Assembly (NCBI RefSeq): GCF_030323025.1
Contig: NZ_CP097329.1
Span: 3,644,001 to 3,708,000, forward strand
Reading direction: 5' to 3'
Source of the DNA: Pseudanabaena mucicola str. Chao 1806
Lineage (GTDB): Bacteria > Cyanobacteriota > Cyanobacteriia > Pseudanabaenales > Pseudanabaenaceae
DNA length: 64,000 nt
Shown one piece after another: positions 1 through 64,000 of the stretch (positions within the stretch are counted from its first letter, which is position 1; each line of letters opens with the position of its first letter). The notes beneath the pieces are model-generated. The model saw only the letters and a list, made by a program, of their open reading frames with translations, was not told where the DNA came from and did not search any database. The translations under genes were made by a program, and so were the position numbers.

Positions 1-66
1 CCATCCTTGCGATTAAATGAGGTTTTGGTAAGACTTACAAAACAAGCCTTACCAAAGCGGATTTGA

Positions 67-1590
67 TTAGTTCGATTGTAACAAAGCAATTTGCTTAAAT
101 TGGGTATGGTTAGGCGCAATCGCATTTGCAGAACTGCTGATCATGTTAGTCGCTAAATTGGGAATCAGTCCAAAGAAAACGATGATCAGGGCAAGGGCGA
201 TCGCAGGGAATTTTTCTTGCCATTGAGCAAATGGGATAGAAGTAATAATTTTTTCGCTGCCATCTTTGCGAACAGAGAAGCGACCAAAAAATACGCGATC
301 GAGCATGATCAGGAAGTAAACTGCGGTTAAGCCCGTACCTAACATACAGAGAATTGTTTGTATTGGAAAAACAGCAAAACTGCTACGGAAGATCACAAAC
401 TCAGCGATAAAACCCATCATTCCTGGAGTACCTGCACTCGCCATTGACGCTAAAATCATTAAGGAACCTGTGACAGGTAAGCCGCGTTCAGGATTGAGCA
501 AACCATTGAGAGAGTCAAGATTACGAGTTCCTGTTTTCTTATAGACAATACCGACCAGAATAAAGAGAAGTGCCGAAATTAAGCCATGACTGACCATCTG
601 AAAAATTGCACCGACAATTGAGAGGGGAGTAGCGGTGGATAGAGCAAGAATAATATAGCCCATGTGACCAACGGAACTATAGGCAACCATCTTCTTCATG
701 TCTTTTTGGGTAATTGCCGTGAGACATCCATAAATGACGCTGACCACTGCCCAAATTGCTAGGAAAGGTGCGATCGATTGCCATGCTTCGGGTAGCAACC
801 CAAGTCCAAAACGTAATAAACCGTAGGTTCCTAATTTTAGGAGAATACCTGCGAGTAGAGTAGAAACTGGTGTGGAAGCTTCAACGTGAGCATCGGGCAA
901 CCATGTATGTAATGGCACAATGGGAATCTTGATCCCAAAACCAAGCAATAGGAGAATTAGTAAAATCCCTCTAGTGCTTTTTGATAATCCTTCTAGATTT
1001 AAGTCTTGATAATTAAAGGTGAAACCAGTGACATCGCCACTACCAAAGGCTGCCATCCCAAAGAATGCAGCTAAAATCAACACTCCTGAAATAGCTGTAT
1101 AAATCAAGAATTTGGTTGCAGCATAACCGCGTCTTTCGCCACCCCAAATTGCAATTAAGAGATAGAGAGGAATGAGTTCTACTTCAAAAAACAGGAAGAA
1201 GAGGAGGAGATTTTGAGCAAGGAAAGCGCCATTGACTCCACCACCAATGAGTAATAACAGAGGAAAGTAGAGATTGGGACGCTGAATATCTGTGCTGATA
1301 TAGATGGCAATACTTAGGAGTAAGCCATTAAGTAGGACTAAGGGAAATGATATGCCATCTACACCTAATTGATAACTAAGTCCGATTTGATCTAACCAAA
1401 TTAAGGATTCTCTTAATTGCATAGTGGCAAGACTTAGATCAAATTTTGTTAGCAGAAATAAAGACCACCCAAAGCTAGAGATCGCTATTCCTAAGGAGAT
1501 GTTGCGTAATTTTTTGGAGTCAAGTATGCCGCTTAGTAGAGCAACAATTACTGATCCAGCGATCGGAAACCAAATTAAGGTACTTAACAT
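67..1590 (-). CDS. ndhD: NAD(P)H-quinone oxidoreductase subunit 4 (NdhD3/NdhD4 type)
   Basis: Proton-pumping membrane subunit of NDH-1 in the thylakoid membrane. The 507-residue product is almost entirely hydrophobic helices. It has the Mrp/NuoM antiporter core: a conserved Glu in the segment FFEVELIPLYLL (near residue 137) and a Lys/His-rich stretch FGIKIPIVPLHTWLPDAH (near residue 220). The ATG at 1588-1590 gives the usual MLSTLIWFPI start. It lies 245 bp downstream of ndhF on the same strand; in cyanobacteria this ndhF-ndhD order is typical of the CO2-uptake NDH-1MS complexes, where cupA or cupB often follows. That next gene would be outside the window. Whether this is the low-CO2-induced D3 form or the constitutive D4 form cannot be decided here. 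Confidence 0.9.
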   Translation of the reverse strand: MLSTLIWFPIAGSVIVALLSGILDSKKLRNISLGIAISSFGWSLFLLTKFDLSLATMQLRESLIWLDQIGLSYQLGVDGISFPLVLLNGLLLSIAIYISTDIQRPNLYFPLLLLIGGGVNGAFLAQNLLLFFLFFEVELIPLYLLIAIWGGERRGYAATKFLIYTAISGVLILAAFFGMAAFGSGDVTGFTFNYQDLNLEGLSKSTRGILLILLLLGFGIKIPIVPLHTWLPDAHVEASTPVSTLLAGILLKLGTYGLLRFGLGLLPEAWQSIAPFLAIWAVVSVIYGCLTAITQKDMKKMVAYSSVGHMGYIILALSTATPLSIVGAIFQMVSHGLISALLFILVGIVYKKTGTRNLDSLNGLLNPERGLPVTGSLMILASMASAGTPGMMGFIAEFVIFRSSFAVFPIQTILCMLGTGLTAVYFLIMLDRVFFGRFSVRKDGSEKIITSIPFAQWQEKFPAIALALIIVFFGLIPNLATNMISSSANAIAPNHTQFKQIALLQSN

Positions 1591-1690
1591 ATTGGCGATG
1601 TAAAAGGGAAAAAGGAATTTATGTTATCAGTACTTCCCCCATTGATGGTTAACGTTTATACACAAGTTAGCTGCTAACAATTAGGTTTTA

Positions 1691-1769
1691 AATGATCTCC
1701 CTCCATCCCCCTTTTCATGGGGGAAGAAGAAAATTCCTAACCCCTTGAAAAGGGAGGCTGGGGGATCTA
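1691..1769. repeat. Palindromic intergenic repeat (CCCCC-TTTTC type)
   Basis: The spacer between ndhF and ndhD holds a long imperfect palindrome: ATCTCCCTCCATCCCCC near the left end is mirrored by GGGAGGCTGGGGGATCT at the right end, with a nested CCCCCTTTTCATGGGGG hairpin. It resembles the C-rich and G-rich dispersed palindromes of many cyanobacterial genomes. It may lower readthrough between the two ndh genes. Confidence 0.6.
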
Positions 1770-1835
1770 CCCGCTGACAACTAAATAGAGAACTTTTATA
1801 TACACGTTAGATTGGGAGAGAGGGCATAATGGCGG

Positions 1836-3710
1836 TTAATTTAAGCCATAGAAGGCGGCAAAACCAATCAGAATCAGACCAATTAAGATTGTTAAAATAT
1901 ATTGTTGTAATCTTCCTGTCACTGTATATTTCAGACTCTCGCCACTCAAAATGGAAGCAAAGCCCAAAAAGTTTACGGAGCCATCAACTAAATAGCGATC
2001 AATCCAAGCGAGAAGTTTGGAACCGCCACCAACAATTAGAACTACTGTATATTTGTAAATTGCCTGTACATATAAGTCGTAAGCAAGCAAATCCTGCACA
2101 GCCTTCCATGTACTGCGAACAAACCTAGGAGGCATGGGCACAGAGCTTACGGTTGAGAAATAGGGTTTGATGTAGATATATGCGCCTACGCCAAAGCCAA
2201 GTAAGCCTGAAGATGAGAGTATAGTTGTACCCCAGATATCAACTGTATCTAAGTCAATATCTACAAATTCCCAAGATGGTAGGAGAATTGGCACAAGCAG
2301 CGTAATAATCGTCAGTCCTACGAGGGGAAGAGCGACCTGCCAAGCTACTTCGGCTGCACGCCGAGTTTTCTGCTGCGTTGGTCCTAAGAAGACGAGTGCA
2401 AAAATTCGTATTAATCCAAAGGCCGTAATGCAGTTAACTAATAAGGCGATCGCAATTAGCCATGGGTCACTATTCCAAAAAGTTTCTTCCCACCGAAGGA
2501 GTGTCCAAAATCCGCCAAAGGGCAATAGGGCAACCAGACTAAGGGAACCAACGATAAAGGAAACTAAAGTAGCAGGCATACGTGTTTTCAGCCCACCCAT
2601 TTCCGTAAGATCCTGTGTTATTGTCGTCATCATTACTGCGCCAGAACTGAGGAATAGCAAGGACTTGCTGATGCCATGACTAAAGAGCAATCCTAAGGCG
2701 AGATCAGGCTGCTGCATACCTACAGCGATGAAGACTAAACCTAAATATGCACTCGTGGAGTGGGACAGGGCGCGTTTGAGGTCGATTTGGGCGATCGCCA
2801 CTAAACTTGCACCGACAGCCGTAATTGCGCCAATAATTACTGAAACTTCAGCCGCCACAGGAAATAGTGATAAAACTGGCTGAAGCTTAATCAGAACATA
2901 GGCTCCTGTTCCTACAACCACTGAATTTCGCAAAATCGAAGCGGGGTTGGGTCCCTCCATTGCCTCATCTAGCCAGAGGTGTAAAGGGAACTGGGCGCAT
3001 TTACCAAGGGGACCTGCTATTAGAGCTAATCCTAATAAAGTACCGAATTGTTGATGTTCTGAGAAATAGGCGATCGTCTGTGGATTTGCCGCCCATTCCT
3101 TTAAATCAGAGAAATTTAAGCTACCAGTTAAGTTAGACAGTGCTACCACACCCATTAATAGGAATAGGTCGCCAACCCGTTTTGTCCAAAAAGCATCTCG
3201 GGCTGCTGTCACGACGAGTGGCTGTGCGTACCAGAAACCCACTAGTAAATAGGTGGACAGGGTGAGCATTTCCAGCAATGCGTAACTAAAAAAGAGCGAG
3301 TCACTAAAGGCAATACCTGTAATTGCTGCCTCAAAGAAACCAATTAAGGCACAAAATCTCGCGATCGCCCAATCAGTTTCCAGTGATCCTAGTCCATAGA
3401 CCTGTGAAATTAAGCTCATTGTGGCGATCATTACCGATGCGCCCACACTAATTGGAGAAATATCAATGGCAAAAACAAGATTTAAATCAAAGGCTTGAAA
3501 CCAACTAAACTCAACCTGTTGAGCTGCTTTGCCCCAGATCGATGTCAGTAACCAACAACTATGCACTAAGGCTAGTACAGTCATCAATATATTTAGGTAA
3601 GCCGCAGGACGTGGCCCCGTGCGCCGCACCAACCTCAGCGACCAAGGTAAGGTGATTCCTGCGCCCAGCAAACCATAGCAAGGAAGTAGCCAAGCTGTTT
3701 CTAGGATCAT
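1836..3710 (-). CDS. ndhF: NAD(P)H-quinone oxidoreductase subunit 5 (NdhF3/NdhF4 type)
   Basis: Antiporter-like distal subunit of NDH-1. The 624-residue protein is multi-helical, with an early RLVRRTGPRPAAYLN segment characteristic of the CO2-uptake NdhF3/NdhF4 group and a core GKCAQFPLHLWLDEAMEGP (near residue 235) containing the conserved Lys. Its length fits the NdhF3/F4 class (about 610-625 residues) better than respiratory NdhF1 (about 670-690). ATG at 3708-3710. It is the first gene of an ndhF-ndhD unit. By family knowledge the product partners a Cup protein to hydrate CO2 at the thylakoid; that role is inferred from the gene pair and length. Confidence 0.9.
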   Translation of the reverse strand: MILETAWLLPCYGLLGAGITLPWSLRLVRRTGPRPAAYLNILMTVLALVHSCWLLTSIWGKAAQQVEFSWFQAFDLNLVFAIDISPISVGASVMIATMSLISQVYGLGSLETDWAIARFCALIGFFEAAITGIAFSDSLFFSYALLEMLTLSTYLLVGFWYAQPLVVTAARDAFWTKRVGDLFLLMGVVALSNLTGSLNFSDLKEWAANPQTIAYFSEHQQFGTLLGLALIAGPLGKCAQFPLHLWLDEAMEGPNPASILRNSVVVGTGAYVLIKLQPVLSLFPVAAEVSVIIGAITAVGASLVAIAQIDLKRALSHSTSAYLGLVFIAVGMQQPDLALGLLFSHGISKSLLFLSSGAVMMTTITQDLTEMGGLKTRMPATLVSFIVGSLSLVALLPFGGFWTLLRWEETFWNSDPWLIAIALLVNCITAFGLIRIFALVFLGPTQQKTRRAAEVAWQVALPLVGLTIITLLVPILLPSWEFVDIDLDTVDIWGTTILSSSGLLGFGVGAYIYIKPYFSTVSSVPMPPRFVRSTWKAVQDLLAYDLYVQAIYKYTVVLIVGGGSKLLAWIDRYLVDGSVNFLGFASILSGESLKYTVTGRLQQYILTILIGLILIGFAAFYGLN

Positions 3711-3979
3711 TGATTCATTTATAGAGTTTTTACTATGTTTATATTAAAAAGTATTAAATATTCTAAAAGTCTACATCAAAATGTTTCATGCCCAAGATCG
3801 CCTGATTAACTAAGAATATTTGATATGAGGCATATCCATAGAGAATAAGTTAGGGTTTCACACTTGAATTTTGTGACACAGCTAATCTACGGCTCATAAA
3901 TCTGTTTTAGCAATACTGCTTAATTTTCCGCTATTTTCGCAGCGCTTTGTACCACGCAAATAGCGTTATTGAAATTACG

Positions 3980-4330
3980 TTAATTTGAGTACATTTGACA
4001 GTATTTTTTGATCAAGACGAAACGATCACGAGCTTGTTGATGTCTCTTTTGCCAAGTTGATGGATTGCGAGCAGTTTGTAACATGCTTAAGTCCACGCCC
4101 AACATTTTTAGCTGTTTATCAATTTCAACTTGCAGAGATAAATAGGGTGGTGTGACATCCAAATGAGTATTTATAATTTGGGTTTGAAAAAAATCATGGA
4201 TTTCCCGATGCGATCGCAACCATTCTTTAACAAGTGCAGATGCGGGTTCTACCTGTGATGCGATCGCTATTTGCAGTGTCTCTAACTGACTTTGCAAATC
4301 CTGAATTAAATCTACATAATCCTGTGACAC
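3980..4330 (-). CDS. patD: PatD-like protein (heterocyst frequency control family)
   Basis: A 116-residue, mostly helical soluble protein with no signal peptide. The C-terminal half, with KQLKMLGVDLSMLQTARN followed by TWQKRHQQARDR, matches what I remember of the PatD family (pattern Q-L-R-L-L..D-x-x-x-L..AR). Start is GTG at 4328-4330. Nostoc PatD influences how many cells become heterocysts; homologues in cyanobacteria without heterocysts have no settled role. The gene is monocistronic, followed on its strand by the ndhF promoter region. The name rests on sequence resemblance only. Confidence 0.5.
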   Translation of the reverse strand: MSQDYVDLIQDLQSQLETLQIAIASQVEPASALVKEWLRSHREIHDFFQTQIINTHLDVTPPYLSLQVEIDKQLKMLGVDLSMLQTARNPSTWQKRHQQARDRFVLIKKYCQMYSN

Positions 4331-4404
4331 TTGTATTTACCTAATTGCGCCTTGATGCTGTATCGATATATCGATATATAGATAGCAGTTTCTATTCTGT
4401 GGCT

Positions 4405-4496
4405 GGTAGTGCTGCAAAGTAATTTTTTTAGTAATTTTTAGTAATTGTGTTGCGGGCGCTTCGCGCCCGCAACACAATTACATTGCATGACTAACC
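4405..4496 (+). repeat. MITE-like repeat family A, copy 1
   Basis: About 90 bp beginning GGTAGTGCTGCAAAGTAAT and ending CATTGCATGACTAACC, with a central hairpin in which AATTGTGTTGCGGGCGC faces GCGCCCGCAACACAATT. Other copies lie at 21886-21966, 30220-30300, 33061-33135 (inverted) and 38337-38371 (deleted centre). The right terminus supplies the TAG stop of the neighbouring minus-strand gene at 4491-4493. Confidence 0.85.
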
Positions 4497-4910
4497 TGTG
4501 GCTAAGCGATCGCTTAAAAACCGATACCATTTGGAAGCAATATTGACATCAGTAAACCTGATACTAGGCATCTCGCCAGTTTTTAGTACCAACTCCAGAG
4601 AAATTTGTCTACCGTTTAAAGGAAATTCAGCATCTTGATCATCAAAAAATTGACTATCAATCCGAAAGCGAATACGCGCAATATCAGCAAAGCTCACTGT
4701 TTGTAAATTTTGAGGATCTTTACGTGTCGGTTTACCCCAAGTCAGGCGATCGCCCTTTTGTCCTAGTACAGAATAAATATCATATTTATGTCGTTCAAAC
4801 TGGCTTGCCCATCGCTTATAGGACTCAATTTTTTGGTATTCATTCCAGCCTGACCACACTAGCCAAAAGAACACTAACAGCAGGGGCAACCACAAAAGTC
4901 CACGTTCCAT
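4491..4910 (-). CDS. Single-pass membrane protein of unknown function
   Basis: About 139 residues starting MERGLLWLPLLLVFFWLVW, i.e. one strong N-terminal transmembrane helix, then a soluble domain of alternating strands (QTVSFADIARIRFRID, ISLELVLKTGEMPSIRF). I chose the ATG at 4908-4910 because the helix starts directly there; an upstream in-frame extension to 4973 has no membrane or domain character. It resembles a small conserved cyanobacterial membrane protein of unknown role; I do not recognise a function. Its TAG stop lies inside the end of repeat family A copy 1, so the last codons may have changed after repeat insertion. Confidence 0.7.
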   Translation of the reverse strand: MERGLLWLPLLLVFFWLVWSGWNEYQKIESYKRWASQFERHKYDIYSVLGQKGDRLTWGKPTRKDPQNLQTVSFADIARIRFRIDSQFFDDQDAEFPLNGRQISLELVLKTGEMPSIRFTDVNIASKWYRFLSDRLATG

Positions 4911-4969
4911 AGAATCGAAAAGTTTAGTTGATTTGCTAACACTTATGACATCACATTGCGCTTTAGAAC

Positions 4970-5018
4970 CCAATTAATGATAGTGGTGGCGCAAAGCGCC
5001 ACCACTATCATTAATTGG
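4970..5018. terminator. 22-bp perfect hairpin between tRNA-Arg and the membrane protein gene
   Basis: Positions 4970-4991 are the exact reverse complement of 4997-5018, with a 5-base loop (GGTGGCG CAAAG CGCCACC at the tip). It lies just 3' of the minus-strand tRNA-Arg gene and 5' of the membrane protein gene. It can serve as the tRNA terminator, though the GCG-loop form also resembles the dispersed hairpin repeats seen elsewhere in the window. Confidence 0.55.
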
Positions 5019-5023
5019 ATTTA

Positions 5024-5097
5024 CGAGTATGGAGGGACTCGAACCCCCGACCCTCAGAACCGGAATCTGATGCTCTATCCAACTGAGCTACATACCC
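5024..5097 (-). tRNA. tRNA-Arg (anticodon CCG)
   Basis: A 74-nt cloverleaf reads on the minus strand. The acceptor GGGTATG pairs with CATACTC (one G-U); the D arm contains GCTCAGTTGGATAGAGC; the anticodon stem TCAGA/TCTGA encloses the 7-base loop TTCCGGT with anticodon CCG; the T arm is GGGGGTTCGAGTCCCTC-like. CCA is not encoded. It reads CGG codons. No integrase is nearby. Confidence 0.93.
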
Positions 5098-5198
5098 ATA
5101 CTCTGACAAATCATACCATAGAAGATTATTAGCGCTTATAGCAATGCGCTTACTGAAAAAATAGTGGTAGTAATAAAGTTGCATAACTACCCTCAATT

Positions 5199-6116
5199 TC
5201 AAGAATTGAAAGAGAATCGACGTACCGCTAATAAACTACCTAGCACTCCAATGACTGAGCCCAAAATTAATAGCACAAGTGGTAACAGCAGTTGGACTCG
5301 GAAATCTGTATTTAAGCCAAGGGTAAGTGACTTGATTAGTTCGGGTTGATTAACGATCGCTTCTCCCAAAAGATTGAGACTCAGCATCAACATTAAATAG
5401 GCTGACGCTGCACCCACAACCCCAAATACTACGCCCTGCAAAACAAATGGGAAATAAATCCATGTTGCCGTTGCCCCCACTAATTGCATCACCTCAATTT
5501 CGCGTCGTCGAGCTAGAACAATCAGACGAATAGTGGTTGTGATTACTGCGATCGAAATAACTGTAAAAATCGCCACGATCGCCACACTGCTATTACTCAC
5601 CGCACGGCGCAACTGACCGATACGTTCCACCACCTCATTGGTATACCACACCTCATTAACACCCTTTAATCCCGAAATTCGCCTAGCAATGTCAGGCACG
5701 CGATCGCTAGATACCGCCCGCACTTTAAACTCATCAACTAAAGGATTTCCGCCTAATTGTTGTGTCGCTTGACTTAAATCATTTTTACCGAGATCCCTCA
5801 TCAAGTTCAGCCATGCATCTTCCTTGGGGATTAGCTTTGCCGCCGCGACACCATCAACCAGCAGCAAACGTGATTGCATCGACTCACCGACCGTATTTTC
5901 ATCTAAATACACCGAAATCTCTAACTGACTACCTAACTGCCCTAGGACATTTTCTAATTGCCAAGAAATTTGTAAGCTTGCACCAAACAAAAATAGCAAC
6001 ACCGCCACCGTACTCACAGCCGCCCAATTCATCCAACCACCACGCCGCAAACCCAGCAGAGTCTCGCGAAGCAAATAGTCTATTTTCGTAAAAAAGCGAA
6101 CGACGTTTTGAACCAT
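5199..6116 (-). CDS. ftsX: FtsX-like cell-division ABC transporter permease
   Basis: Membrane partner of FtsE. The 305-residue protein has an N-terminal transmembrane helix (near residues 30-55, AAVSTVAVLLFLFGASL), a periplasmic domain (about 60-170) and three C-terminal helices, the usual FtsX topology, with the RRREIEVMQLVGAT segment before the second transmembrane region. ATG at 6114-6116. It follows ftsE by 91 bp on the same strand. In bacteria FtsEX links divisome assembly to peptidoglycan hydrolase activation; in cyanobacteria the activated hydrolase is not established. Confidence 0.88.
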   Translation of the reverse strand: MVQNVVRFFTKIDYLLRETLLGLRRGGWMNWAAVSTVAVLLFLFGASLQISWQLENVLGQLGSQLEISVYLDENTVGESMQSRLLLVDGVAAAKLIPKEDAWLNLMRDLGKNDLSQATQQLGGNPLVDEFKVRAVSSDRVPDIARRISGLKGVNEVWYTNEVVERIGQLRRAVSNSSVAIVAIFTVISIAVITTTIRLIVLARRREIEVMQLVGATATWIYFPFVLQGVVFGVVGAASAYLMLMLSLNLLGEAIVNQPELIKSLTLGLNTDFRVQLLLPLVLLILGSVIGVLGSLLAVRRFSFNS

Positions 6117-6207
6117 AGCATTAGGGGGAGGAAAAAAGAAAAAGGAAAACAGAAAAAATTTTAAGCGATGAAAGCAATCACCAAACTAACAGCAAATAGC
6201 TAACAGA

Positions 6208-6951
6208 CTAAACAATATAACCATTCTGCAAATGCAACACAGGATGATTAGCGGCTCTGACTAATTGCTCATCATGGGTAGTTAAGAGGACGGTGACACC
6301 AAAGGAATTGAGCTTTTTCAAGATTTTAATGACTTGCCATGCATTGTCAGGATCGAGGTTGCCCGTTGGCTCATCGGCAAGCACAAGCGGTGGTGTATTG
6401 ACGATCGCTCTGGCAATACTGGTTCTTTGCTGCTCCCCCCCAGAGAGTTCTTCGGGGAAACAATGGGCTTTATGTAATAAGCCCACCATTTTTAGAGCAG
6501 GCTGCACCCGACGTTGAATTTCCTTATAGGTATAGCCCTGCGCCATGAGTACAAAAGCAATATTCTCAGAAACAGTTCGACGCGGCACAAGCTTGTAATC
6601 TTGAAAAACAATGCCAATTTTGCGGCGTAACATCGCCAAATTTTTGCCTTTCAATCCATTAAGGCTAAATCCATTAACAAATATTTTCCCATCCGTAGCT
6701 TGCTCAGCCCCATATAGCAATTTTAATAATGTGGATTTCCCCGATCCTGAATGCCCCGTAATAAATTTAAATTCGCCTTGATAGAGTTCAATACTAACGT
6801 CTTGTAAACCTACAGCACCATTAGTGTAGGTTTTACACACATTTTCTAATTTAACGATCACCGACTTTTTAGGATTAATGGGACTAGTGTCAGCAGGATG
6901 ATGATTAGGGTTAGTTTCAGTTGGATTGGTCTTGGTTGGCTGTTTTAGCAT
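6208..6951 (-). CDS. ftsE: FtsE-like cell-division ABC transporter ATPase
   Basis: ATPase subunit of FtsEX. It has Walker A GHSGSGKST (residues 66-74), signature LSGGEQQR, Walker B LVLADEPTGNLD and switch His in TTHDEQ, the FtsE/LolD subgroup pattern. An Asn/Thr/Pro-rich N-terminal extension of about 30 residues precedes the core. I place the start at the ATG 6949-6951; a TTG at 7003-7005 would add 18 basic residues. First gene of the ftsE-ftsX unit. Confidence 0.88.
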   Translation of the reverse strand: MLKQPTKTNPTETNPNHHPADTSPINPKKSVIVKLENVCKTYTNGAVGLQDVSIELYQGEFKFITGHSGSGKSTLLKLLYGAEQATDGKIFVNGFSLNGLKGKNLAMLRRKIGIVFQDYKLVPRRTVSENIAFVLMAQGYTYKEIQRRVQPALKMVGLLHKAHCFPEELSGGEQQRTSIARAIVNTPPLVLADEPTGNLDPDNAWQVIKILKKLNSFGVTVLLTTHDEQLVRAANHPVLHLQNGYIV

Positions 6952-7583
6952 GAGCGATCGTTTGTTTATTCTGAAAAAGTTGAGCTTAGATATAGCATTT
7001 CTCAAGCAAGCGATTTACTGAGGTTTGTTTCCTTTCAGCAGAGAAATAATCCTGTACTCACTAGATTGGCGGATACTAAATACCACGCTCAGTCTTTTGT
7101 AATTGTGATTATACCGATCTAGTCAAGGGATCATCGCTAGCTATTGTTCTAGCAAAATTCCTAGTAGTACAGCGGTTTTCATTTTGCCTACGGCAAAATG
7201 AAAACTCAAAAACTTTACTGGGATTGATTTTTTGTTTTCAAATGAGTATGCATTCATTTGAAAACCGCTATATTACAGAGTATTGGATCTATCTTTTTTA
7301 ATGCTTGTGCAAAGCGCTTTATACTACACTGCGTGTTTCCAAATCATTGATGAGATTTAAAAATCTATAGTTGAAATTTTTTACTCATGAGATATCATGA
7401 GCGAAATTTATTAAAAAAACTAGTAAGCTTTTATAGATCTGGTACTTTTACCTTAAAAAGAAAGGCTTGCGATCATTGTCTTTCATATAGAATCAGCTAT
7501 CCTTTAAAGCACAGTAATGTAATAACTTAAGGAACTAGCTAACTATATGTCAATTCACCAAACCAACTGAGGGGTTATTAGCA
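6952..7583. other. Intergenic spacer, 630 bp, no gene seen
   Basis: Divergent spacer between ftsE (minus) and the response regulator (plus). It contains repeat family D at 7171-7272 and a short GTGCAAAGCGCTTTATAC stretch near 7307 that resembles repeat family E. No open frame with recognisable protein character was seen. Both flanking promoters must lie here, but I cannot assign their boxes with confidence. Confidence 0.5.
7171..7272. repeat. Palindromic repeat family D, copy 1 (with inner hairpin)
   Basis: Ends AGCGGTTTTC and GAAAACCGCT are inverted repeats. Inside are two further hairpins, ATTTTGCCTACGGCAAAAT and TTTTCAAATGAG/CATTTGAAAA. A compact copy is at 62885-62930 and a degraded one at 42126-42170. 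Confidence 0.75.
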
Positions 7584-8141
7584 GTGGCAGCTCACAAGAT
7601 ACTAGTGATTGATGATAGTCGCGTAATCCGTAATATGGTGCGTGATATGCTCCCGCCAGCAAATTTTGAAGTAGTAGAAGCCGCCGACGGCATCAAGGGG
7701 CTGGAACTGATCCAGCAGGAACGCCCTTGGATGATCATGCTAGATTTTCTACTACCTCGGATGAGTGGCTTTGAAGTTTATGAAGCCTTGCAGCAAAGTC
7801 CAGAACTCAGGCTCATTCCCTTAATTTTGATGTCTGGGCGTAAGGAAGAAGTAACGAGTAAAATCGCGGAACCTTTTGAAGAAAAATATTTGGTGTTTAT
7901 TGAAAAGCCATTTGAACAAAAGGAATTGATCATCGCGATCAAAAGGGCAAAGACTCTAGCAGACAAGCGCAAACTAATTCCTCCAAAAACAGATATTCCT
8001 CTTTTAGAGAAGGTAGATAGTAACTTGATTAAACGGATTGAGGAGCTAGAAGCAAAGCAGAAGCACTTAGAGCAACAGTTGATAACACAGCAAAAGCAAT
8101 TCCATCAACTAGTAGACTTTATCAAGAAGAAACTAAAGTAA
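7584..8141 (+). CDS. CheY-like response regulator with C-terminal coiled coil
   Basis: A 185-residue stand-alone receiver protein. The REC domain (about 5-125) has the acidic pair in LVIDDSR, the phospho-acceptor Asp in MIMLDFLLPRMSG, a Ser in LILMSGRKEE and the Lys in FIEKPF. The tail (about 140-185) is a Glu/Lys/Gln-rich coiled coil (RIEELEAKQKHLEQQL) with no DNA-binding output domain, so it probably acts by protein contact. GTG start at 7584 after a GAGGGG stretch. No sensor kinase is adjacent. Confidence 0.85.
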   Translation: MAAHKILVIDDSRVIRNMVRDMLPPANFEVVEAADGIKGLELIQQERPWMIMLDFLLPRMSGFEVYEALQQSPELRLIPLILMSGRKEEVTSKIAEPFEEKYLVFIEKPFEQKELIIAIKRAKTLADKRKLIPPKTDIPLLEKVDSNLIKRIEELEAKQKHLEQQLITQQKQFHQLVDFIKKKLK

Positions 8142-8218
8142 GGAACAAAAGCCTTCTTTGTAAAGGCAATTGCTCCCCAAATTTGAGAATTTGTGAGTTA
8201 GCTAAAGCTGACATCCCT

Positions 8219-8602
8219 TTAGTCATGGATGGAGCCATCGGGCATGGTTGCCCCACTAAATTTAGTGTGATCAATTTTAGTCAAGCTCAGATCTGCTTTG
8301 AGCAAATTTGCCCCCTGTAAGTTGGCAAAGCTAAGATCGGCTCTGGTCAAAATAGCTCCCCGCAGATCTGCTTTTTCGAGATTAGCCCGACTAAGATCTG
8401 CCCAGCCAAGATCGGCTCCTCGGAGATCGGCTTCTCTTAAGTTAACGTGGGTCAAGATAGATTCACTAAGGTCGATCCCATGTAAAGATACACCTTGCAT
8501 ATCGACATCATGCAAATGGGTTTGTCCAAAGTTACGATCGCCTTTTGCATAGCGATCTAGTAATTCCGCTTTGGTGAGTGCTGCGTGAGAAGGAAATGTC
8601 AT
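8219..8602 (-). CDS. Pentapeptide repeat protein
   Basis: A 127-residue cytosolic protein with tandem A(D/N)LxX pentapeptides from about residue 35 to 115 (ADLRGADLGWADLSRANLEK-like), expected to fold as a right-handed quadrilateral beta-helix. The N-terminal 30 residues (TKAELLDRYAKGDRNFGQ) form a cap seen in many cyanobacterial members. ATG at 8600-8602. No enzymatic domain is fused; function unknown. Its 3' end faces the response regulator gene. Confidence 0.85.
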   Translation of the reverse strand: MTFPSHAALTKAELLDRYAKGDRNFGQTHLHDVDMQGVSLHGIDLSESILTHVNLREADLRGADLGWADLSRANLEKADLRGAILTRADLSFANLQGANLLKADLSLTKIDHTKFSGATMPDGSIHD

Positions 8603-8679
8603 AATCAGTTTCTGCCAATATTTAGAAGTACTTTGTACCTCTAAATATTTATCCTAGTTTGTATATATTCATTTTTATT

Positions 8680-9396
8680 ATGACGGATTGGTTGCAACGT
8701 ACAGAATTACTGATTGGTGCTAATGGATTGCACAAGCTCAAGCAAGCAAACGTTTTAGTTGTCGGTATGGGTGGTGTTGGCAGTTTTGCGGCGGAATTTT
8801 TATGTCGAGCAGGTATTGGGCGAATGACTATCGTTGATGGCGATCGCGTTGATCCTTCTAACAAAAATCGGCAGATTGTCGCACTCAATAGTACTGTTGA
8901 TGTCCATAAAGCAGATGTAATGTCTCAACGGATACAGGATATTAATCCAGAAATTCAGTTGACAGCAATTAAGGAATTTCTTACGCCTGATTTGATGATG
9001 GAGCTAGTCACGACCAAATTTGACTGGGTGCTAGATTGTATCGATAGTTTGCAACCAAAGCTCTATTTTCTTGGGGCAGCAGTTACTAATGGGGTGAAGG
9101 TTGTGAGCAGTATGGGCGCAGGAGGTCGTATCGATCCGCAGAAGGTGAGAATCGCCCCAATTTTTGAAACGGATTGCTGTCGTTTTGCTTATAAGGTAAG
9201 AAAAGGACTAAGACGTAAGGGCTTTGGAAAAGCGAATATTATTGCGGTCTATTCTGAGGAGTTAGTAAATCGGGAATCTTTGCAATTAACTGATGGCAGT
9301 AATTTCAAGCGATCATATTACGGTACGATTTCTTACATACCTGCCCTATTTGGGATCAATATGGCAAGTATTGTCATTCGCGATCTAATGCAATAA
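8680..9396 (+). CDS. tcdA: tRNA threonylcarbamoyladenosine dehydratase (TcdA/CsdL, ThiF family)
   Basis: E1-like enzyme that uses ATP to dehydrate t6A37 of tRNA to the cyclic ct6A form. The Rossmann nucleotide motif GMGGVGSFAAE sits near residue 32, followed by the ThiF-family Arg/Asp elements VDGDRVDPSNKNRQ and the catalytic-region DCIDSLQPK. The length (about 238) fits TcdA rather than ThiF/MoeB. I take the ATG at 8680 (MTDWLQRTELLIG); a TTG at 8659 would add seven hydrophobic residues. tsaB, from the upstream t6A pathway, is also in this window but not linked. Confidence 0.88.
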   Translation: MTDWLQRTELLIGANGLHKLKQANVLVVGMGGVGSFAAEFLCRAGIGRMTIVDGDRVDPSNKNRQIVALNSTVDVHKADVMSQRIQDINPEIQLTAIKEFLTPDLMMELVTTKFDWVLDCIDSLQPKLYFLGAAVTNGVKVVSSMGAGGRIDPQKVRIAPIFETDCCRFAYKVRKGLRRKGFGKANIIAVYSEELVNRESLQLTDGSNFKRSYYGTISYIPALFGINMASIVIRDLMQ

Positions 9397-9424
9397 AAAA
9401 GGACTCACTCTGTAAGTCTTTTTT
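9395..9424. terminator. Probable bidirectional terminator tcdA / tRNA-Gly
   Basis: AAAAAAGGACT faces AAGTCTTTTTT in a short stem with flanking A and T tracts on both sides. It sits immediately 3' of tcdA (plus) and of tRNA-Gly (minus). Confidence 0.6.
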
Positions 9425-9429
9425 ATGTA

Positions 9430-9500
9430 AGCGAATGGCGGGAATCGAACCCGCAACATCTGCTTGGAAGGCAGAGGTTTTACCACTAAACTACATTCGC
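9430..9500 (-). tRNA. tRNA-Gly (anticodon TCC)
   Basis: A 71-nt cloverleaf on the minus strand: acceptor GCGAATG/CATTCGC, discriminator U as usual for bacterial tRNA-Gly, anticodon stem TCTGC/GCAGA around loop CTTCCAA (anticodon TCC) and T arm CGGGTTCGATTCCCG. CCA is not encoded. It reads GGA and GGG codons. Confidence 0.94.
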
Positions 9501-9606
9501 AATTCTATACTCTTCGTACGCAGTTATTAACTATAGCAGTGATCGCAATATTGTCAAAGCATTTCTTGGAAATTTGCTAAGGTGCAACTTAGCAAAAGTT
9601 TGGGCG

Positions 9607-10356
9607 TTAGAACTCACAATAACCTTGCTCCATTTCAATGCGATCAAGTACCTTTAAGCCGCGTGGGTCGCCCAGTTTCCGCAAAGCATTACGGGCATCA
9701 GTCTGTACACTAAGATCTTCATCATCGAGAGCATAGATCAGAACATCTACCGCATCATGATAAATTTCATCTTGGGTCTCAAATTCACTCCGCTTTTGGA
9801 CAATCAGTTTGCCCAGAGACCATGCACAGTTTCCACGTACAGCCGATACAGTATCTTTCGTTAAAGCTTCCATCAATGGCTCGATCGCTTCTATATCTCC
9901 CAACTGTCCCAGTGCACTTGCCGCCCATAGGCGTACTGCGGTAATGTCATACTTGAGGGCTGAAATTAGTGGTTTTAGCCCCAATGCTGCTCGGCAAGTC
10001 CCTAAAGCCCAGACGATACCTTTACGAACATAACCATTCCAATCTTGGTTGAGCTGCTCAATTAATGGGATAATCGCTTTTTCACTTTTATTGCGTCCAA
10101 GCGCATAGGCAACACTGACACGCACAAGGGGACACTCATCTTGAAGTAGTTTGATTAGAGGGGGGATGGCTCGCTCATCCTCTAGTTCACAAAAAGCTCT
10201 AGCAGCCTGCATTCTCTCTAGGACTGCATCTGAATTCAGAAGGGCTAACATTTCATCAGGATCAGGAAGAGGACTTTCCTCTTCGGGGGGCAAGTCCAAG
10301 GGGCTAAGTGGAGATGCTTCAATATCTAAAATTGTTAGGTCGTCATTGCGTGTCAT
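9607..10356 (-). CDS. HEAT-repeat protein (PBS-lyase-type repeats)
   Basis: A 249-residue alpha-solenoid protein. From about residue 45 onward there are five to six HEAT units of the PBS-lyase type: ERAIPPLIKLLQDECPLVRV, SVAYALGRNKSEKAIIPLIE, VRLWAASALGQLGDIEAIEP, VRGNCAWSLGKL. The first 40 residues are acidic and Pro-rich. Such repeats occur in phycobilin lyases (CpcE/CpcF, NblB) but also in many unrelated scaffold proteins, and nothing here singles out a lyase. ATG at 10354-10356. Monocistronic on the minus strand. Confidence 0.8.
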   Translation of the reverse strand: MTRNDDLTILDIEASPLSPLDLPPEEESPLPDPDEMLALLNSDAVLERMQAARAFCELEDERAIPPLIKLLQDECPLVRVSVAYALGRNKSEKAIIPLIEQLNQDWNGYVRKGIVWALGTCRAALGLKPLISALKYDITAVRLWAASALGQLGDIEAIEPLMEALTKDTVSAVRGNCAWSLGKLIVQKRSEFETQDEIYHDAVDVLIYALDDEDLSVQTDARNALRKLGDPRGLKVLDRIEMEQGYCEF

Positions 10357-10461
10357 GGCGATCGTAATGGCAAAAAGTCAGGCATAGTCAGAATGCCCCG
10401 ATGTGTAGTTGTTATCTTACAGTGCTTTGTCCTGCTTTGCTAACTACGATTTTAAACATAG

Positions 10462-10498
10462 ATAGTTATGCGGTCTGCGTAGCAGACCGCATAACTAT
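10462..10498. terminator. 17-bp perfect hairpin 3' of the phosphotransferase gene
   Basis: ATAGTTATGCGGTCTGC is followed by loop GTA and the exact complement GCAGACCGCATAACTAT. It is downstream of the minus-strand gene ending at 10538, so it may end that transcript. The tip (CTGCGTAGCAG) is like other dispersed hairpins here. Confidence 0.5.
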
Positions 10499-10537
10499 TT
10501 GTGGGACACACAGCGTGCAGCATAGCTTTTCTAAGTA

Positions 10538-11560
10538 CTAAAATGGCTTCCAATCGGGCGATCGCAACATTTTAAAGTGCTCGAGGCGATAGAGGAAATA
10601 ACTTTCGTCCAGTTTGCTGTGATTGTGGACAATGGCTGACTTAACACTAATCGCCCATGACCAGATCTGTGCAGCTTGCATCAGTGGCTGCATACATCTT
10701 AATTCAATCTCCTCAAGGGGTTGTGCGTTTTGATAACCGTGCAAAAAAGCCTTACGAACACTGGGGCTAATCCCCGCCTGCAAAGTCACTTGTAGAAACT
10801 TTGCAATATCAAAAGATCGCCAGCCATAGCCACACTGATCAAAATCAAAGAGGGTAATCTCGTTAGTTTCCGTGAAATGCACATTGCCACTATGCGGATC
10901 GCCCCAGCAGACGCTCCAAAGGGGAAATTCTTGAGGCAGATGGCGAATTTGTTCTTTAATTTGGGCGATTGCTTCATTCATATATGTACGAGCCATGTCG
11001 TTAAAAAATGGCGAAAGATCTCGGAAGGAATCGTCAAGTAAGTAGCTAATGGTCAAATGGGGACGAGCCACATGGCATTGAAAGTTTTGGGCAGTATCAT
11101 GCAATTGAGCAACTATTTCACCCAATTTTTGCGCTTGAGTTTTATTAAGATCACCAACCGCAATTTGACCTGCGGCATGGGTAAAGAGTGAGGCATAGCG
11201 TTTGCCCTCAAGAGCTGGAATCTCGATCGCTAATTGCCCATCCTCAGTCGCAAGGGGATAGGCAACGGGAATATAGTTTTTATGTAAAAAGGTTAATAAC
11301 TCTAACTCAAACTCAATTTCGGATCTGGATCGCCAATGGGCATGGGAAACTCGCAAAATATAGCGATTATCATTAGTTTCCACCAAATAGATATCGCTCA
11401 ATCCTCGCATCCAGAAAACACAGCTAGTAATTTCTCCCACTGCATAACGAGACAAAATGCGATCAACCAATGCTTGCGGCGCAAGAGTAGAATAGGTGAT
11501 CGGAAAAATATGGTCAGTTGGACGGGGGCCCTCCTTGAGATACCAATCTGCGACAGGCAT
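10538..11560 (-). CDS. APH-family phosphotransferase (aminoglycoside/homoserine kinase-like)
   Basis: A protein-kinase-like small-molecule kinase of about 340 residues. The N-lobe contains RYILRVSHAHWRS (putative ATP-binding region); the catalytic loop is WGDPHSGNVHF in place of the usual HGDxHxxN, and the metal-binding motif is LFDFDQCGYGWRSFDIAKFL. This pattern is closest to the SrkA/homoserine-kinase-II-like APH group. The substrate cannot be told from sequence; it need not be an antibiotic. I prefer the ATG at 11558-11560 over a TTG nine bases upstream. Confidence 0.8.
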   Translation of the reverse strand: MPVADWYLKEGPRPTDHIFPITYSTLAPQALVDRILSRYAVGEITSCVFWMRGLSDIYLVETNDNRYILRVSHAHWRSRSEIEFELELLTFLHKNYIPVAYPLATEDGQLAIEIPALEGKRYASLFTHAAGQIAVGDLNKTQAQKLGEIVAQLHDTAQNFQCHVARPHLTISYLLDDSFRDLSPFFNDMARTYMNEAIAQIKEQIRHLPQEFPLWSVCWGDPHSGNVHFTETNEITLFDFDQCGYGWRSFDIAKFLQVTLQAGISPSVRKAFLHGYQNAQPLEEIELRCMQPLMQAAQIWSWAISVKSAIVHNHSKLDESYFLYRLEHFKMLRSPDWKPF

Positions 11561-11680
11561 GGTGATCAATTGGGTGAATTTTGAGCGATACTTCTAGATA
11601 TATCGCAGACTCAAAATCGAAAGTGTTTACCAAAAACCAAAAGATATTTTTGTCTTTTACCTAGCAGCAATCAAAAATAT

Positions 11681-11783
11681 AAGTAGCTCAACATAAGTAA
11701 ACTAAAAACCGCGAGTTTTGTTCCGCCCGCGTAGCGACCGGAACAAAACTCGCGGTTTGGGTTTTAATTAAGTTGAGCTACTT
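11681..11783. repeat. Palindromic repeat family B, copy 1
   Basis: About 103 bp bounded by AAGTAGCTCAAC and GTTGAGCTACTT as terminal inverted repeats. The inner hairpin pairs AAACCGCGAGTTTTGTTCC with GGAACAAAACTCGCGGTTT. A second copy in the opposite orientation lies at 15231-15333. The termini and duplication suggest a non-autonomous mobile element. Confidence 0.85.
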
Positions 11784-11785
11784 AG

Positions 11786-11860
11786 CAGTCCTAAATCATT
11801 TGTAGATTTTGGGATTCGTGAAAGCGCTCAGCGCTTCCGCAAACTATTTAGGATTGCTAT
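11786..11860. repeat. Palindromic repeat family C, copy 1
   Basis: Begins AGTCCTAAATCATTTGTAG and ends TTTAGGATTGCTAT, with central GAAAGCGCTCAGCGCTTCC. It abuts family B copy 1 on the left and the trmB start region on the right. A second, inverted copy with a different centre is at 47739-47828. Confidence 0.75.
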
Positions 11861-11878
11861 ATTTTGTAGTTTTTGGCT

Positions 11879-12613
11879 ATGCTAAAGAATATGCAGCAGA
11901 ACTCCTTAACCCCTCATAAAATTGTCAATGTCACCAATGTAGGTGAAGTCGTCGTCAATGTCACTAATGAAAATGTGTCTCGAAGGGCGCGAGTACGGGA
12001 GCATGTCAATCCCCTTGCCAAAAAATATAGCTTCGCGATCGCACCGCCAGTATGGACAGAGATTTACGCTGATTGGTCAAAACCTCTCAGCCTCGATATT
12101 GGCTCCGCAAGAGGACGCTACATTTTACAGATGGCGCAACTAAAGCCTGATTGGAACTTTTTGGGTTTAGAAATTCGCGAGCCACTTGTCGATCGCTGTA
12201 ATGAAGTGCGTGACGAACTTGGTTTAACTAATTTGCATTACATCTTTTGCAATGCAAATGTATCACTAGCAGGTTTGTTAACTAAAAATTCTTTGCATGA
12301 GGTCACTGTCCAATTTCCCGATCCTTGGTTTAAACGTCGTCAGCAAAAACGCCGCACTGTCCAGCCTGAATTGGTCGCAACCTTGTCAGAGTTATTAGTT
12401 CCCAATGCTCCCGTATTTTTGCAGTCAGATATTTTGGAAGTTGCCGAGGATATGCGCCAACATTTTGAAAACAATGATAACTTCATCAATCTAGCAGGAA
12501 AAAACAATTTTGCTGACGACACTATTTCCCCTGAGCATATTCCTACAGAACGCGAGAGTTCCGTCCTATCACAGGGATTACCCATATATAGAGTCTATTT
12601 AAAACGCAAGTAA
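11879..12613 (+). CDS. trmB: tRNA (guanine-N7-)-methyltransferase
   Basis: SAM-dependent enzyme that makes m7G46 in tRNA variable loops. The SAM motif LDIGSARGRYILQMA is followed by GLEIREPLVDRC, and the TrmB hallmark VQFPDPWFKRRQQKRR (DPW motif) is intact; the C-terminal TERE/LPIYRVYLKRK end is typical. An Asn/Val-rich N-terminal stretch of about 35 residues precedes the core. The start is uncertain: TTG 11873, ATG 11879 and ATG 11891 are all in frame; I use 11879. Tail-to-tail with the GGDEF-EAL gene, 45 bp apart, with no clear terminator. Confidence 0.92.
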   Translation: MLKNMQQNSLTPHKIVNVTNVGEVVVNVTNENVSRRARVREHVNPLAKKYSFAIAPPVWTEIYADWSKPLSLDIGSARGRYILQMAQLKPDWNFLGLEIREPLVDRCNEVRDELGLTNLHYIFCNANVSLAGLLTKNSLHEVTVQFPDPWFKRRQQKRRTVQPELVATLSELLVPNAPVFLQSDILEVAEDMRQHFENNDNFINLAGKNNFADDTISPEHIPTERESSVLSQGLPIYRVYLKRK

Positions 12614-12658
12614 CTTAAAACCTGCTTTGAGAGAGGGTGGACTACGCCCGAACTGAAA

Positions 12659-15196
12659 TTACTTAAATTGAGCTTGGAGTAATAAGGTTGCTTCGTGTGC
12701 AGGGACTGGACGGCTGAAGAGATAACCCTGAACCGCATCACAATTATGCGCTTGCAAAAACTCTAACTGCTCTTTACGTTCTACACCCTCAGCAATCACA
12801 GTCAGATTAAGATTATGGGCCATAGCAATAATTGCTGATGTTATTGCCGCATCCTCGCTATTTTGAGGAGTTTCACGCACAAAACAAGCATCAATTTTAA
12901 CCTTGCTAACGGGTAGTAGCCGTAAATAACTCAGAGAAGAATAACCAGTGCCAAAATCATCGATCGATACATGCATACCCAAGGACTGTAATTGGCGCAG
13001 TATTTTGATGACTGTATTCTGGTCTTGCATCACCAAGCTTTCGGTAATCTCTAGTTCTAGATACTGTGGCTCTAAATCTGTTTCTGCAAGAATTTGCATA
13101 ATGCGATCGCACAAATCTGGTGACTGGAACTGTTTGACCGAAAAATTCACAGCAACTCGAATATATGGCAAACCATTTTGTTGCCAAAAGCGAGTTTGCT
13201 TACTGGCAGTCCGCAAAATCCATTCTCCCAACCTCACAATCAGACCATGCTCCTCTGCGGCAGGAATAAATTGATTGGGAGGAACCCAACCTAATTCAGG
13301 ATGTAGCCACCTCACTAAAGCTTCTACGCAATCAATTTCTCCCGTCACTAGATTAATCTGAGGTTGATAAAAAACTTGAAATTCGGAGCGTTCTAGGGCT
13401 TGACGAATGCCATTCTTGATTGCCACATATTCCATGACTTGAGCGCTGATCGCATGGTTATACAATTGATAATGATTGCGACCGCGTTCTTTTGCACGAA
13501 ACATTGCCGTATCTGCATGTTTCATTAAGGTATCCTCATCCATACCATCACTGGGATAAAGACTAATGCCGATACTTGTCCCAATATATAGTGCCATCTC
13601 TTCCACAAAGAACGGAACTTCAAAGGACTTTAAGATTAACTGGGCGAATTGCTTAATTGACTCTACGTTTTGCAAATCGGACACAAAGATCATAAATTCA
13701 TCGCCGCCCATTCTGGCTAAGAAAGTACTTTCAGATATGTACTCACTCAGCCTTTTGGCAACTTCAATTAAGAGGCGATCGCCTGCGGCATGACCCATTG
13801 TGTCATTGACTAATTTAAAGCGGTCTAGATCTAGAAATAAAACCGCAAGTAAAGGAGGAATTAGTTTAACTTCTACCTCCTGCATCTGATCTAAGTATGA
13901 ATGTAACTTCTCATAAGCATTATTCAGGGCTTTAGAAAGGCGATCGCGGAATAAAACTCGATTTGGTAAATTGGTTAGCGAGTCATGGAAGGCAAGATGT
14001 TCAATCTCTGCTTTTGCAATTTTGCTGGCAGTAATATCCTCAACTGTTCCTTCAAAATAAAGAACATTGCCTGCAACATCATGAATAGCATATACATTTT
14101 CCGAAGTCCAAATGATCGTACCATCCTTACGATAGACCTTAGACTCAAATGATTTCACATCCTCTTGTTCTTTCAAAAGGTTAATTAGTTCTAGTCTTCG
14201 TTGGGGATCAACATATAATTGGCTGCCAATATCAGTCAAATTCTCAATTAAATCTTCAGATGATGCATAGCCATAGATTTTCGCAAGCATTGGATTGGCA
14301 ATTAAGAAACGTCCATCCACTGATGATTGAAAAATGCCTTCTATAGCATTCTCAAAAATGCTGCGATACTTAGCTTCTGCTCTTTTGAGTGCTTCCTCAG
14401 CTTGCATCTTTTGCGTCACATCATTAATTAAAATCAGTTCGCATTTACGATTGTTATAGGTTAGAGTATGCGCTGAAACTGATACGATGATATGGCTGCC
14501 ATCTTTTTTGCAATGTCGCCATACATCAGGTTCAGTGAAGCCTACTGATACCTTAGAGATCGCTTCCAGTAAACGCGGAACATCCTCAGGTGGACGAATA
14601 TCCTGCACAGTCATCGATAGAAATTCGGCTTCACTATAACCGTAGTGATTAATAGCAGCTTGATTGACCGCTAAAAACTGCAATGTCTCAATATCATAAA
14701 TCCACATCGGATTGGGATTATTTTCAAATAGATAGCGCGTTCGATTATCAGCATCATGTTGATTCTTGGCAGTTTGTTCCCAATCCGTTATATCCTCAAA
14801 GCGATTAAAAAAACTAGGTTCCTTCGTATTATCCAAAGATAGATCAGTACTTTGTAATACTTGGACAATTTGGCCATCTTCGCGGATATAGCGCACATTC
14901 AGATAGCAATGATCGATTTCTCTGGATAACAATCTCTCCTTGAGGAAGTAGTAAGCTGATAGGTCATCGGGATGGCAGATTTGCTCGTATTTGAGTTGAG
15001 AGATTTGTGAAGTGCTATAACCTAACAAATCACAAAAGGAGATGCTTACATCAAGAATTTGATCATCTAACGTGGTCTCAAAAACTCCAACCGTACTATT
15101 TTCGATACATTTAGCAATACGCATCAAGTTCTTAAGACGCTCTTCTTTGAGAATCTCTTGATAGATCGGGTTCAGATTTTGGTATCTTTCAGCCAA
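12659..15196 (-). CDS. PAS-PAS-PAS-GGDEF-EAL cyclic-di-GMP signalling protein
   Basis: Cytosolic 845-residue regulator with no transmembrane segment. Three PAS-like domains lie at about 30-140, 150-265 and 272-392; the GGDEF motif (RMGGDEF) is at 497-501 and EAL (VEALVRWLHP) at 625-627. Both catalytic signatures look intact, including the metal-binding ITESLV and IDDFGTGYSSL of the EAL domain, so it could make and break c-di-GMP; which dominates is unknown. Start is TTG at 15194-15196 with AAGG about eight bases upstream; an internal ATG at 15124 is an alternative. No haem or flavin residues stand out in the PAS domains. Confidence 0.9.
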   Translation of the reverse strand: MAERYQNLNPIYQEILKEERLKNLMRIAKCIENSTVGVFETTLDDQILDVSISFCDLLGYSTSQISQLKYEQICHPDDLSAYYFLKERLLSREIDHCYLNVRYIREDGQIVQVLQSTDLSLDNTKEPSFFNRFEDITDWEQTAKNQHDADNRTRYLFENNPNPMWIYDIETLQFLAVNQAAINHYGYSEAEFLSMTVQDIRPPEDVPRLLEAISKVSVGFTEPDVWRHCKKDGSHIIVSVSAHTLTYNNRKCELILINDVTQKMQAEEALKRAEAKYRSIFENAIEGIFQSSVDGRFLIANPMLAKIYGYASSEDLIENLTDIGSQLYVDPQRRLELINLLKEQEDVKSFESKVYRKDGTIIWTSENVYAIHDVAGNVLYFEGTVEDITASKIAKAEIEHLAFHDSLTNLPNRVLFRDRLSKALNNAYEKLHSYLDQMQEVEVKLIPPLLAVLFLDLDRFKLVNDTMGHAAGDRLLIEVAKRLSEYISESTFLARMGGDEFMIFVSDLQNVESIKQFAQLILKSFEVPFFVEEMALYIGTSIGISLYPSDGMDEDTLMKHADTAMFRAKERGRNHYQLYNHAISAQVMEYVAIKNGIRQALERSEFQVFYQPQINLVTGEIDCVEALVRWLHPELGWVPPNQFIPAAEEHGLIVRLGEWILRTASKQTRFWQQNGLPYIRVAVNFSVKQFQSPDLCDRIMQILAETDLEPQYLELEITESLVMQDQNTVIKILRQLQSLGMHVSIDDFGTGYSSLSYLRLLPVSKVKIDACFVRETPQNSEDAAITSAIIAMAHNLNLTVIAEGVERKEQLEFLQAHNCDAVQGYLFSRPVPAHEATLLLQAQFK

Positions 15197-15230
15197 CTTT
15201 TTTACCTTGTCGGTCTTACAAAATTATTCT

Positions 15231-15333
15231 AAGTAGCTCAACTTGATTACAACCCAAACCGAGAATTTTGTTCCACCCGCTACGCGGGCGGAACAAAATT
15301 CTCGGTTTTTAGTTTACTTATGTCTAGCTACTT
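15231..15333. repeat. Palindromic repeat family B, copy 2 (inverted)
   Basis: Same termini as the copy at 11681-11783 (AAGTAGCTCAAC at left, TAGCTACTT at right) in reverse orientation. The inner hairpin pairs AAACCGAGAATTTTGTTCC with GGAACAAAATTCTCGGTTT. Compared with copy 1, CGCGAG has become CGAGAA on one arm with a matching change on the other, i.e. compensatory change that keeps the stem. Confidence 0.85.
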
Positions 15334-15338
15334 ATGTA

Positions 15339-16049
15339 CTAAATCATACTTAAAGCTAAATTTACAAGCTGCTCATTTGATAATGGAACTGGCAACTGTC
15401 GAATCTGCACTCGATCGCGATAGTGTTGTAATTTATGCGCGATCGCTTCCGTAATACCTCCTTCCGTTAGAAAATATGGTAATACATTGATGCGATCAAT
15501 GCCTTGAGTAATCAGATGCTCGATCTGAGTTTCGATTTTGGGTTCAATTCCCCAATAAGCTGCGATCGCTTGACTCGACTTAGCTAGATTCTCTACTACT
15601 TGGTTCGCATCAGCTCGACGACTACCATGGGAAACTAAAATTCTGGCTTGTTTTTCAGGGGAATGCTGATCCGAATATTTCTCAAACTGGTGCGCTAGTA
15701 AATCAGGAATTTGCGAATGGGTTCCTAAGTGGGGAAGTATCCGCAATGTGATGCAATTTTGGAGATTACTTTGGGCGATCGCTACCTCATTGGGAATATC
15801 TTCACTAACATGAATTCCTGCCAATAGTAATAATGGCAAAACTGCAATTGTCGAAACACCATACTCGATGATTTCATTGGCAAATTTTTCTAATTGCTGA
15901 GCCAATGTGAGGGTCTGCCCCTCTAGACAGCCTCCACTAATGTATAGATTGCTTTGCGATCTCGCTACGGTTACGAGATCTTGTAATGCTGACCACGAAC
16001 GGCGATCGCTACTACCATGCGTTACCAGAAAAAGCGCTGTGGCGTTCAT
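15339..16049 (-). CDS. Sirohydrochlorin chelatase-like protein (CbiX/SirB family, two-domain)
   Basis: About 236 residues with two CbiX-type halves, each opening with a His motif: FLVTHGSSDRRSW (near residue 10) and RILVSHGSRRADANQ (near residue 130). These His residues bind and insert Fe or Co into sirohydrochlorin in the family, leading to sirohaem or cobalamin. I start at ATG 16047-16049 (MNATALFLVTHG), because the longer frame to 16127 adds residues without family character. The start region faces hflX. Confidence 0.82.
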   Translation of the reverse strand: MNATALFLVTHGSSDRRSWSALQDLVTVARSQSNLYISGGCLEGQTLTLAQQLEKFANEIIEYGVSTIAVLPLLLLAGIHVSEDIPNEVAIAQSNLQNCITLRILPHLGTHSQIPDLLAHQFEKYSDQHSPEKQARILVSHGSRRADANQVVENLAKSSQAIAAYWGIEPKIETQIEHLITQGIDRINVLPYFLTEGGITEAIAHKLQHYRDRVQIRQLPVPLSNEQLVNLALSMI

Positions 16050-16248
16050 CGTCTTTTGATTATAATGATAAACACTGCCTTGGATCTCACAGCCAATCAA
16101 GAGCCAAGCTGTTGTGGAGCGTTCCAAAACACTTGGATTTTTGATGAAATTGCGGAACCCTTAGCATTATTTACCATTATATCGAGTAACGCATATCGAA
16201 ACTATTTACGGAAAAACCCAAGGACTCAAGGCTCATCAATTAAAACAG

Positions 16249-17868
16249 TTGGAGCGTCTTTATCGAACACGATTGTCACAGGATAGCCTCACTACTCCCG
16301 AACTTGCTCAACGCCTGGCGATGGTCAGCGCTGAGCTAAAGGAATCTATCTGTATTTATCTCAATCGGCGCGGACAGGTGATTCGGGTGGCGATCGGTAC
16401 ACCAAATCAAACTAAAATTCCACCCTTAGAGTTGCCGCGCTATGGTAGCGATCGCCTGAGTGGTTTGCGCTGCATCTGGGTCACTCCTGATCCTGAACCA
16501 CCGAATACGACCGACCTCACGGCGATGTTAATGCAACGTCTAGATGCCTTGGTAATTTTACCTGTCAATCCTAAGGGCTATACTGAGCGTGGTTACTTGG
16601 CGCATTTACTGCCTGCTACTGATACAGAATTACCAGAAAAACAGGAGGCTTGGCGCGTATCTAAGCCCATGACTTTGGATAGTTTGTGCAAACAAGATTT
16701 TTTAGAATTAGTTGAAGGATTAGAAGAGGAATTTAGTCGTAATTTTGCGGGTAGAGCTACTGATGATGATCAAGATCGGGTGGTGCTCGTAGGCTTAATG
16801 ATGCAAAAGGAAAAATCTGACGCGATGCCTTTTTCCTTAATTGAGCTTGGTCATCTGGTGGAAAGTGCTGGCGGCAAAGTCCTCGATGCTCTCTGGCAAA
16901 AGCGTGAACGTCCCCATCCACAGACAGTGCTGGGTGAAGGTAAGGTTTTAGAATTAGCGATCGCCGCGCAAACTAAAGGTGCAAATCTGGTCGTATTTGA
17001 TCGCGAACTGACAGCTTCCCAAACTCGTAATCTCGAAAGAATGATTGGGCTCAGAGTTAGCGATCGCACGGAAGTAATTCTCGATATTTTTGCTCAACGC
17101 GCTCAAACATCAGAGGGAAAGTTACAGGTTGAGCTAGCACAATTAGAATATCGATTACCACGTCTAGCGGGTCACGGGCAGGCGCTCTCTAGGCTCGGTG
17201 GTGGTATTGGGACTCGCGGACCTGGCGAAACCAAATTGGAAACTGATCGCCGCGTGATCCAAAAGCGAATTACATTCCTGCAACAACAGGTCAATCGCTT
17301 GCAAGAACAGCGATCGCGGATTCGTCAAAAGCGTGTTGATCAGGAAGTTCCCACAGTGGCGATCGTTGGTTATACCAATGCGGGTAAATCAACTTTGCTC
17401 AATGCGATGACAAGATCAGATGTTTACGCTGCCGATAAGTTATTTGCAACCCTTGACCCCACCACCCGCCGTCTCAGCCTCACAGGTGAATATGGCAAAA
17501 TTCATACCGTTTTGCTGACTGATACCGTAGGTTTCATTCACGAACTACCGCATTCCCTCGTTGATGCCTTTCGCGCCACCTTGGAAGAGGTATCCGAAGC
17601 TGATGTTTTAGTCCATTTAGTCGATGCATCCCATGCTGCATGGGAAGATCAGCTTAAAGCTGTGGATAAAATCCTCAAGGATATGCCGATCGCTGTGGGA
17701 CCTACTCTATTAGTTTTTAATAAAATTGATGCTGTACCTGAGCCTCAGACAATTCTGGAGAAATATCCTGAAGCGATCGCTATTTCGGCTTTGAAACGTC
17801 AAGGCTTTGAGCAAATGAGTAAGTCATTGCTCAAACTCATTGAATATGCGATCGGCAAACTCAATTAA
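16249..17868 (+). CDS. hflX: Ribosome-associated GTPase HflX
   Basis: Obg-type GTPase that splits or rescues 70S ribosomes. The N-terminal HflX domain (PHPQTVLGEGKVLELAI, GANLVVFDRELTASQTRNLE), the Gly-rich linker SRLGGGIGTRGPGETKLE, then G1 GYTNAGKST, G3 DTVGF and G4 NKID are all present. The start is problematic: the only standard in-frame start is TTG at 16249, but homology to the usual N-terminus METIYG continues upstream as ETIYGKTQGLKAHQL, where ATC at 16195-16197 occupies the place of the initiator. The frame is open back to a TAG near 16160. Either ATC is used or the protein lacks about 18 residues. Confidence 0.9.
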   Translation: MERLYRTRLSQDSLTTPELAQRLAMVSAELKESICIYLNRRGQVIRVAIGTPNQTKIPPLELPRYGSDRLSGLRCIWVTPDPEPPNTTDLTAMLMQRLDALVILPVNPKGYTERGYLAHLLPATDTELPEKQEAWRVSKPMTLDSLCKQDFLELVEGLEEEFSRNFAGRATDDDQDRVVLVGLMMQKEKSDAMPFSLIELGHLVESAGGKVLDALWQKRERPHPQTVLGEGKVLELAIAAQTKGANLVVFDRELTASQTRNLERMIGLRVSDRTEVILDIFAQRAQTSEGKLQVELAQLEYRLPRLAGHGQALSRLGGGIGTRGPGETKLETDRRVIQKRITFLQQQVNRLQEQRSRIRQKRVDQEVPTVAIVGYTNAGKSTLLNAMTRSDVYAADKLFATLDPTTRRLSLTGEYGKIHTVLLTDTVGFIHELPHSLVDAFRATLEEVSEADVLVHLVDASHAAWEDQLKAVDKILKDMPIAVGPTLLVFNKIDAVPEPQTILEKYPEAIAISALKRQGFEQMSKSLLKLIEYAIGKLN

Positions 17869-17907
17869 TCAAAAAAGCCTCACTTTGCGAGGCTTTTTTG
17901 ATTAATT
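17863..17907 (+). terminator. Strong rho-independent terminator of hflX
   Basis: AATTAATCAAAAAAGCCTC pairs perfectly with GAGGCTTTTTTGATTAATT (19 bp, loop ACTTTGC). It overlaps the hflX stop codon and also faces the clpX 3' end. Confidence 0.85.
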
Positions 17908-17969
17908 AAGGATGGGTGGCGCTTTGCTCCTCCCATCTTTAACTAGTAGCAAGCACTACCGATTTTTGA

Positions 17970-19307
17970 TTAGGCGGATTCAGGTTTAGGTATGGACGCA
18001 GGATGTTGCAATATCTCGGCAGTTGATAAATTTTCGACCATATTGCGGGTAATCAGGCAGCGCGTCACATCCTTACGCGATGGCAACTCATACATCATAT
18101 CCAGCATCAATTGCTCGACGATACCGCGTAAGGCTCTTGCCCCCGTTTTGCGACGATAAGCCTCTTTGGCGATCGCATGCACCGCATCAGGCTGAAACTC
18201 AAGCTGAACATTATCCATTTTTAAGAGCTTCTGATACTGCTTGATCAAGGCACTGCGTGGTTCAGTCAAGATTGCCATGAGTGCCTTTTCATCGAGAGGA
18301 TCAAGTACCGCAGTTACAGGTACTCGACCGATAAATTCGGGAATCATCCCAAACTTAACCAGATCATCGGGTTGTAAGTTTTTAAGAATTTCGGCAGTAC
18401 GCTTTTCGCGGGGGATTGATTCACCCTGCTGTACAAACCCCATTGATTTTTTACCGATACGTTGCTCGATCAGCTTTTCCATACCCCCGAACGCCCCACC
18501 GCAAATAAACAAAATATTTTTGGTGTCAATTTGGATGCAGTCTTGATAAGGATGCTTACGTCCTCCTTGGGGCGGCACATTAGCGATTGTCCCTTCTAGC
18601 ATTTTCAGCAAAGCTTGTTGTACGCCTTCACCTGACACATCACGGGTAATTGAAGTATTTTCACTCTTACGGGCAATTTTATCGATTTCATCAATGTAAA
18701 TAATTCCACGCTGAGCCTCCTCGACATCGAGATCAGCAACTTGCAAAAGCCGCAGTAAAATATTCTCTACATCTTCGCCGACATAGCCTGCCTCGGTGAG
18801 GGTGGTGGCATCAGCAACCGCAAAAGGCACATCGAGCATTTCGGCTAGAGTCTGTGCCAACAGGGTCTTCCCACAACCCGTAGGACCAATCAGCAAAATA
18901 TTTGACTTCTGAAGTTCTACCCCATCTTCAATCTGACCTTTGCCCGATGATTCGAGAAAACTCAAGCGCTTGTAGTGGTTATATACCGCTACAGACAAAA
19001 CCTTTTTAGCTTCATCTTGCCCCACTACATTTTCATCGAGATAGCGCTTGATATCGCGAGGCTTGGGAATTTGGTTGAGATTGAGATTAGCCGCAGTTTT
19101 AGTTTTCCGCTTTTCATTGGTAGGATCTTTACGCTGAGCAGCTTGCGGAGGAGTGCTATTAAACAACTCCTCATCGAGGATTTCATTACACAAATCCACA
19201 CACTCATCGCAAATATATACTCCCGGTCCTGCAATTAGTTTGCGTACCTGCTCCTGCGATTTTCCGCAGAAGGAACATTTTAGATGAGATTCATATTTAC
19301 TGGGCAT
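17970..19307 (-). CDS. clpX: ATP-dependent Clp protease ATP-binding subunit ClpX
   Basis: AAA+ unfoldase that feeds ClpP. N-terminal zinc-binding domain with Cys 11, 14, 33 and 36; Walker A GPTGCGKT (141-148), pore loop GYVG (174-177), Walker B IIYIDEID (202-209), sensor-2 Arg in TGARALRG. The GKKSMGF tripeptide loop that docks on ClpP is present. 445 residues is normal. ATG at 19305-19307, 18 bp after clpP: a clpP-clpX operon. Confidence 0.96.
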
Positions 19308-19324
19308 AAGCTATCTCGCTGTGG

Positions 19325-20014
19325 TTAGACTAGGGAGAGGACGGATGGCTGAGGGCTATTAGCATTGGTTAAAACGCGATCAATTAAACCATATTGCTGA
19401 GCTTCAACAGGGGACATAAAGAAATCGCGCTCGGTATCTTGCTCGATCTGTTCAAGTGGCTTGCCTGTATTTTCGGCTAACATCTCGTTCAGCGATCGCT
19501 TAATATACAAAATTTCTCGCGCTTGAATTTCAATATCCACGGCTTGACCTTGAGCGCCACCGAGGGGTTGGTGAATCATGATCCGCGCATTTGGTAAAGA
19601 CATGCGCTTGCCCTTAGCGCCAGCCGATAGCAGAAATGCTCCCATGCTAGCAGCTAGCCCCATACAAATGGTACAAACATCTGGACGGACATGGTTCATC
19701 GTATCGAGAATTGCCATCCCTGCGTAGACAGAGCCACCAGGAGAGTTGATATACAGATAAATATCTTTTTCAGGATCTTCAGCTTCTAGGAATAAAAGCT
19801 GCGACATAATTAAATTGGCGCTGGTGTCATCGACTTGCGAACCCAAGAAAATAATCCGCTCTCGCAAGAGTCGCGAAAAGATGTCAAATGCTCTCTCACC
19901 TTTTCCTGATTGCTCGACCACCATCGGTACAACCTGATTTTGGATCGAAGTAATCGCTAATTGACTCGATGCTGATTGACTAGATAAAGGTAACATCCGT
20001 TTTGAATTCACCAT
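19325..20014 (-). CDS. clpP: ATP-dependent Clp protease proteolytic subunit ClpP
   Basis: Serine protease subunit with the triad Ser123 (GLAASMGAF), His148 (MIHQPL) and Asp197 (ERDFF); spacing matches E. coli ClpP. About 30 extra N-terminal residues form a presumptive propeptide. All triad residues are present, so this is a catalytic ClpP and not a ClpR. First gene of clpP-clpX; a terminator-like hairpin separates it from tig upstream. Confidence 0.96.
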
Positions 20015-20112
20015 AATTTTGACGCATTATCTCAGGCAATGCTTGAGTTTGACCATACCTATTTGAGAGCTATTATGACTCAAAAACTGTTTTGGTATAT
20101 TTCTATTCTAAG

Positions 20113-20155
20113 CCTTAGTAAAGAGGGGAGCTATGCAACCCCTTTTTTACTAAGG
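20113..20155 (-). terminator. Hairpin terminator between tig and clpP
   Basis: CCTTAGTAAA...GAGGGG pairs with CCCCTTTTTTACTAAGG. On the minus strand it follows the tig stop codon (20182), so tig and clpP-clpX are probably separate or attenuated transcripts. Confidence 0.7.
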
Positions 20156-20181
20156 CAAATAATCAAGCTAATTAGATCCAA

Positions 20182-21597
20182 TTAAGCGTTTTCAGACTCG
20201 GCATCAACGGTGATCACGTCGCCAGCATCAGCTTCTGGGGAAATGCTTTCGAGGGTTTCATCGGCTGGGGGCTTCAAGGAACCCTCCTCAACTAGCTCAA
20301 TCTCGGAATGCTCAAGTAACCAAGCAAGAGCTTTTTCGGTCAAGATTTCTTCGCGGACGACTGTTGCCAAGCGATCGGGATCAATATTTTGCCCCTTGAG
20401 CACTTCTAACGCCCCAGCAACTCTTTCATTAAGAGTCGCTTCATCAGCAACAATTTTTTCTTGTTTGACAATTTCATCGAGGGCAACCTTGCGTCTGAGG
20501 CGCTTAATTGCGTCTGGACGATTGAGACGACGCATTTCTTCAACCAACTCCTTGGTGAAGAGTTGTTTTGCCATTGCAGGATCAATGCGCTCTTGTAGGT
20601 AGCTAGCTTGTTGTCTTACCAAAAAATCGAGTTCTTGCTGTACCAATGTTGCAGGTAAATCTACTTCAAGTTCGGCGGTAAGAGCATCAAGGATAGCGGC
20701 TTCTTTATTTGCCTTGGTCTTAGAGTCCGCCTCATCGATAACACGCTGTTCTAAAAGTTCACGCAATTCGGCGATCGTTTCTTTATCACTGATCGATTTA
20801 GCAAACTCATCATCAAGATCTGGTAGTTCACGCCCCTTAATAGACTTGACCGTAATTACATACTTAATTTCCTTGCCAACATATTCTTCAGGGTAGTAGT
20901 CTTGGGGAAAAACTGACTCAACTTCCACAACATCGTCAATTTTTGTATCAACGAGTGCTTTGACAACTTCAGGGATAAACGCTTTTTCATCAACATCTAA
21001 CTGAAAATCATCTTCACCAGCATCAGGTAATTCTTCGCCAGTTTCACGATCAATTACCTTAAGATCAACGGTTGCAACATCGTTTAATTTGATCGCACGA
21101 TCTTCGACGGGTACTAAAGTGGACTTACGCACTTGAAATTCATATAAGGTGCGATCTACTTCTGTTAGATCTGGCTTGATTTCCTCAGCCTTAACACTAA
21201 AACCTTGATACTTGGCAAGAGTAACTTCAGGTTCTACATCAATTGCTGCTTTAAAAGACAGATCTTGTCCAGGGGTGAATGTTTGGATAAGGGTCTCGAG
21301 ATCAGTAACTAGTTGAAAACCTCCTAGAGCTTTATCTTTAACTTCTTTATTTTCGGCAAGAGCTTCGTTAAGAGTTTTTTCTAGCAACTCTTCGAGAACA
21401 TTTGCTTTGAGTCGCTGACTACCAACTTGCCTTAATACGAGCTGTTGGGGTGCTTTGCCTTTGCGAAAGCCAGGAACTTGGATCGTACGTGTCAAGTCTT
21501 TGACAACGCGATCATATATTGCTTGAGACTTTGCCCCTTCAACTTGAATGTCAAAACCAATTTGACTAGCGGGAAGCTTCTCTAGAGTGACCTTCAT
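20182..21597 (-). CDS. tig: Trigger factor
   Basis: Ribosome-bound chaperone and prolyl isomerase. The 471-residue protein has the ribosome-binding signature VPGFRKGKAP (residues 42-51), a central FKBP-like domain (about 165-250, EELPDAGEDDFQLDV) and a helical C-terminal domain; the last 30 residues are an acidic tail. ATG at 21595-21597. The tig-clpP-clpX order is widely conserved and places folding of new chains next to Clp proteolysis. Confidence 0.95.
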   Translation of the reverse strand: MKVTLEKLPASQIGFDIQVEGAKSQAIYDRVVKDLTRTIQVPGFRKGKAPQQLVLRQVGSQRLKANVLEELLEKTLNEALAENKEVKDKALGGFQLVTDLETLIQTFTPGQDLSFKAAIDVEPEVTLAKYQGFSVKAEEIKPDLTEVDRTLYEFQVRKSTLVPVEDRAIKLNDVATVDLKVIDRETGEELPDAGEDDFQLDVDEKAFIPEVVKALVDTKIDDVVEVESVFPQDYYPEEYVGKEIKYVITVKSIKGRELPDLDDEFAKSISDKETIAELRELLEQRVIDEADSKTKANKEAAILDALTAELEVDLPATLVQQELDFLVRQQASYLQERIDPAMAKQLFTKELVEEMRRLNRPDAIKRLRRKVALDEIVKQEKIVADEATLNERVAGALEVLKGQNIDPDRLATVVREEILTEKALAWLLEHSEIELVEEGSLKPPADETLESISPEADAGDVITVDAESENA

Positions 21598-21813
21598 TAT
21601 TTAAATATGCCTAGATTAAGTATGCCTAGATTGAATATATCTAGAAATCAAAAAACATTTTTTGGTGTTTTGCCAACTTTTTAGCAAAACTGTCAGCAAG
21701 TGATAAGTTATGCCAAGTCTATAATATTACGATATATACGCTCATATTTTTATAAAAGATAGATCGATAGATCGCCAAGACATATGTAAATGTGCCACAA
21801 CAAGTTTTTCTGT

Positions 21814-21856
21814 GACTTTTGGAGAGAGTTGACTTAATCAACCCTCTCCAAAAGTC
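21814..21856. terminator. 19-bp hairpin between the FHA gene and tig
   Basis: GACTTTTGGAGAGAGTTGA pairs with TCAACCCTCTCCAAAAGTC with one G-U-type mismatch and loop CTTAA. It lies 3' of the minus-strand FHA gene and upstream of tig, and probably ends the FHA transcript. The rest of the spacer 21598-21948 holds only repeat family A. Confidence 0.55.
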
Positions 21857-21885
21857 CAGAATCAAAATCCTTGCTTAGCTATATT

Positions 21886-21966
21886 GGTAGTGCTGCAAAG
21901 TAATTTTTTTTGTAATTGTGTTGCGGGCGCGAATCGCCCGTAACACAATTACATTGCATGACTACC
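21886..21966 (+). repeat. MITE-like repeat family A, copy 2
   Basis: Runs from GGTAGTGCTGCAAAG to CATTGCATGACTACC with the central TTGCGGGCGCGAATCGCCCG hairpin. The right-hand 18 bp overlap the FHA gene and encode its last codons and stop. Confidence 0.88.
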
Positions 21967-22371
21967 GCTATAGTTAGCGAGCATAAAAGTAGGACGATTA
22001 TCGATTGACTTCTTGACTTTGCTTGGCTGAGTAACAGCACCTGTTTTAGGGGAGGTAGGCTCGCCTAACATATCTAATAAGATTTGTAATTTTGGCCCCG
22101 TTGCTGCGAGTCGAATGGTGATCCCATCTTGTACTCGCTCTTTTTCGATTGATTGATTGTTGATAAATGTACCATTTGCACCAATATTGACAATTTCCCA
22201 ATAATCGACATGACGGTGGATTTCGACATGGTGACGGGAAACAACCGAGCTATATAAAATAACATCATTGTCGCCAGAGCGACCAATCCGAATTACTGGC
22301 TTAAACTCATCAAATTTCCATGTTTGGATAGGAGTAGACTCAACTGGATGCAGCAGATTAAGAATAATCAC
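21949..22371 (-). CDS. FHA-domain protein
   Basis: A 140-residue protein consisting of an N-terminal forkhead-associated domain (about 20-95) that binds phosphothreonine peptides: VIRIGRSGDNDVILYSSVVSRHHVEIHR contains the conserved GRS, SRHH and, further on, the NGTFINN elements (quoted separately: GRSGDND, SRHHVEI, GANGTFINN). The remainder is a Thr/Pro/Lys-rich tail. The GTG at 22369-22371 starts the frame. The final residues SGSHAM and the TAA come from repeat family A copy 2, so the original C-terminus was probably replaced. No kinase gene is adjacent. Confidence 0.85.
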   Translation of the reverse strand: MIILNLLHPVESTPIQTWKFDEFKPVIRIGRSGDNDVILYSSVVSRHHVEIHRHVDYWEIVNIGANGTFINNQSIEKERVQDGITIRLAATGPKLQILLDMLGEPTSPKTGAVTQPSKVKKSIDNRPTFMLANYSGSHAM

Positions 22372-22560
22372 AGGTTTTCATGCAGAATTTTTACGGGGAT
22401 AATTAAGATTCAGCGACAAGTGCTCTACATAATTTGCACTTTTTTACAGTTCATTTCAAAAGTCTAACACTGACTTTCTTAGAACTCGCTAAAATTTGGG
22501 CATATATTGAAGAATTGCGTCGCAATCCTTCAATATATACAATGAGTTTTTAAGATATTC

Positions 22561-23643
22561 ATGACAACTATTACTATTGTTGGCTGTGGGGTGATTGGAG
22601 CCTCAATCGCCTATGAACTAAGTAAAGAATTGCAGGCAAAGGCTCTTGATATAAATGTGATTGAGGTGACTAGTCAGCCTGCTATGGGAGCTACGGGTGC
22701 TTCGTTAGGCGTTTTGATGTCGGCTTGCAGTGCCAAGGCAAAAGGGGATTTGGTCAAATTACGTTTGGCTAGCTTAAGTAAGTACGATCGCTTGATTTGC
22801 GAGTTGACTGCTCAAACTCAGCATGATCTTCTCTACAATCGTCATGGCATATTGAGTTTGTATCGATCGCCTGATGCTGAAATGAAAGCGCGATCACTGA
22901 TTGAAATTCGCCAAGAACAGGGATTTGAGTTGCAATGGTTAGGGAAAGATCAAATTGCTGAGCAATTCCCGCTATGGCTAACGGATGGTGGCTTACTTAG
23001 TCCCTGTGATCGCGGCTTACATCCTCGCAAGTTTACCCAAGCTCTGGTGGATGCAGCTATGCAAAATGGGGTGAAGTTTCAGTGGAATACATCGGTGCAG
23101 AAACTAGAGGAGCTATCTAGCGATCGCCTTGTGATTACAGCAGGTCTTGGTTCTAATGCTCTCATTGCGCCATTATTAAGAGATCAGACCCAAGATTTAC
23201 TGCAACCAGTTGGTGGTCAAGCTCTACGGGTAAAAGTCCCAAACCTCAATCTCAAAACGATTGTTCATGCTGAAAATGAAGATGGTTCAGATATTAATAT
23301 TGTGCCTCTTGGAGATGATCAATATTGGCTTGGTGCAACCGTCGAATTTGAGTATGAGCTATTGCCACGTGAGGAGAATATTGCCTTGTTGTTAGCACAG
23401 GCGATCGCATGGTGTCCTGCTTTTGCTAATGCGGAAGTCCTAGAAACATGGTCAGGGGAACGTCCTAGACCACAAGGAACTAGAGCACCTATTCTAGGTT
23501 TTGTCCCCAATCATCCCCAGATGTTGATCGCCACTGGGCATTATCGCAATGGGGTGATGATGGCTCCTGTCACTGCTCAAATTACCAAAGATTTGCTCTT
23601 AACTGGCAAAAGCGATTTACCTTGGCAACCTTTTTCACTGTAG
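22561..23643 (+). CDS. FAD-dependent amine/amino-acid oxidase (glycine oxidase ThiO-like)
   Basis: DAO-family flavoenzyme. The Rossmann motif GCGVIGASIAYEL is at residues 8-20, an ATGASLG FAD-contact segment near 47, and a C-terminal WSGERPRPQGTRAPILG and GHYRNGVMMAP region as in ThiO. ThiO-type glycine oxidase supplies the glyoxylate imine for thiazole synthesis; no thiG is adjacent here, so the substrate is inferred. 360 residues is normal. Its 3' end overlaps that of crtD by nine bases, tail to tail. Confidence 0.78.
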   Translation: MTTITIVGCGVIGASIAYELSKELQAKALDINVIEVTSQPAMGATGASLGVLMSACSAKAKGDLVKLRLASLSKYDRLICELTAQTQHDLLYNRHGILSLYRSPDAEMKARSLIEIRQEQGFELQWLGKDQIAEQFPLWLTDGGLLSPCDRGLHPRKFTQALVDAAMQNGVKFQWNTSVQKLEELSSDRLVITAGLGSNALIAPLLRDQTQDLLQPVGGQALRVKVPNLNLKTIVHAENEDGSDINIVPLGDDQYWLGATVEFEYELLPREENIALLLAQAIAWCPAFANAEVLETWSGERPRPQGTRAPILGFVPNHPQMLIATGHYRNGVMMAPVTAQITKDLLLTGKSDLPWQPFSL

Positions 23644-25137
23644 CTGCACTATTTGTCTGACCACAGTTAGTGCTGAATAACTTACCCCTGCGGTTCCTTC
23701 CCCTGGATGCGTGGAGTCGCCAACTAGCCAAATATTTTTGAGGGGAGTGCGGTTGGCAAAACCAAAAGGACCAAAGGTAGAGACACGCATTCCTACACCT
23801 CCAACGATGCCGCGATCTCGTCCTGTATATCGTTCAAAAGTTTGTGGAGTTGCGGATTCTATATGAATTATAGTTTGCTCATTCAGATGAAAATATGCAC
23901 TCAGTTGAGCGATCGCTCGTTCTGTAAATTTCTGCTTGAGCATAAAATAGTCATCATCGCCATCCCAAATTTCTAAATTTGTAAATTCGGAAGCAATGAT
24001 TGTTGCCTTACCTTCAGGGGCGCGTCCATCCCCTTGCTTACTCACTGAGACAAATAGAGAATGAGGTTTATCAATAGGGGAGCTTTCATATGCTTCTAGA
24101 AACTGCAAATGTGGTGGGCAGTCTTCGGGAATTGCAGCACGATCTACTCCCAAATAGACCACAAAAGCAACGGAAGCAGGTTTGAGATTCTTCACTCGCT
24201 GAATATAGCTCTGAGGTATCGCATCGCCTAAGAGTTGCACAAAATTATTCACTGTCACATTAGCCACCACATGATCTGCTTCATCCCAGAAAGTTTCTGA
24301 TGTTCTGAGGCTTTCGACCTTTACCTTTTTGCTTTTTCCTTTTTCCTTAATCTCACTAATCCGATGCTGCATTAATACCTTCCCTCCATCTCGCTCAATA
24401 CTGGCAATCAGGCGATCGCTCAATACCTGCATACTGCCTTGAAGATGGAATAGACCTAAAGGAGTTTGAGAAACTGCTAGCGCGGTTGCAGCATAGAGTA
24501 AAGCTGTCTCTTCGGCGTTGACCTGTGAATAGAGTTTTAACTGTAAATCGAGAAAGGTGCGTAATCTTTGGTCATTGGCTAATCCAAAGCCACGCAAGGC
24601 ATCACCCACTGTCGAAAAGGTATAGGGGACTGTTGCTAAGGTGTCAATGCGTAAGGCTTTAATTAACTGCCATGTATCCCATAGATTGCGTGGTGGCAAA
24701 ATGGGATCACGGCTCTGGAAGCGCCAACTCCGCCAAAATAAATCTTCGAGAAACTGCCAAAATGGTTCGCTATTCGGAAATTGTCTTTGACGCTCGTGTT
24801 GCCACTTTTGGCGATCGCGCCAGACATTAATCGGTTCGCTTTCATTAGGCAGAAATACGGCACAGGCTGGATCGCAATGGGTTGCTTCGGGAAGTTCAAT
24901 TTCTAATTCGCGAAAAATGCGATCATGAATGCCCCCAGATTCTAATCCTGCTACCTGCGTTGCACCGACATCAAAAGTAAAGCCTCTTCGCTTAAATGTT
25001 GATGCACAACCTCCTGCAACTAGGGCTAGATCGTAAACAATTACTTCGTAACCACGCTTTGCCAATAAAGCGGCTGCCGTTAAGCCACCGATGCCCGCCC
25101 CGACTACAATTATTTTCTGTTGATTTTTACTAAGCAC
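23635..25137 (-). CDS. crtD: Carotenoid C-3',4' desaturase CrtD-like (CrtI/CrtISO family)
   Basis: Phytoene-desaturase-type FAD enzyme of 500 residues. N-terminal dinucleotide motif VVGAGIGGLTAAALLAKRG (residues 11-29) followed by GGCASTFKRRGFTFDVGATQ; C-terminal WLVGDSTHPGEGTAGVSYS (FAD-binding motif GDSxxPGxG). The overall pattern fits the cyanobacterial CrtD group that introduces the 3',4' double bond of myxol-type carotenoids, more than CrtISO; that choice is from memory of the families. Start GTG at 25135-25137. ThiO-like gene is convergent with it. Confidence 0.72.
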   Translation of the reverse strand: MLSKNQQKIIVVGAGIGGLTAAALLAKRGYEVIVYDLALVAGGCASTFKRRGFTFDVGATQVAGLESGGIHDRIFRELEIELPEATHCDPACAVFLPNESEPINVWRDRQKWQHERQRQFPNSEPFWQFLEDLFWRSWRFQSRDPILPPRNLWDTWQLIKALRIDTLATVPYTFSTVGDALRGFGLANDQRLRTFLDLQLKLYSQVNAEETALLYAATALAVSQTPLGLFHLQGSMQVLSDRLIASIERDGGKVLMQHRISEIKEKGKSKKVKVESLRTSETFWDEADHVVANVTVNNFVQLLGDAIPQSYIQRVKNLKPASVAFVVYLGVDRAAIPEDCPPHLQFLEAYESSPIDKPHSLFVSVSKQGDGRAPEGKATIIASEFTNLEIWDGDDDYFMLKQKFTERAIAQLSAYFHLNEQTIIHIESATPQTFERYTGRDRGIVGGVGMRVSTFGPFGFANRTPLKNIWLVGDSTHPGEGTAGVSYSALTVVRQIVQLQ

Positions 25138-25223
25138 GTGCGATCGCTTGATTGATAAGTCCTTACCTAGTTTAAGCGATCGGCATATGATTCTAGATCT
25201 ATCTAAGTGGAGGGTTTCAAGGA

Positions 25224-26137
25224 TTATTCGTCAGCAAAAAAGTCTGAATCAATTTTTTTAACTTCATACTGTGAAATGACTGATACGCCTAAATTATAAT
25301 CAATCATATATTGCGTTAATTGTTCACCGTCTAATAACACAATTTTAGTATCTTTCATGTTGTTGGCATATTCTTGAGCTTCTCTTGAAAAACTAGAAGT
25401 TGTTATAAATACGCCTTTTTTTGCACCCTGACCCGCTAATGCGCCAACAAACTTTTGAATTTCAGGACGACCAACCGTTCCCTCCCATTTTTTAGCTTGG
25501 ATGTAAATTGCATCTAACCCAAGACGATCTTCTTTAATAATTCCATCAATACCTTCATCACCACTTCTACCAATAGCTTTTCCTGCATCTTGGATAGATC
25601 CACCATAGCCCATTTTGACCAATAGTTTCACCACTAATCGTTCAAAAAAGTCAGGTGAACATTCTTTCACAAGAGTCAACAGATCTTGAGCTAAAGCTAA
25701 CTTCAACTTCTGGTAAGCGGAAGCTAAAGCCTCTTCTGGAGTGATTTGTTCAGTCAAATTGTCTTGCGGGGCTAAACTAGAATTCCCAGATGTATTAGCA
25801 CCAGCAAATGACACATATTCAGGAAACTGCTTAAGAAATTTGGCATTAATTTCTGACGGATTATTTCTAAGGACTTCTTTGCCACGATCTGTAATTTGAA
25901 AGATTGCACGGCGTGGAGATTCTAATAATCCTGCTTTTATCAAATGTGTTTTTGTCCAACCAACACGATTATCAAAGGTAGGTTGTTGTCCGCTAGGGAG
26001 TAACTCTTTCCTGTCATCATCAGACAGTTAAACAACTTTGCTAAATATTCCACACTATCTCTAAAAGAATGCTCTTTCCCATCGCTAGCCAGTTGCATTA
26101 ATGGAAGCATAATTGATTGAAAATCTGGAATTGACAT
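25224..26137 (-). pseudogene. mrr: Mrr-type restriction endonuclease, single-base frameshift
   Basis: Type IV restriction enzyme family. The N-terminal Mrr winged-helix domain starts MSIPDFQSIMLPLMQLASDG at 26137; after AKLFN the frame breaks near 26027-26030. Reading one base shifted restores LSDDDRKELLPSGQQPTF..NRVGWTKTHLIKAGLLESPRR, which runs into the catalytic domain with DEGIDGIIKED, IYIQAKKWEG (D..QxK nuclease core) and FITTSSFSREA. One missing base in AA(n)CTG explains the break. Downstream reading could begin at the ATG 25943, giving a separate nuclease domain of 239 residues. A sequencing error is an alternative to a real mutation. Confidence 0.82.
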
Positions 26138-26222
26138 TTTGAGGAGATATTATGATAATTAAATGAATTAATCAAGACATAGTATATAGATTAAATCTGT
26201 CCATATTCCAATAAGATGATTC

Positions 26223-26266
26223 TTAAAATAATCAGAATGTGTACTTATCTAAGAGTAAGCGCAATT
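26223..26266 (+). repeat. Direct repeat of the YoeB-type toxin 3' end (upstream copy)
   Basis: TTAAAATAATCAG, ATGTG and AGTAAGCGC occur in the same order and near-equal spacing as at 28529-28572, where they encode the end of the toxin (KIIRMWTHYE and stop) and its 3' flank. By eye about 36 of 44 positions match. Here a single extra base breaks the toxin frame. The two copies bracket the ATPase/TOPRIM/antitoxin/toxin genes. Confidence 0.75.
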
Positions 26267-26309
26267 ATTTTACTGAGCTTATTTAAAAATCATGGCGTGA
26301 TCGCTGATC

Positions 26310-26328
26310 TTGTAAAATACTTTTACAA
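26310..26328. promoter_or_regulatory. Operator-like palindrome upstream of the ATPase gene
   Basis: TTGTAAAA-TAC-TTTTACAA is a perfect 8-bp inverted repeat, 30 bp before the ATPase start codon. Position and symmetry suit a repressor site or a promoter-overlapping operator for the four-gene unit. No binding protein is assigned. Confidence 0.45.
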
Positions 26329-26358
26329 TACTCAATCAAGCTCATTGGAATAGTTTTT

Positions 26359-27537
26359 ATGCTTCAAAGACTCTATGTACATAATTTTAGATGCTTGGAG
26401 AACTTTGAGTTAAATCTAAAGGATCTTCCCTCGTCTCTTCTAATTGGCAAAAATGGTGCAGGTAAATCGACTATTGCTTTCGCTTTAGAAGTATTACAAA
26501 GTATAGGTCGGGGCATTAATAGAGTTAGTCAACTGATACAGGCTAAGGACTTTAATAGTAGTAGATCTGGTGTTCCAATCCGTTTTGAAATAGAAGTATT
26601 ACTTAAAGAGCAATTATATAAGTACATCCTTGCGTTAGAATTATCACCAGAAAATTTCAAAGAAATTCGCGTATTTGAAGAACAATTGTTAGTTGCAGGA
26701 AGTCCAATTTACTCTCGTGAAGCATCCCAAGTCAAACTTTATGGTAACAATCTCCAATCTCAGACATCTCAAGACAATCGATCTGCTAATCCATTTTCTA
26801 ACCAATTCCCATTAGCTAGTCAATTGATGGCTTCTCAATTTCAAGTAGATTGGCATCTTGTCGCGCTTCCATTAATTCAGGCACAATCAGAGACTGATCC
26901 ACTCTACATTTTCAAGAGTTGGTTATCGCGCATGGTTATTTTAGCTCCGATCCCAAGCTTGATGACAGGAGAATCTAGTGGTGAGACTCTGGAACCAAAG
27001 CGGGATGGATCAAATTTTGGGGAATGGTTCTCTGGTTTACTTAGGCGCTACCCTGCCGCTTATACACAGGTTGATAGATATCTTCGAGAAGTTATGCCCG
27101 ATATTCAGGACATCCAAAATGAACCGATTGGCAAAGATGCTAAAAGTATGGTTGTTCAGTTTGAAGCCAATAATCAAACATTGAGTCTTGATTTTAAAGA
27201 ATTATCGGATGGAGAAAAATGTTTTTTCCTCTGTGCTGTCGTCCTAGCAGCCAACAAGTACTACAGCCCTTTTTGCTTTTGGGATGAGCCTGATAATTAT
27301 CTTTCTCTATCAGAAGTCGGACATTTTGTCACAGCTTTACGGCGCTCATTTAAGAATAGTGGACAGATTTTAGTAACTTCACATAATGAAGAAGCAATCC
27401 GCAAGTTTTCCAATGAGAACACCTTTATACTTGACCGCAAAAGCCATCTAGAACCAACCTTGATAAGATTACTTAGTGACATACCTATTAATGGGGATCT
27501 AGTAGACACCTTAATTCGTGGCGACATAGAATTATGA
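26359..27537 (+). CDS. ABC/SMC-type AAA ATPase of a candidate defence pair
   Basis: A 392-residue RecF/OLD-like ATPase. Walker A GKNGAGKST (30-38) follows the LYVHNFRCLENFELNL opening of this class; the signature SDGEK is at 283-287, Walker B FWDEPD at 307-312 and the switch His at 342 (VTSHNEE). About 200 residues between the motifs form an insertion with no recognisable fold. No TOPRIM domain is fused, unlike OLD or GajA; instead the next gene, overlapping by 4 bp (ATGA), encodes a TOPRIM-like protein. By analogy with ATPase/TOPRIM anti-phage pairs it may sense or clamp DNA and gate the partner. Function is inferred. Confidence 0.82.
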   Translation: MLQRLYVHNFRCLENFELNLKDLPSSLLIGKNGAGKSTIAFALEVLQSIGRGINRVSQLIQAKDFNSSRSGVPIRFEIEVLLKEQLYKYILALELSPENFKEIRVFEEQLLVAGSPIYSREASQVKLYGNNLQSQTSQDNRSANPFSNQFPLASQLMASQFQVDWHLVALPLIQAQSETDPLYIFKSWLSRMVILAPIPSLMTGESSGETLEPKRDGSNFGEWFSGLLRRYPAAYTQVDRYLREVMPDIQDIQNEPIGKDAKSMVVQFEANNQTLSLDFKELSDGEKCFFLCAVVLAANKYYSPFCFWDEPDNYLSLSEVGHFVTALRRSFKNSGQILVTSHNEEAIRKFSNENTFILDRKSHLEPTLIRLLSDIPINGDLVDTLIRGDIEL

Positions 27538-28052
27538 GAGTAAACAAGTTTGTAGAGCATATTCTTGTGCTGCCTGAAGATGATGCTAATCGCCAAATTG
27601 TCAATGGATTTATTCTTAACTTAAGCGTTAATGCAACTGCTATTCAAGTCTTACCGATCGCTAATGGTTGGAAAAAAGTGGTAGATAAATTCAAGAATGA
27701 TCATGTCTCTGAGATGGAAAAATTACCAAAGAGAATGATTGTCTTAGTTATTGACTTTGATGACTATAAGAAACCAGATGGATTAAATTATGAAAATCGA
27801 TTAAGTTATGTCAGGAGCCAAATTCCTAACAATTTGTCAGAAAGGGTATTTATTCTTGGATCTCGGACTGCACCCGAAGATCTTAAGAGTGATATAAAAA
27901 AGAGTTTTGAAGAAATTGGCGAAGATCTTGCTAAAGATTGTCCCAAAGACACGAGTAAAATATGGGAGCATCGTCTTCTTAAACATAATGAAAATGAGCT
28001 AAAGCGTATACGAAAAGCGGTCAAATTATTTTTGTTTAATGACAAATTATAG
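27534..28052 (+). CDS. TOPRIM-like protein, partner of the upstream ATPase
   Basis: A 172-residue protein. The predicted order beta-alpha-beta-alpha-beta with an acidic turn (HILVLPEDDANRQIV, residues 9-23) and a DxD strand end (VLVIDFDDY, near residue 80) fits a TOPRIM fold, in which the Glu and the two Asp bind metal. A third strand RVFILGSRTAPEDL and a helical tail follow. I do not recognise an established family name; DUF4276/DUF4435 and RloB-like proteins are the nearest ideas. The start overlaps the ATPase stop (ATGA), implying translational coupling and a joint function. Confidence 0.65.
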   Translation: MRVNKFVEHILVLPEDDANRQIVNGFILNLSVNATAIQVLPIANGWKKVVDKFKNDHVSEMEKLPKRMIVLVIDFDDYKKPDGLNYENRLSYVRSQIPNNLSERVFILGSRTAPEDLKSDIKKSFEEIGEDLAKDCPKDTSKIWEHRLLKHNENELKRIRKAVKLFLFNDKL

Positions 28053-28060
28053 GAGAAAAT

Positions 28061-28303
28061 ATGTCAATTATACCTTTAACCGAAGCTCAAATTAAACTTC
28101 AAGATTTGATCAATGAAGTTTCACAGTCTCATGAACCTGTCATGATTTCAGGAGCCACATCTAATGCTTTCCTAGTCTCTGAAGAAGATTGGAAGGGAAT
28201 TCAAGAAACAATCTATTTACTCTCAATTCCTAATGTAGGCGCATCAATTGTAGAAGGTTTAGCAACTCCCATTAGTGAATGTAGCGAGACACTAGAATGG
28301 TGA
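28061..28303 (+). CDS. Type II antitoxin, Phd/YefM family
   Basis: An 80-residue protein with the Phd/YefM N-terminal fold: IPLTEAQIKLQDLINEVSQ then EPVMISGATSNAFLVSEEDW. The C-terminal third, which in the family wraps around the toxin, is short and acidic. It starts 8 bp after the TOPRIM-like gene with an AGGAG site (about 28050) and overlaps the toxin gene by 7 bp. Such antitoxins usually autorepress; the operator may lie within or upstream of the ATPase gene since no separate promoter is visible. Confidence 0.85.
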   Translation: MSIIPLTEAQIKLQDLINEVSQSHEPVMISGATSNAFLVSEEDWKGIQETIYLLSIPNVGASIVEGLATPISECSETLEW

Positions 28304-28563
28304 AGTGGAAATTGGTATACACAAAGCAAGCTCAAAAGGATGCTAAGAAAATTGCTGCAACTAATCTCAAAGATAAGGTTACTGAACTTTTAGCCATAAT
28401 TCAGGTAAATCCATTCCAAAATCTGCCACCCTATGAAAAGTTGGTTGGTGATTTAGCTGGTGCATATTCCCGCAGAATCAATATCCAGCATCGACTTGTT
28501 TATCAAGTGATCGAATCAGAGCAAACCATTAAAATAATCAGGATGTGGACGCATTACGAGTAA
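28297..28563 (+). CDS. Type II toxin, Txe/YoeB family mRNA interferase
   Basis: An 88-residue RelE-fold endoribonuclease. Family features: WKLVYTKQAQKDAKKI at the start, NPFQNLPPYEKLVGDLAGAYSRRINIQHRLVY (Glu, Arg and the HRLVY strand; segments quoted in part below the length limit) and the C-terminal MWTHYE with the catalytic His-Tyr. All expected catalytic residues seem present, so it is probably active. In the family it cleaves mRNA at the ribosomal A site. It ends the four-gene unit; its 3' end is repeated at 26223-26266. Confidence 0.88.
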   Translation: MVKWKLVYTKQAQKDAKKIAATNLKDKVTELLAIIQVNPFQNLPPYEKLVGDLAGAYSRRINIQHRLVYQVIESEQTIKIIRMWTHYE

Positions 28564-28661
28564 GCGCGATCGCTATAATAGTTAAGCAAGATTGTAGTTA
28601 AAAGCATTACAATTTAACGCACTAGATATATTTGCCAAAAAGCATCTCAAAAGCACCCGTT

Positions 28662-30137
28662 ATGACTGCAACCGCCACCAAGACAACAACCAAAACACAA
28701 TACGAAGCTGTCATTGGACTAGAAACTCACTGTCAGTTGACCACGAACTCCAAGATATTTTGTAACTGTTCAACCCAGTTTGGCGCAACCCCAAATACTA
28801 ATGTTTGCCCTGTTTGTCTCGGAATGCCAGGGGTGTTGCCCGTACTTAACGAAAAAGTTTTGGAATACGCAGTCAAGGCTGGACTAGCACTAAATTGTCA
28901 AATTGCCCCCCATAGCAAATTCGATCGCAAACAATATTTTTATCCCGACCTTCCCAAAAACTATCAAGTCTCTCAATACGACTTGCCGATCGCCGAGCAT
29001 GGTTGGCTAGAAGTTCAATTAGAAGATGGCAGCACGAAGCGCATTGGCATTACTCGTCTGCACATGGAAGAGGATGCAGGCAAGTTAGTCCATGCAGGTA
29101 GTGATCGCCTTTCAGGTTCTAGCCATTCCCTAGTTGATTTCAATCGTACAGGTGTGCCTTTGTGCGAAATTGTTTCGGAACCTGATATGCGATCGGGTGC
29201 AGAAGCGGCTGCCTATGCCCAAGAACTGCGGCGGATTATGCGCTACCTTGGTGTTTGTGATGGCAATATGCAGGAAGGTTCTCTTCGTTGTGATGTAAAT
29301 ATTTCTGTGCGCCCTTTCGGACAAGAGAAGTTCGGCACAAAGGTAGAAATCAAAAACATGAACTCCTTCAATGCCATTCAGAGAGCGATCGATTTTGAAA
29401 TTAATCGCCAAATAGAAGCTATTGAGTCTGGAGAAAAGATTAAGCAGGAAACGCGCCTGTGGGAAGAGAATACTCAACGCACCATCAGTATGCGTTCCAA
29501 GGAAGGAGCCAGTGACTATCGCTATTTCCCTGAGCCTGACTTGATGGCGATCGAGGTTCCACAGTCTAAATTAGAGAAATATCGTTCTGAACTTCCCACC
29601 CTTCCTATGGCACATCGTCATCGTTATCGCGATGAGTTTGGACTGGCTCCCTACGATGCTGCTCTAATTGCCGATGATCGCAGTATTGCAGAATTCTTTG
29701 ATGCGACAATTCTCACGGGAGCAGAACCTAAGCAAGTGTTTAACTGGGTGATGGGTGACATTACCGCTTATCTCAATGAGAATAAGCTCAAGATTGGCGA
29801 TATAGCTCTTACTCCTGCGATTTTAAGCGAAATGATTGCTTTAATCACCAATGGTACGATTAGTAGCAAAATTGCGAAGGATATCTTGCCTGAACTAATA
29901 GTCAAAGGTGGATCGGTCAAAGAACTGGTTGCAGCCAAAGGTTTAACAGTTCTTGCAGGTGCAGAACTAGAGAAAATCATTGACGAGATTATTGCGGCTA
30001 ATCCAAAGGAAGTGGAACAATATAAAGCTGGTAAAACCAAACTCTTAGGATTCTTTGTCGGTCAAACCATGAAGAAAACCCAAGGTCGCGCCGAACCTCA
30101 ATCTACTAATAAATTGATTGCCGATAAATTGGCTTAA
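28662..30137 (+). CDS. gatB: Aspartyl/glutamyl-tRNA(Asn/Gln) amidotransferase subunit B
   Basis: Subunit B of the GatCAB transamidosome, which binds the misacylated tRNA and hosts its phosphorylation. It has YEAVIGLETHCQL at the start, the Zn-site cysteines in IFCNCSTQFG and NVCPVCLGMPG, and HMEEDAGKL, EIVSEPDMRS, KVEIKNMNSF in the core; the C-terminal YqeY-like domain is complete. I start at ATG 28662 (MTATATK); TTG 28632 would add 10 residues. HIP1 reappears just before this gene, marking the return to backbone sequence. Confidence 0.95.
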   Translation: MTATATKTTTKTQYEAVIGLETHCQLTTNSKIFCNCSTQFGATPNTNVCPVCLGMPGVLPVLNEKVLEYAVKAGLALNCQIAPHSKFDRKQYFYPDLPKNYQVSQYDLPIAEHGWLEVQLEDGSTKRIGITRLHMEEDAGKLVHAGSDRLSGSSHSLVDFNRTGVPLCEIVSEPDMRSGAEAAAYAQELRRIMRYLGVCDGNMQEGSLRCDVNISVRPFGQEKFGTKVEIKNMNSFNAIQRAIDFEINRQIEAIESGEKIKQETRLWEENTQRTISMRSKEGASDYRYFPEPDLMAIEVPQSKLEKYRSELPTLPMAHRHRYRDEFGLAPYDAALIADDRSIAEFFDATILTGAEPKQVFNWVMGDITAYLNENKLKIGDIALTPAILSEMIALITNGTISSKIAKDILPELIVKGGSVKELVAAKGLTVLAGAELEKIIDEIIAANPKEVEQYKAGKTKLLGFFVGQTMKKTQGRAEPQSTNKLIADKLA

Positions 30138-30176
30138 CAAAGAAAGGCGGCGCAATGAGCCGCCTTTCTTTGTTAA
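30134..30176 (+). terminator. 18-bp perfect terminator hairpin of gatB
   Basis: TTAACAAAGAAAGGCGGC pairs exactly with GCCGCCTTTCTTTGTTAA around loop GCAATGA; the stem includes the gatB stop codon. Confidence 0.85.
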
Positions 30177-30219
30177 ATTCCTATCTTTGTGCAGGGAATC
30201 TGAAGTAGCAAAAGATATT

Positions 30220-30300
30220 GGTAGTGCTGCAAAGTAATTTTTTTAGTAATTGTGTTGCGGTCGCGAAGCGACCGCAACACAATTACATTGCATGACTACC
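30220..30300 (+). repeat. MITE-like repeat family A, copy 3
   Basis: GGTAGTGCTGCAAAGTAAT to CATTGCATGACTACC. The central arms read TTGCGGTCGC/GCGACCGCAA instead of GGGCGC/GCGCCC, a compensatory change. It directly abuts the IS66 remnant. Confidence 0.9.
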
Positions 30301-30312
30301 CTGTAGAAACGG

Positions 30313-30450
30313 ACTTTTCCCGTTAATGATGGTATCAGTGTCCATGATGGTTTATCTAGTTATGCCAAATATGATTGTAAACATGCTTTGTGCAATGCAC
30401 ATCATCTTCCTTTTGATAACAATCAGGCGGAACGTGATTTACGTATCTGA
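30313..30450 (+). pseudogene. IS66-family transposase remnant, internally deleted
   Basis: One open stretch encodes VNDGISVHDGLSSYAKYDC then KHALCNAHHL, which is the IS66 catalytic region (VHD...YDC.HALCNAHHL), joined directly to PFDNNQAERDLR, the downstream IS66 motif that is normally more than 100 residues away, then a stop at 30448-30450. The intervening sequence and both transposon ends are missing. A dead fragment. Confidence 0.85.
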
Positions 30451-30470
30451 TGTTACGTGGAACAAATATC

Positions 30471-30571
30471 ACCCTCACCCCCCTGCCCCCTCTCCCATCA
30501 AGGGAGAGGGGGAGCTAGACTAATTTCTTGTTCCCCTCTCCCATTAAGGGAGAGGGGCTAGGGGTGAGGGT
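30471..30571. repeat. C-rich/G-rich dispersed palindrome (CCCTCACCCC type)
   Basis: ACCCTCACCCCCCTGCCCC at the left is mirrored by GGGGCTAGGGGTGAGGGT at the right, with two nested CCCTCTCCC-TTAAGGGAGAGGG hairpins. This type is widespread in cyanobacteria. The rest of the spacer 30451-30693 shows nothing recognisable. Confidence 0.75.
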
Positions 30572-30693
30572 CTTAGAAACTTCCACGAAACATCAGTTAA
30601 GCATTTATACTCAGTGCCTAATTGAGATGCTCCCATCATTGCCTAGGCATAATTGCAGCAGTCCATTAGCTCGAACTTCAGAAAACGTGACGA

Positions 30694-32937
30694 TTAAGCA
30701 AATTCAGGTCTGCCCTGTGACATAAAATGCTTTTGCGAACTCATCTCAGGCTCACCATCTTTAGGAACTCTCTGCACATATGTACCATCGGCGTGAAGAT
30801 CCCATGTTTGGCGATTATCCGCTAAGACAATTTCCAGTATCTGCTTTAATTCCTGAACTAGGGATGGCTCCTCCACAGGAGTTATAACTTCTACTCGTGC
30901 ATCCAAATTGCGTGGCATCCAATCAGCACTACCGATATATACTTCTTCACTACCACCATTACTGAAATAGAAAATGCGAGAATGTTCGAGAAAGCGACCA
31001 ATTACACTAATCACCCTGATGCGATCGCTTAATCCCTTCACCCTAGGACGCAAGCAGCATATACCCCGAATAATTAAGTCAACATTTACGCCAACCTGTG
31101 AAGCTTCATACAATGTAGAGATAATTTCGGGATCAACCAGTGAATTCATCTTAGCAATTATGTACGAAGGATATCCCTGCTTTTGATGTTCAATTTCCCG
31201 ATGAATCAATTGCAGAAACCTATCGCGCATATTCACTGGTGCAACTAAAAGCTTGCGATATTCGCGCTGACGGGAATAGCCAGTGAGATAGTTAAACAAA
31301 TCGGTTAAATCTGCCCCTAAGTCATCACGGCAACTAAATATACCGAGATCGCTGTAAAACCTAGCAGTTTTTGGATTGTAATTACCAGTACCGATATGCA
31401 CATAGCGCACAAGATGATCACCTTCCTGACGTACAACCAGAGCTGTTTTCGTATGGGTCTTAAGATTCTTTAATCCATAAACAACATGCACACCTGCATT
31501 TTCCAGTTTCCTTGCCCAGAGGATATTATTCGCCTCATCAAACCTTGCCTTGAGTTCTACCAGCACGGCGACCTGTTTACCATTCTCTGCCGCCCGAATC
31601 AGCGCATGAACAATTGGCGAATCCCCTGAAGTGCGATACAGCGTCTGCTTAATCGCTAATACCTTATGATCATTCGCCGACTCTTCGATAAATCGCTGTA
31701 CTGTCGTCGTAAAAGACTGATAGGGATGATGAACTAAAAAATCTCCTTCTCGAATAATATCAAAGATGTTTCTTTCATTAGACGAATCTTTGAGCCGTGG
31801 ATGAGTTACCGATTTCCAAGGTTGATCTTGATGCTCAGGCAGAGGCAAAAAAGCGAGTGTCATTAAATCTCCCAAACCAATTAGCCCTGGGATATTGTAG
31901 ACATCTGCTTCCGTAATTCCTAATTGCTCAATCAATTTTTGGCGAATGGCAGAGGGAACATCATTAGCAATTTCCATCCTTACTACTGAGCCAAATTTCT
32001 GTTTGCGTAATTCCTCTTGCAATGCTGAGATCAAGTCATCAGCTTCTTCCTCTTCGATGTCTAGCTCCGCATCGCGAGTAATCCGAAATGGATAATAACT
32101 AAGAATCTCCATACCTGGAAATAATGCGTCAAGATTGTGAGCAATAACTTGTTCTAGCGGTACAAATGTATGATCTTTAGTCTCAGGAATTCTTACAAAA
32201 CGGGGTAATACACTGGGTACTTTGACCCGCGCAAAATTTTCTTCACCTGTCTCGCGATCGCTTACCAATACAACTAAATTCAAGCTGAGATTGGAGATAT
32301 AAGGAAATGGATGAGCTGGATCAACTGCCAAAGGAGTAAGTACAGGAAAAAGTTTTTCACGAAAATAAGTTTTTAAATAATGCTGATGCTTCTTATCGAT
32401 TTTTTTATAATCCAGTAGCCTGACCCCCTGCTTATGAAGTTCTGGACGCAATGTATTCTCAAAAAAATCATGCTGCATTGTTACTAACGGCACAAGCGCA
32501 TCCCGAATTGCCAATAACTGCTTATCGGGCTTCAGTCCATCATCGGTGATGATATCAAGTTGCTCGGCAAACCTTTTCTTGACCCCTGCCACTCTCACCA
32601 TAAAGAATTCATCAAGGTTTGTGCTAAAAATGGCACAAAATTTAGCTCGCTCAAGTAATGGAGTCCGCGCATCAATCCCTTCATGTAAAACTCTTTTGTT
32701 AAAGGCAATCCAACTTAATTCACGGTTAAAAAAATATCGTGAACGGTCAATCATCTTGTCTACTTTTTTATGAACTGGATTAATTGGTTGTTCTAGTTCT
32801 AATAAACTGTTATCAGATTTGCCATCAATCTCTGGATTAGCTAAGAATACATCTCCTTCATTAACAGATACTTCTTCAACGGTCTCTCCATTTTTCTTGC
32901 TCAAATCCTTAGTTAAATCTTTTTTAGTTCTAGTCAT
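30694..32937 (-). CDS. ppk1: Polyphosphate kinase 1
   Basis: Makes polyphosphate from ATP. The 747-residue protein has all four PPK1 domains: an N-terminal helical domain with FFNRELSWIAFNKRVLHE, the head domain, then two PLD-like catalytic domains. The phospho-acceptor His is in VRYVHIGTGNYNPKTAR; a second conserved His is in IFDIIREGDFLVHHPYQSF. A charged, Asp/Glu/Lys-rich N-terminal extension of about 60 residues is unusual but common in cyanobacteria. ATG at 32935-32937. Monocistronic. Confidence 0.95.
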   Translation of the reverse strand: MTRTKKDLTKDLSKKNGETVEEVSVNEGDVFLANPEIDGKSDNSLLELEQPINPVHKKVDKMIDRSRYFFNRELSWIAFNKRVLHEGIDARTPLLERAKFCAIFSTNLDEFFMVRVAGVKKRFAEQLDIITDDGLKPDKQLLAIRDALVPLVTMQHDFFENTLRPELHKQGVRLLDYKKIDKKHQHYLKTYFREKLFPVLTPLAVDPAHPFPYISNLSLNLVVLVSDRETGEENFARVKVPSVLPRFVRIPETKDHTFVPLEQVIAHNLDALFPGMEILSYYPFRITRDAELDIEEEEADDLISALQEELRKQKFGSVVRMEIANDVPSAIRQKLIEQLGITEADVYNIPGLIGLGDLMTLAFLPLPEHQDQPWKSVTHPRLKDSSNERNIFDIIREGDFLVHHPYQSFTTTVQRFIEESANDHKVLAIKQTLYRTSGDSPIVHALIRAAENGKQVAVLVELKARFDEANNILWARKLENAGVHVVYGLKNLKTHTKTALVVRQEGDHLVRYVHIGTGNYNPKTARFYSDLGIFSCRDDLGADLTDLFNYLTGYSRQREYRKLLVAPVNMRDRFLQLIHREIEHQKQGYPSYIIAKMNSLVDPEIISTLYEASQVGVNVDLIIRGICCLRPRVKGLSDRIRVISVIGRFLEHSRIFYFSNGGSEEVYIGSADWMPRNLDARVEVITPVEEPSLVQELKQILEIVLADNRQTWDLHADGTYVQRVPKDGEPEMSSQKHFMSQGRPEFA

Positions 32938-33060
32938 AGCTATTAAACCAGTAAAAGTTTATTTCCTAGTAACTAGATTACATACATATCGACAATTTCA
33001 GTGTGAGTTGAGATACTTACTAAATTCAGTCTAACTCTATTCCAGTAAGATTATTTTCCA

Positions 33061-33135
33061 GTACATGCAATGTAATTGTGTTGCAGGCGCGAATCGCCCG
33101 CAACACAATTACTAAAAAAGTACTTTGAAGCACTA
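33061..33135 (-). repeat. MITE-like repeat family A, copy 4 (inverted)
   Basis: ATGCAATGTAATTGTGTTG at the left and CAACACAATTACTAAAAAAG then TACTTTGAAGCACTA at the right: the family A consensus read on the other strand, with the GGTAGT ends eroded. It lies in the 302-bp spacer between ppk1 and gpx. Confidence 0.82.
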
Positions 33136-33141
33136 TCTGAA

Positions 33142-33170
33142 GGTCAGGGTTTGCTGAACAAACCCTGACC
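33142..33170. terminator. Hairpin 3' of gpx
   Basis: GGTCAGGGTTT pairs with AAACCCTGACC around loop GCTGAAC. It is about 70 bp downstream of the minus-strand gpx stop; the T-rich flank is on the plus side, so terminator function for gpx is uncertain. Confidence 0.45.
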
Positions 33171-33239
33171 CTTTTATTTCTCGAAAGTGTTACTACGCTT
33201 TTATGAATCCCAAACTAAACTTGGTAAAGATTTTTAGTT

Positions 33240-33713
33240 CTAGGAGAGTAGAGCTTCAATGTCTTTACGCAATCCAGCATCTTCAGGCGCAATACTAGAA
33301 GGATAGTACTTCACGACTTTACCTTCTTTATCGACAAGAAACTTATTAAAGTTCCACTGTACTTGACTACCTGTAGTTTCGGTAAGGTATTTATACGCAT
33401 CAGTAATGTCAGCACCTTTCACCTTTACTTTGCTAAATAGATCAAAAGTGACATCATAGGTGAGGGAACAGAAGCTCTTGATTTCTGTTTCAGTGCCAGG
33501 CTCCTGTGCGCCAAAGTCGTTGCTAGGAAAGCCCAAAATCTCAAAGCCTTTATCTTTGTATTCACGATAAAGAGCTTCGAGTCCCTTGTATTGTTTTGTG
33601 TAGCCACATTTAGAAGCAACATTGACAACTAAAGCAACTTTGCCTTTATACTGCGCGAGATCAACTAGTTGACCATCGATGTTAGTAATCTTGAAATCGT
33701 AAAGTGTTGACAT
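33240..33713 (-). CDS. gpx: Glutathione peroxidase-like thiol peroxidase
   Basis: A 157-residue Cys-type GPx. The peroxidatic Cys36 is in NVASKCGYTKQYKGLE, followed by FPSNDFGAQEPG (conserved Gln) and WNFNKFLVDKEG (Trp and Asn). A resolving-type Cys is in IKSFCSLTYDV, as in thioredoxin-dependent GPx of plants and cyanobacteria, so thioredoxin or NADPH-linked reduction of lipid hydroperoxides is more likely than glutathione. No signal peptide. ATG at 33711-33713. Confidence 0.92.
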   Translation of the reverse strand: MSTLYDFKITNIDGQLVDLAQYKGKVALVVNVASKCGYTKQYKGLEALYREYKDKGFEILGFPSNDFGAQEPGTETEIKSFCSLTYDVTFDLFSKVKVKGADITDAYKYLTETTGSQVQWNFNKFLVDKEGKVVKYYPSSIAPEDAGLRKDIEALLS

Positions 33714-33746
33714 ATATTGAGGTTTTTAGGTTGGTTTTGAGAATGT

Positions 33747-33789
33747 GGTCTGAGAGTTTTTATCCCTCAGGGATAAAAACTCTCAGACC
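33747..33789. repeat. 20-bp perfect hairpin in the divergent gpx/kinase spacer
   Basis: Positions 33747-33766 are the exact complement of 33770-33789 with loop TCA; the start is GGTCTGAGAG. Followed by ATTGAGGATTGCTATAG, which resembles the end of repeat family C. It lies between two divergent genes, where a terminator would not be expected, so it is either regulatory or another mobile hairpin. Confidence 0.6.
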
Positions 33790-33843
33790 GATTGAGGATT
33801 GCTATAGTTGAGAAGATCTATTTAGCATTTTGCAGCGACTTGA

Positions 33844-34368
33844 ATGGCAAGTGTAATTATCCTGATTGGTGTACCTGCGAGTGGCAAATCTAGCCTTGCT
33901 GAGCAGATGTTGCGGACTACTAATCAGAATTCTGGGCAAGCCAGTAGTAGCCTCACGTATGGTCAAACACAACTGATCAGTCCCGATCGCATTCGTGCTT
34001 CACTCTATGGATCAGCCGATATGCAAGGAGATTGGTCAGAAATTTGGGCACAGGTACAACAAGAATTTGCAAATGCTGCCAAATCGCAACAATCTGTAAT
34101 ATATGATGCCACAAACTATAAGCGCGAATATCGCAAAAATATTATTTCCCTAGCCAAAGACTATGGATTTAGACCAATTACGGGCGTTTGGTTAAATGTG
34201 CCGCTTTGGATTTGTTTGTCACGCAACGATCATCGCGATCGCCAAGTCCCTGACGATATTATTATTGAAATGCACCGCATGCTCTCCTATAGCCCGCCCA
34301 GTCTGAGTGAAGGCTTTGACCGCATCCTTTTTCATGATGAAAAGTCCGATAATGAGTGGATTGATTAA
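33844..34368 (+). CDS. P-loop kinase-like ATPase (zeta-toxin/AAA_33 type)
   Basis: A 174-residue small P-loop protein. Walker A GVPASGKSS is at residues 9-17; ISPDRIRASLYG and VIYDATNYKREYR are the DxxR and DATN segments of polynucleotide-kinase/zeta-like kinases, and a lid-like RNDHRDRQVPDDIIIEMH with several Arg follows. Substrate unknown; close relatives are often annotated simply as AAA family ATPases. ATG at 33844. The small basic-protein gene follows after 77 bp. Confidence 0.78.
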   Translation: MASVIILIGVPASGKSSLAEQMLRTTNQNSGQASSSLTYGQTQLISPDRIRASLYGSADMQGDWSEIWAQVQQEFANAAKSQQSVIYDATNYKREYRKNIISLAKDYGFRPITGVWLNVPLWICLSRNDHRDRQVPDDIIIEMHRMLSYSPPSLSEGFDRILFHDEKSDNEWID

Positions 34369-34445
34369 AATAATTTGTGTTTGTCTATTTCTCGTTTTGT
34401 GCTAGCTTAAATAGACGCAATCTCTAAGGGGTATAACAGTTTAAA

Positions 34446-34661
34446 ATGGCTAAGCGCCGCAACCAGAAAAAAGAAAAAGCTCTTCGCAACCAAGCGTATG
34501 CGCGTAAGTTTCGCAAGCGCACCCCTCTGGGTCGCTTTGGACGCAGAAGACCAATGGGTAACTACAACGATCCTGAAGACTCTGAAGCCAATGGTGCTGC
34601 TGATACTGGCGCTGCTGATACTGGCGCTGCTGATACTGGCGCTGCAATTGGCAAGTTCTAA
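34446..34661 (+). CDS. Small basic protein with AADTG repeats, unknown function
   Basis: A 71-residue protein. The first 35 residues are extremely basic (MAKRRNQKKEKALRNQAYAR, then FRKRTPLGRFGRRRP), suggesting RNA or ribosome contact. The C-terminal part has three perfect AADTG repeats encoded by three 15-bp units GCTGCTGATACTGGC at about 34596-34640, followed by AAIGKF. I recall similar basic N-termini in small cyanobacterial proteins but no function. Strong start context: AAGGGG about 15 bp upstream. Repeat number may vary between strains. Confidence 0.7.
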   Translation: MAKRRNQKKEKALRNQAYARKFRKRTPLGRFGRRRPMGNYNDPEDSEANGAADTGAADTGAADTGAAIGKF

Positions 34662-34700
34662 CTTGAATTCTGGTGATCAATTCCCAGTATTCTCCAGATC

Positions 34701-35156
34701 ATGAATATCAGTTTTGCCATTGCGTTACATACAACTTCAACAAAATTGGAGCTTGCGATCGCTGAAATCAACCAAAATTCAGGTCGTCATTCTCAAATTT
34801 ATAACATCTATAAACAGCAGTCATGGGAACTAGGCAGAGAGCTATCTGTGCAGTTTCATGACTGCTTGAATATGTTCGTAGGTGATCTTTCTTGGACTGA
34901 TTTCACTTTTTTGGCGATCGCCACAGGGATTGGCAGTTTTACAGGCACAAGAATTGGCGTAGTGGTAGCAAGGACATTGGGTGAACAGCTTAATATTCCT
35001 GTATATGGAATTGACTGCGAGACGATTATCACCAAATCGCAACAATCCTCCCCGCCAAGACCCTTGAGCGAAAGCTTACTAGCGATCGCCTATGAGCAAT
35101 GGCAAGCTGGTATTTATCCAACTTGGCAATATGTATTGCCACTCTATGAATCCTAA
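34701..35156 (+). CDS. tsaB: tRNA threonylcarbamoyladenosine biosynthesis protein TsaB
   Basis: Partner of TsaD in t6A37 synthesis. 151 residues, shorter than E. coli TsaB (231), so mainly the N-terminal ASKHA lobe: IALHTTSTKLELAI, then TFLAIATGIGSFTGTRIGV and ARTLGEQLNIPVYGID. The GxGSFTGxR motif is diagnostic. The truncated second lobe seems to be usual in cyanobacteria, but I cannot verify this. Followed by a terminator. Confidence 0.85.
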   Translation: MNISFAIALHTTSTKLELAIAEINQNSGRHSQIYNIYKQQSWELGRELSVQFHDCLNMFVGDLSWTDFTFLAIATGIGSFTGTRIGVVVARTLGEQLNIPVYGIDCETIITKSQQSSPPRPLSESLLAIAYEQWQAGIYPTWQYVLPLYES

Positions 35157-35190
35157 CAGAAGGTGCATTTAGAGCGCCTTCTGTTTTTTT
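35155..35190 (+). terminator. Terminator of tsaB
   Basis: ACAGAAGGTGC pairs with GCGCCTTCTGT (loop ATTTAGA, one G-U) followed by seven T residues. Confidence 0.85.
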
Positions 35191-35359
35191 AGTAAGTTAG
35201 TACACTTACGTTTTGGTGTTTCAAAGTGCTAGAATTGCCATACTGAAAGTACATACAAGGTTGAATTTTCTCAACTAGCGATCATTCGTTAGAGTATCTG
35301 AATCACCTTTTATTACCTAGGCAAGTACATCTAGGACGGTAGTTATTCCAGCTTGACCT

Positions 35360-35620
35360 ATGCTTCAAGACGCGATCGCCATTCGTCATTATCAAAAGAT
35401 TACAGACTCACTCGTAGAAATGTCAGAACGAGGCTATCGTTCGACAGACGAAATGAGACTTTTTTTAGACGGTTACTTATCGGCTCTGCGCGTTACTAAT
35501 GCGATAGAAGTGCATAATATACATCGTCTCGAAGAAGAGGTAATCCGATTTTTGTATGATGCTTCTAACTTTGAATCTCCTTATGAGTTTGAGATGGAGG
35601 TTGAACGGGGTGAAAGGTAA
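35360..35620 (+). CDS. Conserved cyanobacterial small protein (DUF6761-like)
   Basis: An 86-residue helical, acidic protein: IRHYQKITDSLVEMSERGYR, LFLDGYLSALRVTNAIE and IHRLEEEVIRFLYDASNFE are, as I remember, characteristic of a small cyanobacteria-specific family (DUF6761). No enzymatic motif and no signal peptide. The last 40 bp overlap the 3' end of rsmG on the other strand. Confidence 0.72.
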   Translation: MLQDAIAIRHYQKITDSLVEMSERGYRSTDEMRLFLDGYLSALRVTNAIEVHNIHRLEEEVIRFLYDASNFESPYEFEMEVERGER

Positions 35621-36273
35621 ACGCTATGGCGAATGCCTTCAGTCAGAGGGGTTTGAAAACGATCTTGCTTAACCACTTGTAGTCCCTGCTTCTCACAAAA
35701 TAAGTCAATTTGCTTACTTTCTTCTGGTAGCCATTGACCACGGTAGAGAATGGCTACACCACTTCCTTTGAGAAATGGCAGGCAGTAGCTAGCGCAAATA
35801 TCTGGCTTGCCTACGGCTCGAACAACTGCTAAATCATATTTTTTTTTGTAACTAGAGGTTTGATTAAGCTCTTCGACGCGACCTACCTGCGCGATCGCGT
35901 TCTGTAAGTGCAAATCATTGATCGTTTGATTCACAAAGGCAACTTTTTTTTGTTTGCTATCGACTAACGTGACTTGCCATGAAGGTTTGGCAATCGCGAT
36001 CGGCAGTCCAGGAAAGCCTGCGCCTGTTCCAATATCAATCAATTTAATATTTTCGCAATTCCAGAAAGCGAACACACCTCGTAATGAGTCCCACAAATGC
36101 TTTTCCCAGAAATCATCAGGGGCTGTAATTCTTGTCAGGTTTTGCTTACTATTCTCATCTAATACCAATTTATACAGTTTTTCAAATTGTGCGAGTTGTT
36201 CTGAGTTTGGTAACCAGTTGAGGGTGGATTGCCATTGTGTAAATAAGTGGGAAAAGTGGGGCATAGGGAACAT
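35581..36273 (-). CDS. rsmG: 16S rRNA (guanine527-N7)-methyltransferase RsmG
   Basis: SAM-dependent methyltransferase acting on 16S rRNA G527 in the 530 loop. LNLTRITAPDDFWEKHLWDS is the RsmG hallmark, the SAM motif is IDIGTGAGFPGLPIAIA, and VTLVDSKQKKVAFV and AVVRAVGKPDICASYCLPFL follow. I place the start at ATG 36271-36273 (MFPMPHF); an in-frame ATG at 36291 adds six residues. Tail-to-tail overlap of 40 bp with the preceding gene. Confidence 0.92.
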   Translation of the reverse strand: MFPMPHFSHLFTQWQSTLNWLPNSEQLAQFEKLYKLVLDENSKQNLTRITAPDDFWEKHLWDSLRGVFAFWNCENIKLIDIGTGAGFPGLPIAIAKPSWQVTLVDSKQKKVAFVNQTINDLHLQNAIAQVGRVEELNQTSSYKKKYDLAVVRAVGKPDICASYCLPFLKGSGVAILYRGQWLPEESKQIDLFCEKQGLQVVKQDRFQTPLTEGIRHSVYLSPRSTSISNS

Positions 36274-36535
36274 CAAATAATAATGGCGCATAGCGCAATC
36301 TTTACTCTACTAGCGATTCTGATGAATTTAGAAGAAATATACCTTAAGGTCGTATTTCCCCTAAATCCATGTTGAAGAATTTTGGCATTAGGGGATAAGA
36401 TTAAGGAAAATTAAGATTCATGTACCATTGCTAAGCAGTTTATGATTACATAGCCCTGTAAAGGGATAACACTCATTGCCGCATTGCTGTTGATATAACA
36501 AAAAAACATAAAAAAGTATTACAAGGTAAAATTTA

Positions 36536-36766
36536 ATGGCTGAACAAACTCAAACTCGTACCGCTTTTACTAAAGATGAACGAGGCATTTTAAATAACTG
36601 GGCGATCGAACCCAAAATGTATGTTGATGAACAAAGTGACAAGCGCTTTGGGCTGACGGAATATGCAGAACTGATTAACGGGCGCTTGGCGATGCTAGGC
36701 ATTACCGCTATTTTCATCTTTGAGTTTGTAACTGGTAAAGGCTTCTTGCAAATTATTGGATTCTAA
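36536..36766 (+). CDS. hli: High-light-inducible protein (one-helix chlorophyll-binding)
   Basis: A 76-residue Hlip/Scp. One transmembrane helix carries the chlorophyll-binding ELINGRLAMLGITAIFIFE motif (ExxNxRxAMxG). The hydrophilic N-terminus is relatively long. It photoprotects photosystem assembly intermediates in the thylakoid membrane, usually induced by high light. An A-rich leader precedes the ATG; I see no clear HLR1 direct repeat. Confidence 0.93.
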   Translation: MAEQTQTRTAFTKDERGILNNWAIEPKMYVDEQSDKRFGLTEYAELINGRLAMLGITAIFIFEFVTGKGFLQIIGF

Positions 36767-36782
36767 CCTTGATATGCAGAGA

Positions 36783-36862
36783 AATTTTTGAAAACATCGC
36801 AAAGCGATGCTTTCAAGGATTTCTCTGGGTTTCAAGTCAGCGCAAAGCGCTTTAAAGTAGTT
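36783..36862. repeat. Palindromic repeat family E, copy 1
   Basis: GAAATTTTTGAAAACATCGC-AAAG-CGATGCTTTCAAGG then ATTTCT and AAGTCAGCGCAAAGCGCTTT. Same plan as 61538-61612 and 63718-63775: a GAAAnnnTTTGAAA stem with a GCAAAGCG-like tip, followed by AAGTnAGnGCAAAG. It lies directly before the next start codon. Confidence 0.7.
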
Positions 36863-36864
36863 TT

Positions 36865-37365
36865 ATGTCAACATCCCCAGAACCAATTCAATTTTTAACC
36901 TTAGCGGAAGCCCATGCGATTGATGGCGCTATGCTATCGACGATGGAGAAATTTATGACCCGTATCACCATCTCTTCGATGCGGATCATTACCAAAATTG
37001 CTCAAGAACTTAGTATTCATGCAGAGTCACTTTCGGCCCAGCAAATTGTGCAATGGATAGAGCTTGATTCCCAGATTCGTAAAGAGCAAGGTGAGGATGC
37101 TGCTTTTCTGAAATGGACTTCGCCCCATCCTGATTTAGATTTTGAAGATACTAGACAGGATGAAGTAACGTCTGCCAATCTTTCCAGTCATGAGAAGTTT
37201 TTAACCCGAATGGCAATTTCGGCGATGCAAGCATTAGTAGCGATCGCGAAAGATTACAACATTCATCTTGAAGATCTGACTGCCGATCAAGTAATTGCTT
37301 GGGTAGAGCGTGATGCTAAGGTTAAGCGTGAGCAAGGTATCGAGGCAGGATTTCTATCTTGGTAG
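36865..37365 (+). CDS. Duplicated-domain protein of unknown function
   Basis: A 166-residue soluble protein made of two copies of one domain of about 62 residues. Copy 1 (about 22-85) contains EKFMTRITISSMRIITKIA and ends KEQGEDAAFLKW; copy 2 (about 103-166) contains EKFLTRMAISAMQALVAIA and ends REQGIEAGFLSW. Each is helical with a conserved WI/VExD and EQG..A.FL.W. No family recognised and no cysteines or metal sites. Likely an internal gene duplication; unit function unknown. Confidence 0.75.
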   Translation: MSTSPEPIQFLTLAEAHAIDGAMLSTMEKFMTRITISSMRIITKIAQELSIHAESLSAQQIVQWIELDSQIRKEQGEDAAFLKWTSPHPDLDFEDTRQDEVTSANLSSHEKFLTRMAISAMQALVAIAKDYNIHLEDLTADQVIAWVERDAKVKREQGIEAGFLSW

Positions 37366-37475
37366 ATGGAGTGATTTACATAAATTCTATCTCATCCCAC
37401 CTACAAAATAGGCGAGCATTCGGCTTGATTATTGTTTGCTAAAATCAACATAACTAAGCTGTGAGCAGATATATC

Positions 37476-38069
37476 ATGCAAGCAACTGTAACTGAACAAG
37501 GACAAGAGCCTCAAATGCATCTTTGGTCGATCACGGACTATCACCAAATGATCGAGGTGGGAGTTTTGGATGAGGATGATCGCGTAGAACTGTTGGAAGG
37601 AAAAATTGTTTGTATGAGTCCACAGAGACCATTTCATGCGGCAAGTGTCCAACGTAGTGGTAGATTACTGTTTAAATTGCTAGGAGATCGCGCTGAAATT
37701 CGTATCCAGTTACCTGTGACATTAGGTAATGATTCTGAGCCAGAACCAGATATTGCTGTTGTTAGGCTTGATGAGAATGAATATTCCTTTAGACATCCTG
37801 AAGCCTTTGATATTTATCTATTGATAGAAGTTGCTGATTGGACTGCCTCAAAGGATCGCAACCAAAAAACTCGTATTTATGGCAAAAATCAAGTTTTAGA
37901 ATATTGGATTCTTGATTTACAAAAGCGACAAGTTTATATTTTCCGTCAACCAGAGGATGGAAGCTATCGTGAAGAATTGATTTTGAACAGCAATGATATT
38001 GCCACTATGCAAGCTTTTCCTGATGTTGCGATCGCTTTAGAGGGTTTGTTTGCAATCGCTCCAAACTAA
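37476..38069 (+). CDS. Uma2-family putative endonuclease
   Basis: About 197 residues of the Uma2 (DUF820) family, a PD-(D/E)XK nuclease fold strongly expanded in cyanobacteria. EDDRVELLEGKIVCMSP, SEPEPDIAVVR (Asp) and YLLIEVADWTASKDRNQKTRIY (Glu..Lys; read in part) give the expected active-site residues, and VLEYWILDLQKRQVYIFRQP is the family's C-terminal signature. I use ATG 37476; GTG 37461 is upstream in frame. Cellular role is unknown for the family; some relatives are linked to mobile elements. Confidence 0.85.
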   Translation: MQATVTEQGQEPQMHLWSITDYHQMIEVGVLDEDDRVELLEGKIVCMSPQRPFHAASVQRSGRLLFKLLGDRAEIRIQLPVTLGNDSEPEPDIAVVRLDENEYSFRHPEAFDIYLLIEVADWTASKDRNQKTRIYGKNQVLEYWILDLQKRQVYIFRQPEDGSYREELILNSNDIATMQAFPDVAIALEGLFAIAPN

Positions 38070-38230
38070 ATTGGCATTCACTCAGTATTAGCATGGATTA
38101 GCAGCGTAACGCTTTAATAACAAACATCAAAAACGTGCGCTACATTAACGCAGATAACGAAGCAGAGCATTTTGAGGGCAAAATCTCCGCTAAAAACAGA
38201 TAACTACTTTAAAAGGGCATGTCAATTTCT

Positions 38231-38313
38231 GTCTAACGATACGCTTGAACAGCTAGCTGCCAATAGTCTTAGCAATGTAATTTCTCACATCCGCTCCGAG
38301 CGAGTTGTTAGGC
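38231..38313 (+). other. attC-like recombination site candidate
   Basis: The left arm GTCTAAC-GATAC-GCTTGAA and right arm TCCGAGC-GAGTT-GTTAGGC have the attC layout: R'' (RYYYAAC), 5-nt spacer, L'', a variable central part, L', 5-nt spacer, R' (GTTRRRY). R''/R' pair at all seven positions with one G-U; the L boxes pair at six of seven. Total 83 bp. No integrase gene is in the window. Confidence 0.4.
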
Positions 38314-38336
38314 AGTTGGACAGCTAGTCAACTGAA

Positions 38337-38371
38337 GGTAGTCATGCAACACAATTACATTGCATGACTAC
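38337..38371. repeat. MITE-like repeat family A, copy 5 (centre deleted)
   Basis: GGTAGTCATGCAA joins directly to ACACAATTACATTGCATGAC and TAC. The ends match the family A termini as a palindrome, but the central hairpin is lost. Confidence 0.75.
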
Positions 38372-38438
38372 TGACAACTCTAGTGGGCGTATGGTCTAGG
38401 TATAACACACAGTTGTAAAGCAGAAAAGTTCTTGCATA

Positions 38439-38477
38439 TAGTTTAACATTAAACTAATATAGTTTAATGTTAAACTA
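38439..38477. promoter_or_regulatory. Nested operator-like palindrome upstream of nitroreductase/marR
   Basis: Two 18-bp palindromes, TAGTTTAACATTAAACTA (38439-38456) and TAGTTTAATGTTAAACTA (38460-38477), have centres 21 bp apart (two helical turns). The second is the exact inverse of the first, so the whole block is itself one large palindrome. TTAA-containing palindromes suit MarR dimers, and a marR gene is nearby. Confidence 0.6.
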
Positions 38478-38746
38478 TATTAGTAGCCAAGTTCACAATA
38501 ACCCACCTCATTCGCTGTGCTGATTGTCATGCTGTCCAGCACGTATCTCGTGCTTGCAAAGCGCACCGATATGTGCCGATAGTCTCTGGCGCTGCGGCTC
38601 ACTGTCCTCAGATCTGCGATCTCCATTGCCGACATCGGGGATAACTTGGTCATGCTGACAATGCTCAGCGTGCCGAATTGGATGCGGTCGGGCTATGCAC
38701 ATGAGCAGTCACTCAGACACGTAATCAAACCGAAAAGGAGCAGATA

Positions 38747-39937
38747 ATGGAACGGAGAAAATTCATTCGCTTAGTGGGCGGCGGCATCATTCTGGCTGCT
38801 GGAACGACTGTGCTTGCACGCTTTATCACCGCCTTCGACGTGCCGCCATCGGCGACCGCCGCATGGAACAGACCGAGTTCGGACAGTGATATACGCTACT
38901 GGGCGCTGTCCTACGCGATCCTTGCCCCTAACCCGCACAACCTTCAGCCGTGGCTAGTTGACTTGCGAGTGCCCGGCATAATCACACTTCTCTTAGACGA
39001 GCAAAGGCTGTTGCCAGCCACCGACCCGAATGGTCGACAGATATTGATGGGTGCGGGTGCTTTCATCGAATTGCTAACGATGGCAGCCGCAGAGCGTGGT
39101 CATCGCGTCGAGCTTGCACTATTCCCCGAAGGCGAACCCAGTGAAAAGCTGGATGCAAAACCGTTCGCAAGGGTACGCCTAGTGCCAGATGCGAGCGTAC
39201 CGCGTGACCCGCTGTTTGCTCAAGTACTGAAGCGCCGTACCGACCGCCGAGCATACGACGCGACACGCGCCATCGCGCCAGCGGATCTGGCTCAGATGAG
39301 CTCATCCGTCGCCGATCTGCGTATTACATTTGGTGTTGCAGGTCGTGCCGACGCACCGTCGGTTGATCGCACTCTGGTAGAGGCGATCCGCGCTATTGCC
39401 AAGGAGTCATGGCGGATCGAACTGACCACCGAGGCGACCATGATGGAGTCGATGCGGTTGCTGCGCTTTGGCGGTGACGAAATAGACCAGCATCGCGATG
39501 GCATAGCCATCACCCAGCCGATGCTGGTGACACTAGCAAAGCTCGGATTTATTGATCGCAACAAGTTCCCAGCACCTGACTCACAGGAAATCGTAGGACA
39601 GATCAAGGACTTCAACGCGATCACCGATATGACTCCTGCCTATATGTGGATCGTGACCGAGGGTAATGCACGCTCGCAGCAGATCCTCGCTGGTCGGGCT
39701 TACGTGCGCGTCAACCTAGCTGGAACAGCTCAGGGTCTCGCGATGCATCCAAACCAGCAGGCACTGCAAGAGTACCCACAGGTAGCTCGTCAGTATCATG
39801 ACATTCATACCCTGCTCGGCACGCCATCGCCGCGCTATACTGTACAGATGTTGGCTCGCGTGGGCTACCTCCCATCAAGGACTGCCACAGCATCACCCGC
39901 GCCACGCCGAGGTCTGAACGCACATCTAGTCACGTGA
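38747..39937 (+). CDS. Acg-like nitroreductase-family FMN oxidoreductase with Tat signal
   Basis: A 396-residue putative exported flavoprotein. The N-terminus ERRKFIRLVGGG is a twin-arginine motif, followed by a hydrophobic stretch (IILAAGTTVLA). The body has the Acg/nitroreductase opening RYWALSYAILAPNPHNLQPW (FMN phosphate site) and LKRRTDRRAYD. A strong AAAGGAG ribosome site precedes the ATG. Base composition is clearly GC-richer than neighbours and no HIP1 octamer occurs, so horizontal transfer is likely, perhaps from a proteobacterium. The substrate is unknown. marR lies 19 bp downstream and may repress it. Confidence 0.82.
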   Translation: MERRKFIRLVGGGIILAAGTTVLARFITAFDVPPSATAAWNRPSSDSDIRYWALSYAILAPNPHNLQPWLVDLRVPGIITLLLDEQRLLPATDPNGRQILMGAGAFIELLTMAAAERGHRVELALFPEGEPSEKLDAKPFARVRLVPDASVPRDPLFAQVLKRRTDRRAYDATRAIAPADLAQMSSSVADLRITFGVAGRADAPSVDRTLVEAIRAIAKESWRIELTTEATMMESMRLLRFGGDEIDQHRDGIAITQPMLVTLAKLGFIDRNKFPAPDSQEIVGQIKDFNAITDMTPAYMWIVTEGNARSQQILAGRAYVRVNLAGTAQGLAMHPNQQALQEYPQVARQYHDIHTLLGTPSPRYTVQMLARVGYLPSRTATASPAPRRGLNAHLVT

Positions 39938-39956
39938 CGGCAACCCAGTTGCCGAT

Positions 39957-40493
39957 GTGGGTGATGATGTGGTTACCACTGCGATCCTGCCCAGTCCATC
40001 CAAATTGCCCCACGCTATCGACCATATGCCTGCTGCACGCAACAAACACGGAATAGTCGAGCAAGACCCGATGCTGTTTCAGCTGATGAACGAAGTCGGC
40101 ATCGTGGCGCAGCTGGCGCAAAACCGCGCATCTCGACTGCTTGCGCCAGATCTGAACATGTCGCAATTCATCGTCCTGAACCACTTTGTTCGAGTCGGTG
40201 ACGATAAGTCGCTAAGTCATCTGGCGCGAGTGATGGAGGTTACCAAGGGGGCAATGACCAACACCATGTCCCGACTGGAGAGCAAAGGCTACATCGAAAT
40301 CCGTCCCGATCCAGACGACGGTCGCGGCAAGCTCGCTAGGCTCACGCCAGATGGACGCACTGCGCGCAATCGTGCAGTCGCGTGCCTGAGCCAGTCGCTA
40401 GCCCCACTAGCCTCCATACTGTCAGACACCGAGATGAATGCCGCTCTGCTGGCATTGTGTAAGGCGCGGATCTGGTTTGATCAGAACCGATGA
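39957..40493 (+). CDS. MarR-family transcriptional regulator
   Basis: A 178-residue winged-helix repressor. The DNA-binding part runs MSQFIVLNHFVR, LSHLARVMEVTKGAMTNT (recognition helix), SRLESKGYIEI and wing PDPDDGRGKLARLT; dimerisation helices flank it. Start is ambiguous: GTG 39957 gives 178 residues, ATG 40026 gives 155, closer to the family norm. Same GC-rich, HIP1-free composition as the nitroreductase gene, so the two were probably acquired together. The paired palindromes at 38439-38477 are candidate binding sites. The ligand is unknown. Confidence 0.88.
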   Translation: MGDDVVTTAILPSPSKLPHAIDHMPAARNKHGIVEQDPMLFQLMNEVGIVAQLAQNRASRLLAPDLNMSQFIVLNHFVRVGDDKSLSHLARVMEVTKGAMTNTMSRLESKGYIEIRPDPDDGRGKLARLTPDGRTARNRAVACLSQSLAPLASILSDTEMNAALLALCKARIWFDQNR

Positions 40494-40700
40494 TCAATGC
40501 CCGAAGAATTTTTCTAAGGCGTAATGTTGATCCAAGGTCACGGACAACTGATGCTTTTGAGAGAGGGTGATTAATCAGTTTACCTTGCTCATTGTGAACT
40601 CTCGCGTAGCGGGTCGGAGAGTGTCAACAAGAATGAGACAGTTGGTATAATGAGATTGATCTGTTCAGGAGGTGATTGGCAACTCATGTCTCACAATATT

Positions 40701-40814
40701 AGGGACTTGACGAGAAAAAAAGTACTACCGAGTTTGTATGGCTTCGACTGCGCTCAGACAACTTTGTCTAAGCAGAGTCGAAGCCGTAGGTACTTTAATT
40801 AATTGCAAGTCCCT
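40701..40814. repeat. MITE-like repeat family F, copy 1
   Basis: About 114 bp bounded by 9-bp terminal inverted repeats AGGGACTTG and CAAGTCCCT, with subterminal AGTAC/GTACT and a central GGCTTCGACT/AGTCGAAGCC stem. A partial copy sits at 61622-61691. The right end encodes the last codons and stop of the lipoprotein gene. Confidence 0.82.
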
Positions 40815-41403
40815 TAACTGGTTTAATAAAATTTTGGTTTGCTCTCACAAAGCAATTGCCAGAGCGATTTCCCTGTTTTACCTTCACAGGTAGCCAGGTT
40901 TGGTTTCGCCGATCCCTCACTAAGATTAGTGCTCCCAGATTTCCTCCATAGGCATTGATGATCGCACCCTTTGGGATAATTGTCATCACTGACCAATCTA
41001 ATGGATTATGCTGGTTATCTTGGAGCAGTTCTTCTGCAATGGTACTATAACCTAATGAGCGATCAGATGATTCGCCGAATAATCGCCATTGGAATTGTTG
41101 TGGCATTCGACAGTTAACGCCTTCAGGATCAACGACTTCCCATTGTCGATGTAACGGTCTCCGCTTAGAAACGGTGTAGTTTCCCTGAGAATCGGGAATT
41201 GGGATTGAGTCTGTTTCTTGTGGATCATCGGCTTGACTTACTGCTGCTTTCTGCTCGATAACAGGCAGGGTATTGGCGTTTGACAGGGCTGTCTGACTGA
41301 CTGGGGTCTGATTAATCTCATTTTTAATTGGCTGACTACAACCTGCGATTGCCATCACCAATAACCATAAACTCCCTAAACGAATAGATTGAAAACTTGG
41401 CAT
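40795..41403 (-). CDS. Lipoprotein, possibly SH3-like C-terminal domain
   Basis: A 202-residue exported protein. A lipobox AIAGC is near residues 18-22 after a hydrophobic stretch, so it is likely anchored as a lipoprotein. Residues 25-75 are a low-complexity linker rich in Gln, Ser and Pro. The C-terminal half (VDPEGVNCRMPQ to NCFVRANQNFI) has paired cysteines and the strand pattern IIPKGAIINAYGG...TWLPVKV typical of bacterial SH3 domains; the fit is weak. The end KGLAIN and TAA come from the MITE at 40701-40814. Function unknown. Confidence 0.7.
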   Translation of the reverse strand: MPSFQSIRLGSLWLLVMAIAGCSQPIKNEINQTPVSQTALSNANTLPVIEQKAAVSQADDPQETDSIPIPDSQGNYTVSKRRPLHRQWEVVDPEGVNCRMPQQFQWRLFGESSDRSLGYSTIAEELLQDNQHNPLDWSVMTIIPKGAIINAYGGNLGALILVRDRRNQTWLPVKVKQGNRSGNCFVRANQNFIKPVKGLAIN

Positions 41404-41715
41404 ACAATTTGAGCTCTATTGTTTAAATCAAGAAGCGTTGAATGATTAAAAACAGCTATAAGTAAGTGATCCTTATTCGATAAACCAGAAGCGATAAAAT
41501 CAAATATTATTAATAATAAAGCTATCCAACTTTTCCCACATTGTCAATTATTTGCTCAAGACGTTACCTTAGAGGAATTGCCAAAAGCTAGACATATTTT
41601 CATTTGCAAGCTGTTGGCTTAATTTCGTACTCAACCAAAGTCCGACAGTGATGAGAAGCCTGTACCAGAGTTTGAATATATTAGGGATTGATATTGATAT
41701 CACCCCAGTAAGGGT

Positions 41716-41880
41716 CATTGCGCTGTAGATAAAGAGTAGAGCAAAACTAGCTATATTGAAAGACTTAACCGTACCTTCAGGCTACAGGTATTGTCTCTGT
41801 TTTGGAAAACTCTAGTTTTTTCTAAACTGTTAGTAAGTCATATAGCTGCTATTTAGAATTTTATCCATCACTATAATGAT
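41716..41880 (+). pseudogene. IS1-family transposase remnant
   Basis: One frame reads HCAVDKE, stop, SKTSYIERLNRTFRLQ, then KTLVFSKLLVSHIAAI, stop, NFIHHYND. This is the C-terminal end of cyanobacterial IS1-type transposases (TSYIERLN...LSFSK...HIGAIWNFIHHYN): the second stop is TAG in place of the Trp codon TGG. Two in-frame stops and no 5' part: inactive. No terminal inverted repeats were found. Confidence 0.78.
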
Positions 41881-42125
41881 TCTCTCCTTTTGTGTTCATC
41901 TTTTTCTTTGTAGGACTACTAAAATTTAATACCTTTGATAAAGTTAAGTTCTAGTCCGTCTTTGGCTCTACGAAATGCGAAAGAACTGCAAAATATGGAT
42001 TTTCACTCTTTATTAATGCTAATTTAACATCAATAACTTAATATCAATGTTTATCTATTATCAAGATTATAACAGTTTTTATTTTGCTATAAGAGAAATG
42101 AAAGCTGTAAACCCTTACTATGATT

Positions 42126-42170
42126 GTTTTTTGCAAATGACTACGCATTCATTTACAAAAAGCTATACAA
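42126..42170. repeat. Degraded copy of repeat family D
   Basis: TTTTTTGCAAATGACTACGC then ATTCATTTACAAAAAGCTATA resembles the CAAATGAGTATGCATTCATTTG core of the copy at 7171-7272. It lies about 30 bp before sufC. Confidence 0.5.
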
Positions 42171-42197
42171 TGTTAAGTAACTGTTAAAAGAAAAGAG

Positions 42198-42980
42198 ATG
42201 ATAGTTGAAAATAGTGAAGTAATCTTATCAGTCAAAGATTTGACTGCGGAAGTAGATGGAGTCCAGATTCTCAAAGGGCTAAATTTAGAAGTTAAAGCTG
42301 GTGAAGTCCATGCAATTATGGGACCCAATGGATCCGGAAAAAGTACCTTCTCTAAAATATTAGCAGGACATCCTGCCTATACCGTCACAGGTGGTGAAAT
42401 CTGGTATAAGGGAAAAAATCTCTTAGATTTAGAACCTGAAATTCGGTCGAGAGAAGGCATATTTTTAGCCTTTCAATATCCACTAGAAATTCCAGGGGTT
42501 ACTAATTCAGATTTCCTGCGCCTTTCCTATAACAATTTGCGAAAGCATAAGGGCTTAGAAGAGCTAGATATTATCGACTTTGATGACTTCATTCAAGACA
42601 AGTTAGAAATTGTGGAAATGAATCCTGCTTTCTTGAGCCGTAGCGTGAATGAAGGATTCTCAGGTGGCGAAAAGAAACGCAATGAGATCTTGCAAATGGC
42701 AATTCTTGAGCCAATCTTAGCAATTCTTGATGAAACGGATTCAGGGCTAGATATCGATGCTTTGCGGATTGTGGCGGGGGGTGTGAATAAGCTATCTACA
42801 CCTCAGAACTCTTCCCTTGTGATTACCCACTACCAGCGCTTGCTCAATTACATCATTCCTGACTTCATTCATGTTATGGAAAACGGCAAGATCATTCTCA
42901 CGGGTGGTAAGGAACTTGCCCTAGAACTAGAAGAGAAGGGCTATGACTGGCTTAAAGAAGAAGAGGCGGTGTTAGCATAA
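42198..42980 (+). CDS. sufC: Fe-S cluster assembly ATPase SufC
   Basis: ABC ATPase of the SufBCD scaffold. Walker [10 protein letters not shown] (42-50), signature [12 protein letters not shown], Walker [13 protein letters not shown] and the family's [11 protein letters not shown] are all present; 260 residues is normal. sufB, which usually comes before sufC in cyanobacteria, is not upstream: a 794-bp spacer with an IS1 remnant is. sufD follows with a TAATG overlap. Confidence 0.95.
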
Positions 42981-44392
42981 TGGCAATACAAGTTTCTGAA
43001 CAGTTATTAGATCCAGTGGAAGATCAAGTGGAATTGAAAGGTGCGTTAAGTACGCGCAGTAAATTAGCTGTCAATAGTGAGCAATTTGTCGCTCAAGTTG
43101 TGAGGATTCGTGCGGATATTGCGAGTCCTGATCAGGATACGAGCAACTTTGTAAGCAACCTGCGGCAATTGGCAATCGATCGCCTCGCTACCCTCTCTTT
43201 CCCCACCACTAAAGATGAAGAATGGAAATATACTGATGTTTCCAGTTTGGGGAGTTTAACTTTTGCCAATCAACCAGCGATCGCGTCCCGTAGCGATAAT
43301 TTGGAGCCCTTAATTGCGAGTCACTTGGCGCCAGAATCTCAAGGTAATTGTCTAATATTTGTGAATGGCAAATATCGCAAGGATTTGTCAGACACTAGTG
43401 CAGCAACTGAAGGCTTGGTCGTTGGCACATTGGCAACTCTTGGCGATCACATTTTGCCGAAGTTGAGATCGCACCTTGCACAACATCCCGATGCCAATGA
43501 TTTTTTTGCCATCCTGAATACGGCTTGTATGGACGATGTGGCGATTATTCTTGCCCCTAAAAATTTGGTGGTGGAGAATCCTGTGCAATTGCTATTCATT
43601 GCTGCTCCCCAAACGGGTGAAGCGACTTTAATTACCCAGCCGCGTTGTTTGGTAATTGCCGAAGCCCATAGCGAGCTAACCTTTGTGCAAAGCTTTGTGG
43701 GTGAGGATAGTCAAATCTATTTCACGAATGCAGTGACGGAAATTTGGCTGGCAGAAGGCGCTCAGGTCAATCACACCAAAGTACAAAGGCAAGGTGATGA
43801 GGCAATTCATATCAATACCACAGCGATCGCACAGGCAAGAAATAGCGTCTATAAAAATCAATCGATTAGCTTTGGCGCAAAGATTTCACGGCAAAATTTG
43901 ATGATGCAGCAAATGGCAGAACAAACGGAAACTTCGCTCACGGGCTTAGCCTTTCTGGACGGTGAACAGCTTTCCGATACCCATTCTTGCATTGCCCACA
44001 ACTATCCGCACGGTTCGAGCCAGCAACTACATAAATGTATTGCTGATGGAACTTCCCATGCGGTATTTAATGGCAAAATCCAAGTTGCGAAGTTAGCCCA
44101 GCAAACTGACTCCGCACAGCTAAGCCGTAACCTGTTGCTATCGGGCAAGGCTCGAGTAGATACCAAACCGCAGTTAGAGATTTTTGCGGATAATGTTAAA
44201 TGCGCCCACGGTGCGACGGTGAGCCAACTAGACGCAGAAGAAATCTTCTATCTCCAAAGTCGGGCGATCGATGCTGAGAGTGCCGCGAATTTATTGACCT
44301 ATGCCTTCGCATCGGAGGCAATTTCGCCAATTCCTGTCGTATCCATCCAGCGATCACTGAGTAGCTTTGTGTTAGAGAAAACCAAGTTCTAG
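42980..44392 (+). CDS. sufD: Fe-S cluster assembly protein SufD
   Basis: SufBCD partner with a beta-helical core, about 470 residues. Typical elements: FPTTKDEEWKYTDVSSL near residue 75, GRARVDTKPQLEI-like SGKARVDTKPQLEIFADNV and CAHGATVSQLDAEEIFYLQSR (the conserved His-Gly), ending FVLEKTKF. The ATG overlaps the sufC stop (TAATG), implying coupling. sufS, often next, is absent: gyrB converges instead. Confidence 0.93.
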   Translation: MAIQVSEQLLDPVEDQVELKGALSTRSKLAVNSEQFVAQVVRIRADIASPDQDTSNFVSNLRQLAIDRLATLSFPTTKDEEWKYTDVSSLGSLTFANQPAIASRSDNLEPLIASHLAPESQGNCLIFVNGKYRKDLSDTSAATEGLVVGTLATLGDHILPKLRSHLAQHPDANDFFAILNTACMDDVAIILAPKNLVVENPVQLLFIAAPQTGEATLITQPRCLVIAEAHSELTFVQSFVGEDSQIYFTNAVTEIWLAEGAQVNHTKVQRQGDEAIHINTTAIAQARNSVYKNQSISFGAKISRQNLMMQQMAEQTETSLTGLAFLDGEQLSDTHSCIAHNYPHGSSQQLHKCIADGTSHAVFNGKIQVAKLAQQTDSAQLSRNLLLSGKARVDTKPQLEIFADNVKCAHGATVSQLDAEEIFYLQSRAIDAESAANLLTYAFASEAISPIPVVSIQRSLSSFVLEKTKF

Positions 44393-44419
44393 TCAATAGC
44401 CTCGTTTGCTATTCTCAAA

Positions 44420-46749
<2,330 letters not shown>

Positions 46750-47115
46750 TTAGCGATCTGTACAAGCCCAAACCGCTACTTCGCAGCTAGAGCCTCCATA
46801 GCTGGAGCAACTGTCAACAGCATTTCGCTTTGCCTCAGTCTCACTGGCATTCCAAGCCCATCCTACAGCATTCCCCCCTTTAGCTATGGCTCCACAGGCA
46901 TTAGCAAACCAAACTTTCGCAGTACAGGAACTTCCACATTGTGCAAGTGCTGCATCAACTGCTTCTTCCTTGCTATTGTAGTTATAAGCATAACCATAAG
47001 CTCCATCTGCACCTGTTGCTACTGCTCCATACTTATCACCAGCCAAAGCAGCCCCCACACCAAAACCTTCAACTAAAAGAAAGGTGGCTGCAATAAATCC
47101 TAGATACTTTTTCAT
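46750..47115 (-). CDS. DUF4189-domain secreted protein, copy 1
   Basis: A 121-residue exported protein. A Sec signal peptide MKKYLGFIAATFLLVEGFGV ends near ALAGD. The mature part is the DUF4189 domain (KYGAVATGADGAYGYAYNY, KEEAVDAALAQCGSSC, KVWFANACGAIAKGG, VGWAWNAS, CSSYGGSSCEVAVWACTDR) with six cysteines, probably as disulfides. Close paralogue of the next gene (47209-47574), nearly identical signal peptide. Function unknown. Confidence 0.85.
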   Translation of the reverse strand: MKKYLGFIAATFLLVEGFGVGAALAGDKYGAVATGADGAYGYAYNYNSKEEAVDAALAQCGSSCTAKVWFANACGAIAKGGNAVGWAWNASETEAKRNAVDSCSSYGGSSCEVAVWACTDR

Positions 47116-47157
47116 AGTTTTCCAAATAGTCTAAATAAGTTAATCTTGTCCAAAAAC

Positions 47158-47200
47158 TAAGGTATAAGGAATCTTGATTTGTCAGATTCTTCATACCTTA
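47158..47200 (-). terminator. Terminator downstream of the second DUF4189 gene
   Basis: TAAGGTAT-AAGGAATCT pairs with AGATTCTT-C-ATACCTTA; on the minus strand it is followed by GTTTTTGG. It separates the two paralogues, so they are probably separate transcripts. Confidence 0.65.
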
Positions 47201-47208
47201 CTTATATC

Positions 47209-47574
47209 TTAACGGTCAGTACAAGCCCAAGCGACAATTTGACAGTTAGAACCGCCGTAATCATTGCAACTGGAAACAGCGTTATATTGAGCTGCATCTT
47301 TATTGACATTCCAAGCCCAGCCTGTAGCACCACCACCTTTAGCTACGGCTCCACAGGCATTGGCAAACCACACTTGAATTGAGCAAGTACTACCACATTC
47401 ATATAGAGCAGCATATTCAGCGTCTGTTTGACTATCGTAATTATAGGAATATCCATAAGCACCATTGGCTCCAGTGGCGATCGCGCCATATTTGTTGCCT
47501 GCCATAGCTGCCCCCACACCAAATCCTTCAACTAAAAGGAAAGTGGCAGCAATAAATCCTAGATACTTTTTCAT
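47209..47574 (-). CDS. DUF4189-domain secreted protein, copy 2
   Basis: About 121 residues from the ATG at 47572-47574 (MKKYLGFIAATFLLVEGFGV), which matches the copy 1 start; the frame extends 10 residues upstream. Mature part KYGAIATGANGAYGYSYNYD, CGSTCSIQVWFANACGAVAK, GWAWNVN and CQIVAWACTDR, with the same cysteines as copy 1. A tandem duplication: signal peptides are nearly identical, mature parts about three-quarters so. Confidence 0.85.
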   Translation of the reverse strand: MKKYLGFIAATFLLVEGFGVGAAMAGNKYGAIATGANGAYGYSYNYDSQTDAEYAALYECGSTCSIQVWFANACGAVAKGGGATGWAWNVNKDAAQYNAVSSCNDYGGSNCQIVAWACTDR

Positions 47575-47738
47575 ACGCTCTCCAAAATTATTGAAAATAA
47601 ACACTATCTAACTTTAACTTTTCTAGACATTCAGGGTTAGTAGCAAAACCAAAATGCTATTGTTCTATAGCATTGCAAGGCTTTTCTTCAGAACAATTGT
47701 CCTTGAGTTAAATTGTTGATCCCCTGAGCGACGTATCT

Positions 47739-47828
47739 AGCAATTCTAAATGGTTTGTGGAAGAGCACCCCTTCGGGGCACTCTTCCACAAACCTAAAAA
47801 TCTACAAATGATTTAGGACTGTTATATA
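47739..47828. repeat. Palindromic repeat family C, copy 2 (inverted)
   Basis: AGCAATTCTAAATGGTTTG to CAAATGATTTAGGACTGTTA, with a central GGAAGAGCACCCC-TTC-GGGGCACTCTTCC hairpin. The outer sequences match the copy at 11786-11860 read on the opposite strand; the centre differs. It lies in the 359-bp spacer between the DUF4189 and ruvC genes. Confidence 0.72.
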
Positions 47829-47933
47829 CCTATAGAAAAACAATACTAAGATTTTTTTATTCTTTTCAATTTAGTATAAAACTCTTAACCTAACTATGAA
47901 ATGATGCCTTAAAATACTGCTAGGATGATTTAT

Positions 47934-48401
47934 ATGAAAATTCTAGGAATCGATCCTGGGCTAGCAATTGTAGGATTTGGCTTGATTGAAGTTGAAAAAA
48001 ATGCTTCACCAAAACTATTGGAATTTGGCACAATTGTTACACCGAAGCAGACACTGATAGGAGATCGCCTAAAAATCATTTATGAGGATATGCATACATT
48101 GATTGAGCAGTTTCAGCCACAAGTTGTGGGTATGGAAAAGCTCTTTTTCTATCGGATGGGTAACTTGGTCAATGTTGCCCAAGCGCGAGGGGTAATTGTT
48201 TTAGTTCTCAATCAACATAATCTTGAGCCTATCGAATTTTCTCCCCCGCAAATTAAACAGGCGTTGACAGGACATGGAAATGCGGACAAGAACGATGTGC
48301 AGGAAGCTGTGAAGCGGGAGCTTGGTTTAGAGAGTATTCCGCGACCTGATGATGCTGCTGATGCGATCGCGGCGGCTTTGACCTGTTGGCTCATTGCCTG
48401 A
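47934..48401 (+). CDS. ruvC: Holliday junction endonuclease RuvC
   Basis: Resolves Holliday junctions in recombination. The catalytic acids are in [16 protein letters not shown] (Asp7), VVGMEKLFF (Glu) and [14 protein letters not shown] (Asp pair); [13 protein letters not shown] is the junction-binding segment. About 155 residues, slightly short at the C-terminus. I use ATG 47934 (MKILGIDPG); ATG 47925 adds three residues. ruvA and ruvB are not adjacent. Confidence 0.93.
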
Positions 48402-48552
48402 GATGAGGAACTTATTTCCTCAAATAAATGTCAATTTCCATATCAGTAAGTAGCTCGGCATAATTAAACCCCAAAAACAGAGCGTGTTTAAGAAATTTTT
48501 ACTCCTTCTAAATCCCCCTTGGATAGTCCTAAAAAGGAAAGGATTTATTGTT

Positions 48553-48589
48553 GTAAGTATGGGCAGTGCTTCGCACCGCCCATACTTAC
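48553..48589. repeat. Hairpin between ruvC and the lipoprotein gene
   Basis: GTAAGTATGGGCAGTGC pairs with GCACCGCCCATACTTAC around TTC (one mismatch). Flanked by CTAAATCCCCCTTGG and CCCCCTTGTTAAGGTGGG, so it is probably nested in a larger C-rich dispersed repeat. Confidence 0.6.
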
Positions 48590-48654
48590 CCAGTTAGCCC
48601 CCTTGTTAAGGTGGGTAATAAAATTTATGCTAGAAGAAACAAGGAGAAGCATTC

Positions 48655-49710
48655 ATGTTAACCAATCGAATCAGTTTAATGGCAATGCTCATAGGTCTGA
48701 CAGTTATGGGATGTGGCAGTCCAGAGGCGACTAATTCTTTGCCAACACCTACTAATAGCGCCACAACTACTAAAGCTGTAAGTTCATCCCCGACGATCTC
48801 AGCATCTCCCAAGGTAAGTGCTGAAGTGACTACGACAAAGGTGATTGCTGTTGGTGATATCAAAGAGCTTGACGATAATAGTATCTGCGGTAAGTCTAAG
48901 GTTACTTACGCCTATGGTGAAACTTCTAACTATAGAGTTTATATTTGTGCGGAAGCCAGCGCTCCAGAGAGTCCTCGCTATTACATCAGTCGCAACAAAG
49001 ATGGAAGTGGCGGTTTGGATTTGGAAGCTATGAATTACAGTCCAAAAAAGTCTGGGAAGATCGAATTTAAGAATGATGGTTATATCTATACGCTCGAAGC
49101 ACCAACCACCCAAAATCCTGAGCCTGTTTTGCGGGTGACTTTCCCAAATGGCAAGTTAAATGAAGAGCAACTATTGAGATATCTTGCTCGAACTGGTAAC
49201 TCCAATCCTAGTACTGCTAATAATGATAGTTCCACTGATCCACTCCAATATGTTCTGGACAATCGCGAAAGTCTAGGGGTTTGCAAGGATAATTTCCGTG
49301 CTGAGGATGGCAAGAGAGGCATGGGTTCTAAAGCTTTCCAGATCTCTGACAAGAAGTATCTAGTCCAAATTCAATGCTTTTTAGCAGCTTATCAGGGTGC
49401 GTTTGAATATGTGCTTTGGATTGATGATGCTCCTAAACCCCGTGCAATTCCATTGGAGTTTGATAGTTTTCAAGAAGGAAAGAATGGTGAAAAGCCCAAA
49501 CGGACTACCGATCGCTCGATCGCTGGTGTGCCAAGGTTTAATGTGCGATCGCAGACTCTCACCAATTTCACTAAGTTCCGTGGTCTCGGTGACTGTGGCT
49601 CATCAGTGATTTATAAGCTAGAAGGCGATCGCATGGTTTTGCAGGAGTTTCGCGCAAAGTTTGAATGTGATGGTAAGTATGTGCAGGATATGCCTGTAAT
49701 TTATCCTTAA
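48655..49710 (+). CDS. Lipoprotein of unknown function
   Basis: A 351-residue exported protein. The signal peptide ends in the lipobox VMGC (Cys near residue 20), then a Ser/Thr/Pro-rich linker (about 25-60). The remaining 290 residues alternate strands and charged turns, with cysteines at ICGKSK, YICAEA, GVCKDN, IQCFLA, DCGSS and FECDGK that could pair. No family recognised. A GAGAAG site lies near the ATG. Function unknown. Confidence 0.72.
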   Translation: MLTNRISLMAMLIGLTVMGCGSPEATNSLPTPTNSATTTKAVSSSPTISASPKVSAEVTTTKVIAVGDIKELDDNSICGKSKVTYAYGETSNYRVYICAEASAPESPRYYISRNKDGSGGLDLEAMNYSPKKSGKIEFKNDGYIYTLEAPTTQNPEPVLRVTFPNGKLNEEQLLRYLARTGNSNPSTANNDSSTDPLQYVLDNRESLGVCKDNFRAEDGKRGMGSKAFQISDKKYLVQIQCFLAAYQGAFEYVLWIDDAPKPRAIPLEFDSFQEGKNGEKPKRTTDRSIAGVPRFNVRSQTLTNFTKFRGLGDCGSSVIYKLEGDRMVLQEFRAKFECDGKYVQDMPVIYP

Positions 49711-49718
49711 ATAATTAT

Positions 49719-49763
49719 TGAGTCAGTTAATCTTTCGGTTGCCCTACTCAAATAACTGACTCA
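49719..49763. terminator. 11-bp inverted repeat 3' of the lipoprotein gene
   Basis: TGAGTCAGTTA pairs with TAACTGACTCA over a 23-nt loop; no long T-tract. Possible terminator. Confidence 0.4.
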
Positions 49764-49895
49764 GTTTGATATTTGGATGCCATCTCTAACATCACAGGCA
49801 CAAATCTGGACTGCCACCATGTACGCTCATTCCATTCCCATGAAATGACTCTGACTATTGGTAGTCCTCACGCACTCAAACAAGTACAAAGAAAC

Positions 49896-51725
49896 TCAAA
49901 CTACAACTCGAAAACCGATAATGTCGTAGCGAATGTCTGCATCGTCCCCGAAGCGATCCGACGAACGACAATTGAAATCTATGTCGAACCACGAGCCACC
50001 ACGCAAGGCGTGTAAGTTTTGGCTGCCATCTTTTAACCAAGCAGATCCATCTGTTGGTGCGCCATTATAATTTTCATGCCATACATCTCCGCACCATTCC
50101 CAGACATTACCATGCATATCATGCAATCCCCAAGAATTTGCTAACTTTTCTCCAACTGGATGGGTTTTACTTCCTGAGTTCTCACTATACCATGCATAGT
50201 TCTCTAATTTACTAACATCATCCCCAAAACAATATTTTCCAGTACTTCCAGCCCGACAAGCATATTCCCATTGCGATTCACTCGGTAACTTCACCTTCTG
50301 CCCCGTCATTTCCGAAAGCTTCTTACAAAAAGCAACAGCATCATCCCACGACACCTTCTCTACAGGAAGATTTTCATCACCTTGGAAATTTGATGGATTC
50401 TTTCCCATCACAGCAAGATACTGCTTTTGGGTAATCGGATATTTGCCCATCTTAAAAGCCTTCAAAGTAACTTGATGAATTGGCTTTTCGCTATCATACT
50501 CATCACTTCCCATCATAAAACTTCCCGCAGGGATATCCACTAATTCTAGTTTCACGCCATTGGGCAAGTCCAAAACTAGACCCTTAGATTCTTTTTTGGG
50601 TTTATCAGCTTCTTTAGATATCAAAATTATTGGGCTAGCAACCACCGTTAAACCATATTGACGATCTATATCCGCAACATCCTCATCGCGTAATTTCAAG
50701 TGATCCTTCTGATAGTCCCGCAAATCTTTTAACTCTTGCATCGTTGGCGGATTCCGTTCGGCTAGCATCTCCTTTAGTAGATCCTCATATTCTTGGAGCT
50801 TACGCGCCCTAGCCAAGATCGGCTTCAACACATCCGCCTTAAGCTGTTCCGCATCCTCTGCCGACAATCCTAAATTAATTCGCAATGAGTCCAACAAGCG
50901 TCTAGCAGGAATCGACCACTTACCATCCACCATCCGACTCTCTAACTCACGCCGATAGACCAATCGCGGATCATCCTTTGCTTGAGCCACCTTCGCAATA
51001 TAAATCTTGCCACCCTGCTCCACTGGATAAAACGCAGGAGTCATATTTGGCGACTCTTGCGAAACCTTCAGCGCCGCATATTCATGCAACTCATCAATGG
51101 ATATTTTGCGATCGCCATCTCGATCCGCTGCCCCCGTTTCAATTCCCTCCACGAGATAGCGTGTATAGATCGACATCTCCCCATCAGGCTGAAATGAGAA
51201 CTGCGTCGAACTCGAAGAAGTTAAAATTGCTCGTCCTTTGCCGCCTAGCTGATTTTTGAGATTCACCGAACCATCATCCATCACCGTCATGCCCTGAGCA
51301 AATGCCCCACTAAAGCAGCAGTTCAAAATCAACACCTGATGCTGGGACTTACTATCATTCATCGCCTCCTGCAAATATGTCGCCGCCACAGTCGTTGGTT
51401 TGACGATTTTATTGCCCTCCTTACGAGTGCTAGGCGTACCTAAAAATAGTTTATTAGCCTCATCAACTACCCCATGTCCCGAAAAATAAAACAGTACGAG
51501 ATCATCTTTTTGGCGATCGCGAGTATTAAACAAATTGTGAATTGCATCCTCGATCGCCTGTCTCGAAGCATTTTTTAAAACCACAACATCCTCTGCGGCA
51601 AACTCACCATTTGCCACTAATACGCGCTGCATCGCATCCACATCTAGCAAAGAGCCATGCAAGGGTGGCAGTTTGTCACAGTCAGGATATTCACTTGTAC
51701 CAACCAACAAAGCCAAACGTTTCAT
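49896..51725 (-). CDS. Caspase-FGE fusion effector (metacaspase-type peptidase C14)
   Basis: A 609-residue protein. The N-terminal caspase domain has LALLVGTSEYPDCDKL, His84 in FYFSGHGVV and the catalytic Cys137 in LNCCFSG; a DRDGDRKISIDE segment (about 202-213) resembles a calcium-binding EF loop, as in several bacterial caspases. A helical linker rich in Lys/Glu (290-375) leads to a formylglycine-generating-enzyme-like sulfatase-modifying domain (about 390-609: GSFMMGSDEYDSEKP, PVEKVSWDDAVAFCKKL, HGNVWEWCGDVWHENY, LRGGSWFDIDFNCRSSDR). EACC1-like gene directly upstream (6-bp gap). Family knowledge: proteolytic effectors of conflict systems; FGE-like domains often serve as recognition modules. 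ATG 51723-51725. Confidence 0.85.
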   Translation of the reverse strand: MKRLALLVGTSEYPDCDKLPPLHGSLLDVDAMQRVLVANGEFAAEDVVVLKNASRQAIEDAIHNLFNTRDRQKDDLVLFYFSGHGVVDEANKLFLGTPSTRKEGNKIVKPTTVAATYLQEAMNDSKSQHQVLILNCCFSGAFAQGMTVMDDGSVNLKNQLGGKGRAILTSSSSTQFSFQPDGEMSIYTRYLVEGIETGAADRDGDRKISIDELHEYAALKVSQESPNMTPAFYPVEQGGKIYIAKVAQAKDDPRLVYRRELESRMVDGKWSIPARRLLDSLRINLGLSAEDAEQLKADVLKPILARARKLQEYEDLLKEMLAERNPPTMQELKDLRDYQKDHLKLRDEDVADIDRQYGLTVVASPIILISKEADKPKKESKGLVLDLPNGVKLELVDIPAGSFMMGSDEYDSEKPIHQVTLKAFKMGKYPITQKQYLAVMGKNPSNFQGDENLPVEKVSWDDAVAFCKKLSEMTGQKVKLPSESQWEYACRAGSTGKYCFGDDVSKLENYAWYSENSGSKTHPVGEKLANSWGLHDMHGNVWEWCGDVWHENYNGAPTDGSAWLKDGSQNLHALRGGSWFDIDFNCRSSDRFGDDADIRYDIIGFRVVV

Positions 51726-51731
51726 GCAGAC

Positions 51732-52130
51732 CTAATTTCCTGATTGACTTTCTGATGCCCACTGCGCGATCTGTTCGTTAGCTTTTTGGAGCGCATATTC
51801 AAATTCTACTTGGCTACTACCCTCGATCGCGATTTTCTTGCCATAAGCCTCAACCGACATCTTCAAGGTTTTACCAACGATCCGATCCTTGAGAAATCCG
51901 CCCAACTTTAGCAAATTTGCCGCACTCACCTCTGCGGTCAGCAGCCCAACCACAAATCCACCCAAAGCCATCGCCCCTTCAGGAACGTCTGTTACAGCAA
52001 TGAGATCGGCTGATTCGACACCATCAACTGCCCTAACCTGTTTCAGCAAATTACGTGTCGCCCCTTGCAAATCTTCAGCATCCAATGAGGGATCGACTAC
52101 TTCCAAGTTAACGTAAACATTAACAGCCAT
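51732..52130 (-). CDS. Effector-associated constant component (EACC1-like) protein
   Basis: A 132-residue alpha/beta protein. The pattern VYVNLEVVDPSLDAEDLQ, RNLLKQVRAVDGVESADLI, GAMALGGFVVGLLTAEV, LLKLGGFLKDRI and LKMSVEAYGKKIAIEG is that of EACC1, a small component found next to caspase, TIR or trypsin effectors in predicted conflict systems (Aravind-group description, from memory). ATG 52128-52130. Stop is 6 bp before the caspase gene: an operon. Probably a regulatory or adaptor subunit of the caspase. Confidence 0.7.
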   Translation of the reverse strand: MAVNVYVNLEVVDPSLDAEDLQGATRNLLKQVRAVDGVESADLIAVTDVPEGAMALGGFVVGLLTAEVSAANLLKLGGFLKDRIVGKTLKMSVEAYGKKIAIEGSSQVEFEYALQKANEQIAQWASESQSGN

Positions 52131-52186
52131 AATTCACCAGATTTTCAATTAAATTAGTTTATCAAAATTTCTCTAGTTTTATAACA

Positions 52187-52231
52187 ACAACAAAAAGAGT
52201 GAGGTGCTTTGCACCTCACTCTTTTTGTTGT
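52187..52231. terminator. 21-bp perfect hairpin 3' of the metallophosphatase gene
   Basis: Positions 52187-52207 are the exact complement of 52211-52231 around loop TTT; core AAAAAGAGTGAGGTGC. It overlaps the last codons of the metallophosphatase gene and precedes the EACC1-like gene, so it insulates the two units. Confidence 0.75.
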
Positions 52232-53142
52232 CGCTCAGCTACAAATAGAATATCTTCGCTAATTACTTTCAAGAACGCATCAAGCCAGACAATCGATATC
52301 TGGCTAACCTGTCCAGTTTCTAAAGTGACAATCGAGAAGTTACGATAAGATCCATCATAGGTTTGGACGATTCTGGGAGTCAATGCCGAATTGAAAAAAA
52401 TTGTCCCCATGTCGTTAGTCGCGATCGCCTCACGTCGGCGATTTTTATTTAGTCGTAAATGATGATGCATATGCCCAAAAGTGACTAGGGGAATAGATTT
52501 ACCCATTTGATAGGTCTTCGCGATTGCCTCTGCAAAATCGGGATCGCCATAGTCGCCGCCAATGGGTTTCCAATCCTTCCCACAAATTGAATGTTCTTCC
52601 TCTCCTAGTCCAGAGGGACCATTATGCCCCAAAAAGATGACATGATCATGTTTAGTGTTGCTGGCAGATGCAGTAATACGCTGTGTCGATTCAGTAAAAC
52701 TATGAATTTGAAAGCGATCTCGATAAAAAATTTTCTTCTTCCATTTAGAACTTCCCCAACTAAAGGGACGTGCACCAACTACCGAGAGATTGAATTCGGG
52801 AAAGTCAAGCCAACTGTAACCCACATGGGACTCGCCTAGAAGATCTAATTGTCGTTGTACCCGATCTTCTTTAGTGCGATCATAAGGACATTGTCTCTGG
52901 TTAGGACTTTTGCTATAGGGATCAACGGCACTATACCAGGCGTCATGATTGCCAAGAATGACTGCTTTCGGTAAATCTAGATTGGCGATCGCTTCTACAA
53001 CTTCTATGGCTTCATTTCCAAAATCGCCTACAAATAGAACCAAGTCAATTTGTAGTATATGCAGAGCTAAGCGATCTTCAATCGGTTGCCATAAGTCATG
53101 TACATCACCCACTACAGCTATTTTGATTGATGACTTAGGCAT
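52216..53142 (-). CDS. Calcineurin-like metallophosphoesterase (TIGR04168-type)
   Basis: A 308-residue cytosolic phosphoesterase with the two-metal site: IAVVGDVHDLW, LFVGDFGNEA, ILGNHDAWYS, IFLGHNGPSG and TFGHMHHHL. The long insert between GNHDAW and GHNGPSG fits a cyanobacteria/plant group (TIGR04168), from memory. Substrate unknown. ATG 53140-53142. The last codons lie in a perfect hairpin. Confidence 0.88.
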   Translation of the reverse strand: MPKSSIKIAVVGDVHDLWQPIEDRLALHILQIDLVLFVGDFGNEAIEVVEAIANLDLPKAVILGNHDAWYSAVDPYSKSPNQRQCPYDRTKEDRVQRQLDLLGESHVGYSWLDFPEFNLSVVGARPFSWGSSKWKKKIFYRDRFQIHSFTESTQRITASASNTKHDHVIFLGHNGPSGLGEEEHSICGKDWKPIGGDYGDPDFAEAIAKTYQMGKSIPLVTFGHMHHHLRLNKNRRREAIATNDMGTIFFNSALTPRIVQTYDGSYRNFSIVTLETGQVSQISIVWLDAFLKVISEDILFVAERQQKE

Positions 53143-53238
53143 AGTTTCCAGTCTGAGAGTTTGGCAACAGATTAAATCTAAAGTATACAGCGCTTTTTGA
53201 TAGTGCTAAACTTAAAAATCTAATCCATTTTGGGAGCA

Positions 53239-54189
53239 ATGCCAGCAATGTCTGCGAATAATGGGAAGCTTATCACCAGTTTTAAAAGTCAGTTCTGGAA
53301 TTGGCGCACCATCGCCCAATTGATATTTCTAGCAATTGTGATCACCTGTAGCATTTTGGCTTGGAATACCCTTGCTAGAAATATGCGAAGCTCAGGACTT
53401 GCTATTAGTTTTGATTTTTTAAATGATCCTGCCTCCTTTGACATTGCTGACACACCTTTCCCCTACCGCGCTTCAGACAGTTATACTCGCGCTCTACAAG
53501 TGGGTTTGCTCAACTCCCTGAAAGCGATCGCTGTAAGTATCATTTCCGCCACAGTTATAGGCATTACCGTCGGCATTTCGCGACTCTCGCAAAACTGGTT
53601 ACTCAAGCAGTTGGCGCGTGTATATGTGGAGATTCTCCGCAATACCCCACTACTACTGCAACTCTTTTTCTGGTATTCTGCCATCTTTTTGTCATTGCCA
53701 TCAGCTAGCGATCGCATCTCCCTTGGTTTTGCCACGCTTGCTAAGGATGGGTTAACGATTGCAGCACTGAAAATGACCATTAGTTCTGAGTTTTGCGCCC
53801 TTGTATTAGGACTAACGATGTTTTCTAGTGCCTTTATTGCGGAGATTGTGCGTGGAGGGATTCTCTCAGTTCCTAAGGGGCAGTCAGAAGCAGCTAAGGC
53901 TTTAGGATTAAGCAACTTCCAAACAATTCGCAAAATTATTTTGCCACAGGCTTTGCGGGTGATTATTCCTTCGCTTACCAGTCAATATGTAAATATTGCC
54001 AAAAACTCTAGTCTGGCGATCGCGATCGGTTATACGGATATCTATCGCATTGCCTCCACAACGATTAATCAAACGGGTAGACCTGTAAATGTTATTTTGA
54101 TTATTATGGGAACCTATCTGACGATTAGCCTCGCCATTTCTGCTGTTATGAACTTAATAAATCGTCAGTTCCAAATTGTCGAAAGATAG
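53239..54189 (+). CDS. Amino-acid ABC transporter permease (HisM/AapQ type)
   Basis: A polar-amino-acid uptake permease of about 316 residues with five to six helices and the EAA loop AAKALGLSNFQTIRKIILPQ (near residue 220). Similarity to the AapQ group is seen in TPLLLQLFFWYSAIFLSLPS and ADTPFPYRASDSYTRALQVG. A periplasmic-side insert near residues 60-90 is usual for AapQ. The start is unclear (TTG 53230, ATG 53239 or ATG 53248). The partner permease, ATPase and binding protein are not adjacent. Confidence 0.85.
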   Translation: MPAMSANNGKLITSFKSQFWNWRTIAQLIFLAIVITCSILAWNTLARNMRSSGLAISFDFLNDPASFDIADTPFPYRASDSYTRALQVGLLNSLKAIAVSIISATVIGITVGISRLSQNWLLKQLARVYVEILRNTPLLLQLFFWYSAIFLSLPSASDRISLGFATLAKDGLTIAALKMTISSEFCALVLGLTMFSSAFIAEIVRGGILSVPKGQSEAAKALGLSNFQTIRKIILPQALRVIIPSLTSQYVNIAKNSSLAIAIGYTDIYRIASTTINQTGRPVNVILIIMGTYLTISLAISAVMNLINRQFQIVER

Positions 54190-54237
54190 GCTTTATTAGA
54201 ACAAGGAACTTAAACTCCTTGTTATTGCTAGGTAAGT

Positions 54238-55716
54238 ATGAATAATAAAAATATTTTAGTTTGGTTCCGCAATGATCTGCGAATCCATGATTGCGAAACC
54301 CTATATCGAGCGTCTCAACAGGCTCAGCAAACGGGGGCAAATATATTTCCCATTTATTGCTTTGATCCACGACACTTTGGCAAGACATCCTTTGGCTTTT
54401 CTAAAACAGGAGTCTTTCGCGCCCAATTCCTGATAGAGAGTGTAGCAAATCTACGCGCAAATTTGCGATCGCTTAACTCCGATCTAACAATTCGCATGGG
54501 CAAACCTGAAGATGTGTTACCCAAATTCATCCAGCAATGGGGAATTAGAACAGTTTATTACTATGCTGAAATCACTTCAGAAGAAACAAATGTAGAGGCT
54601 AAGCTGACGAAACTTTTACAAACTCAAAAGATTGAGATCAAAAGCTTTTGGGGAAGTACATTATTGCATCCTCAGGATCTACCCTTTGCGATCACGAAGT
54701 TACCTGAACTCTTTACTAATTTTCGCAAACAGGTAGAACTTGATTTGATAGTACGCAAAATCTTCCCTATTCCAAATAATCTCGATCCTCTTCCTGATAA
54801 TTTGAAGGTTGGTGACATCCCGAACCTAGCCCACTTGGGACTATCTGAACCTCAGCCATGCGATCTCGCCGTTTTTAAATTTTGCGGTGGAGAATCTGCC
54901 GCGATCAAACGTTTAGAACATTATTTTTGGCAAAGCGATCGCCTACAGGTCTATAAGCAAACCCGCAATGGCATGTTGAATGCTGATGATTCCTCAAAGT
55001 TCTCTCCTTGGTTGGCTTTAGGCTGTCTCAGTCCTCGCTATATTTATGATCAGGTCAAGCAATACGAAAGCGATCGCCTTGCCAATGACTCGACCTATTG
55101 GCTATTTTTTGAGCTACTATGGCGTGACTATTTCCGATTTGTGGCGACGAAACATGGCAATAAGCTATTCCATCGCACAGGACTACGCGGCATGGATCTC
55201 CCTTGGCGGCAAGATTGGGAGCGATTGGAACTATGGCAAAATGGACAGACTGGCTTCCCCCTCGTCGATGCGAATATGCGCGAAATCTTAGCTACAGGCT
55301 TTATGTCCAATCGTGGTCGTCAAAATGTAGCAAGTTTTCTCACAAAAAATCTTGGTATCGATTGGCGAATGGGAGCAGAATGGTTTGAATCACTTCTAAT
55401 TGATTATGATCCCTCTAGCAATTGGGGAAATTGGAACTATACCGCAGGGATTGGCAATGATGCGAGAGGGTTCCGCTTTTTCAATATCCATAAACAGGCT
55501 CAGGACTACGACCCACATGGCGAATACGTCAAACATTGGCTACCAGAACTTGCCGCTTTACCAGCTAATAAGGTACATCAACCTTGGAAACTTTTGCCTG
55601 TTGAGCAAAAACGTTTTCAGGTACGTCTAGGCGTTGATTATCCCAATCCTGTAGTGGATCTATTTGCCTCCGCTAAAGCCAATGAACAAATTTACATCGC
55701 GAATTGTAAAGGATAG
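54238..55716 (+). CDS. cryD: Cryptochrome DASH
   Basis: Blue-light flavoprotein of the photolyase family, 492 residues. N-terminal antenna domain opens ILVWFRNDLRIHDCETLYRA; FAD domain has KFSPWLALGCLSPRYIY, ELLWRDYFRFVATKHG, GFPLVDANMREILATGFMSN and DYDPSSNWGNWNYTAGIGND; GRQNVASFLTKNLGIDWR is a DASH hallmark. Expected to repair cyclobutane dimers in ssDNA and possibly sense light. ATG 54238, 48 bp after the permease gene. Confidence 0.93.
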   Translation: MNNKNILVWFRNDLRIHDCETLYRASQQAQQTGANIFPIYCFDPRHFGKTSFGFSKTGVFRAQFLIESVANLRANLRSLNSDLTIRMGKPEDVLPKFIQQWGIRTVYYYAEITSEETNVEAKLTKLLQTQKIEIKSFWGSTLLHPQDLPFAITKLPELFTNFRKQVELDLIVRKIFPIPNNLDPLPDNLKVGDIPNLAHLGLSEPQPCDLAVFKFCGGESAAIKRLEHYFWQSDRLQVYKQTRNGMLNADDSSKFSPWLALGCLSPRYIYDQVKQYESDRLANDSTYWLFFELLWRDYFRFVATKHGNKLFHRTGLRGMDLPWRQDWERLELWQNGQTGFPLVDANMREILATGFMSNRGRQNVASFLTKNLGIDWRMGAEWFESLLIDYDPSSNWGNWNYTAGIGNDARGFRFFNIHKQAQDYDPHGEYVKHWLPELAALPANKVHQPWKLLPVEQKRFQVRLGVDYPNPVVDLFASAKANEQIYIANCKG

Positions 55717-55824
55717 AAATCCTAGAGATGAATGGCGGCACAATACACCATTAATCTCTGGGATTTTGATTTGTTCTATTCTCTTCTGAAGGCATTGCAA
55801 TAAAATGTATTCTATGAATATTCT

Positions 55825-57177
55825 ATGAATTTAGATGTTATTCTCCGCAATCGTTATCATATTCAGCAATCCCTCGGCAGTCAGCAAATAGGGGCGATCG
55901 CTTTATCGCTTTATCTTGCGGAAAATTTGGAACTCCCTGTTACACCTAAGCCACTATGTGTGATTTATTGCTGGCAAATTACAGAACCAAGTGAGCATGG
56001 ATTTCAGCATGAAGCGATCGCCACCAAGCTTTATGAAATTGGACAGAAATATACCCTAGCACCGAAAGTACAGGCTTTTTTTAATGACGATGATTATTAC
56101 TGCGTAGTGCGTGAATATTTAGAAGGTTACGCATATTTAGAGGAATTTAATCAAGAATTTGGTGAGAAGTTCAAACAAGTTGGAAATGATCCAAATTTAG
56201 TAAATCTTGACCACAAAGCACAGGATTCCGATATTTCCACAATCAAGGTTCCCCCGATCGCTAAATCATTAATGCAGTCCTTAGCCAAAATTCCGATTAA
56301 AATCAATCGTCGTCAACTACTGATCAATCTTGGCTCATCGATCGCAGGATTTAGTTTCGCAGTCTTTTTAGACAGACTGAAACCGCAACCAAAACCAATT
56401 GTGATTGTGGAAACGCCCCCAGTTCCTGAACCTCCAAGTGATCCCCTTAAGAGGGGTGATAATGCCTTTCGCGATGATTTTGGTAACGGAATTTATTTGG
56501 AAATGGTAAGAGTCCCATCGGGTAAATTTATGCTCGGTGCGCCACCCAATGAAGTTGGCAAACGGGATCAAAAATCACCATTGGTAGAAGTGCGCGTGGC
56601 TGCATTTTATATCGCCAAATTTGCAGTTACTCAAGAGCAATGGGTAATGATGATGGGCAACAATCCTGCCCATTTTCGCGAAAGTTTGCAAGCGCCTATG
56701 GAAAATATCTCTTGGATCGAAGCACAGGATTTTTGTCGGAGGTTAACTGCGCGATCGCCATATGCCTATGCTTATCGTCTACCCAGTGAAGCAGAATGGG
56801 AATATGCTTGTCGCGCTGGCACGAATTCGGCTTACCATTTCGGTGATAGCCCTGCTCAACTCGCAGATTACGCATGGTTTGTCGATAATTCCAACAAGCG
56901 ATCGCAACCGATTGGGCAGAAAGTTCCGAATCCTTGGGGACTCTACGAAATGCACGGCGGCGTATGGGAATGGTGCGAGGATGCTTGGCACGATAATTTT
57001 CAGGGCGCACCAGCGGATGGTTCCGCTTGGATTGAGGGAAATTCAGGGCGGCGCGTGCGAAAGGGCGGCTCATGGAGTAACGAGGCAAAGTTATGTCGCT
57101 CAGCAAGTCGTGATTGGCATTGGCAAGGCGATCGCTACAATGACATCGGCTTCCGTGTAGTCATTTCGGCAATATAA
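55825..57177 (+). CDS. Kinase-N-lobe-like / FGE-domain fusion protein
   Basis: A 450-residue protein. Residues 1-110 look like the N-lobe of a Ser/Thr kinase (LRNRYHIQQSLGSQQIGAIA, HEAIATKLYEIGQKY, VREYLEGYAY) but the Gly loop is degenerate, the ATP-binding Lys (expected in VIKxW, here VIYCWQ) is missing and there is no C-lobe. A short hydrophobic segment (about 160-185, LLINLGSSIAGFSFAVFLD) and Pro-rich linker follow, then an FGE domain (about 220-450: GKFMLGAPPNEVGKRDQ, WEYACRAGTNSAYHFGD, HGGVWEWCEDAWHDNF, KGGSWSNEAKLC). Paralogous FGE to the caspase fusion. Inactive kinase fold inferred. Confidence 0.72.
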   Translation: MNLDVILRNRYHIQQSLGSQQIGAIALSLYLAENLELPVTPKPLCVIYCWQITEPSEHGFQHEAIATKLYEIGQKYTLAPKVQAFFNDDDYYCVVREYLEGYAYLEEFNQEFGEKFKQVGNDPNLVNLDHKAQDSDISTIKVPPIAKSLMQSLAKIPIKINRRQLLINLGSSIAGFSFAVFLDRLKPQPKPIVIVETPPVPEPPSDPLKRGDNAFRDDFGNGIYLEMVRVPSGKFMLGAPPNEVGKRDQKSPLVEVRVAAFYIAKFAVTQEQWVMMMGNNPAHFRESLQAPMENISWIEAQDFCRRLTARSPYAYAYRLPSEAEWEYACRAGTNSAYHFGDSPAQLADYAWFVDNSNKRSQPIGQKVPNPWGLYEMHGGVWEWCEDAWHDNFQGAPADGSAWIEGNSGRRVRKGGSWSNEAKLCRSASRDWHWQGDRYNDIGFRVVISAI

Positions 57178-57205
57178 AAGATAATATTAACCTTACAGCC
57201 GTTTA

Positions 57206-58000
57206 ATGCCAATTATGAATGTCAGTCAATCTGCTGATCTAAGCGATCGCCAAATTTCCCAAAACCTGATCCTTGAAGCCCGTAATGTTGTAGGGGGATA
57301 TGTGGAAGGCGTAGATATTTTGCAAGGGGCAAATCTAGCAGTCTATGAAGGCGAACTGGTGACGGTGATTGGCTCCAACGGTGCAGGGAAGTCCACCTTT
57401 GCCAAGGCTATCTTTGGACTAGTGCCAGTGCGCTCTGGGGAAATATTATTTGGCGATCGCAACTTAGTAGGACTGAAGCCAGAGCAAATCGTGCGTTTAG
57501 GGATTAGCTATGTTCCCCAAATCGCCAATGTGTTTCCATCGCTGAGTATTTCCGACAATTTGGATATGGGAGCTTATACCCTTGATGGCAATATCAAGGA
57601 TCTCAAGGATAAAATTTATGAAACTTTCCCCGTACTGGCGAAGCGGCGCAATCAAAGAGCAGGTACATTGTCAGGAGGGGAGAGGCAAATGTTGGCGATG
57701 GGGCGAGCGATGATGCTAGAGCCAAAGCTATTAATTTTGGATGAACCATCAGCAGCTTTATCACCCATTTTGGTACAGGATATTTTTAATTTGATTCAAA
57801 AGATTAATCAAACGGGGACATCGATTATTCTGGTGGAACAGAATGCACGAAAAGCTCTACTGATAGCGGATCGGGGTTATGTAATGCACTTAGGCAAGGA
57901 TGAATTTACAGGCAAGGGAACAGATTTATTAAATGATCCCGAAGTTGCCGAATTGTATTTAGGTATGGGTAATTTCGGAAAACTTTCTCCTGATTCCTAA
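57206..58000 (+). CDS. Branched-chain amino-acid ABC transporter ATPase (LivF/NatE type)
   Basis: LivF-type ATPase of about 264 residues. Walker A GSNGAGKST (near 57-65), signature LSGGERQMLAMGRAM, Walker B LLILDEPSAALSP and LVEQNARKALLIADRGYVM are the LivF pattern. It is solitary: permeases and the binding protein are elsewhere, as is common for cyanobacterial neutral amino-acid permeases (Nat system). An N-terminal extension of about 20 residues is present. 28 bp after the FGE fusion gene. Confidence 0.88.
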   Translation: MPIMNVSQSADLSDRQISQNLILEARNVVGGYVEGVDILQGANLAVYEGELVTVIGSNGAGKSTFAKAIFGLVPVRSGEILFGDRNLVGLKPEQIVRLGISYVPQIANVFPSLSISDNLDMGAYTLDGNIKDLKDKIYETFPVLAKRRNQRAGTLSGGERQMLAMGRAMMLEPKLLILDEPSAALSPILVQDIFNLIQKINQTGTSIILVEQNARKALLIADRGYVMHLGKDEFTGKGTDLLNDPEVAELYLGMGNFGKLSPDS

Positions 58001-58130
58001 TTCTCAAATGAAGTTTGGAAAACATTGAGATCGTCAAGCTTCTAGATAAACTATTAATAGTAATGGCTGTGCCAAGTCCCACTATTACGATCGTTACGAT
58101 CAAACTAAGGCTTTTTTGTAGAGGAATTTA

Positions 58131-59648
58131 ATGGCGGTGATAGATATCAAGCTTTCGCTGGATGAACTAACCAAAGCTCAAGCAGGTTTGTTCCAGTTAG
58201 GGTTATACGATGGCGAAGTAGATGGCATCTATGGTAGGTTAACCGAAACTGCTTTTGTGCAGTTTGCTAATGCCCTAAGTATTGACACTATTTTAGATGC
58301 TAATTCTCAAGCAATTACCAATAGCCTGTTGCAAATTCCTGCAGTCGTTAGACATTTGCTAGCAATTTTAGGGCAGGGTGACCGCCTCTTACAAAAATTT
58401 ACGAATTCCCAGCGCATTTTTGTCAACATGGGGCAAGCCGATTCTAATCACCTTGGCTTTCTTGATCGCGGGGTTAAAGGTTGTGCAGCAGGATCGATGA
58501 AAAGCTTGCCCAATCGAAATTTCGCTCCATCACCTTTATTAAGCCATATTCCCACTTACCCCGCCCGTCTCTCTACTTTACCTGATGGGGTCAACGTTGT
58601 TTCCTATGGTGAAACTGCGATGTTAGCAGGTACACAGATCAGAGTGCGCTTTCGTCCCTATCCTGCCCTTGGTCAAATTCCAAATATCGAAAATATTGGC
58701 TTAGAGTTTCTCCATGACAGTATTCAAGAAGCCTGTATCTGCATCGGTAGCGTTGTTAATGGGCAAATGCTTGCCCGTTGGATTGGCAAAAATCCTCTTA
58801 GAAATGTCCAGTTTTGGAGTTCGACTAAAATATTGCCCCTGCTATATACCATCACTAGGGCCAACCAAGTAGAACCCAATCAAGCGATCGCGAATTGTGC
58901 TGTTACCGATCCTAGTGGCAAGCAGCAAACACGTTCTTTTTCAGATCTAGCACAGCGTATTTGCAACTATGTTGATTCGGAAGGGATGACCTCTAACTCT
59001 TTAGCAGCAATGTTTAAGCAATTTGCAGCTCCGCAAGAACTACAAAATTGGTTGAAGTCCCTTACAGGCAATAATAAACTCATTTTTCAAGGTCGTTATG
59101 GAGAAAAGCCTTATATTGAACAGCCCGTACTACTGAATGTTATCGGCAATAGCATAATTCCACCTACTAAGGAGCCGCATAGAGGGGATAACTTAATTTC
59201 GGCATACGATCTAACTAGAGTTATGTCTCTAGTGACATGGCATCGCCATATTCCACCAACCAATCGATTACCCTATGCTCAATGGCATAGCCTTAGTAAT
59301 TTAATCAATGCAATGGGTCAGGATACCGCTAGATATATTGATGCAGCGATTGCAGCTTTGGGATTGCAATATTTTATTGGCGATCCTGTTGTGATCTCGA
59401 AAATGGGATTTGGCTATAGCGATCAAAGGAAACGCTCGGAACTGACCTATACAGCTTGTATTCAATTTGTGGATCGCCTTGCAACATCCCATGACCAGTC
59501 TCTACCCAAGTTTCGTTCTGTAAATATGACTCTCAGAGCCGTGCTAGATCTTAAAGATCCCGTTCGAGAAGCGTTAGAGATTGACTCTCGCATGGCTGCT
59601 ACAGTTACGGAAATTTTGCGTAGGATTATGACGGAAGAGCTAATCTAG
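58131..59648 (+). CDS. Peptidoglycan-binding/SxxK serine-hydrolase-like protein
   Basis: A 505-residue protein. Residues 5-65 look like a PG_binding_1 fold (LTKAQAGLFQLGLYDGEVDG, IYGRLTETAFVQF). The middle and C-terminal part may be a class-A beta-lactamase/penicillin-binding-like fold: Ser230-SerThr-Lys233 (SSTK in FWSSTKILPLLYT) in the right place for the nucleophile, a Ser-Asn-Ser at 287-289 (cf. SDN) and Lys424-Met-Gly (cf. KTG), 191 residues later. The motifs are inexact and no signal peptide is visible, which is odd for a cell-wall enzyme. Function unproven. Confidence 0.55.
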   Translation: MAVIDIKLSLDELTKAQAGLFQLGLYDGEVDGIYGRLTETAFVQFANALSIDTILDANSQAITNSLLQIPAVVRHLLAILGQGDRLLQKFTNSQRIFVNMGQADSNHLGFLDRGVKGCAAGSMKSLPNRNFAPSPLLSHIPTYPARLSTLPDGVNVVSYGETAMLAGTQIRVRFRPYPALGQIPNIENIGLEFLHDSIQEACICIGSVVNGQMLARWIGKNPLRNVQFWSSTKILPLLYTITRANQVEPNQAIANCAVTDPSGKQQTRSFSDLAQRICNYVDSEGMTSNSLAAMFKQFAAPQELQNWLKSLTGNNKLIFQGRYGEKPYIEQPVLLNVIGNSIIPPTKEPHRGDNLISAYDLTRVMSLVTWHRHIPPTNRLPYAQWHSLSNLINAMGQDTARYIDAAIAALGLQYFIGDPVVISKMGFGYSDQRKRSELTYTACIQFVDRLATSHDQSLPKFRSVNMTLRAVLDLKDPVREALEIDSRMAATVTEILRRIMTEELI

Positions 59649-59765
59649 GTTAAGACTTAACAAAATCTGTTCAGGTTAGCGGAACTAAAAAATATCATTA
59701 CCTTTATTGTTCGATATGAATTTAATTTTGTCTAAAGCAAAATCAAGTCGGAATGAGAATACACA

Positions 59766-60542
59766 ATGCAAAAACAACGTCCTTTATCTGCTGTAGGTCT
59801 ATGGTGGCGATGGGTACTTGCAACATTTGTCGGTACTGTGATTGGTAATATTTTAGGGATACCCGCTTGTTTAGCAGGTATCTATTATCTAAGTGATTAC
59901 CTTACTGAGTTAAAAATTTGTCATACAGGCTTTGGTAGTCTTACCTGTCCCGTCACAACTGGCATTGTCAGTGGTTCTCTAGTTGTCGGTGTATTTGTAG
60001 GCTTTATGCAGTATTTGGTTTTGCGCCGTTTGCTTCGATCTTCTGCATGGTGGATTATAGCAAGTACCTTTGGCTGGACTTGTATTGGCTCTGCGGCAAC
60101 CAGTTTAGCCTATACTGCCCAGTTTGGTTTTGTGATCGGTGAGGATGGAGTTTTTGCTGAGAGTAACATCATTGATCGGCTTCCTGTATTGGTCACCCAC
60201 GGTCTGTGGTTAGTTTTCGCGGGACTTTTATTAGGAGTTTTGCAATGGCTGATTCTTTGGAATGGAGCAGGCAATACAGTTCCAAAGCAACGTCTATTTT
60301 GGTGGATTGTTGTTAACGTTACTCTAGTCTTCTTTAGCGCGATCACTATTGTGTTAATTTTTCGAGGTATGGGCAGCCTGAGAGGGATTCTCTGGTTTTT
60401 CTTAGGATTTACCCCTATTTATGCCACGATTACAGGAGCAGCCCTTGCAAAAATGCGTTTACATCGACAAGCTAAAGTAGAGGAAACCCAACCTGCTCTT
60501 GCTCTAAATCATGAAAGTAATGAGATTTCCGAATCATTGTAG
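59766..60542 (+). CDS. Multi-pass membrane protein of unknown function
   Basis: A 258-residue integral membrane protein with about six predicted helices (WWRWVLATFVGTVIGNIL, VVGVFVGFMQYLVLRRLL, WWIIASTFGWTCIGSAAT, LLLGVLQWLILWNG, WWIVVNVTLVFFSAITIV, ILWFFLGFTPIYATI). The repeated pattern WxxxxTFGW/QxLVLRR recalls small cyanobacterial membrane proteins of unknown function. The hydrophilic tail is Glu/Asn-rich. Followed 12 bp later by a hydrolase gene, so probably one operon. Confidence 0.72.
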   Translation: MQKQRPLSAVGLWWRWVLATFVGTVIGNILGIPACLAGIYYLSDYLTELKICHTGFGSLTCPVTTGIVSGSLVVGVFVGFMQYLVLRRLLRSSAWWIIASTFGWTCIGSAATSLAYTAQFGFVIGEDGVFAESNIIDRLPVLVTHGLWLVFAGLLLGVLQWLILWNGAGNTVPKQRLFWWIVVNVTLVFFSAITIVLIFRGMGSLRGILWFFLGFTPIYATITGAALAKMRLHRQAKVEETQPALALNHESNEISESL

Positions 60543-60554
60543 TTTTGATAGTTA

Positions 60555-61463
60555 ATGTCCAATTTACCGCCTGAAGTGATCCCCCTGCGATCGCAACTTA
60601 CTGAATCAACTTCGATCACCCTTGCCGACCAAATCCAATTTTGCTTAGTTTCAACCACCTTTACCAGTGAGGTGATTTTGACGAGCTATGTTTGTGATGG
60701 TCTGTCGCGATATGAGCAAGCACCGATCTTGCTATTACATGGTTTTGATAGTTCGCTATTCGAGTTTCGTCGACTGATTCCAAGGCTTGCGCCAACTCGT
60801 CAAACTTGGGCGATGGATTTATTTGGCTTTGGTTTAACTGAGCGCCTTGTCGATGCTCAAGTTAGCCCTGAAACGATCAAAGACCATCTCTATTATTTCT
60901 GGAAAACTGCGATCGCCAAACCGATCATTCTCGTGGGTGCATCAATGGGTGGAGCTGCCGCTATTGACTTTGCACTCACCTATCCCAAAGTCGTCAAGAA
61001 ACTAGTTCTCATCGGTAGTGCAGGAATGCGAAAAGGAACCGCCGCAGGTAAATTCCTTGTACCACCCTTAGATCGGATGGCAACCGATTTTCTCCGCAGT
61101 CCCAAAGTACGGCGCGAAGTAAGCCTCAAAGCTTATGCTGATCCTAGCTTTGTCACTAGTGATGCTGAGATTTGTGCCGCGCTCCATTTAGCAATGCCAC
61201 GCTGGAGTGAAGCACTCATTTCCTTCACCAAGAGTGGCGGCTATGGTTCCTTTGCGGAACAATTAGCCTATTTACAGCAAGAAACGCTGATCCTCTGGGG
61301 CGATCGCGATCGCATTCTCGGCATAAAAGATGCGGAAAAGTTCCAGTCGATCATTCCCAATAATCAGCTAATTTGGATTGACAATAGCGGGCACGTTCCT
61401 CATTTAGAACAACCTGCAATTACAGCCCAGTCAATCCTCAACTTCTTAGAACAAGGGGCTTAG
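60555..61463 (+). CDS. Alpha/beta hydrolase
   Basis: A 302-residue hydrolase. The oxyanion strand ends ILLLHGFDSSLFEFR (His62-Gly63), the nucleophile Ser130 is in VGASMGGAAAIDFA, the acid Asp is in LILWGDRDRILG and the His in DNSGHVPHLEQP: an intact Ser-Asp-His triad. It resembles the MenH/haloalkane-dehalogenase-like group but the substrate is not evident. No signal peptide. Confidence 0.85.
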   Translation: MSNLPPEVIPLRSQLTESTSITLADQIQFCLVSTTFTSEVILTSYVCDGLSRYEQAPILLLHGFDSSLFEFRRLIPRLAPTRQTWAMDLFGFGLTERLVDAQVSPETIKDHLYYFWKTAIAKPIILVGASMGGAAAIDFALTYPKVVKKLVLIGSAGMRKGTAAGKFLVPPLDRMATDFLRSPKVRREVSLKAYADPSFVTSDAEICAALHLAMPRWSEALISFTKSGGYGSFAEQLAYLQQETLILWGDRDRILGIKDAEKFQSIIPNNQLIWIDNSGHVPHLEQPAITAQSILNFLEQGA

Positions 61464-61537
61464 GCTCTTGCAGATAAAAATGTCCACCATAGTTATATGG
61501 CTGTTACTGCCTGTTGAGGCTTTGAGTAGTACAGAAA

Positions 61538-61612
61538 TATTTTTGAAAGCAGAGCAAAGCGCCGCTTTCAAAAATATTTCTAGTTTTTAAGTAAGCGCAA
61601 AGTACTGTATCT
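61538..61612. repeat. Palindromic repeat family E, copy 2
   Basis: GAAATATTTTTGAAAGC then GAGCAAAGC then GCTTTCAAAAATATTTC, followed by AAGTAAGCGCAAAG. Same architecture as 36783-36862 and 63718-63775, with stem sequence changed on both arms. Confidence 0.75.
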
Positions 61613-61621
61613 AGCTGTTAT

Positions 61622-61691
61622 CTAGCTTCGACTTCGCTCAGCAAAAGTTGGCTGAGCGAAGTCGAAGCAACAGGTACTTTAATTAATAGCA
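61622..61691. repeat. MITE-like repeat family F, copy 2 (left end missing)
   Basis: GCTTCGACTTCGCTCAGC pairs with GCTGAGCGAAGTCGAAGC around AAAAGTTG, then GGTACTTTAATTAATAGC and AAATCCCTTAA as in the copy at 40701-40814. The left terminal repeat is not recognisable. Confidence 0.7.
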
Positions 61692-61741
61692 AATCCCTTA
61701 AGCCGTTTGCCTCAGTTCACGACACCGATCACATAACGATA

Positions 61742-62263
61742 ATGAACAATCAACCTCAAGTCAGCATCATTATGGGTAGCGATTCCGACTTACCCACCAT
61801 GCAAGGCGCGATCGCTATTTGCCAACAGTTTAATATTCCCCACGAAGTCGCGATTATCTCCGCCCATCGTACTCCCGAACGGATGGTAGAATTTGCCAAA
61901 AGTGCCCACATTCGGGGTGTTCGCGTAATCATTGCAGGGGCAGGAGGCGCGGCACATTTACCAGGGATGGTTGCGGCGCTGTCCCCTTTGCCAGTAATTG
62001 GCGTACCCGTTACTACTCGTCAATTGAATGGTGTCGATTCTCTCTATTCGATTGTGCAGATGCCCAAAGGAATTCCTGTAGCAACTGTGGCGATCGGTAA
62101 TGCGGATAATGCAGGACTACTAGCTGTCCAAATCTTAGCAAGTCACAATCCTGAACTGCTGAAACAGGTGATTGCCTATCGCACATCCTTGAAAGACATG
62201 GTGATGGAAAAGCAAGAGAAATTAGAGTCTCTGGGTAGCGAAAAATATTTACAACAAATGTAA
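61742..62263 (+). CDS. purE: 5-(carboxyamino)imidazole ribonucleotide mutase PurE
   Basis: Converts N5-CAIR to CAIR in purine synthesis. It has IIMGSDSDLPTMQGA, the AIISAHRTPERMVEFA signature, AGAGGAAHLPGM and SPLPVIGVPV; 173 residues and complete. purK is not adjacent. The stop overlaps the next start (TAATG). Confidence 0.95.
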   Translation: MNNQPQVSIIMGSDSDLPTMQGAIAICQQFNIPHEVAIISAHRTPERMVEFAKSAHIRGVRVIIAGAGGAAHLPGMVAALSPLPVIGVPVTTRQLNGVDSLYSIVQMPKGIPVATVAIGNADNAGLLAVQILASHNPELLKQVIAYRTSLKDMVMEKQEKLESLGSEKYLQQM

Positions 62264-62829
62264 TGGATCATGGTTGGCTTCAACTTTTGGGGGGAATCAC
62301 ATTTTTGATTCTATACCTCATCTTCTCAGCTAAGACAGAAATGGGAACTAAGTATTTTATGAACCAATTTATAAATCAAGATAGCGATCGCCTAGCAGAA
62401 ATCATCAACTTTCTGCAAATTTCAGATAAACTAGCGACCGCAGGACAGCCAACGGTTAAGCAATTGCTCGCAATTGCTGATGCTGGTTATGAAATCGTGA
62501 TTAATCTGGCACTACCGACTTCTGAAGGCGCGATCGCCAATGAATCACAATTAGTGCAGTCCTTGGGAATGGAATATATTGCTATTCCTGTGAATTGGGA
62601 AAGTCCTGCGATGGCGGATTTAGACGCTTTCCTGCAAGCAATGGAACAACGCCAAAATCAAAAAATCTTTGTCCATTGTGCTAAGAATATGCGCGTTTCA
62701 GCTTTTATCTATCTCTATCGCCGCTTGCACTTAAATTGCGACTATGAGCAGGCAATCGCCGATTTACACAAAATCTGGCATCCCAATGAGACTTGGCAAA
62801 ATTTCATTGATACAAAACTTACGAAGTGA
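62263..62829 (+). CDS. Protein tyrosine/dual-specificity phosphatase-like protein
   Basis: A 188-residue protein. The ATG overlaps the purE stop (TAATG). Residues 8-25 (LLGGITFLILYLIFSA) form a membrane helix; an internal ATG at 62341 would give a soluble form. The phosphatase core has TAGQPTVKQLLAIADAGY (family entry segment) and the P-loop VHCAKNMRVSAF. The Cys-to-Arg spacing is CX4R, not the canonical CX5R, as I recall for a cyanobacterial subgroup. Substrate unknown. Confidence 0.78.
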   Translation: MDHGWLQLLGGITFLILYLIFSAKTEMGTKYFMNQFINQDSDRLAEIINFLQISDKLATAGQPTVKQLLAIADAGYEIVINLALPTSEGAIANESQLVQSLGMEYIAIPVNWESPAMADLDAFLQAMEQRQNQKIFVHCAKNMRVSAFIYLYRRLHLNCDYEQAIADLHKIWHPNETWQNFIDTKLTK

Positions 62830-62884
62830 GTTTTGTATAGCTTTTTTCAAGCAAACCTATGTACCTCACCGGGATGTTAAATGC

Positions 62885-62930
62885 TATAGCGGTTTTCAAA
62901 TGAGTACACACTCATTTGAAAACCGCTATA
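62885..62930. repeat. Palindromic repeat family D, copy 2
   Basis: A perfect 21-bp stem: positions 62885-62905 pair exactly with 62910-62930 around ACAC, reading TATAGCGGTTTTCAAATGAG at the left. It abuts the stop codon of the minus-strand trmN6-like gene. Confidence 0.85.
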
Positions 62931-62931
62931 T

Positions 62932-63660
62932 CTACAAATTGAGATAGAAGTCCTTAACTAGAGAGATGTAATCTTCTGTATAAATATGTTTACTTTTCTC
63001 AATTGTAAGCGTAGTTTCTTGTAACGGAAATTTTGTTTTGCTCAATTCCAGAGCAATCCGCTTGATCGGGCTATCTAGCCTTGGTTTGATGTTTACTTGG
63101 CGATCGCACCACAAGTCAAAAGCCTGAGCCTGATGCAAAAACTTATGGGCTAAATCTGTAGGATAAATTACGGCTAAATGACCAGATTGTTTGAGTAAAC
63201 GACTGGCTATATGGAGAATATCTGTCTGTAGCAGACTATCGCTATGTCTTGCTAGGGTGCGTGATGTTGCTAATGCTTTATAGGCTTTTTCAAAAAATGG
63301 CGGATTAGAAATAATCAGATCGTATTGCTGGTGGCAGGTAACTGCAAAGCCCTGAATTCTTGCATGATAGATCTTGATGCGATCGCCCCAAGGTGAATTT
63401 TGCATATTATCCTGAGCCTGCCTATAGGCTGCATCATCAATTTCGACGGCATCAATTTGGGTTGTTGTAGATTTTTGCGATCGCTGTGCCAGCATTAAGG
63501 CAAGTATTCCTGTACCAGTGCCAATATCCAAGATTTGGGCATTCTCAGGAACATTTACCCATGCACCCAATAAAATTCCGTCCGTCCCCACTTTCATCGC
63601 ACATTGATCTTGTTTGATCGCAAATTGTTTGAATAAGAAAGAGTGATTCTGCCTTCCCAT
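62932..63660 (-). CDS. tRNA1(Val) (adenine37-N6)-methyltransferase-like (TrmN6/YfiC)
   Basis: SAM-dependent adenine-N6 methyltransferase of about 242 residues. FLFKQFAIKQDQCAMKVGTDGILLGAWV is the family entry (quoted in part: CAMKVGTDG), the SAM motif is ILDIGTGTGILALMLAQR, and the catalytic NPPF is in YDLIISNPPFFEKAY. Start at ATG 63658-63660 (MGRQNHSFLFKQF); the frame extends 11 residues further. Target in cyanobacteria is inferred. The TAG stop (62932-62934) directly follows repeat family D copy 2. Confidence 0.85.
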   Translation of the reverse strand: MGRQNHSFLFKQFAIKQDQCAMKVGTDGILLGAWVNVPENAQILDIGTGTGILALMLAQRSQKSTTTQIDAVEIDDAAYRQAQDNMQNSPWGDRIKIYHARIQGFAVTCHQQYDLIISNPPFFEKAYKALATSRTLARHSDSLLQTDILHIASRLLKQSGHLAVIYPTDLAHKFLHQAQAFDLWCDRQVNIKPRLDSPIKRIALELSKTKFPLQETTLTIEKSKHIYTEDYISLVKDFYLNL

Positions 63661-63717
63661 ATGTGTAATTCCTGAGAAACCAAAAAGCAGCACAATGTGC
63701 TGCTTTTTAGTGAATTA

Positions 63718-63775
63718 GAAAGATTTTGAAACCTTCGCAAAGAGACGGTTTCAAGTTAGTGCAAAGAGGTATAAA
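63718..63775. repeat. Palindromic repeat family E, copy 3
   Basis: GAAAGATTTTGAAACC-TTCGCAAAGAGAC-GGTTTCAAG then TTAGTGCAAAGAGG. It matches the plan of copies 1 and 2, with an imperfect stem. It lies between trmN6 and thrC. Confidence 0.6.
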
Positions 63776-63777
63776 TA

Positions 63778-63807
63778 TTAAACAGAATTAAACAGAATTA
63801 AACAGAA
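63778..63807. repeat. Three tandem 10-bp units at the thrC 3' end
   Basis: ATTAAACAGA is repeated three times in a row. The thrC stop codon (63798-63800) falls in the third unit, so slippage here would only move the stop or 3' flank. Confidence 0.8.
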
Positions 63808-64000
63808 ACAGTTTGCCATTCGAGTCGCTCTAGAGTGTGAGAACGTTCTAGCGCACGCTCAAAGCTATCAAGTTTAGGTTCAATCAGGAAGGGTTCGCCA
63901 ACATAACCTTGAACTGCCTCTTGAGTCTTCAAACCATTACCAGTGATATAAACCACGGTAGTTTCTTCAGGATCAATCTTGCCTGCTTCAACTAGCTTCT
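63798..64000 (-). CDS. thrC: Threonine synthase, C-terminal end (partial)
   Basis: Runs off the right edge. The 66 visible residues include VYITGNGLKTQEAVQGYVGE, the glycine-rich segment GNGLKT typical of ThrC just before its C-terminus, and end FERALERSHTLERLEWQTVSV. PLP enzyme that makes threonine from phosphohomoserine. Confidence 0.85.
   Translation of the reverse strand, partial: KLVEAGKIDPEETTVVYITGNGLKTQEAVQGYVGEPFLIEPKLDSFERALERSHTLERLEWQTVSV

What the first reader, a model, noticed from the sequence alone, without database searches (positions are those of the whole stretch)
26359..28563. Four-gene ATPase / TOPRIM-like / antitoxin / toxin unit as a candidate defence system
Seen: an ABC-type ATPase with complete Walker A, signature, Walker B and switch His overlaps (ATGA) a 172-residue protein with an acidic turn plus DxD in a beta-alpha-beta order like TOPRIM. 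Eight bases later come a Phd/YefM-like antitoxin and a YoeB-like toxin, overlapping by 7 bp. Known: ATPase/TOPRIM pairs (OLD/GajA-type, PARIS-type) and type II TA systems act in phage defence, and an Mrr gene lies alongside. Inference: the four genes may form one abortive-infection module in which the TOPRIM-like nuclease is the effector and the TA pair adds stability or a second trigger. The fixed coupling of a TOPRIM-like partner to YoeB is not a combination I know.
Basis: partly seen in the sequence, partly recalled or inferred. Interest (0 to 1): 0.75.

Follow-up and report, generated by a model that had tools for sequence, protein, structure and literature searches.

The report
Split ATPase/TOPRIM pair beside toxin-antitoxin genes
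A cyanobacterium carries a two-gene cassette of an ATPase and a nuclease-like protein that resembles known phage-defence pairs and occurs in many bacterial groups; the toxin-antitoxin genes next to it look like a chance neighbour rather than part of the same machine.

Summary
The ATPase (26359-27537) and the 172-residue protein (27534-28052) form a real unit: they stand side by side in 79 of 80 named loci from eight phyla, 73 of the 79 with the 4-base overlap. The 172-residue protein has the strand-helix order and conserved acids of a TOPRIM nuclease (E15, D16, D74 in 78 of 78; D76 in 77 of 78). Its top structural row is an OLD nuclease, at a Z tied with unrelated folds. No Pfam, PADLOC or NCBIfam family names it.

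The four-gene unit is not supported. The toxin-antitoxin pair accompanies the cassette in 1 of 80 loci, a near-identical Pseudanabaena. Two Pseudanabaena genomes carry that toxin-antitoxin pair beside gatB without the cassette; in one the empty site shows a 1.9-kb difference that ends at the toxin-antitoxin pair.

Best reading: a split OLD-type (PARIS/AbiL-like) defence module; defence itself is inferred. Unexpected: in two lineages the TOPRIM gene looks wholly or partly replaced under a nearly unchanged ATPase.

The parts
26359..27537 (+). ABC/SMC-type ATPase of the pair (392 aa)
   Evidence: Pfam AAA_21, SMC_N and AAA_15 over cut-off; motifs invariant in 38 homologues; model pLDDT 89, best structural rows retron PtuA, SMC and Rad50 heads, Z about 20-21
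26446..26469 (+). Walker A, residues 30-37 GKNGAGKS
   Evidence: sequence; G30, G35, K36 in 78 of 78
27534..28052 (+). 172-aa TOPRIM-like protein of the pair
   Evidence: E15, D16, D74 in 78 of 78 and D76 in 77 of 78; model pLDDT 86, pTM 0.84; top structural row OLD nuclease 6p74, Z 8.0, rmsd 4.5 over 142 residues, tied with unrelated folds
26141..28049 (+). stretch present in the window and absent from the same place in G407 (245 other bases there)
   Evidence: L192 matches the window at 92.1% up to 26140 and 92.8% from 28050 on
26281..26358 (+). leader of about 78 bp shared with copies of the pair in G193, G395 and G397
   Evidence: no promoter above chance in the scan (8 found, 8.4 expected)
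26223..26265 (+). remnant resembling the end of a yoeB gene
   Evidence: 83.7% over 43 bp with 28529-28570; local score 49, highest of 300 shuffles 27
28061..28303 (+). Phd/YefM-like antitoxin, neighbour, not part of the conserved unit
28297..28563 (+). YoeB-like toxin, neighbour, not part of the conserved unit

Best explanation
The finding is a mobile two-gene cassette: an OLD nuclease split into an ABC-type ATPase and a stand-alone TOPRIM protein, made from one message by the ATGA overlap. By analogy with PARIS, AbiL and Gabija the ATPase would be the sensor and scaffold that holds the TOPRIM subunit, and an infection signal would free or activate the TOPRIM subunit to cut nucleic acid (tRNA as in AriB, or DNA as in OLD/GajA) by two-metal catalysis with E15 and D74/D76. 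The Phd/YoeB genes downstream are an independent addiction module that belongs to the gatB locus; the cassette was inserted just in front of it, replacing the stretch that precedes the antitoxin gene elsewhere, so the TA genes may now be read from the cassette's message. Shown: the pair, its conservation, the conserved acids, the independence of the TA genes, patchy presence and frequent decay. Inferred: nuclease activity, complex formation, sensing, defence, the direction of the insertion.
For: Pair side by side in 79 of 80 named loci (the 80th starts 14 bases before the match), and with the 4-base overlap in 73 of 79 (the start nearest to that overlap was chosen). TOPRIM: b1-a1-b2-a2-b3-a3-b4 then three helices in the model, E15 right after b1, D74xD76 right after b3; Thermus scotoductus OLD is described with metal-A ligands E377/D431/D433 and three extra helices after b4 (PMC7049728, passages); it is the top structural row. 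The ATPase's best sequence match in the PDB is the same OLD protein, residues 1-46, E 5.2e-5. The TOPRIM profile scores above all 60 shuffles against the C-terminal halves of seven fused ATPase/TOPRIM-like proteins, with E/D, GGW and DxD in register. Closest PADLOC models of the ATPase include AbiLi, AriA and PtuA. Accessory behaviour: 27 of 386 genomes of the phylum, 10 of 26 of the genus; 8 of 25 neighbourhoods hold a broken or partial pair; phylum labels in the ATPase tree need repeated changes, at least 3 forced for each of two phyla. Defence pairs of this architecture are reported (PMC10568477 passages; PMC12409363 passages; PMC10440598 passages and section 6).
Against: Foldseek gave no match at E 0.001 or better for the TOPRIM model, and lumazine synthases reach Z 7-7.8 beside OLD at 8.0. 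Profile comparison gave no convincing link to RloB, DUF4435 or DUF4276, and in the fused-protein test a shuffled decoy outscored the best real protein in hmmsearch. Neighbourhoods are mostly not defence islands: of 130 nearest ORFs no PADLOC model matched more than 3 (first 25 of 92 models shown). No relative in phage records or IMG/VR at the sensitivity used and one in plasmids. No assay exists.
Confidence: 0.6

Rival explanations
1. One reading: the four genes are one abortive-infection module, the TA pair adding stability or a second trigger.
For: The TA genes start eight bases behind the TOPRIM gene on the same strand, and the stretch that precedes the antitoxin gene in G407 is absent here, so co-transcription is possible. 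TA genes or remnants lie by the pair in three further genomes, G395, G072 and G127.
Against: 1 of 80 named loci, same species. The same TA genes without the pair beside gatB in G407 and G386. All 26 genomes of the genus have YoeB-like genes, 6 matches in the window's own genome, so neighbours by chance are not surprising. The other TA neighbours are broken, of another subfamily, or on the other strand.
Confidence: 0.06
2. The pair is itself a toxin-antitoxin module: the TOPRIM protein is toxic and the ATPase neutralises it, with abortive infection when neutralisation fails.
For: Two AAA/TOPRIM_OLD pairs were tested as TA pairs in toxicity-neutralisation assays (PMC10440598, passages and Fig. 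6 legend). Gene order ATPase first fits an antitoxin-first operon.
Against: In three of 25 neighbourhoods (L039, L047, L050) the ATPase is missing or cut short while the TOPRIM ORF is full length, and L069 of the 80 named loci has a 160-aa ATPase piece with a full TOPRIM ORF; their expression is unknown.
Confidence: 0.2
3. A housekeeping ATPase/TOPRIM pair in DNA repair, like RecF with RecR (recalled comparison).
For: The ATPase model matches SMC and Rad50 heads as well as defence ATPases. In several cyanobacteria the pair keeps one chromosomal place among ordinary genes. An archaeal OLD-family ATPase is reported to act in the cell cycle rather than defence (PMC12796447, abstract start in search listings).
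Against: Patchy presence, decay in 8 of 25, signs of transfer between phyla and absence from most genomes of the phylum.
Confidence: 0.12
4. The 172-aa protein is a Rossmann-like domain without TOPRIM nuclease activity.
For: Structural Z values tie with lumazine synthase; no TOPRIM family model matches at E 0.001.
Against: Invariant E after strand 1 and DxD after strand 3 in 77 or more of 78.
Confidence: 0.12

Closest known systems
OLD nucleases, Class 1 (Thermus scotoductus OLD, 6p74)
   Same: ABC ATPase with TOPRIM; same order of strands and helices, no insert 3, three helices after strand 4, E and DxD in the same places
   Different: two genes instead of one chain; sequence link weak; model Z only 8.0
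PARIS (AriA/AriB), proposed OLD Class 4
   Same: ATPase and TOPRIM nuclease on separate adjacent genes; AriA model matches the ATPase, 59.6 bits
   Different: TOPRIM partner is 157-174 aa in the full-length members used, no match to DUF4435, which I recall as the AriB family
AbiL (AbiLi/AbiLii)
   Same: best PADLOC model for the ATPase is AbiLi, 80.8 bits; two-gene ATPase/TOPRIM_OLD architecture
   Different: partner does not match RloB, the family of AbiLii according to PMC10440598
YefM-YoeB toxin-antitoxin
   Same: the two downstream genes are ordinary members
   Different: independent of the pair

Membership tests
OLD-type ATPase/TOPRIM | ABC ATPase with Walker A, signature, Walker B and switch His | tested here: met
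OLD-type ATPase/TOPRIM | TOPRIM fold | tested here: inconclusive
   order of strands and helices fits and OLD is the top row, but Z 8.0 is tied with unrelated folds and Foldseek has no match at E 0.001
OLD-type ATPase/TOPRIM | catalytic E and DxD after strands 1 and 3 | tested here: met
   E15 and D74 in 78 of 78, D76 in 77 of 78; strands
OLD-type ATPase/TOPRIM | match to a Pfam OLD-like TOPRIM model | tested here: not met
   PF24395 matched 1 of 21 members at E 0.081; none of 78 at E 0.1 in the list
OLD Classes 1-3 | ATPase and TOPRIM in one chain | tested here: not met
   separate genes in the window and in the 79 loci where both are visible
PARIS | separate adjacent ATPase and TOPRIM genes | tested here: met
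PARIS | AriB-type effector (DUF4435, recalled assignment) | tested here: not met
   no Pfam match; profile score below the shuffle maximum
PARIS | AriA hexamer sensing a phage trigger; tRNA cleavage by AriB | not testable with these tools
   needs biochemistry
AbiL | RloB-type effector | tested here: not met
   no Pfam RloB match; profile score below the shuffle maximum
YefM-YoeB | Phd/YefM antitoxin and YoeB toxin over curated cut-offs | tested here: met
four-gene ATPase/TOPRIM/TA unit | the four genes together elsewhere | tested here: not met
   1 of 80 named loci, the same species; looser TA neighbours in G395, G072, G127

The most novel reading that the evidence does not exclude
The pair is an unnamed family of split OLD systems in which the TOPRIM effector is an exchangeable allele under a constant ATPase: recombination replaces the effector gene, with or without the end of the ATPase gene, at an unchanged chromosomal place, as expected if phages or anti-defence proteins select for effector diversity.
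Probability: 0.35. Interest if true: 0.6.

Novelty: new variant of a known kind. Interest (0 to 1): 0.42.

Why it matters
It adds a family, unnamed in the libraries searched, to the two-gene ATPase/TOPRIM systems. Because its TOPRIM protein is little more than the bare domain, it is a simple object for asking what an ATPase does to a separate TOPRIM nuclease. If the allele exchange holds, it would also point to the effector, rather than the sensor, as the part under selection. It also warns that tight gene spacing in one genome is weak evidence for a functional unit: here eight bases separate two modules that occur independently elsewhere.

Tried and rejected
Four-gene unit: rejected. A recurring third gene: among 755 neighbour ORFs of the 80 loci, 18 clusters were present in 4 or more loci, the largest in 8; they were syntenic groups of related cyanobacteria or broad protein families, none a constant companion. 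RNA element: no Rfam match in 23000-31500. Promoters and terminators: not above chance. Membership in RloB, DUF4435, DUF4276: only ORFs passing my length filters were used (11 of 30, 7 of 23 and 13 of 30 loci fetched, after removing duplicates and ORFs outside the length range); RloB and DUF4435 scored below the best of 40 shuffles, DUF4276 slightly above (20.5 v 18.4) but without aligning E15. A coevolving ATPase segment: partial correlation of the ATPase C-part with the TOPRIM identity 0.15 overall and 0.25 in the closer pairs, so no general rule. PHROG link: 6 of 78 TOPRIM proteins match phrog_3940 at E 0.1 or better (best 0.0012), but phrog_5485 and phrog_11320 match 5 each, so this is weak. 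PDB profile search with 78 sequences: best E 0.31, a thioredoxin, no TOPRIM. A retron TOPRIM chain at E 0.44 in the single-sequence search was not upheld by the profile searches. Families not listed in the structural tables (AriB among them) are not excluded by that absence. Print: searches showed no description of this family that I recognised, but I read only listings and the passages named; the ABC ATPase classification PMC7544218 is not held, and it or database supplements may list the family.

Full report
What is there. The window lies in a cyanobacterial genome (G000, one contig of 4.53 Mb) near-identical to a Pseudanabaena MAG (L057). The ATPase matches AAA_21, SMC_N and AAA_15 over cut-off. 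The 172-aa protein matches no Pfam family over its cut-off and no PADLOC or NCBIfam family at E 1; of 78 relatives none reaches E 0.001 in Pfam.

The pair is a unit. A search of 386 genomes of the phylum found 27 with a match, 16 of 142 genera (one, G375, was weak and not upheld by tblastn). A scan of the genome collection found 136 relatives, of which the best 80 were kept. The ATPase stands directly upstream in 79 of 80; the 80th, L106, begins 14 bases before the match. The two genes overlap by four bases in 73 of 79; I picked the start codon nearest to that overlap, which favours it. Record titles name eight phyla among the 77 loci in the ATPase tree; the least number of label changes forced by well-supported branches is 3 for Pseudomonadota and 3 for Thermodesulfobacteriota, which suggests transfer, with the caution that many records are MAG bins.

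The TA pair is not part of it. The window's Phd and YoeB genes occur beside the pair in 1 of 80 loci, L057, at 100% identity. Across 112 neighbourhoods (partly redundant) searched with two TA subfamilies, TA genes also lie near the pair in G395 (Phd with an internal deletion and only the start of yoeB, upstream), and in G072 and G127 (another Phd/YoeB subfamily, opposite strand, the toxin ORF shorter in G127). All 26 genomes of the genus have YoeB-like matches and the window's genome has 6. The decisive case is gatB: YoeB copies 95-99% identical lie beside gatB in G407 and G386, which have no match to the 172-aa protein. In G407 the order is crtO-like, mrr, antitoxin, toxin, gatB; it matches the window at 92% on both sides, and the window has 1,909 bases (26141-28049) where G407 has 245. 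Since other Pseudanabaena genomes hold the pair at another place, sharing flanks with each other, an insertion in the window's lineage is the simplest reading. Upstream of the ATPase, 26223-26265 resembles the end of a yoeB gene (local score 49, highest of 300 shuffles 27), so the cassette probably came from a place that had a TA pair too.

What the 172-aa protein is. The model from 21 sequences (pLDDT 86, pTM 0.84) has the order b-a-b-a-b-a-b followed by three helices. E15 directly follows strand 1 and D74xD76 strand 3; E15, D16, N19 and D74 are invariant in 78 sequences, D76 fails in one, E115 is present in 74 (L081, L106 and L118 were left out as too short). The T. scotoductus OLD paper gives E377, D431, D433 as metal-A ligands, D381, S478, E480 as metal-B, and three extra helices after strand 4 (PMC7049728, passages). 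That protein is the top structural row (Z 8.0, rmsd 4.5 over 142 residues), B. pseudomallei OLD has 7.4 and topoisomerase II chains 5.3-6.5; but lumazine synthases and a designed protein reach 7.0-7.8, and the tool warns that Z under about 8 may be a common arrangement. Foldseek found nothing at E 0.001 in PDB or viral models. A profile of 78 sequences scored 21.7 against the C-termini of seven fused ATPase/TOPRIM-like proteins (best of 60 shuffles 17.8), with the acidic turn, GGW and DxD in register; singly only one of the seven, L301, stood out, and in hmmsearch one decoy outscored it. The label OLD-like for those seven is my reading of their motifs; Pfam named only their ATPase part in the three scanned. 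I take TOPRIM as likely, not proven.

The ATPase. The model from 38 sequences (two of the 40 non-redundant ones, L084 and L121, were left out) has pLDDT 89; retron PtuA, SMC and Rad50 heads match at Z 20-21. By sequence the best solved relative is T. scotoductus OLD, over residues 1-46 only. PADLOC models AbiLi, HEC-01A, PDC-M07A, Mad3, AriA and PtuA match it, none with a partner match.

Behaviour of the cassette. In the genus 10 of 26 genomes have a match, one of them a 30-residue remnant. Of 25 neighbourhoods in the phylum 8 hold a partial or broken pair (L039, L047, L050-L055). In three of them (L039, L047, L050) the TOPRIM ORF is full length while the ATPase is missing or cut, which speaks mildly against an ATPase that is needed to neutralise a toxic TOPRIM protein. 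The nearest neighbours are mostly ordinary genes: among 130 nearest ORFs of up to 600 aa no Pfam family matched more than 8 and no PADLOC model more than 3 (first 25 families shown). So guilt by association is weak for this family. No relative was found in phages (E 0.01) or IMG/VR; one was found in plasmids, on a 1.2-Mb replicon of Kovacikia.

Exchange of the TOPRIM gene. In Microcoleus CAWBG506 (L079) and its relatives the pair sits at one chromosomal place. Against L087, the flanks (mostly 85-98%) and the first 870 or so bases of the ATPase gene (93-97%) are alike, then identity falls to 72-87% over the end of the ATPase and to 73-83% over the TOPRIM gene, and returns to 91-96% downstream; L087 against L097 shows no such fall within the genes. 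In G397 (L210, L062) the ATPase is 92% identical to the window's protein but the TOPRIM protein 60%; against G193 the DNA identity is mostly 88-100% in the ATPase gene and 54-66% in the first 200 columns of the TOPRIM gene, then 80-85%, with a shared flank of 1,376 bp at 94.6% farther upstream. Of 31 pairs of loci with ATPase residues 1-290 at least 93% identical, six have TOPRIM identity of 66% or less, all with L079; two (with L074) lie at 75-76% and 23 at 80% or more. A general coevolving ATPase segment was not found. Faster evolution of one allele is not excluded, but recombination explains the sharp edges better.

Known systems. Two-gene ATPase/TOPRIM systems are known: PARIS is proposed as OLD Class 4 with separate ariA and ariB (PMC10568477, passages); AriB is a TOPRIM tRNase released after AriA senses a trigger (PMC12409363, passages); AAA/TOPRIM_OLD pairs including AbiL-like ones have been treated and tested as TA pairs (PMC10440598, passages and section 6). 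The present pair works most likely along these lines, but it fails the effector-family tests for PARIS (DUF4435, recalled) and AbiL (RloB), so I do not file it as a member of either. It is a new variant of a known kind. Defence is an inference from architecture, patchiness and decay; I put the whole best reading at 0.6.

Noticed in passing
window 25224-26137, minus strand: The mrr gene beside the pair is split over two frames here but is one 304-aa frame in the same-species locus L057; a recent frameshift or a sequencing error.
   Followed up: partly
G000:C1:2718321-2719513 (outside the window; loci L030, L271): The same genome holds a second ATPase/TOPRIM-type neighbour pair: a weak match to the ATPase (E 6.3e-4) 135 bases before a DUF4276 protein.
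   Followed up: no
window 26750-26840 (ATPase residues about 132-160): A low-confidence insert of about 28 residues in the ATPase that most of 78 homologues lack (74 of 78 have gaps there).
   Followed up: no
window 30215-30300: An 86-bp dispersed repeat with a 94% copy in L189 at 3293-3378, which corresponds to about 21881-21966 of the window.
   Followed up: no
whole window: 80 copies of the octamer GCGATCGC (HIP1, recalled name), 1.25 per kb; one lies at the edge of the shared leader of the cassette in G395 and G397.
   Followed up: no
L055 8208-8829 and L033 8918-9476, minus strand: A different Phd/YoeB pair lies downstream of the ATPase/TOPRIM pair (or its remnant) on the opposite strand in G072 and G127.
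   Followed up: partly
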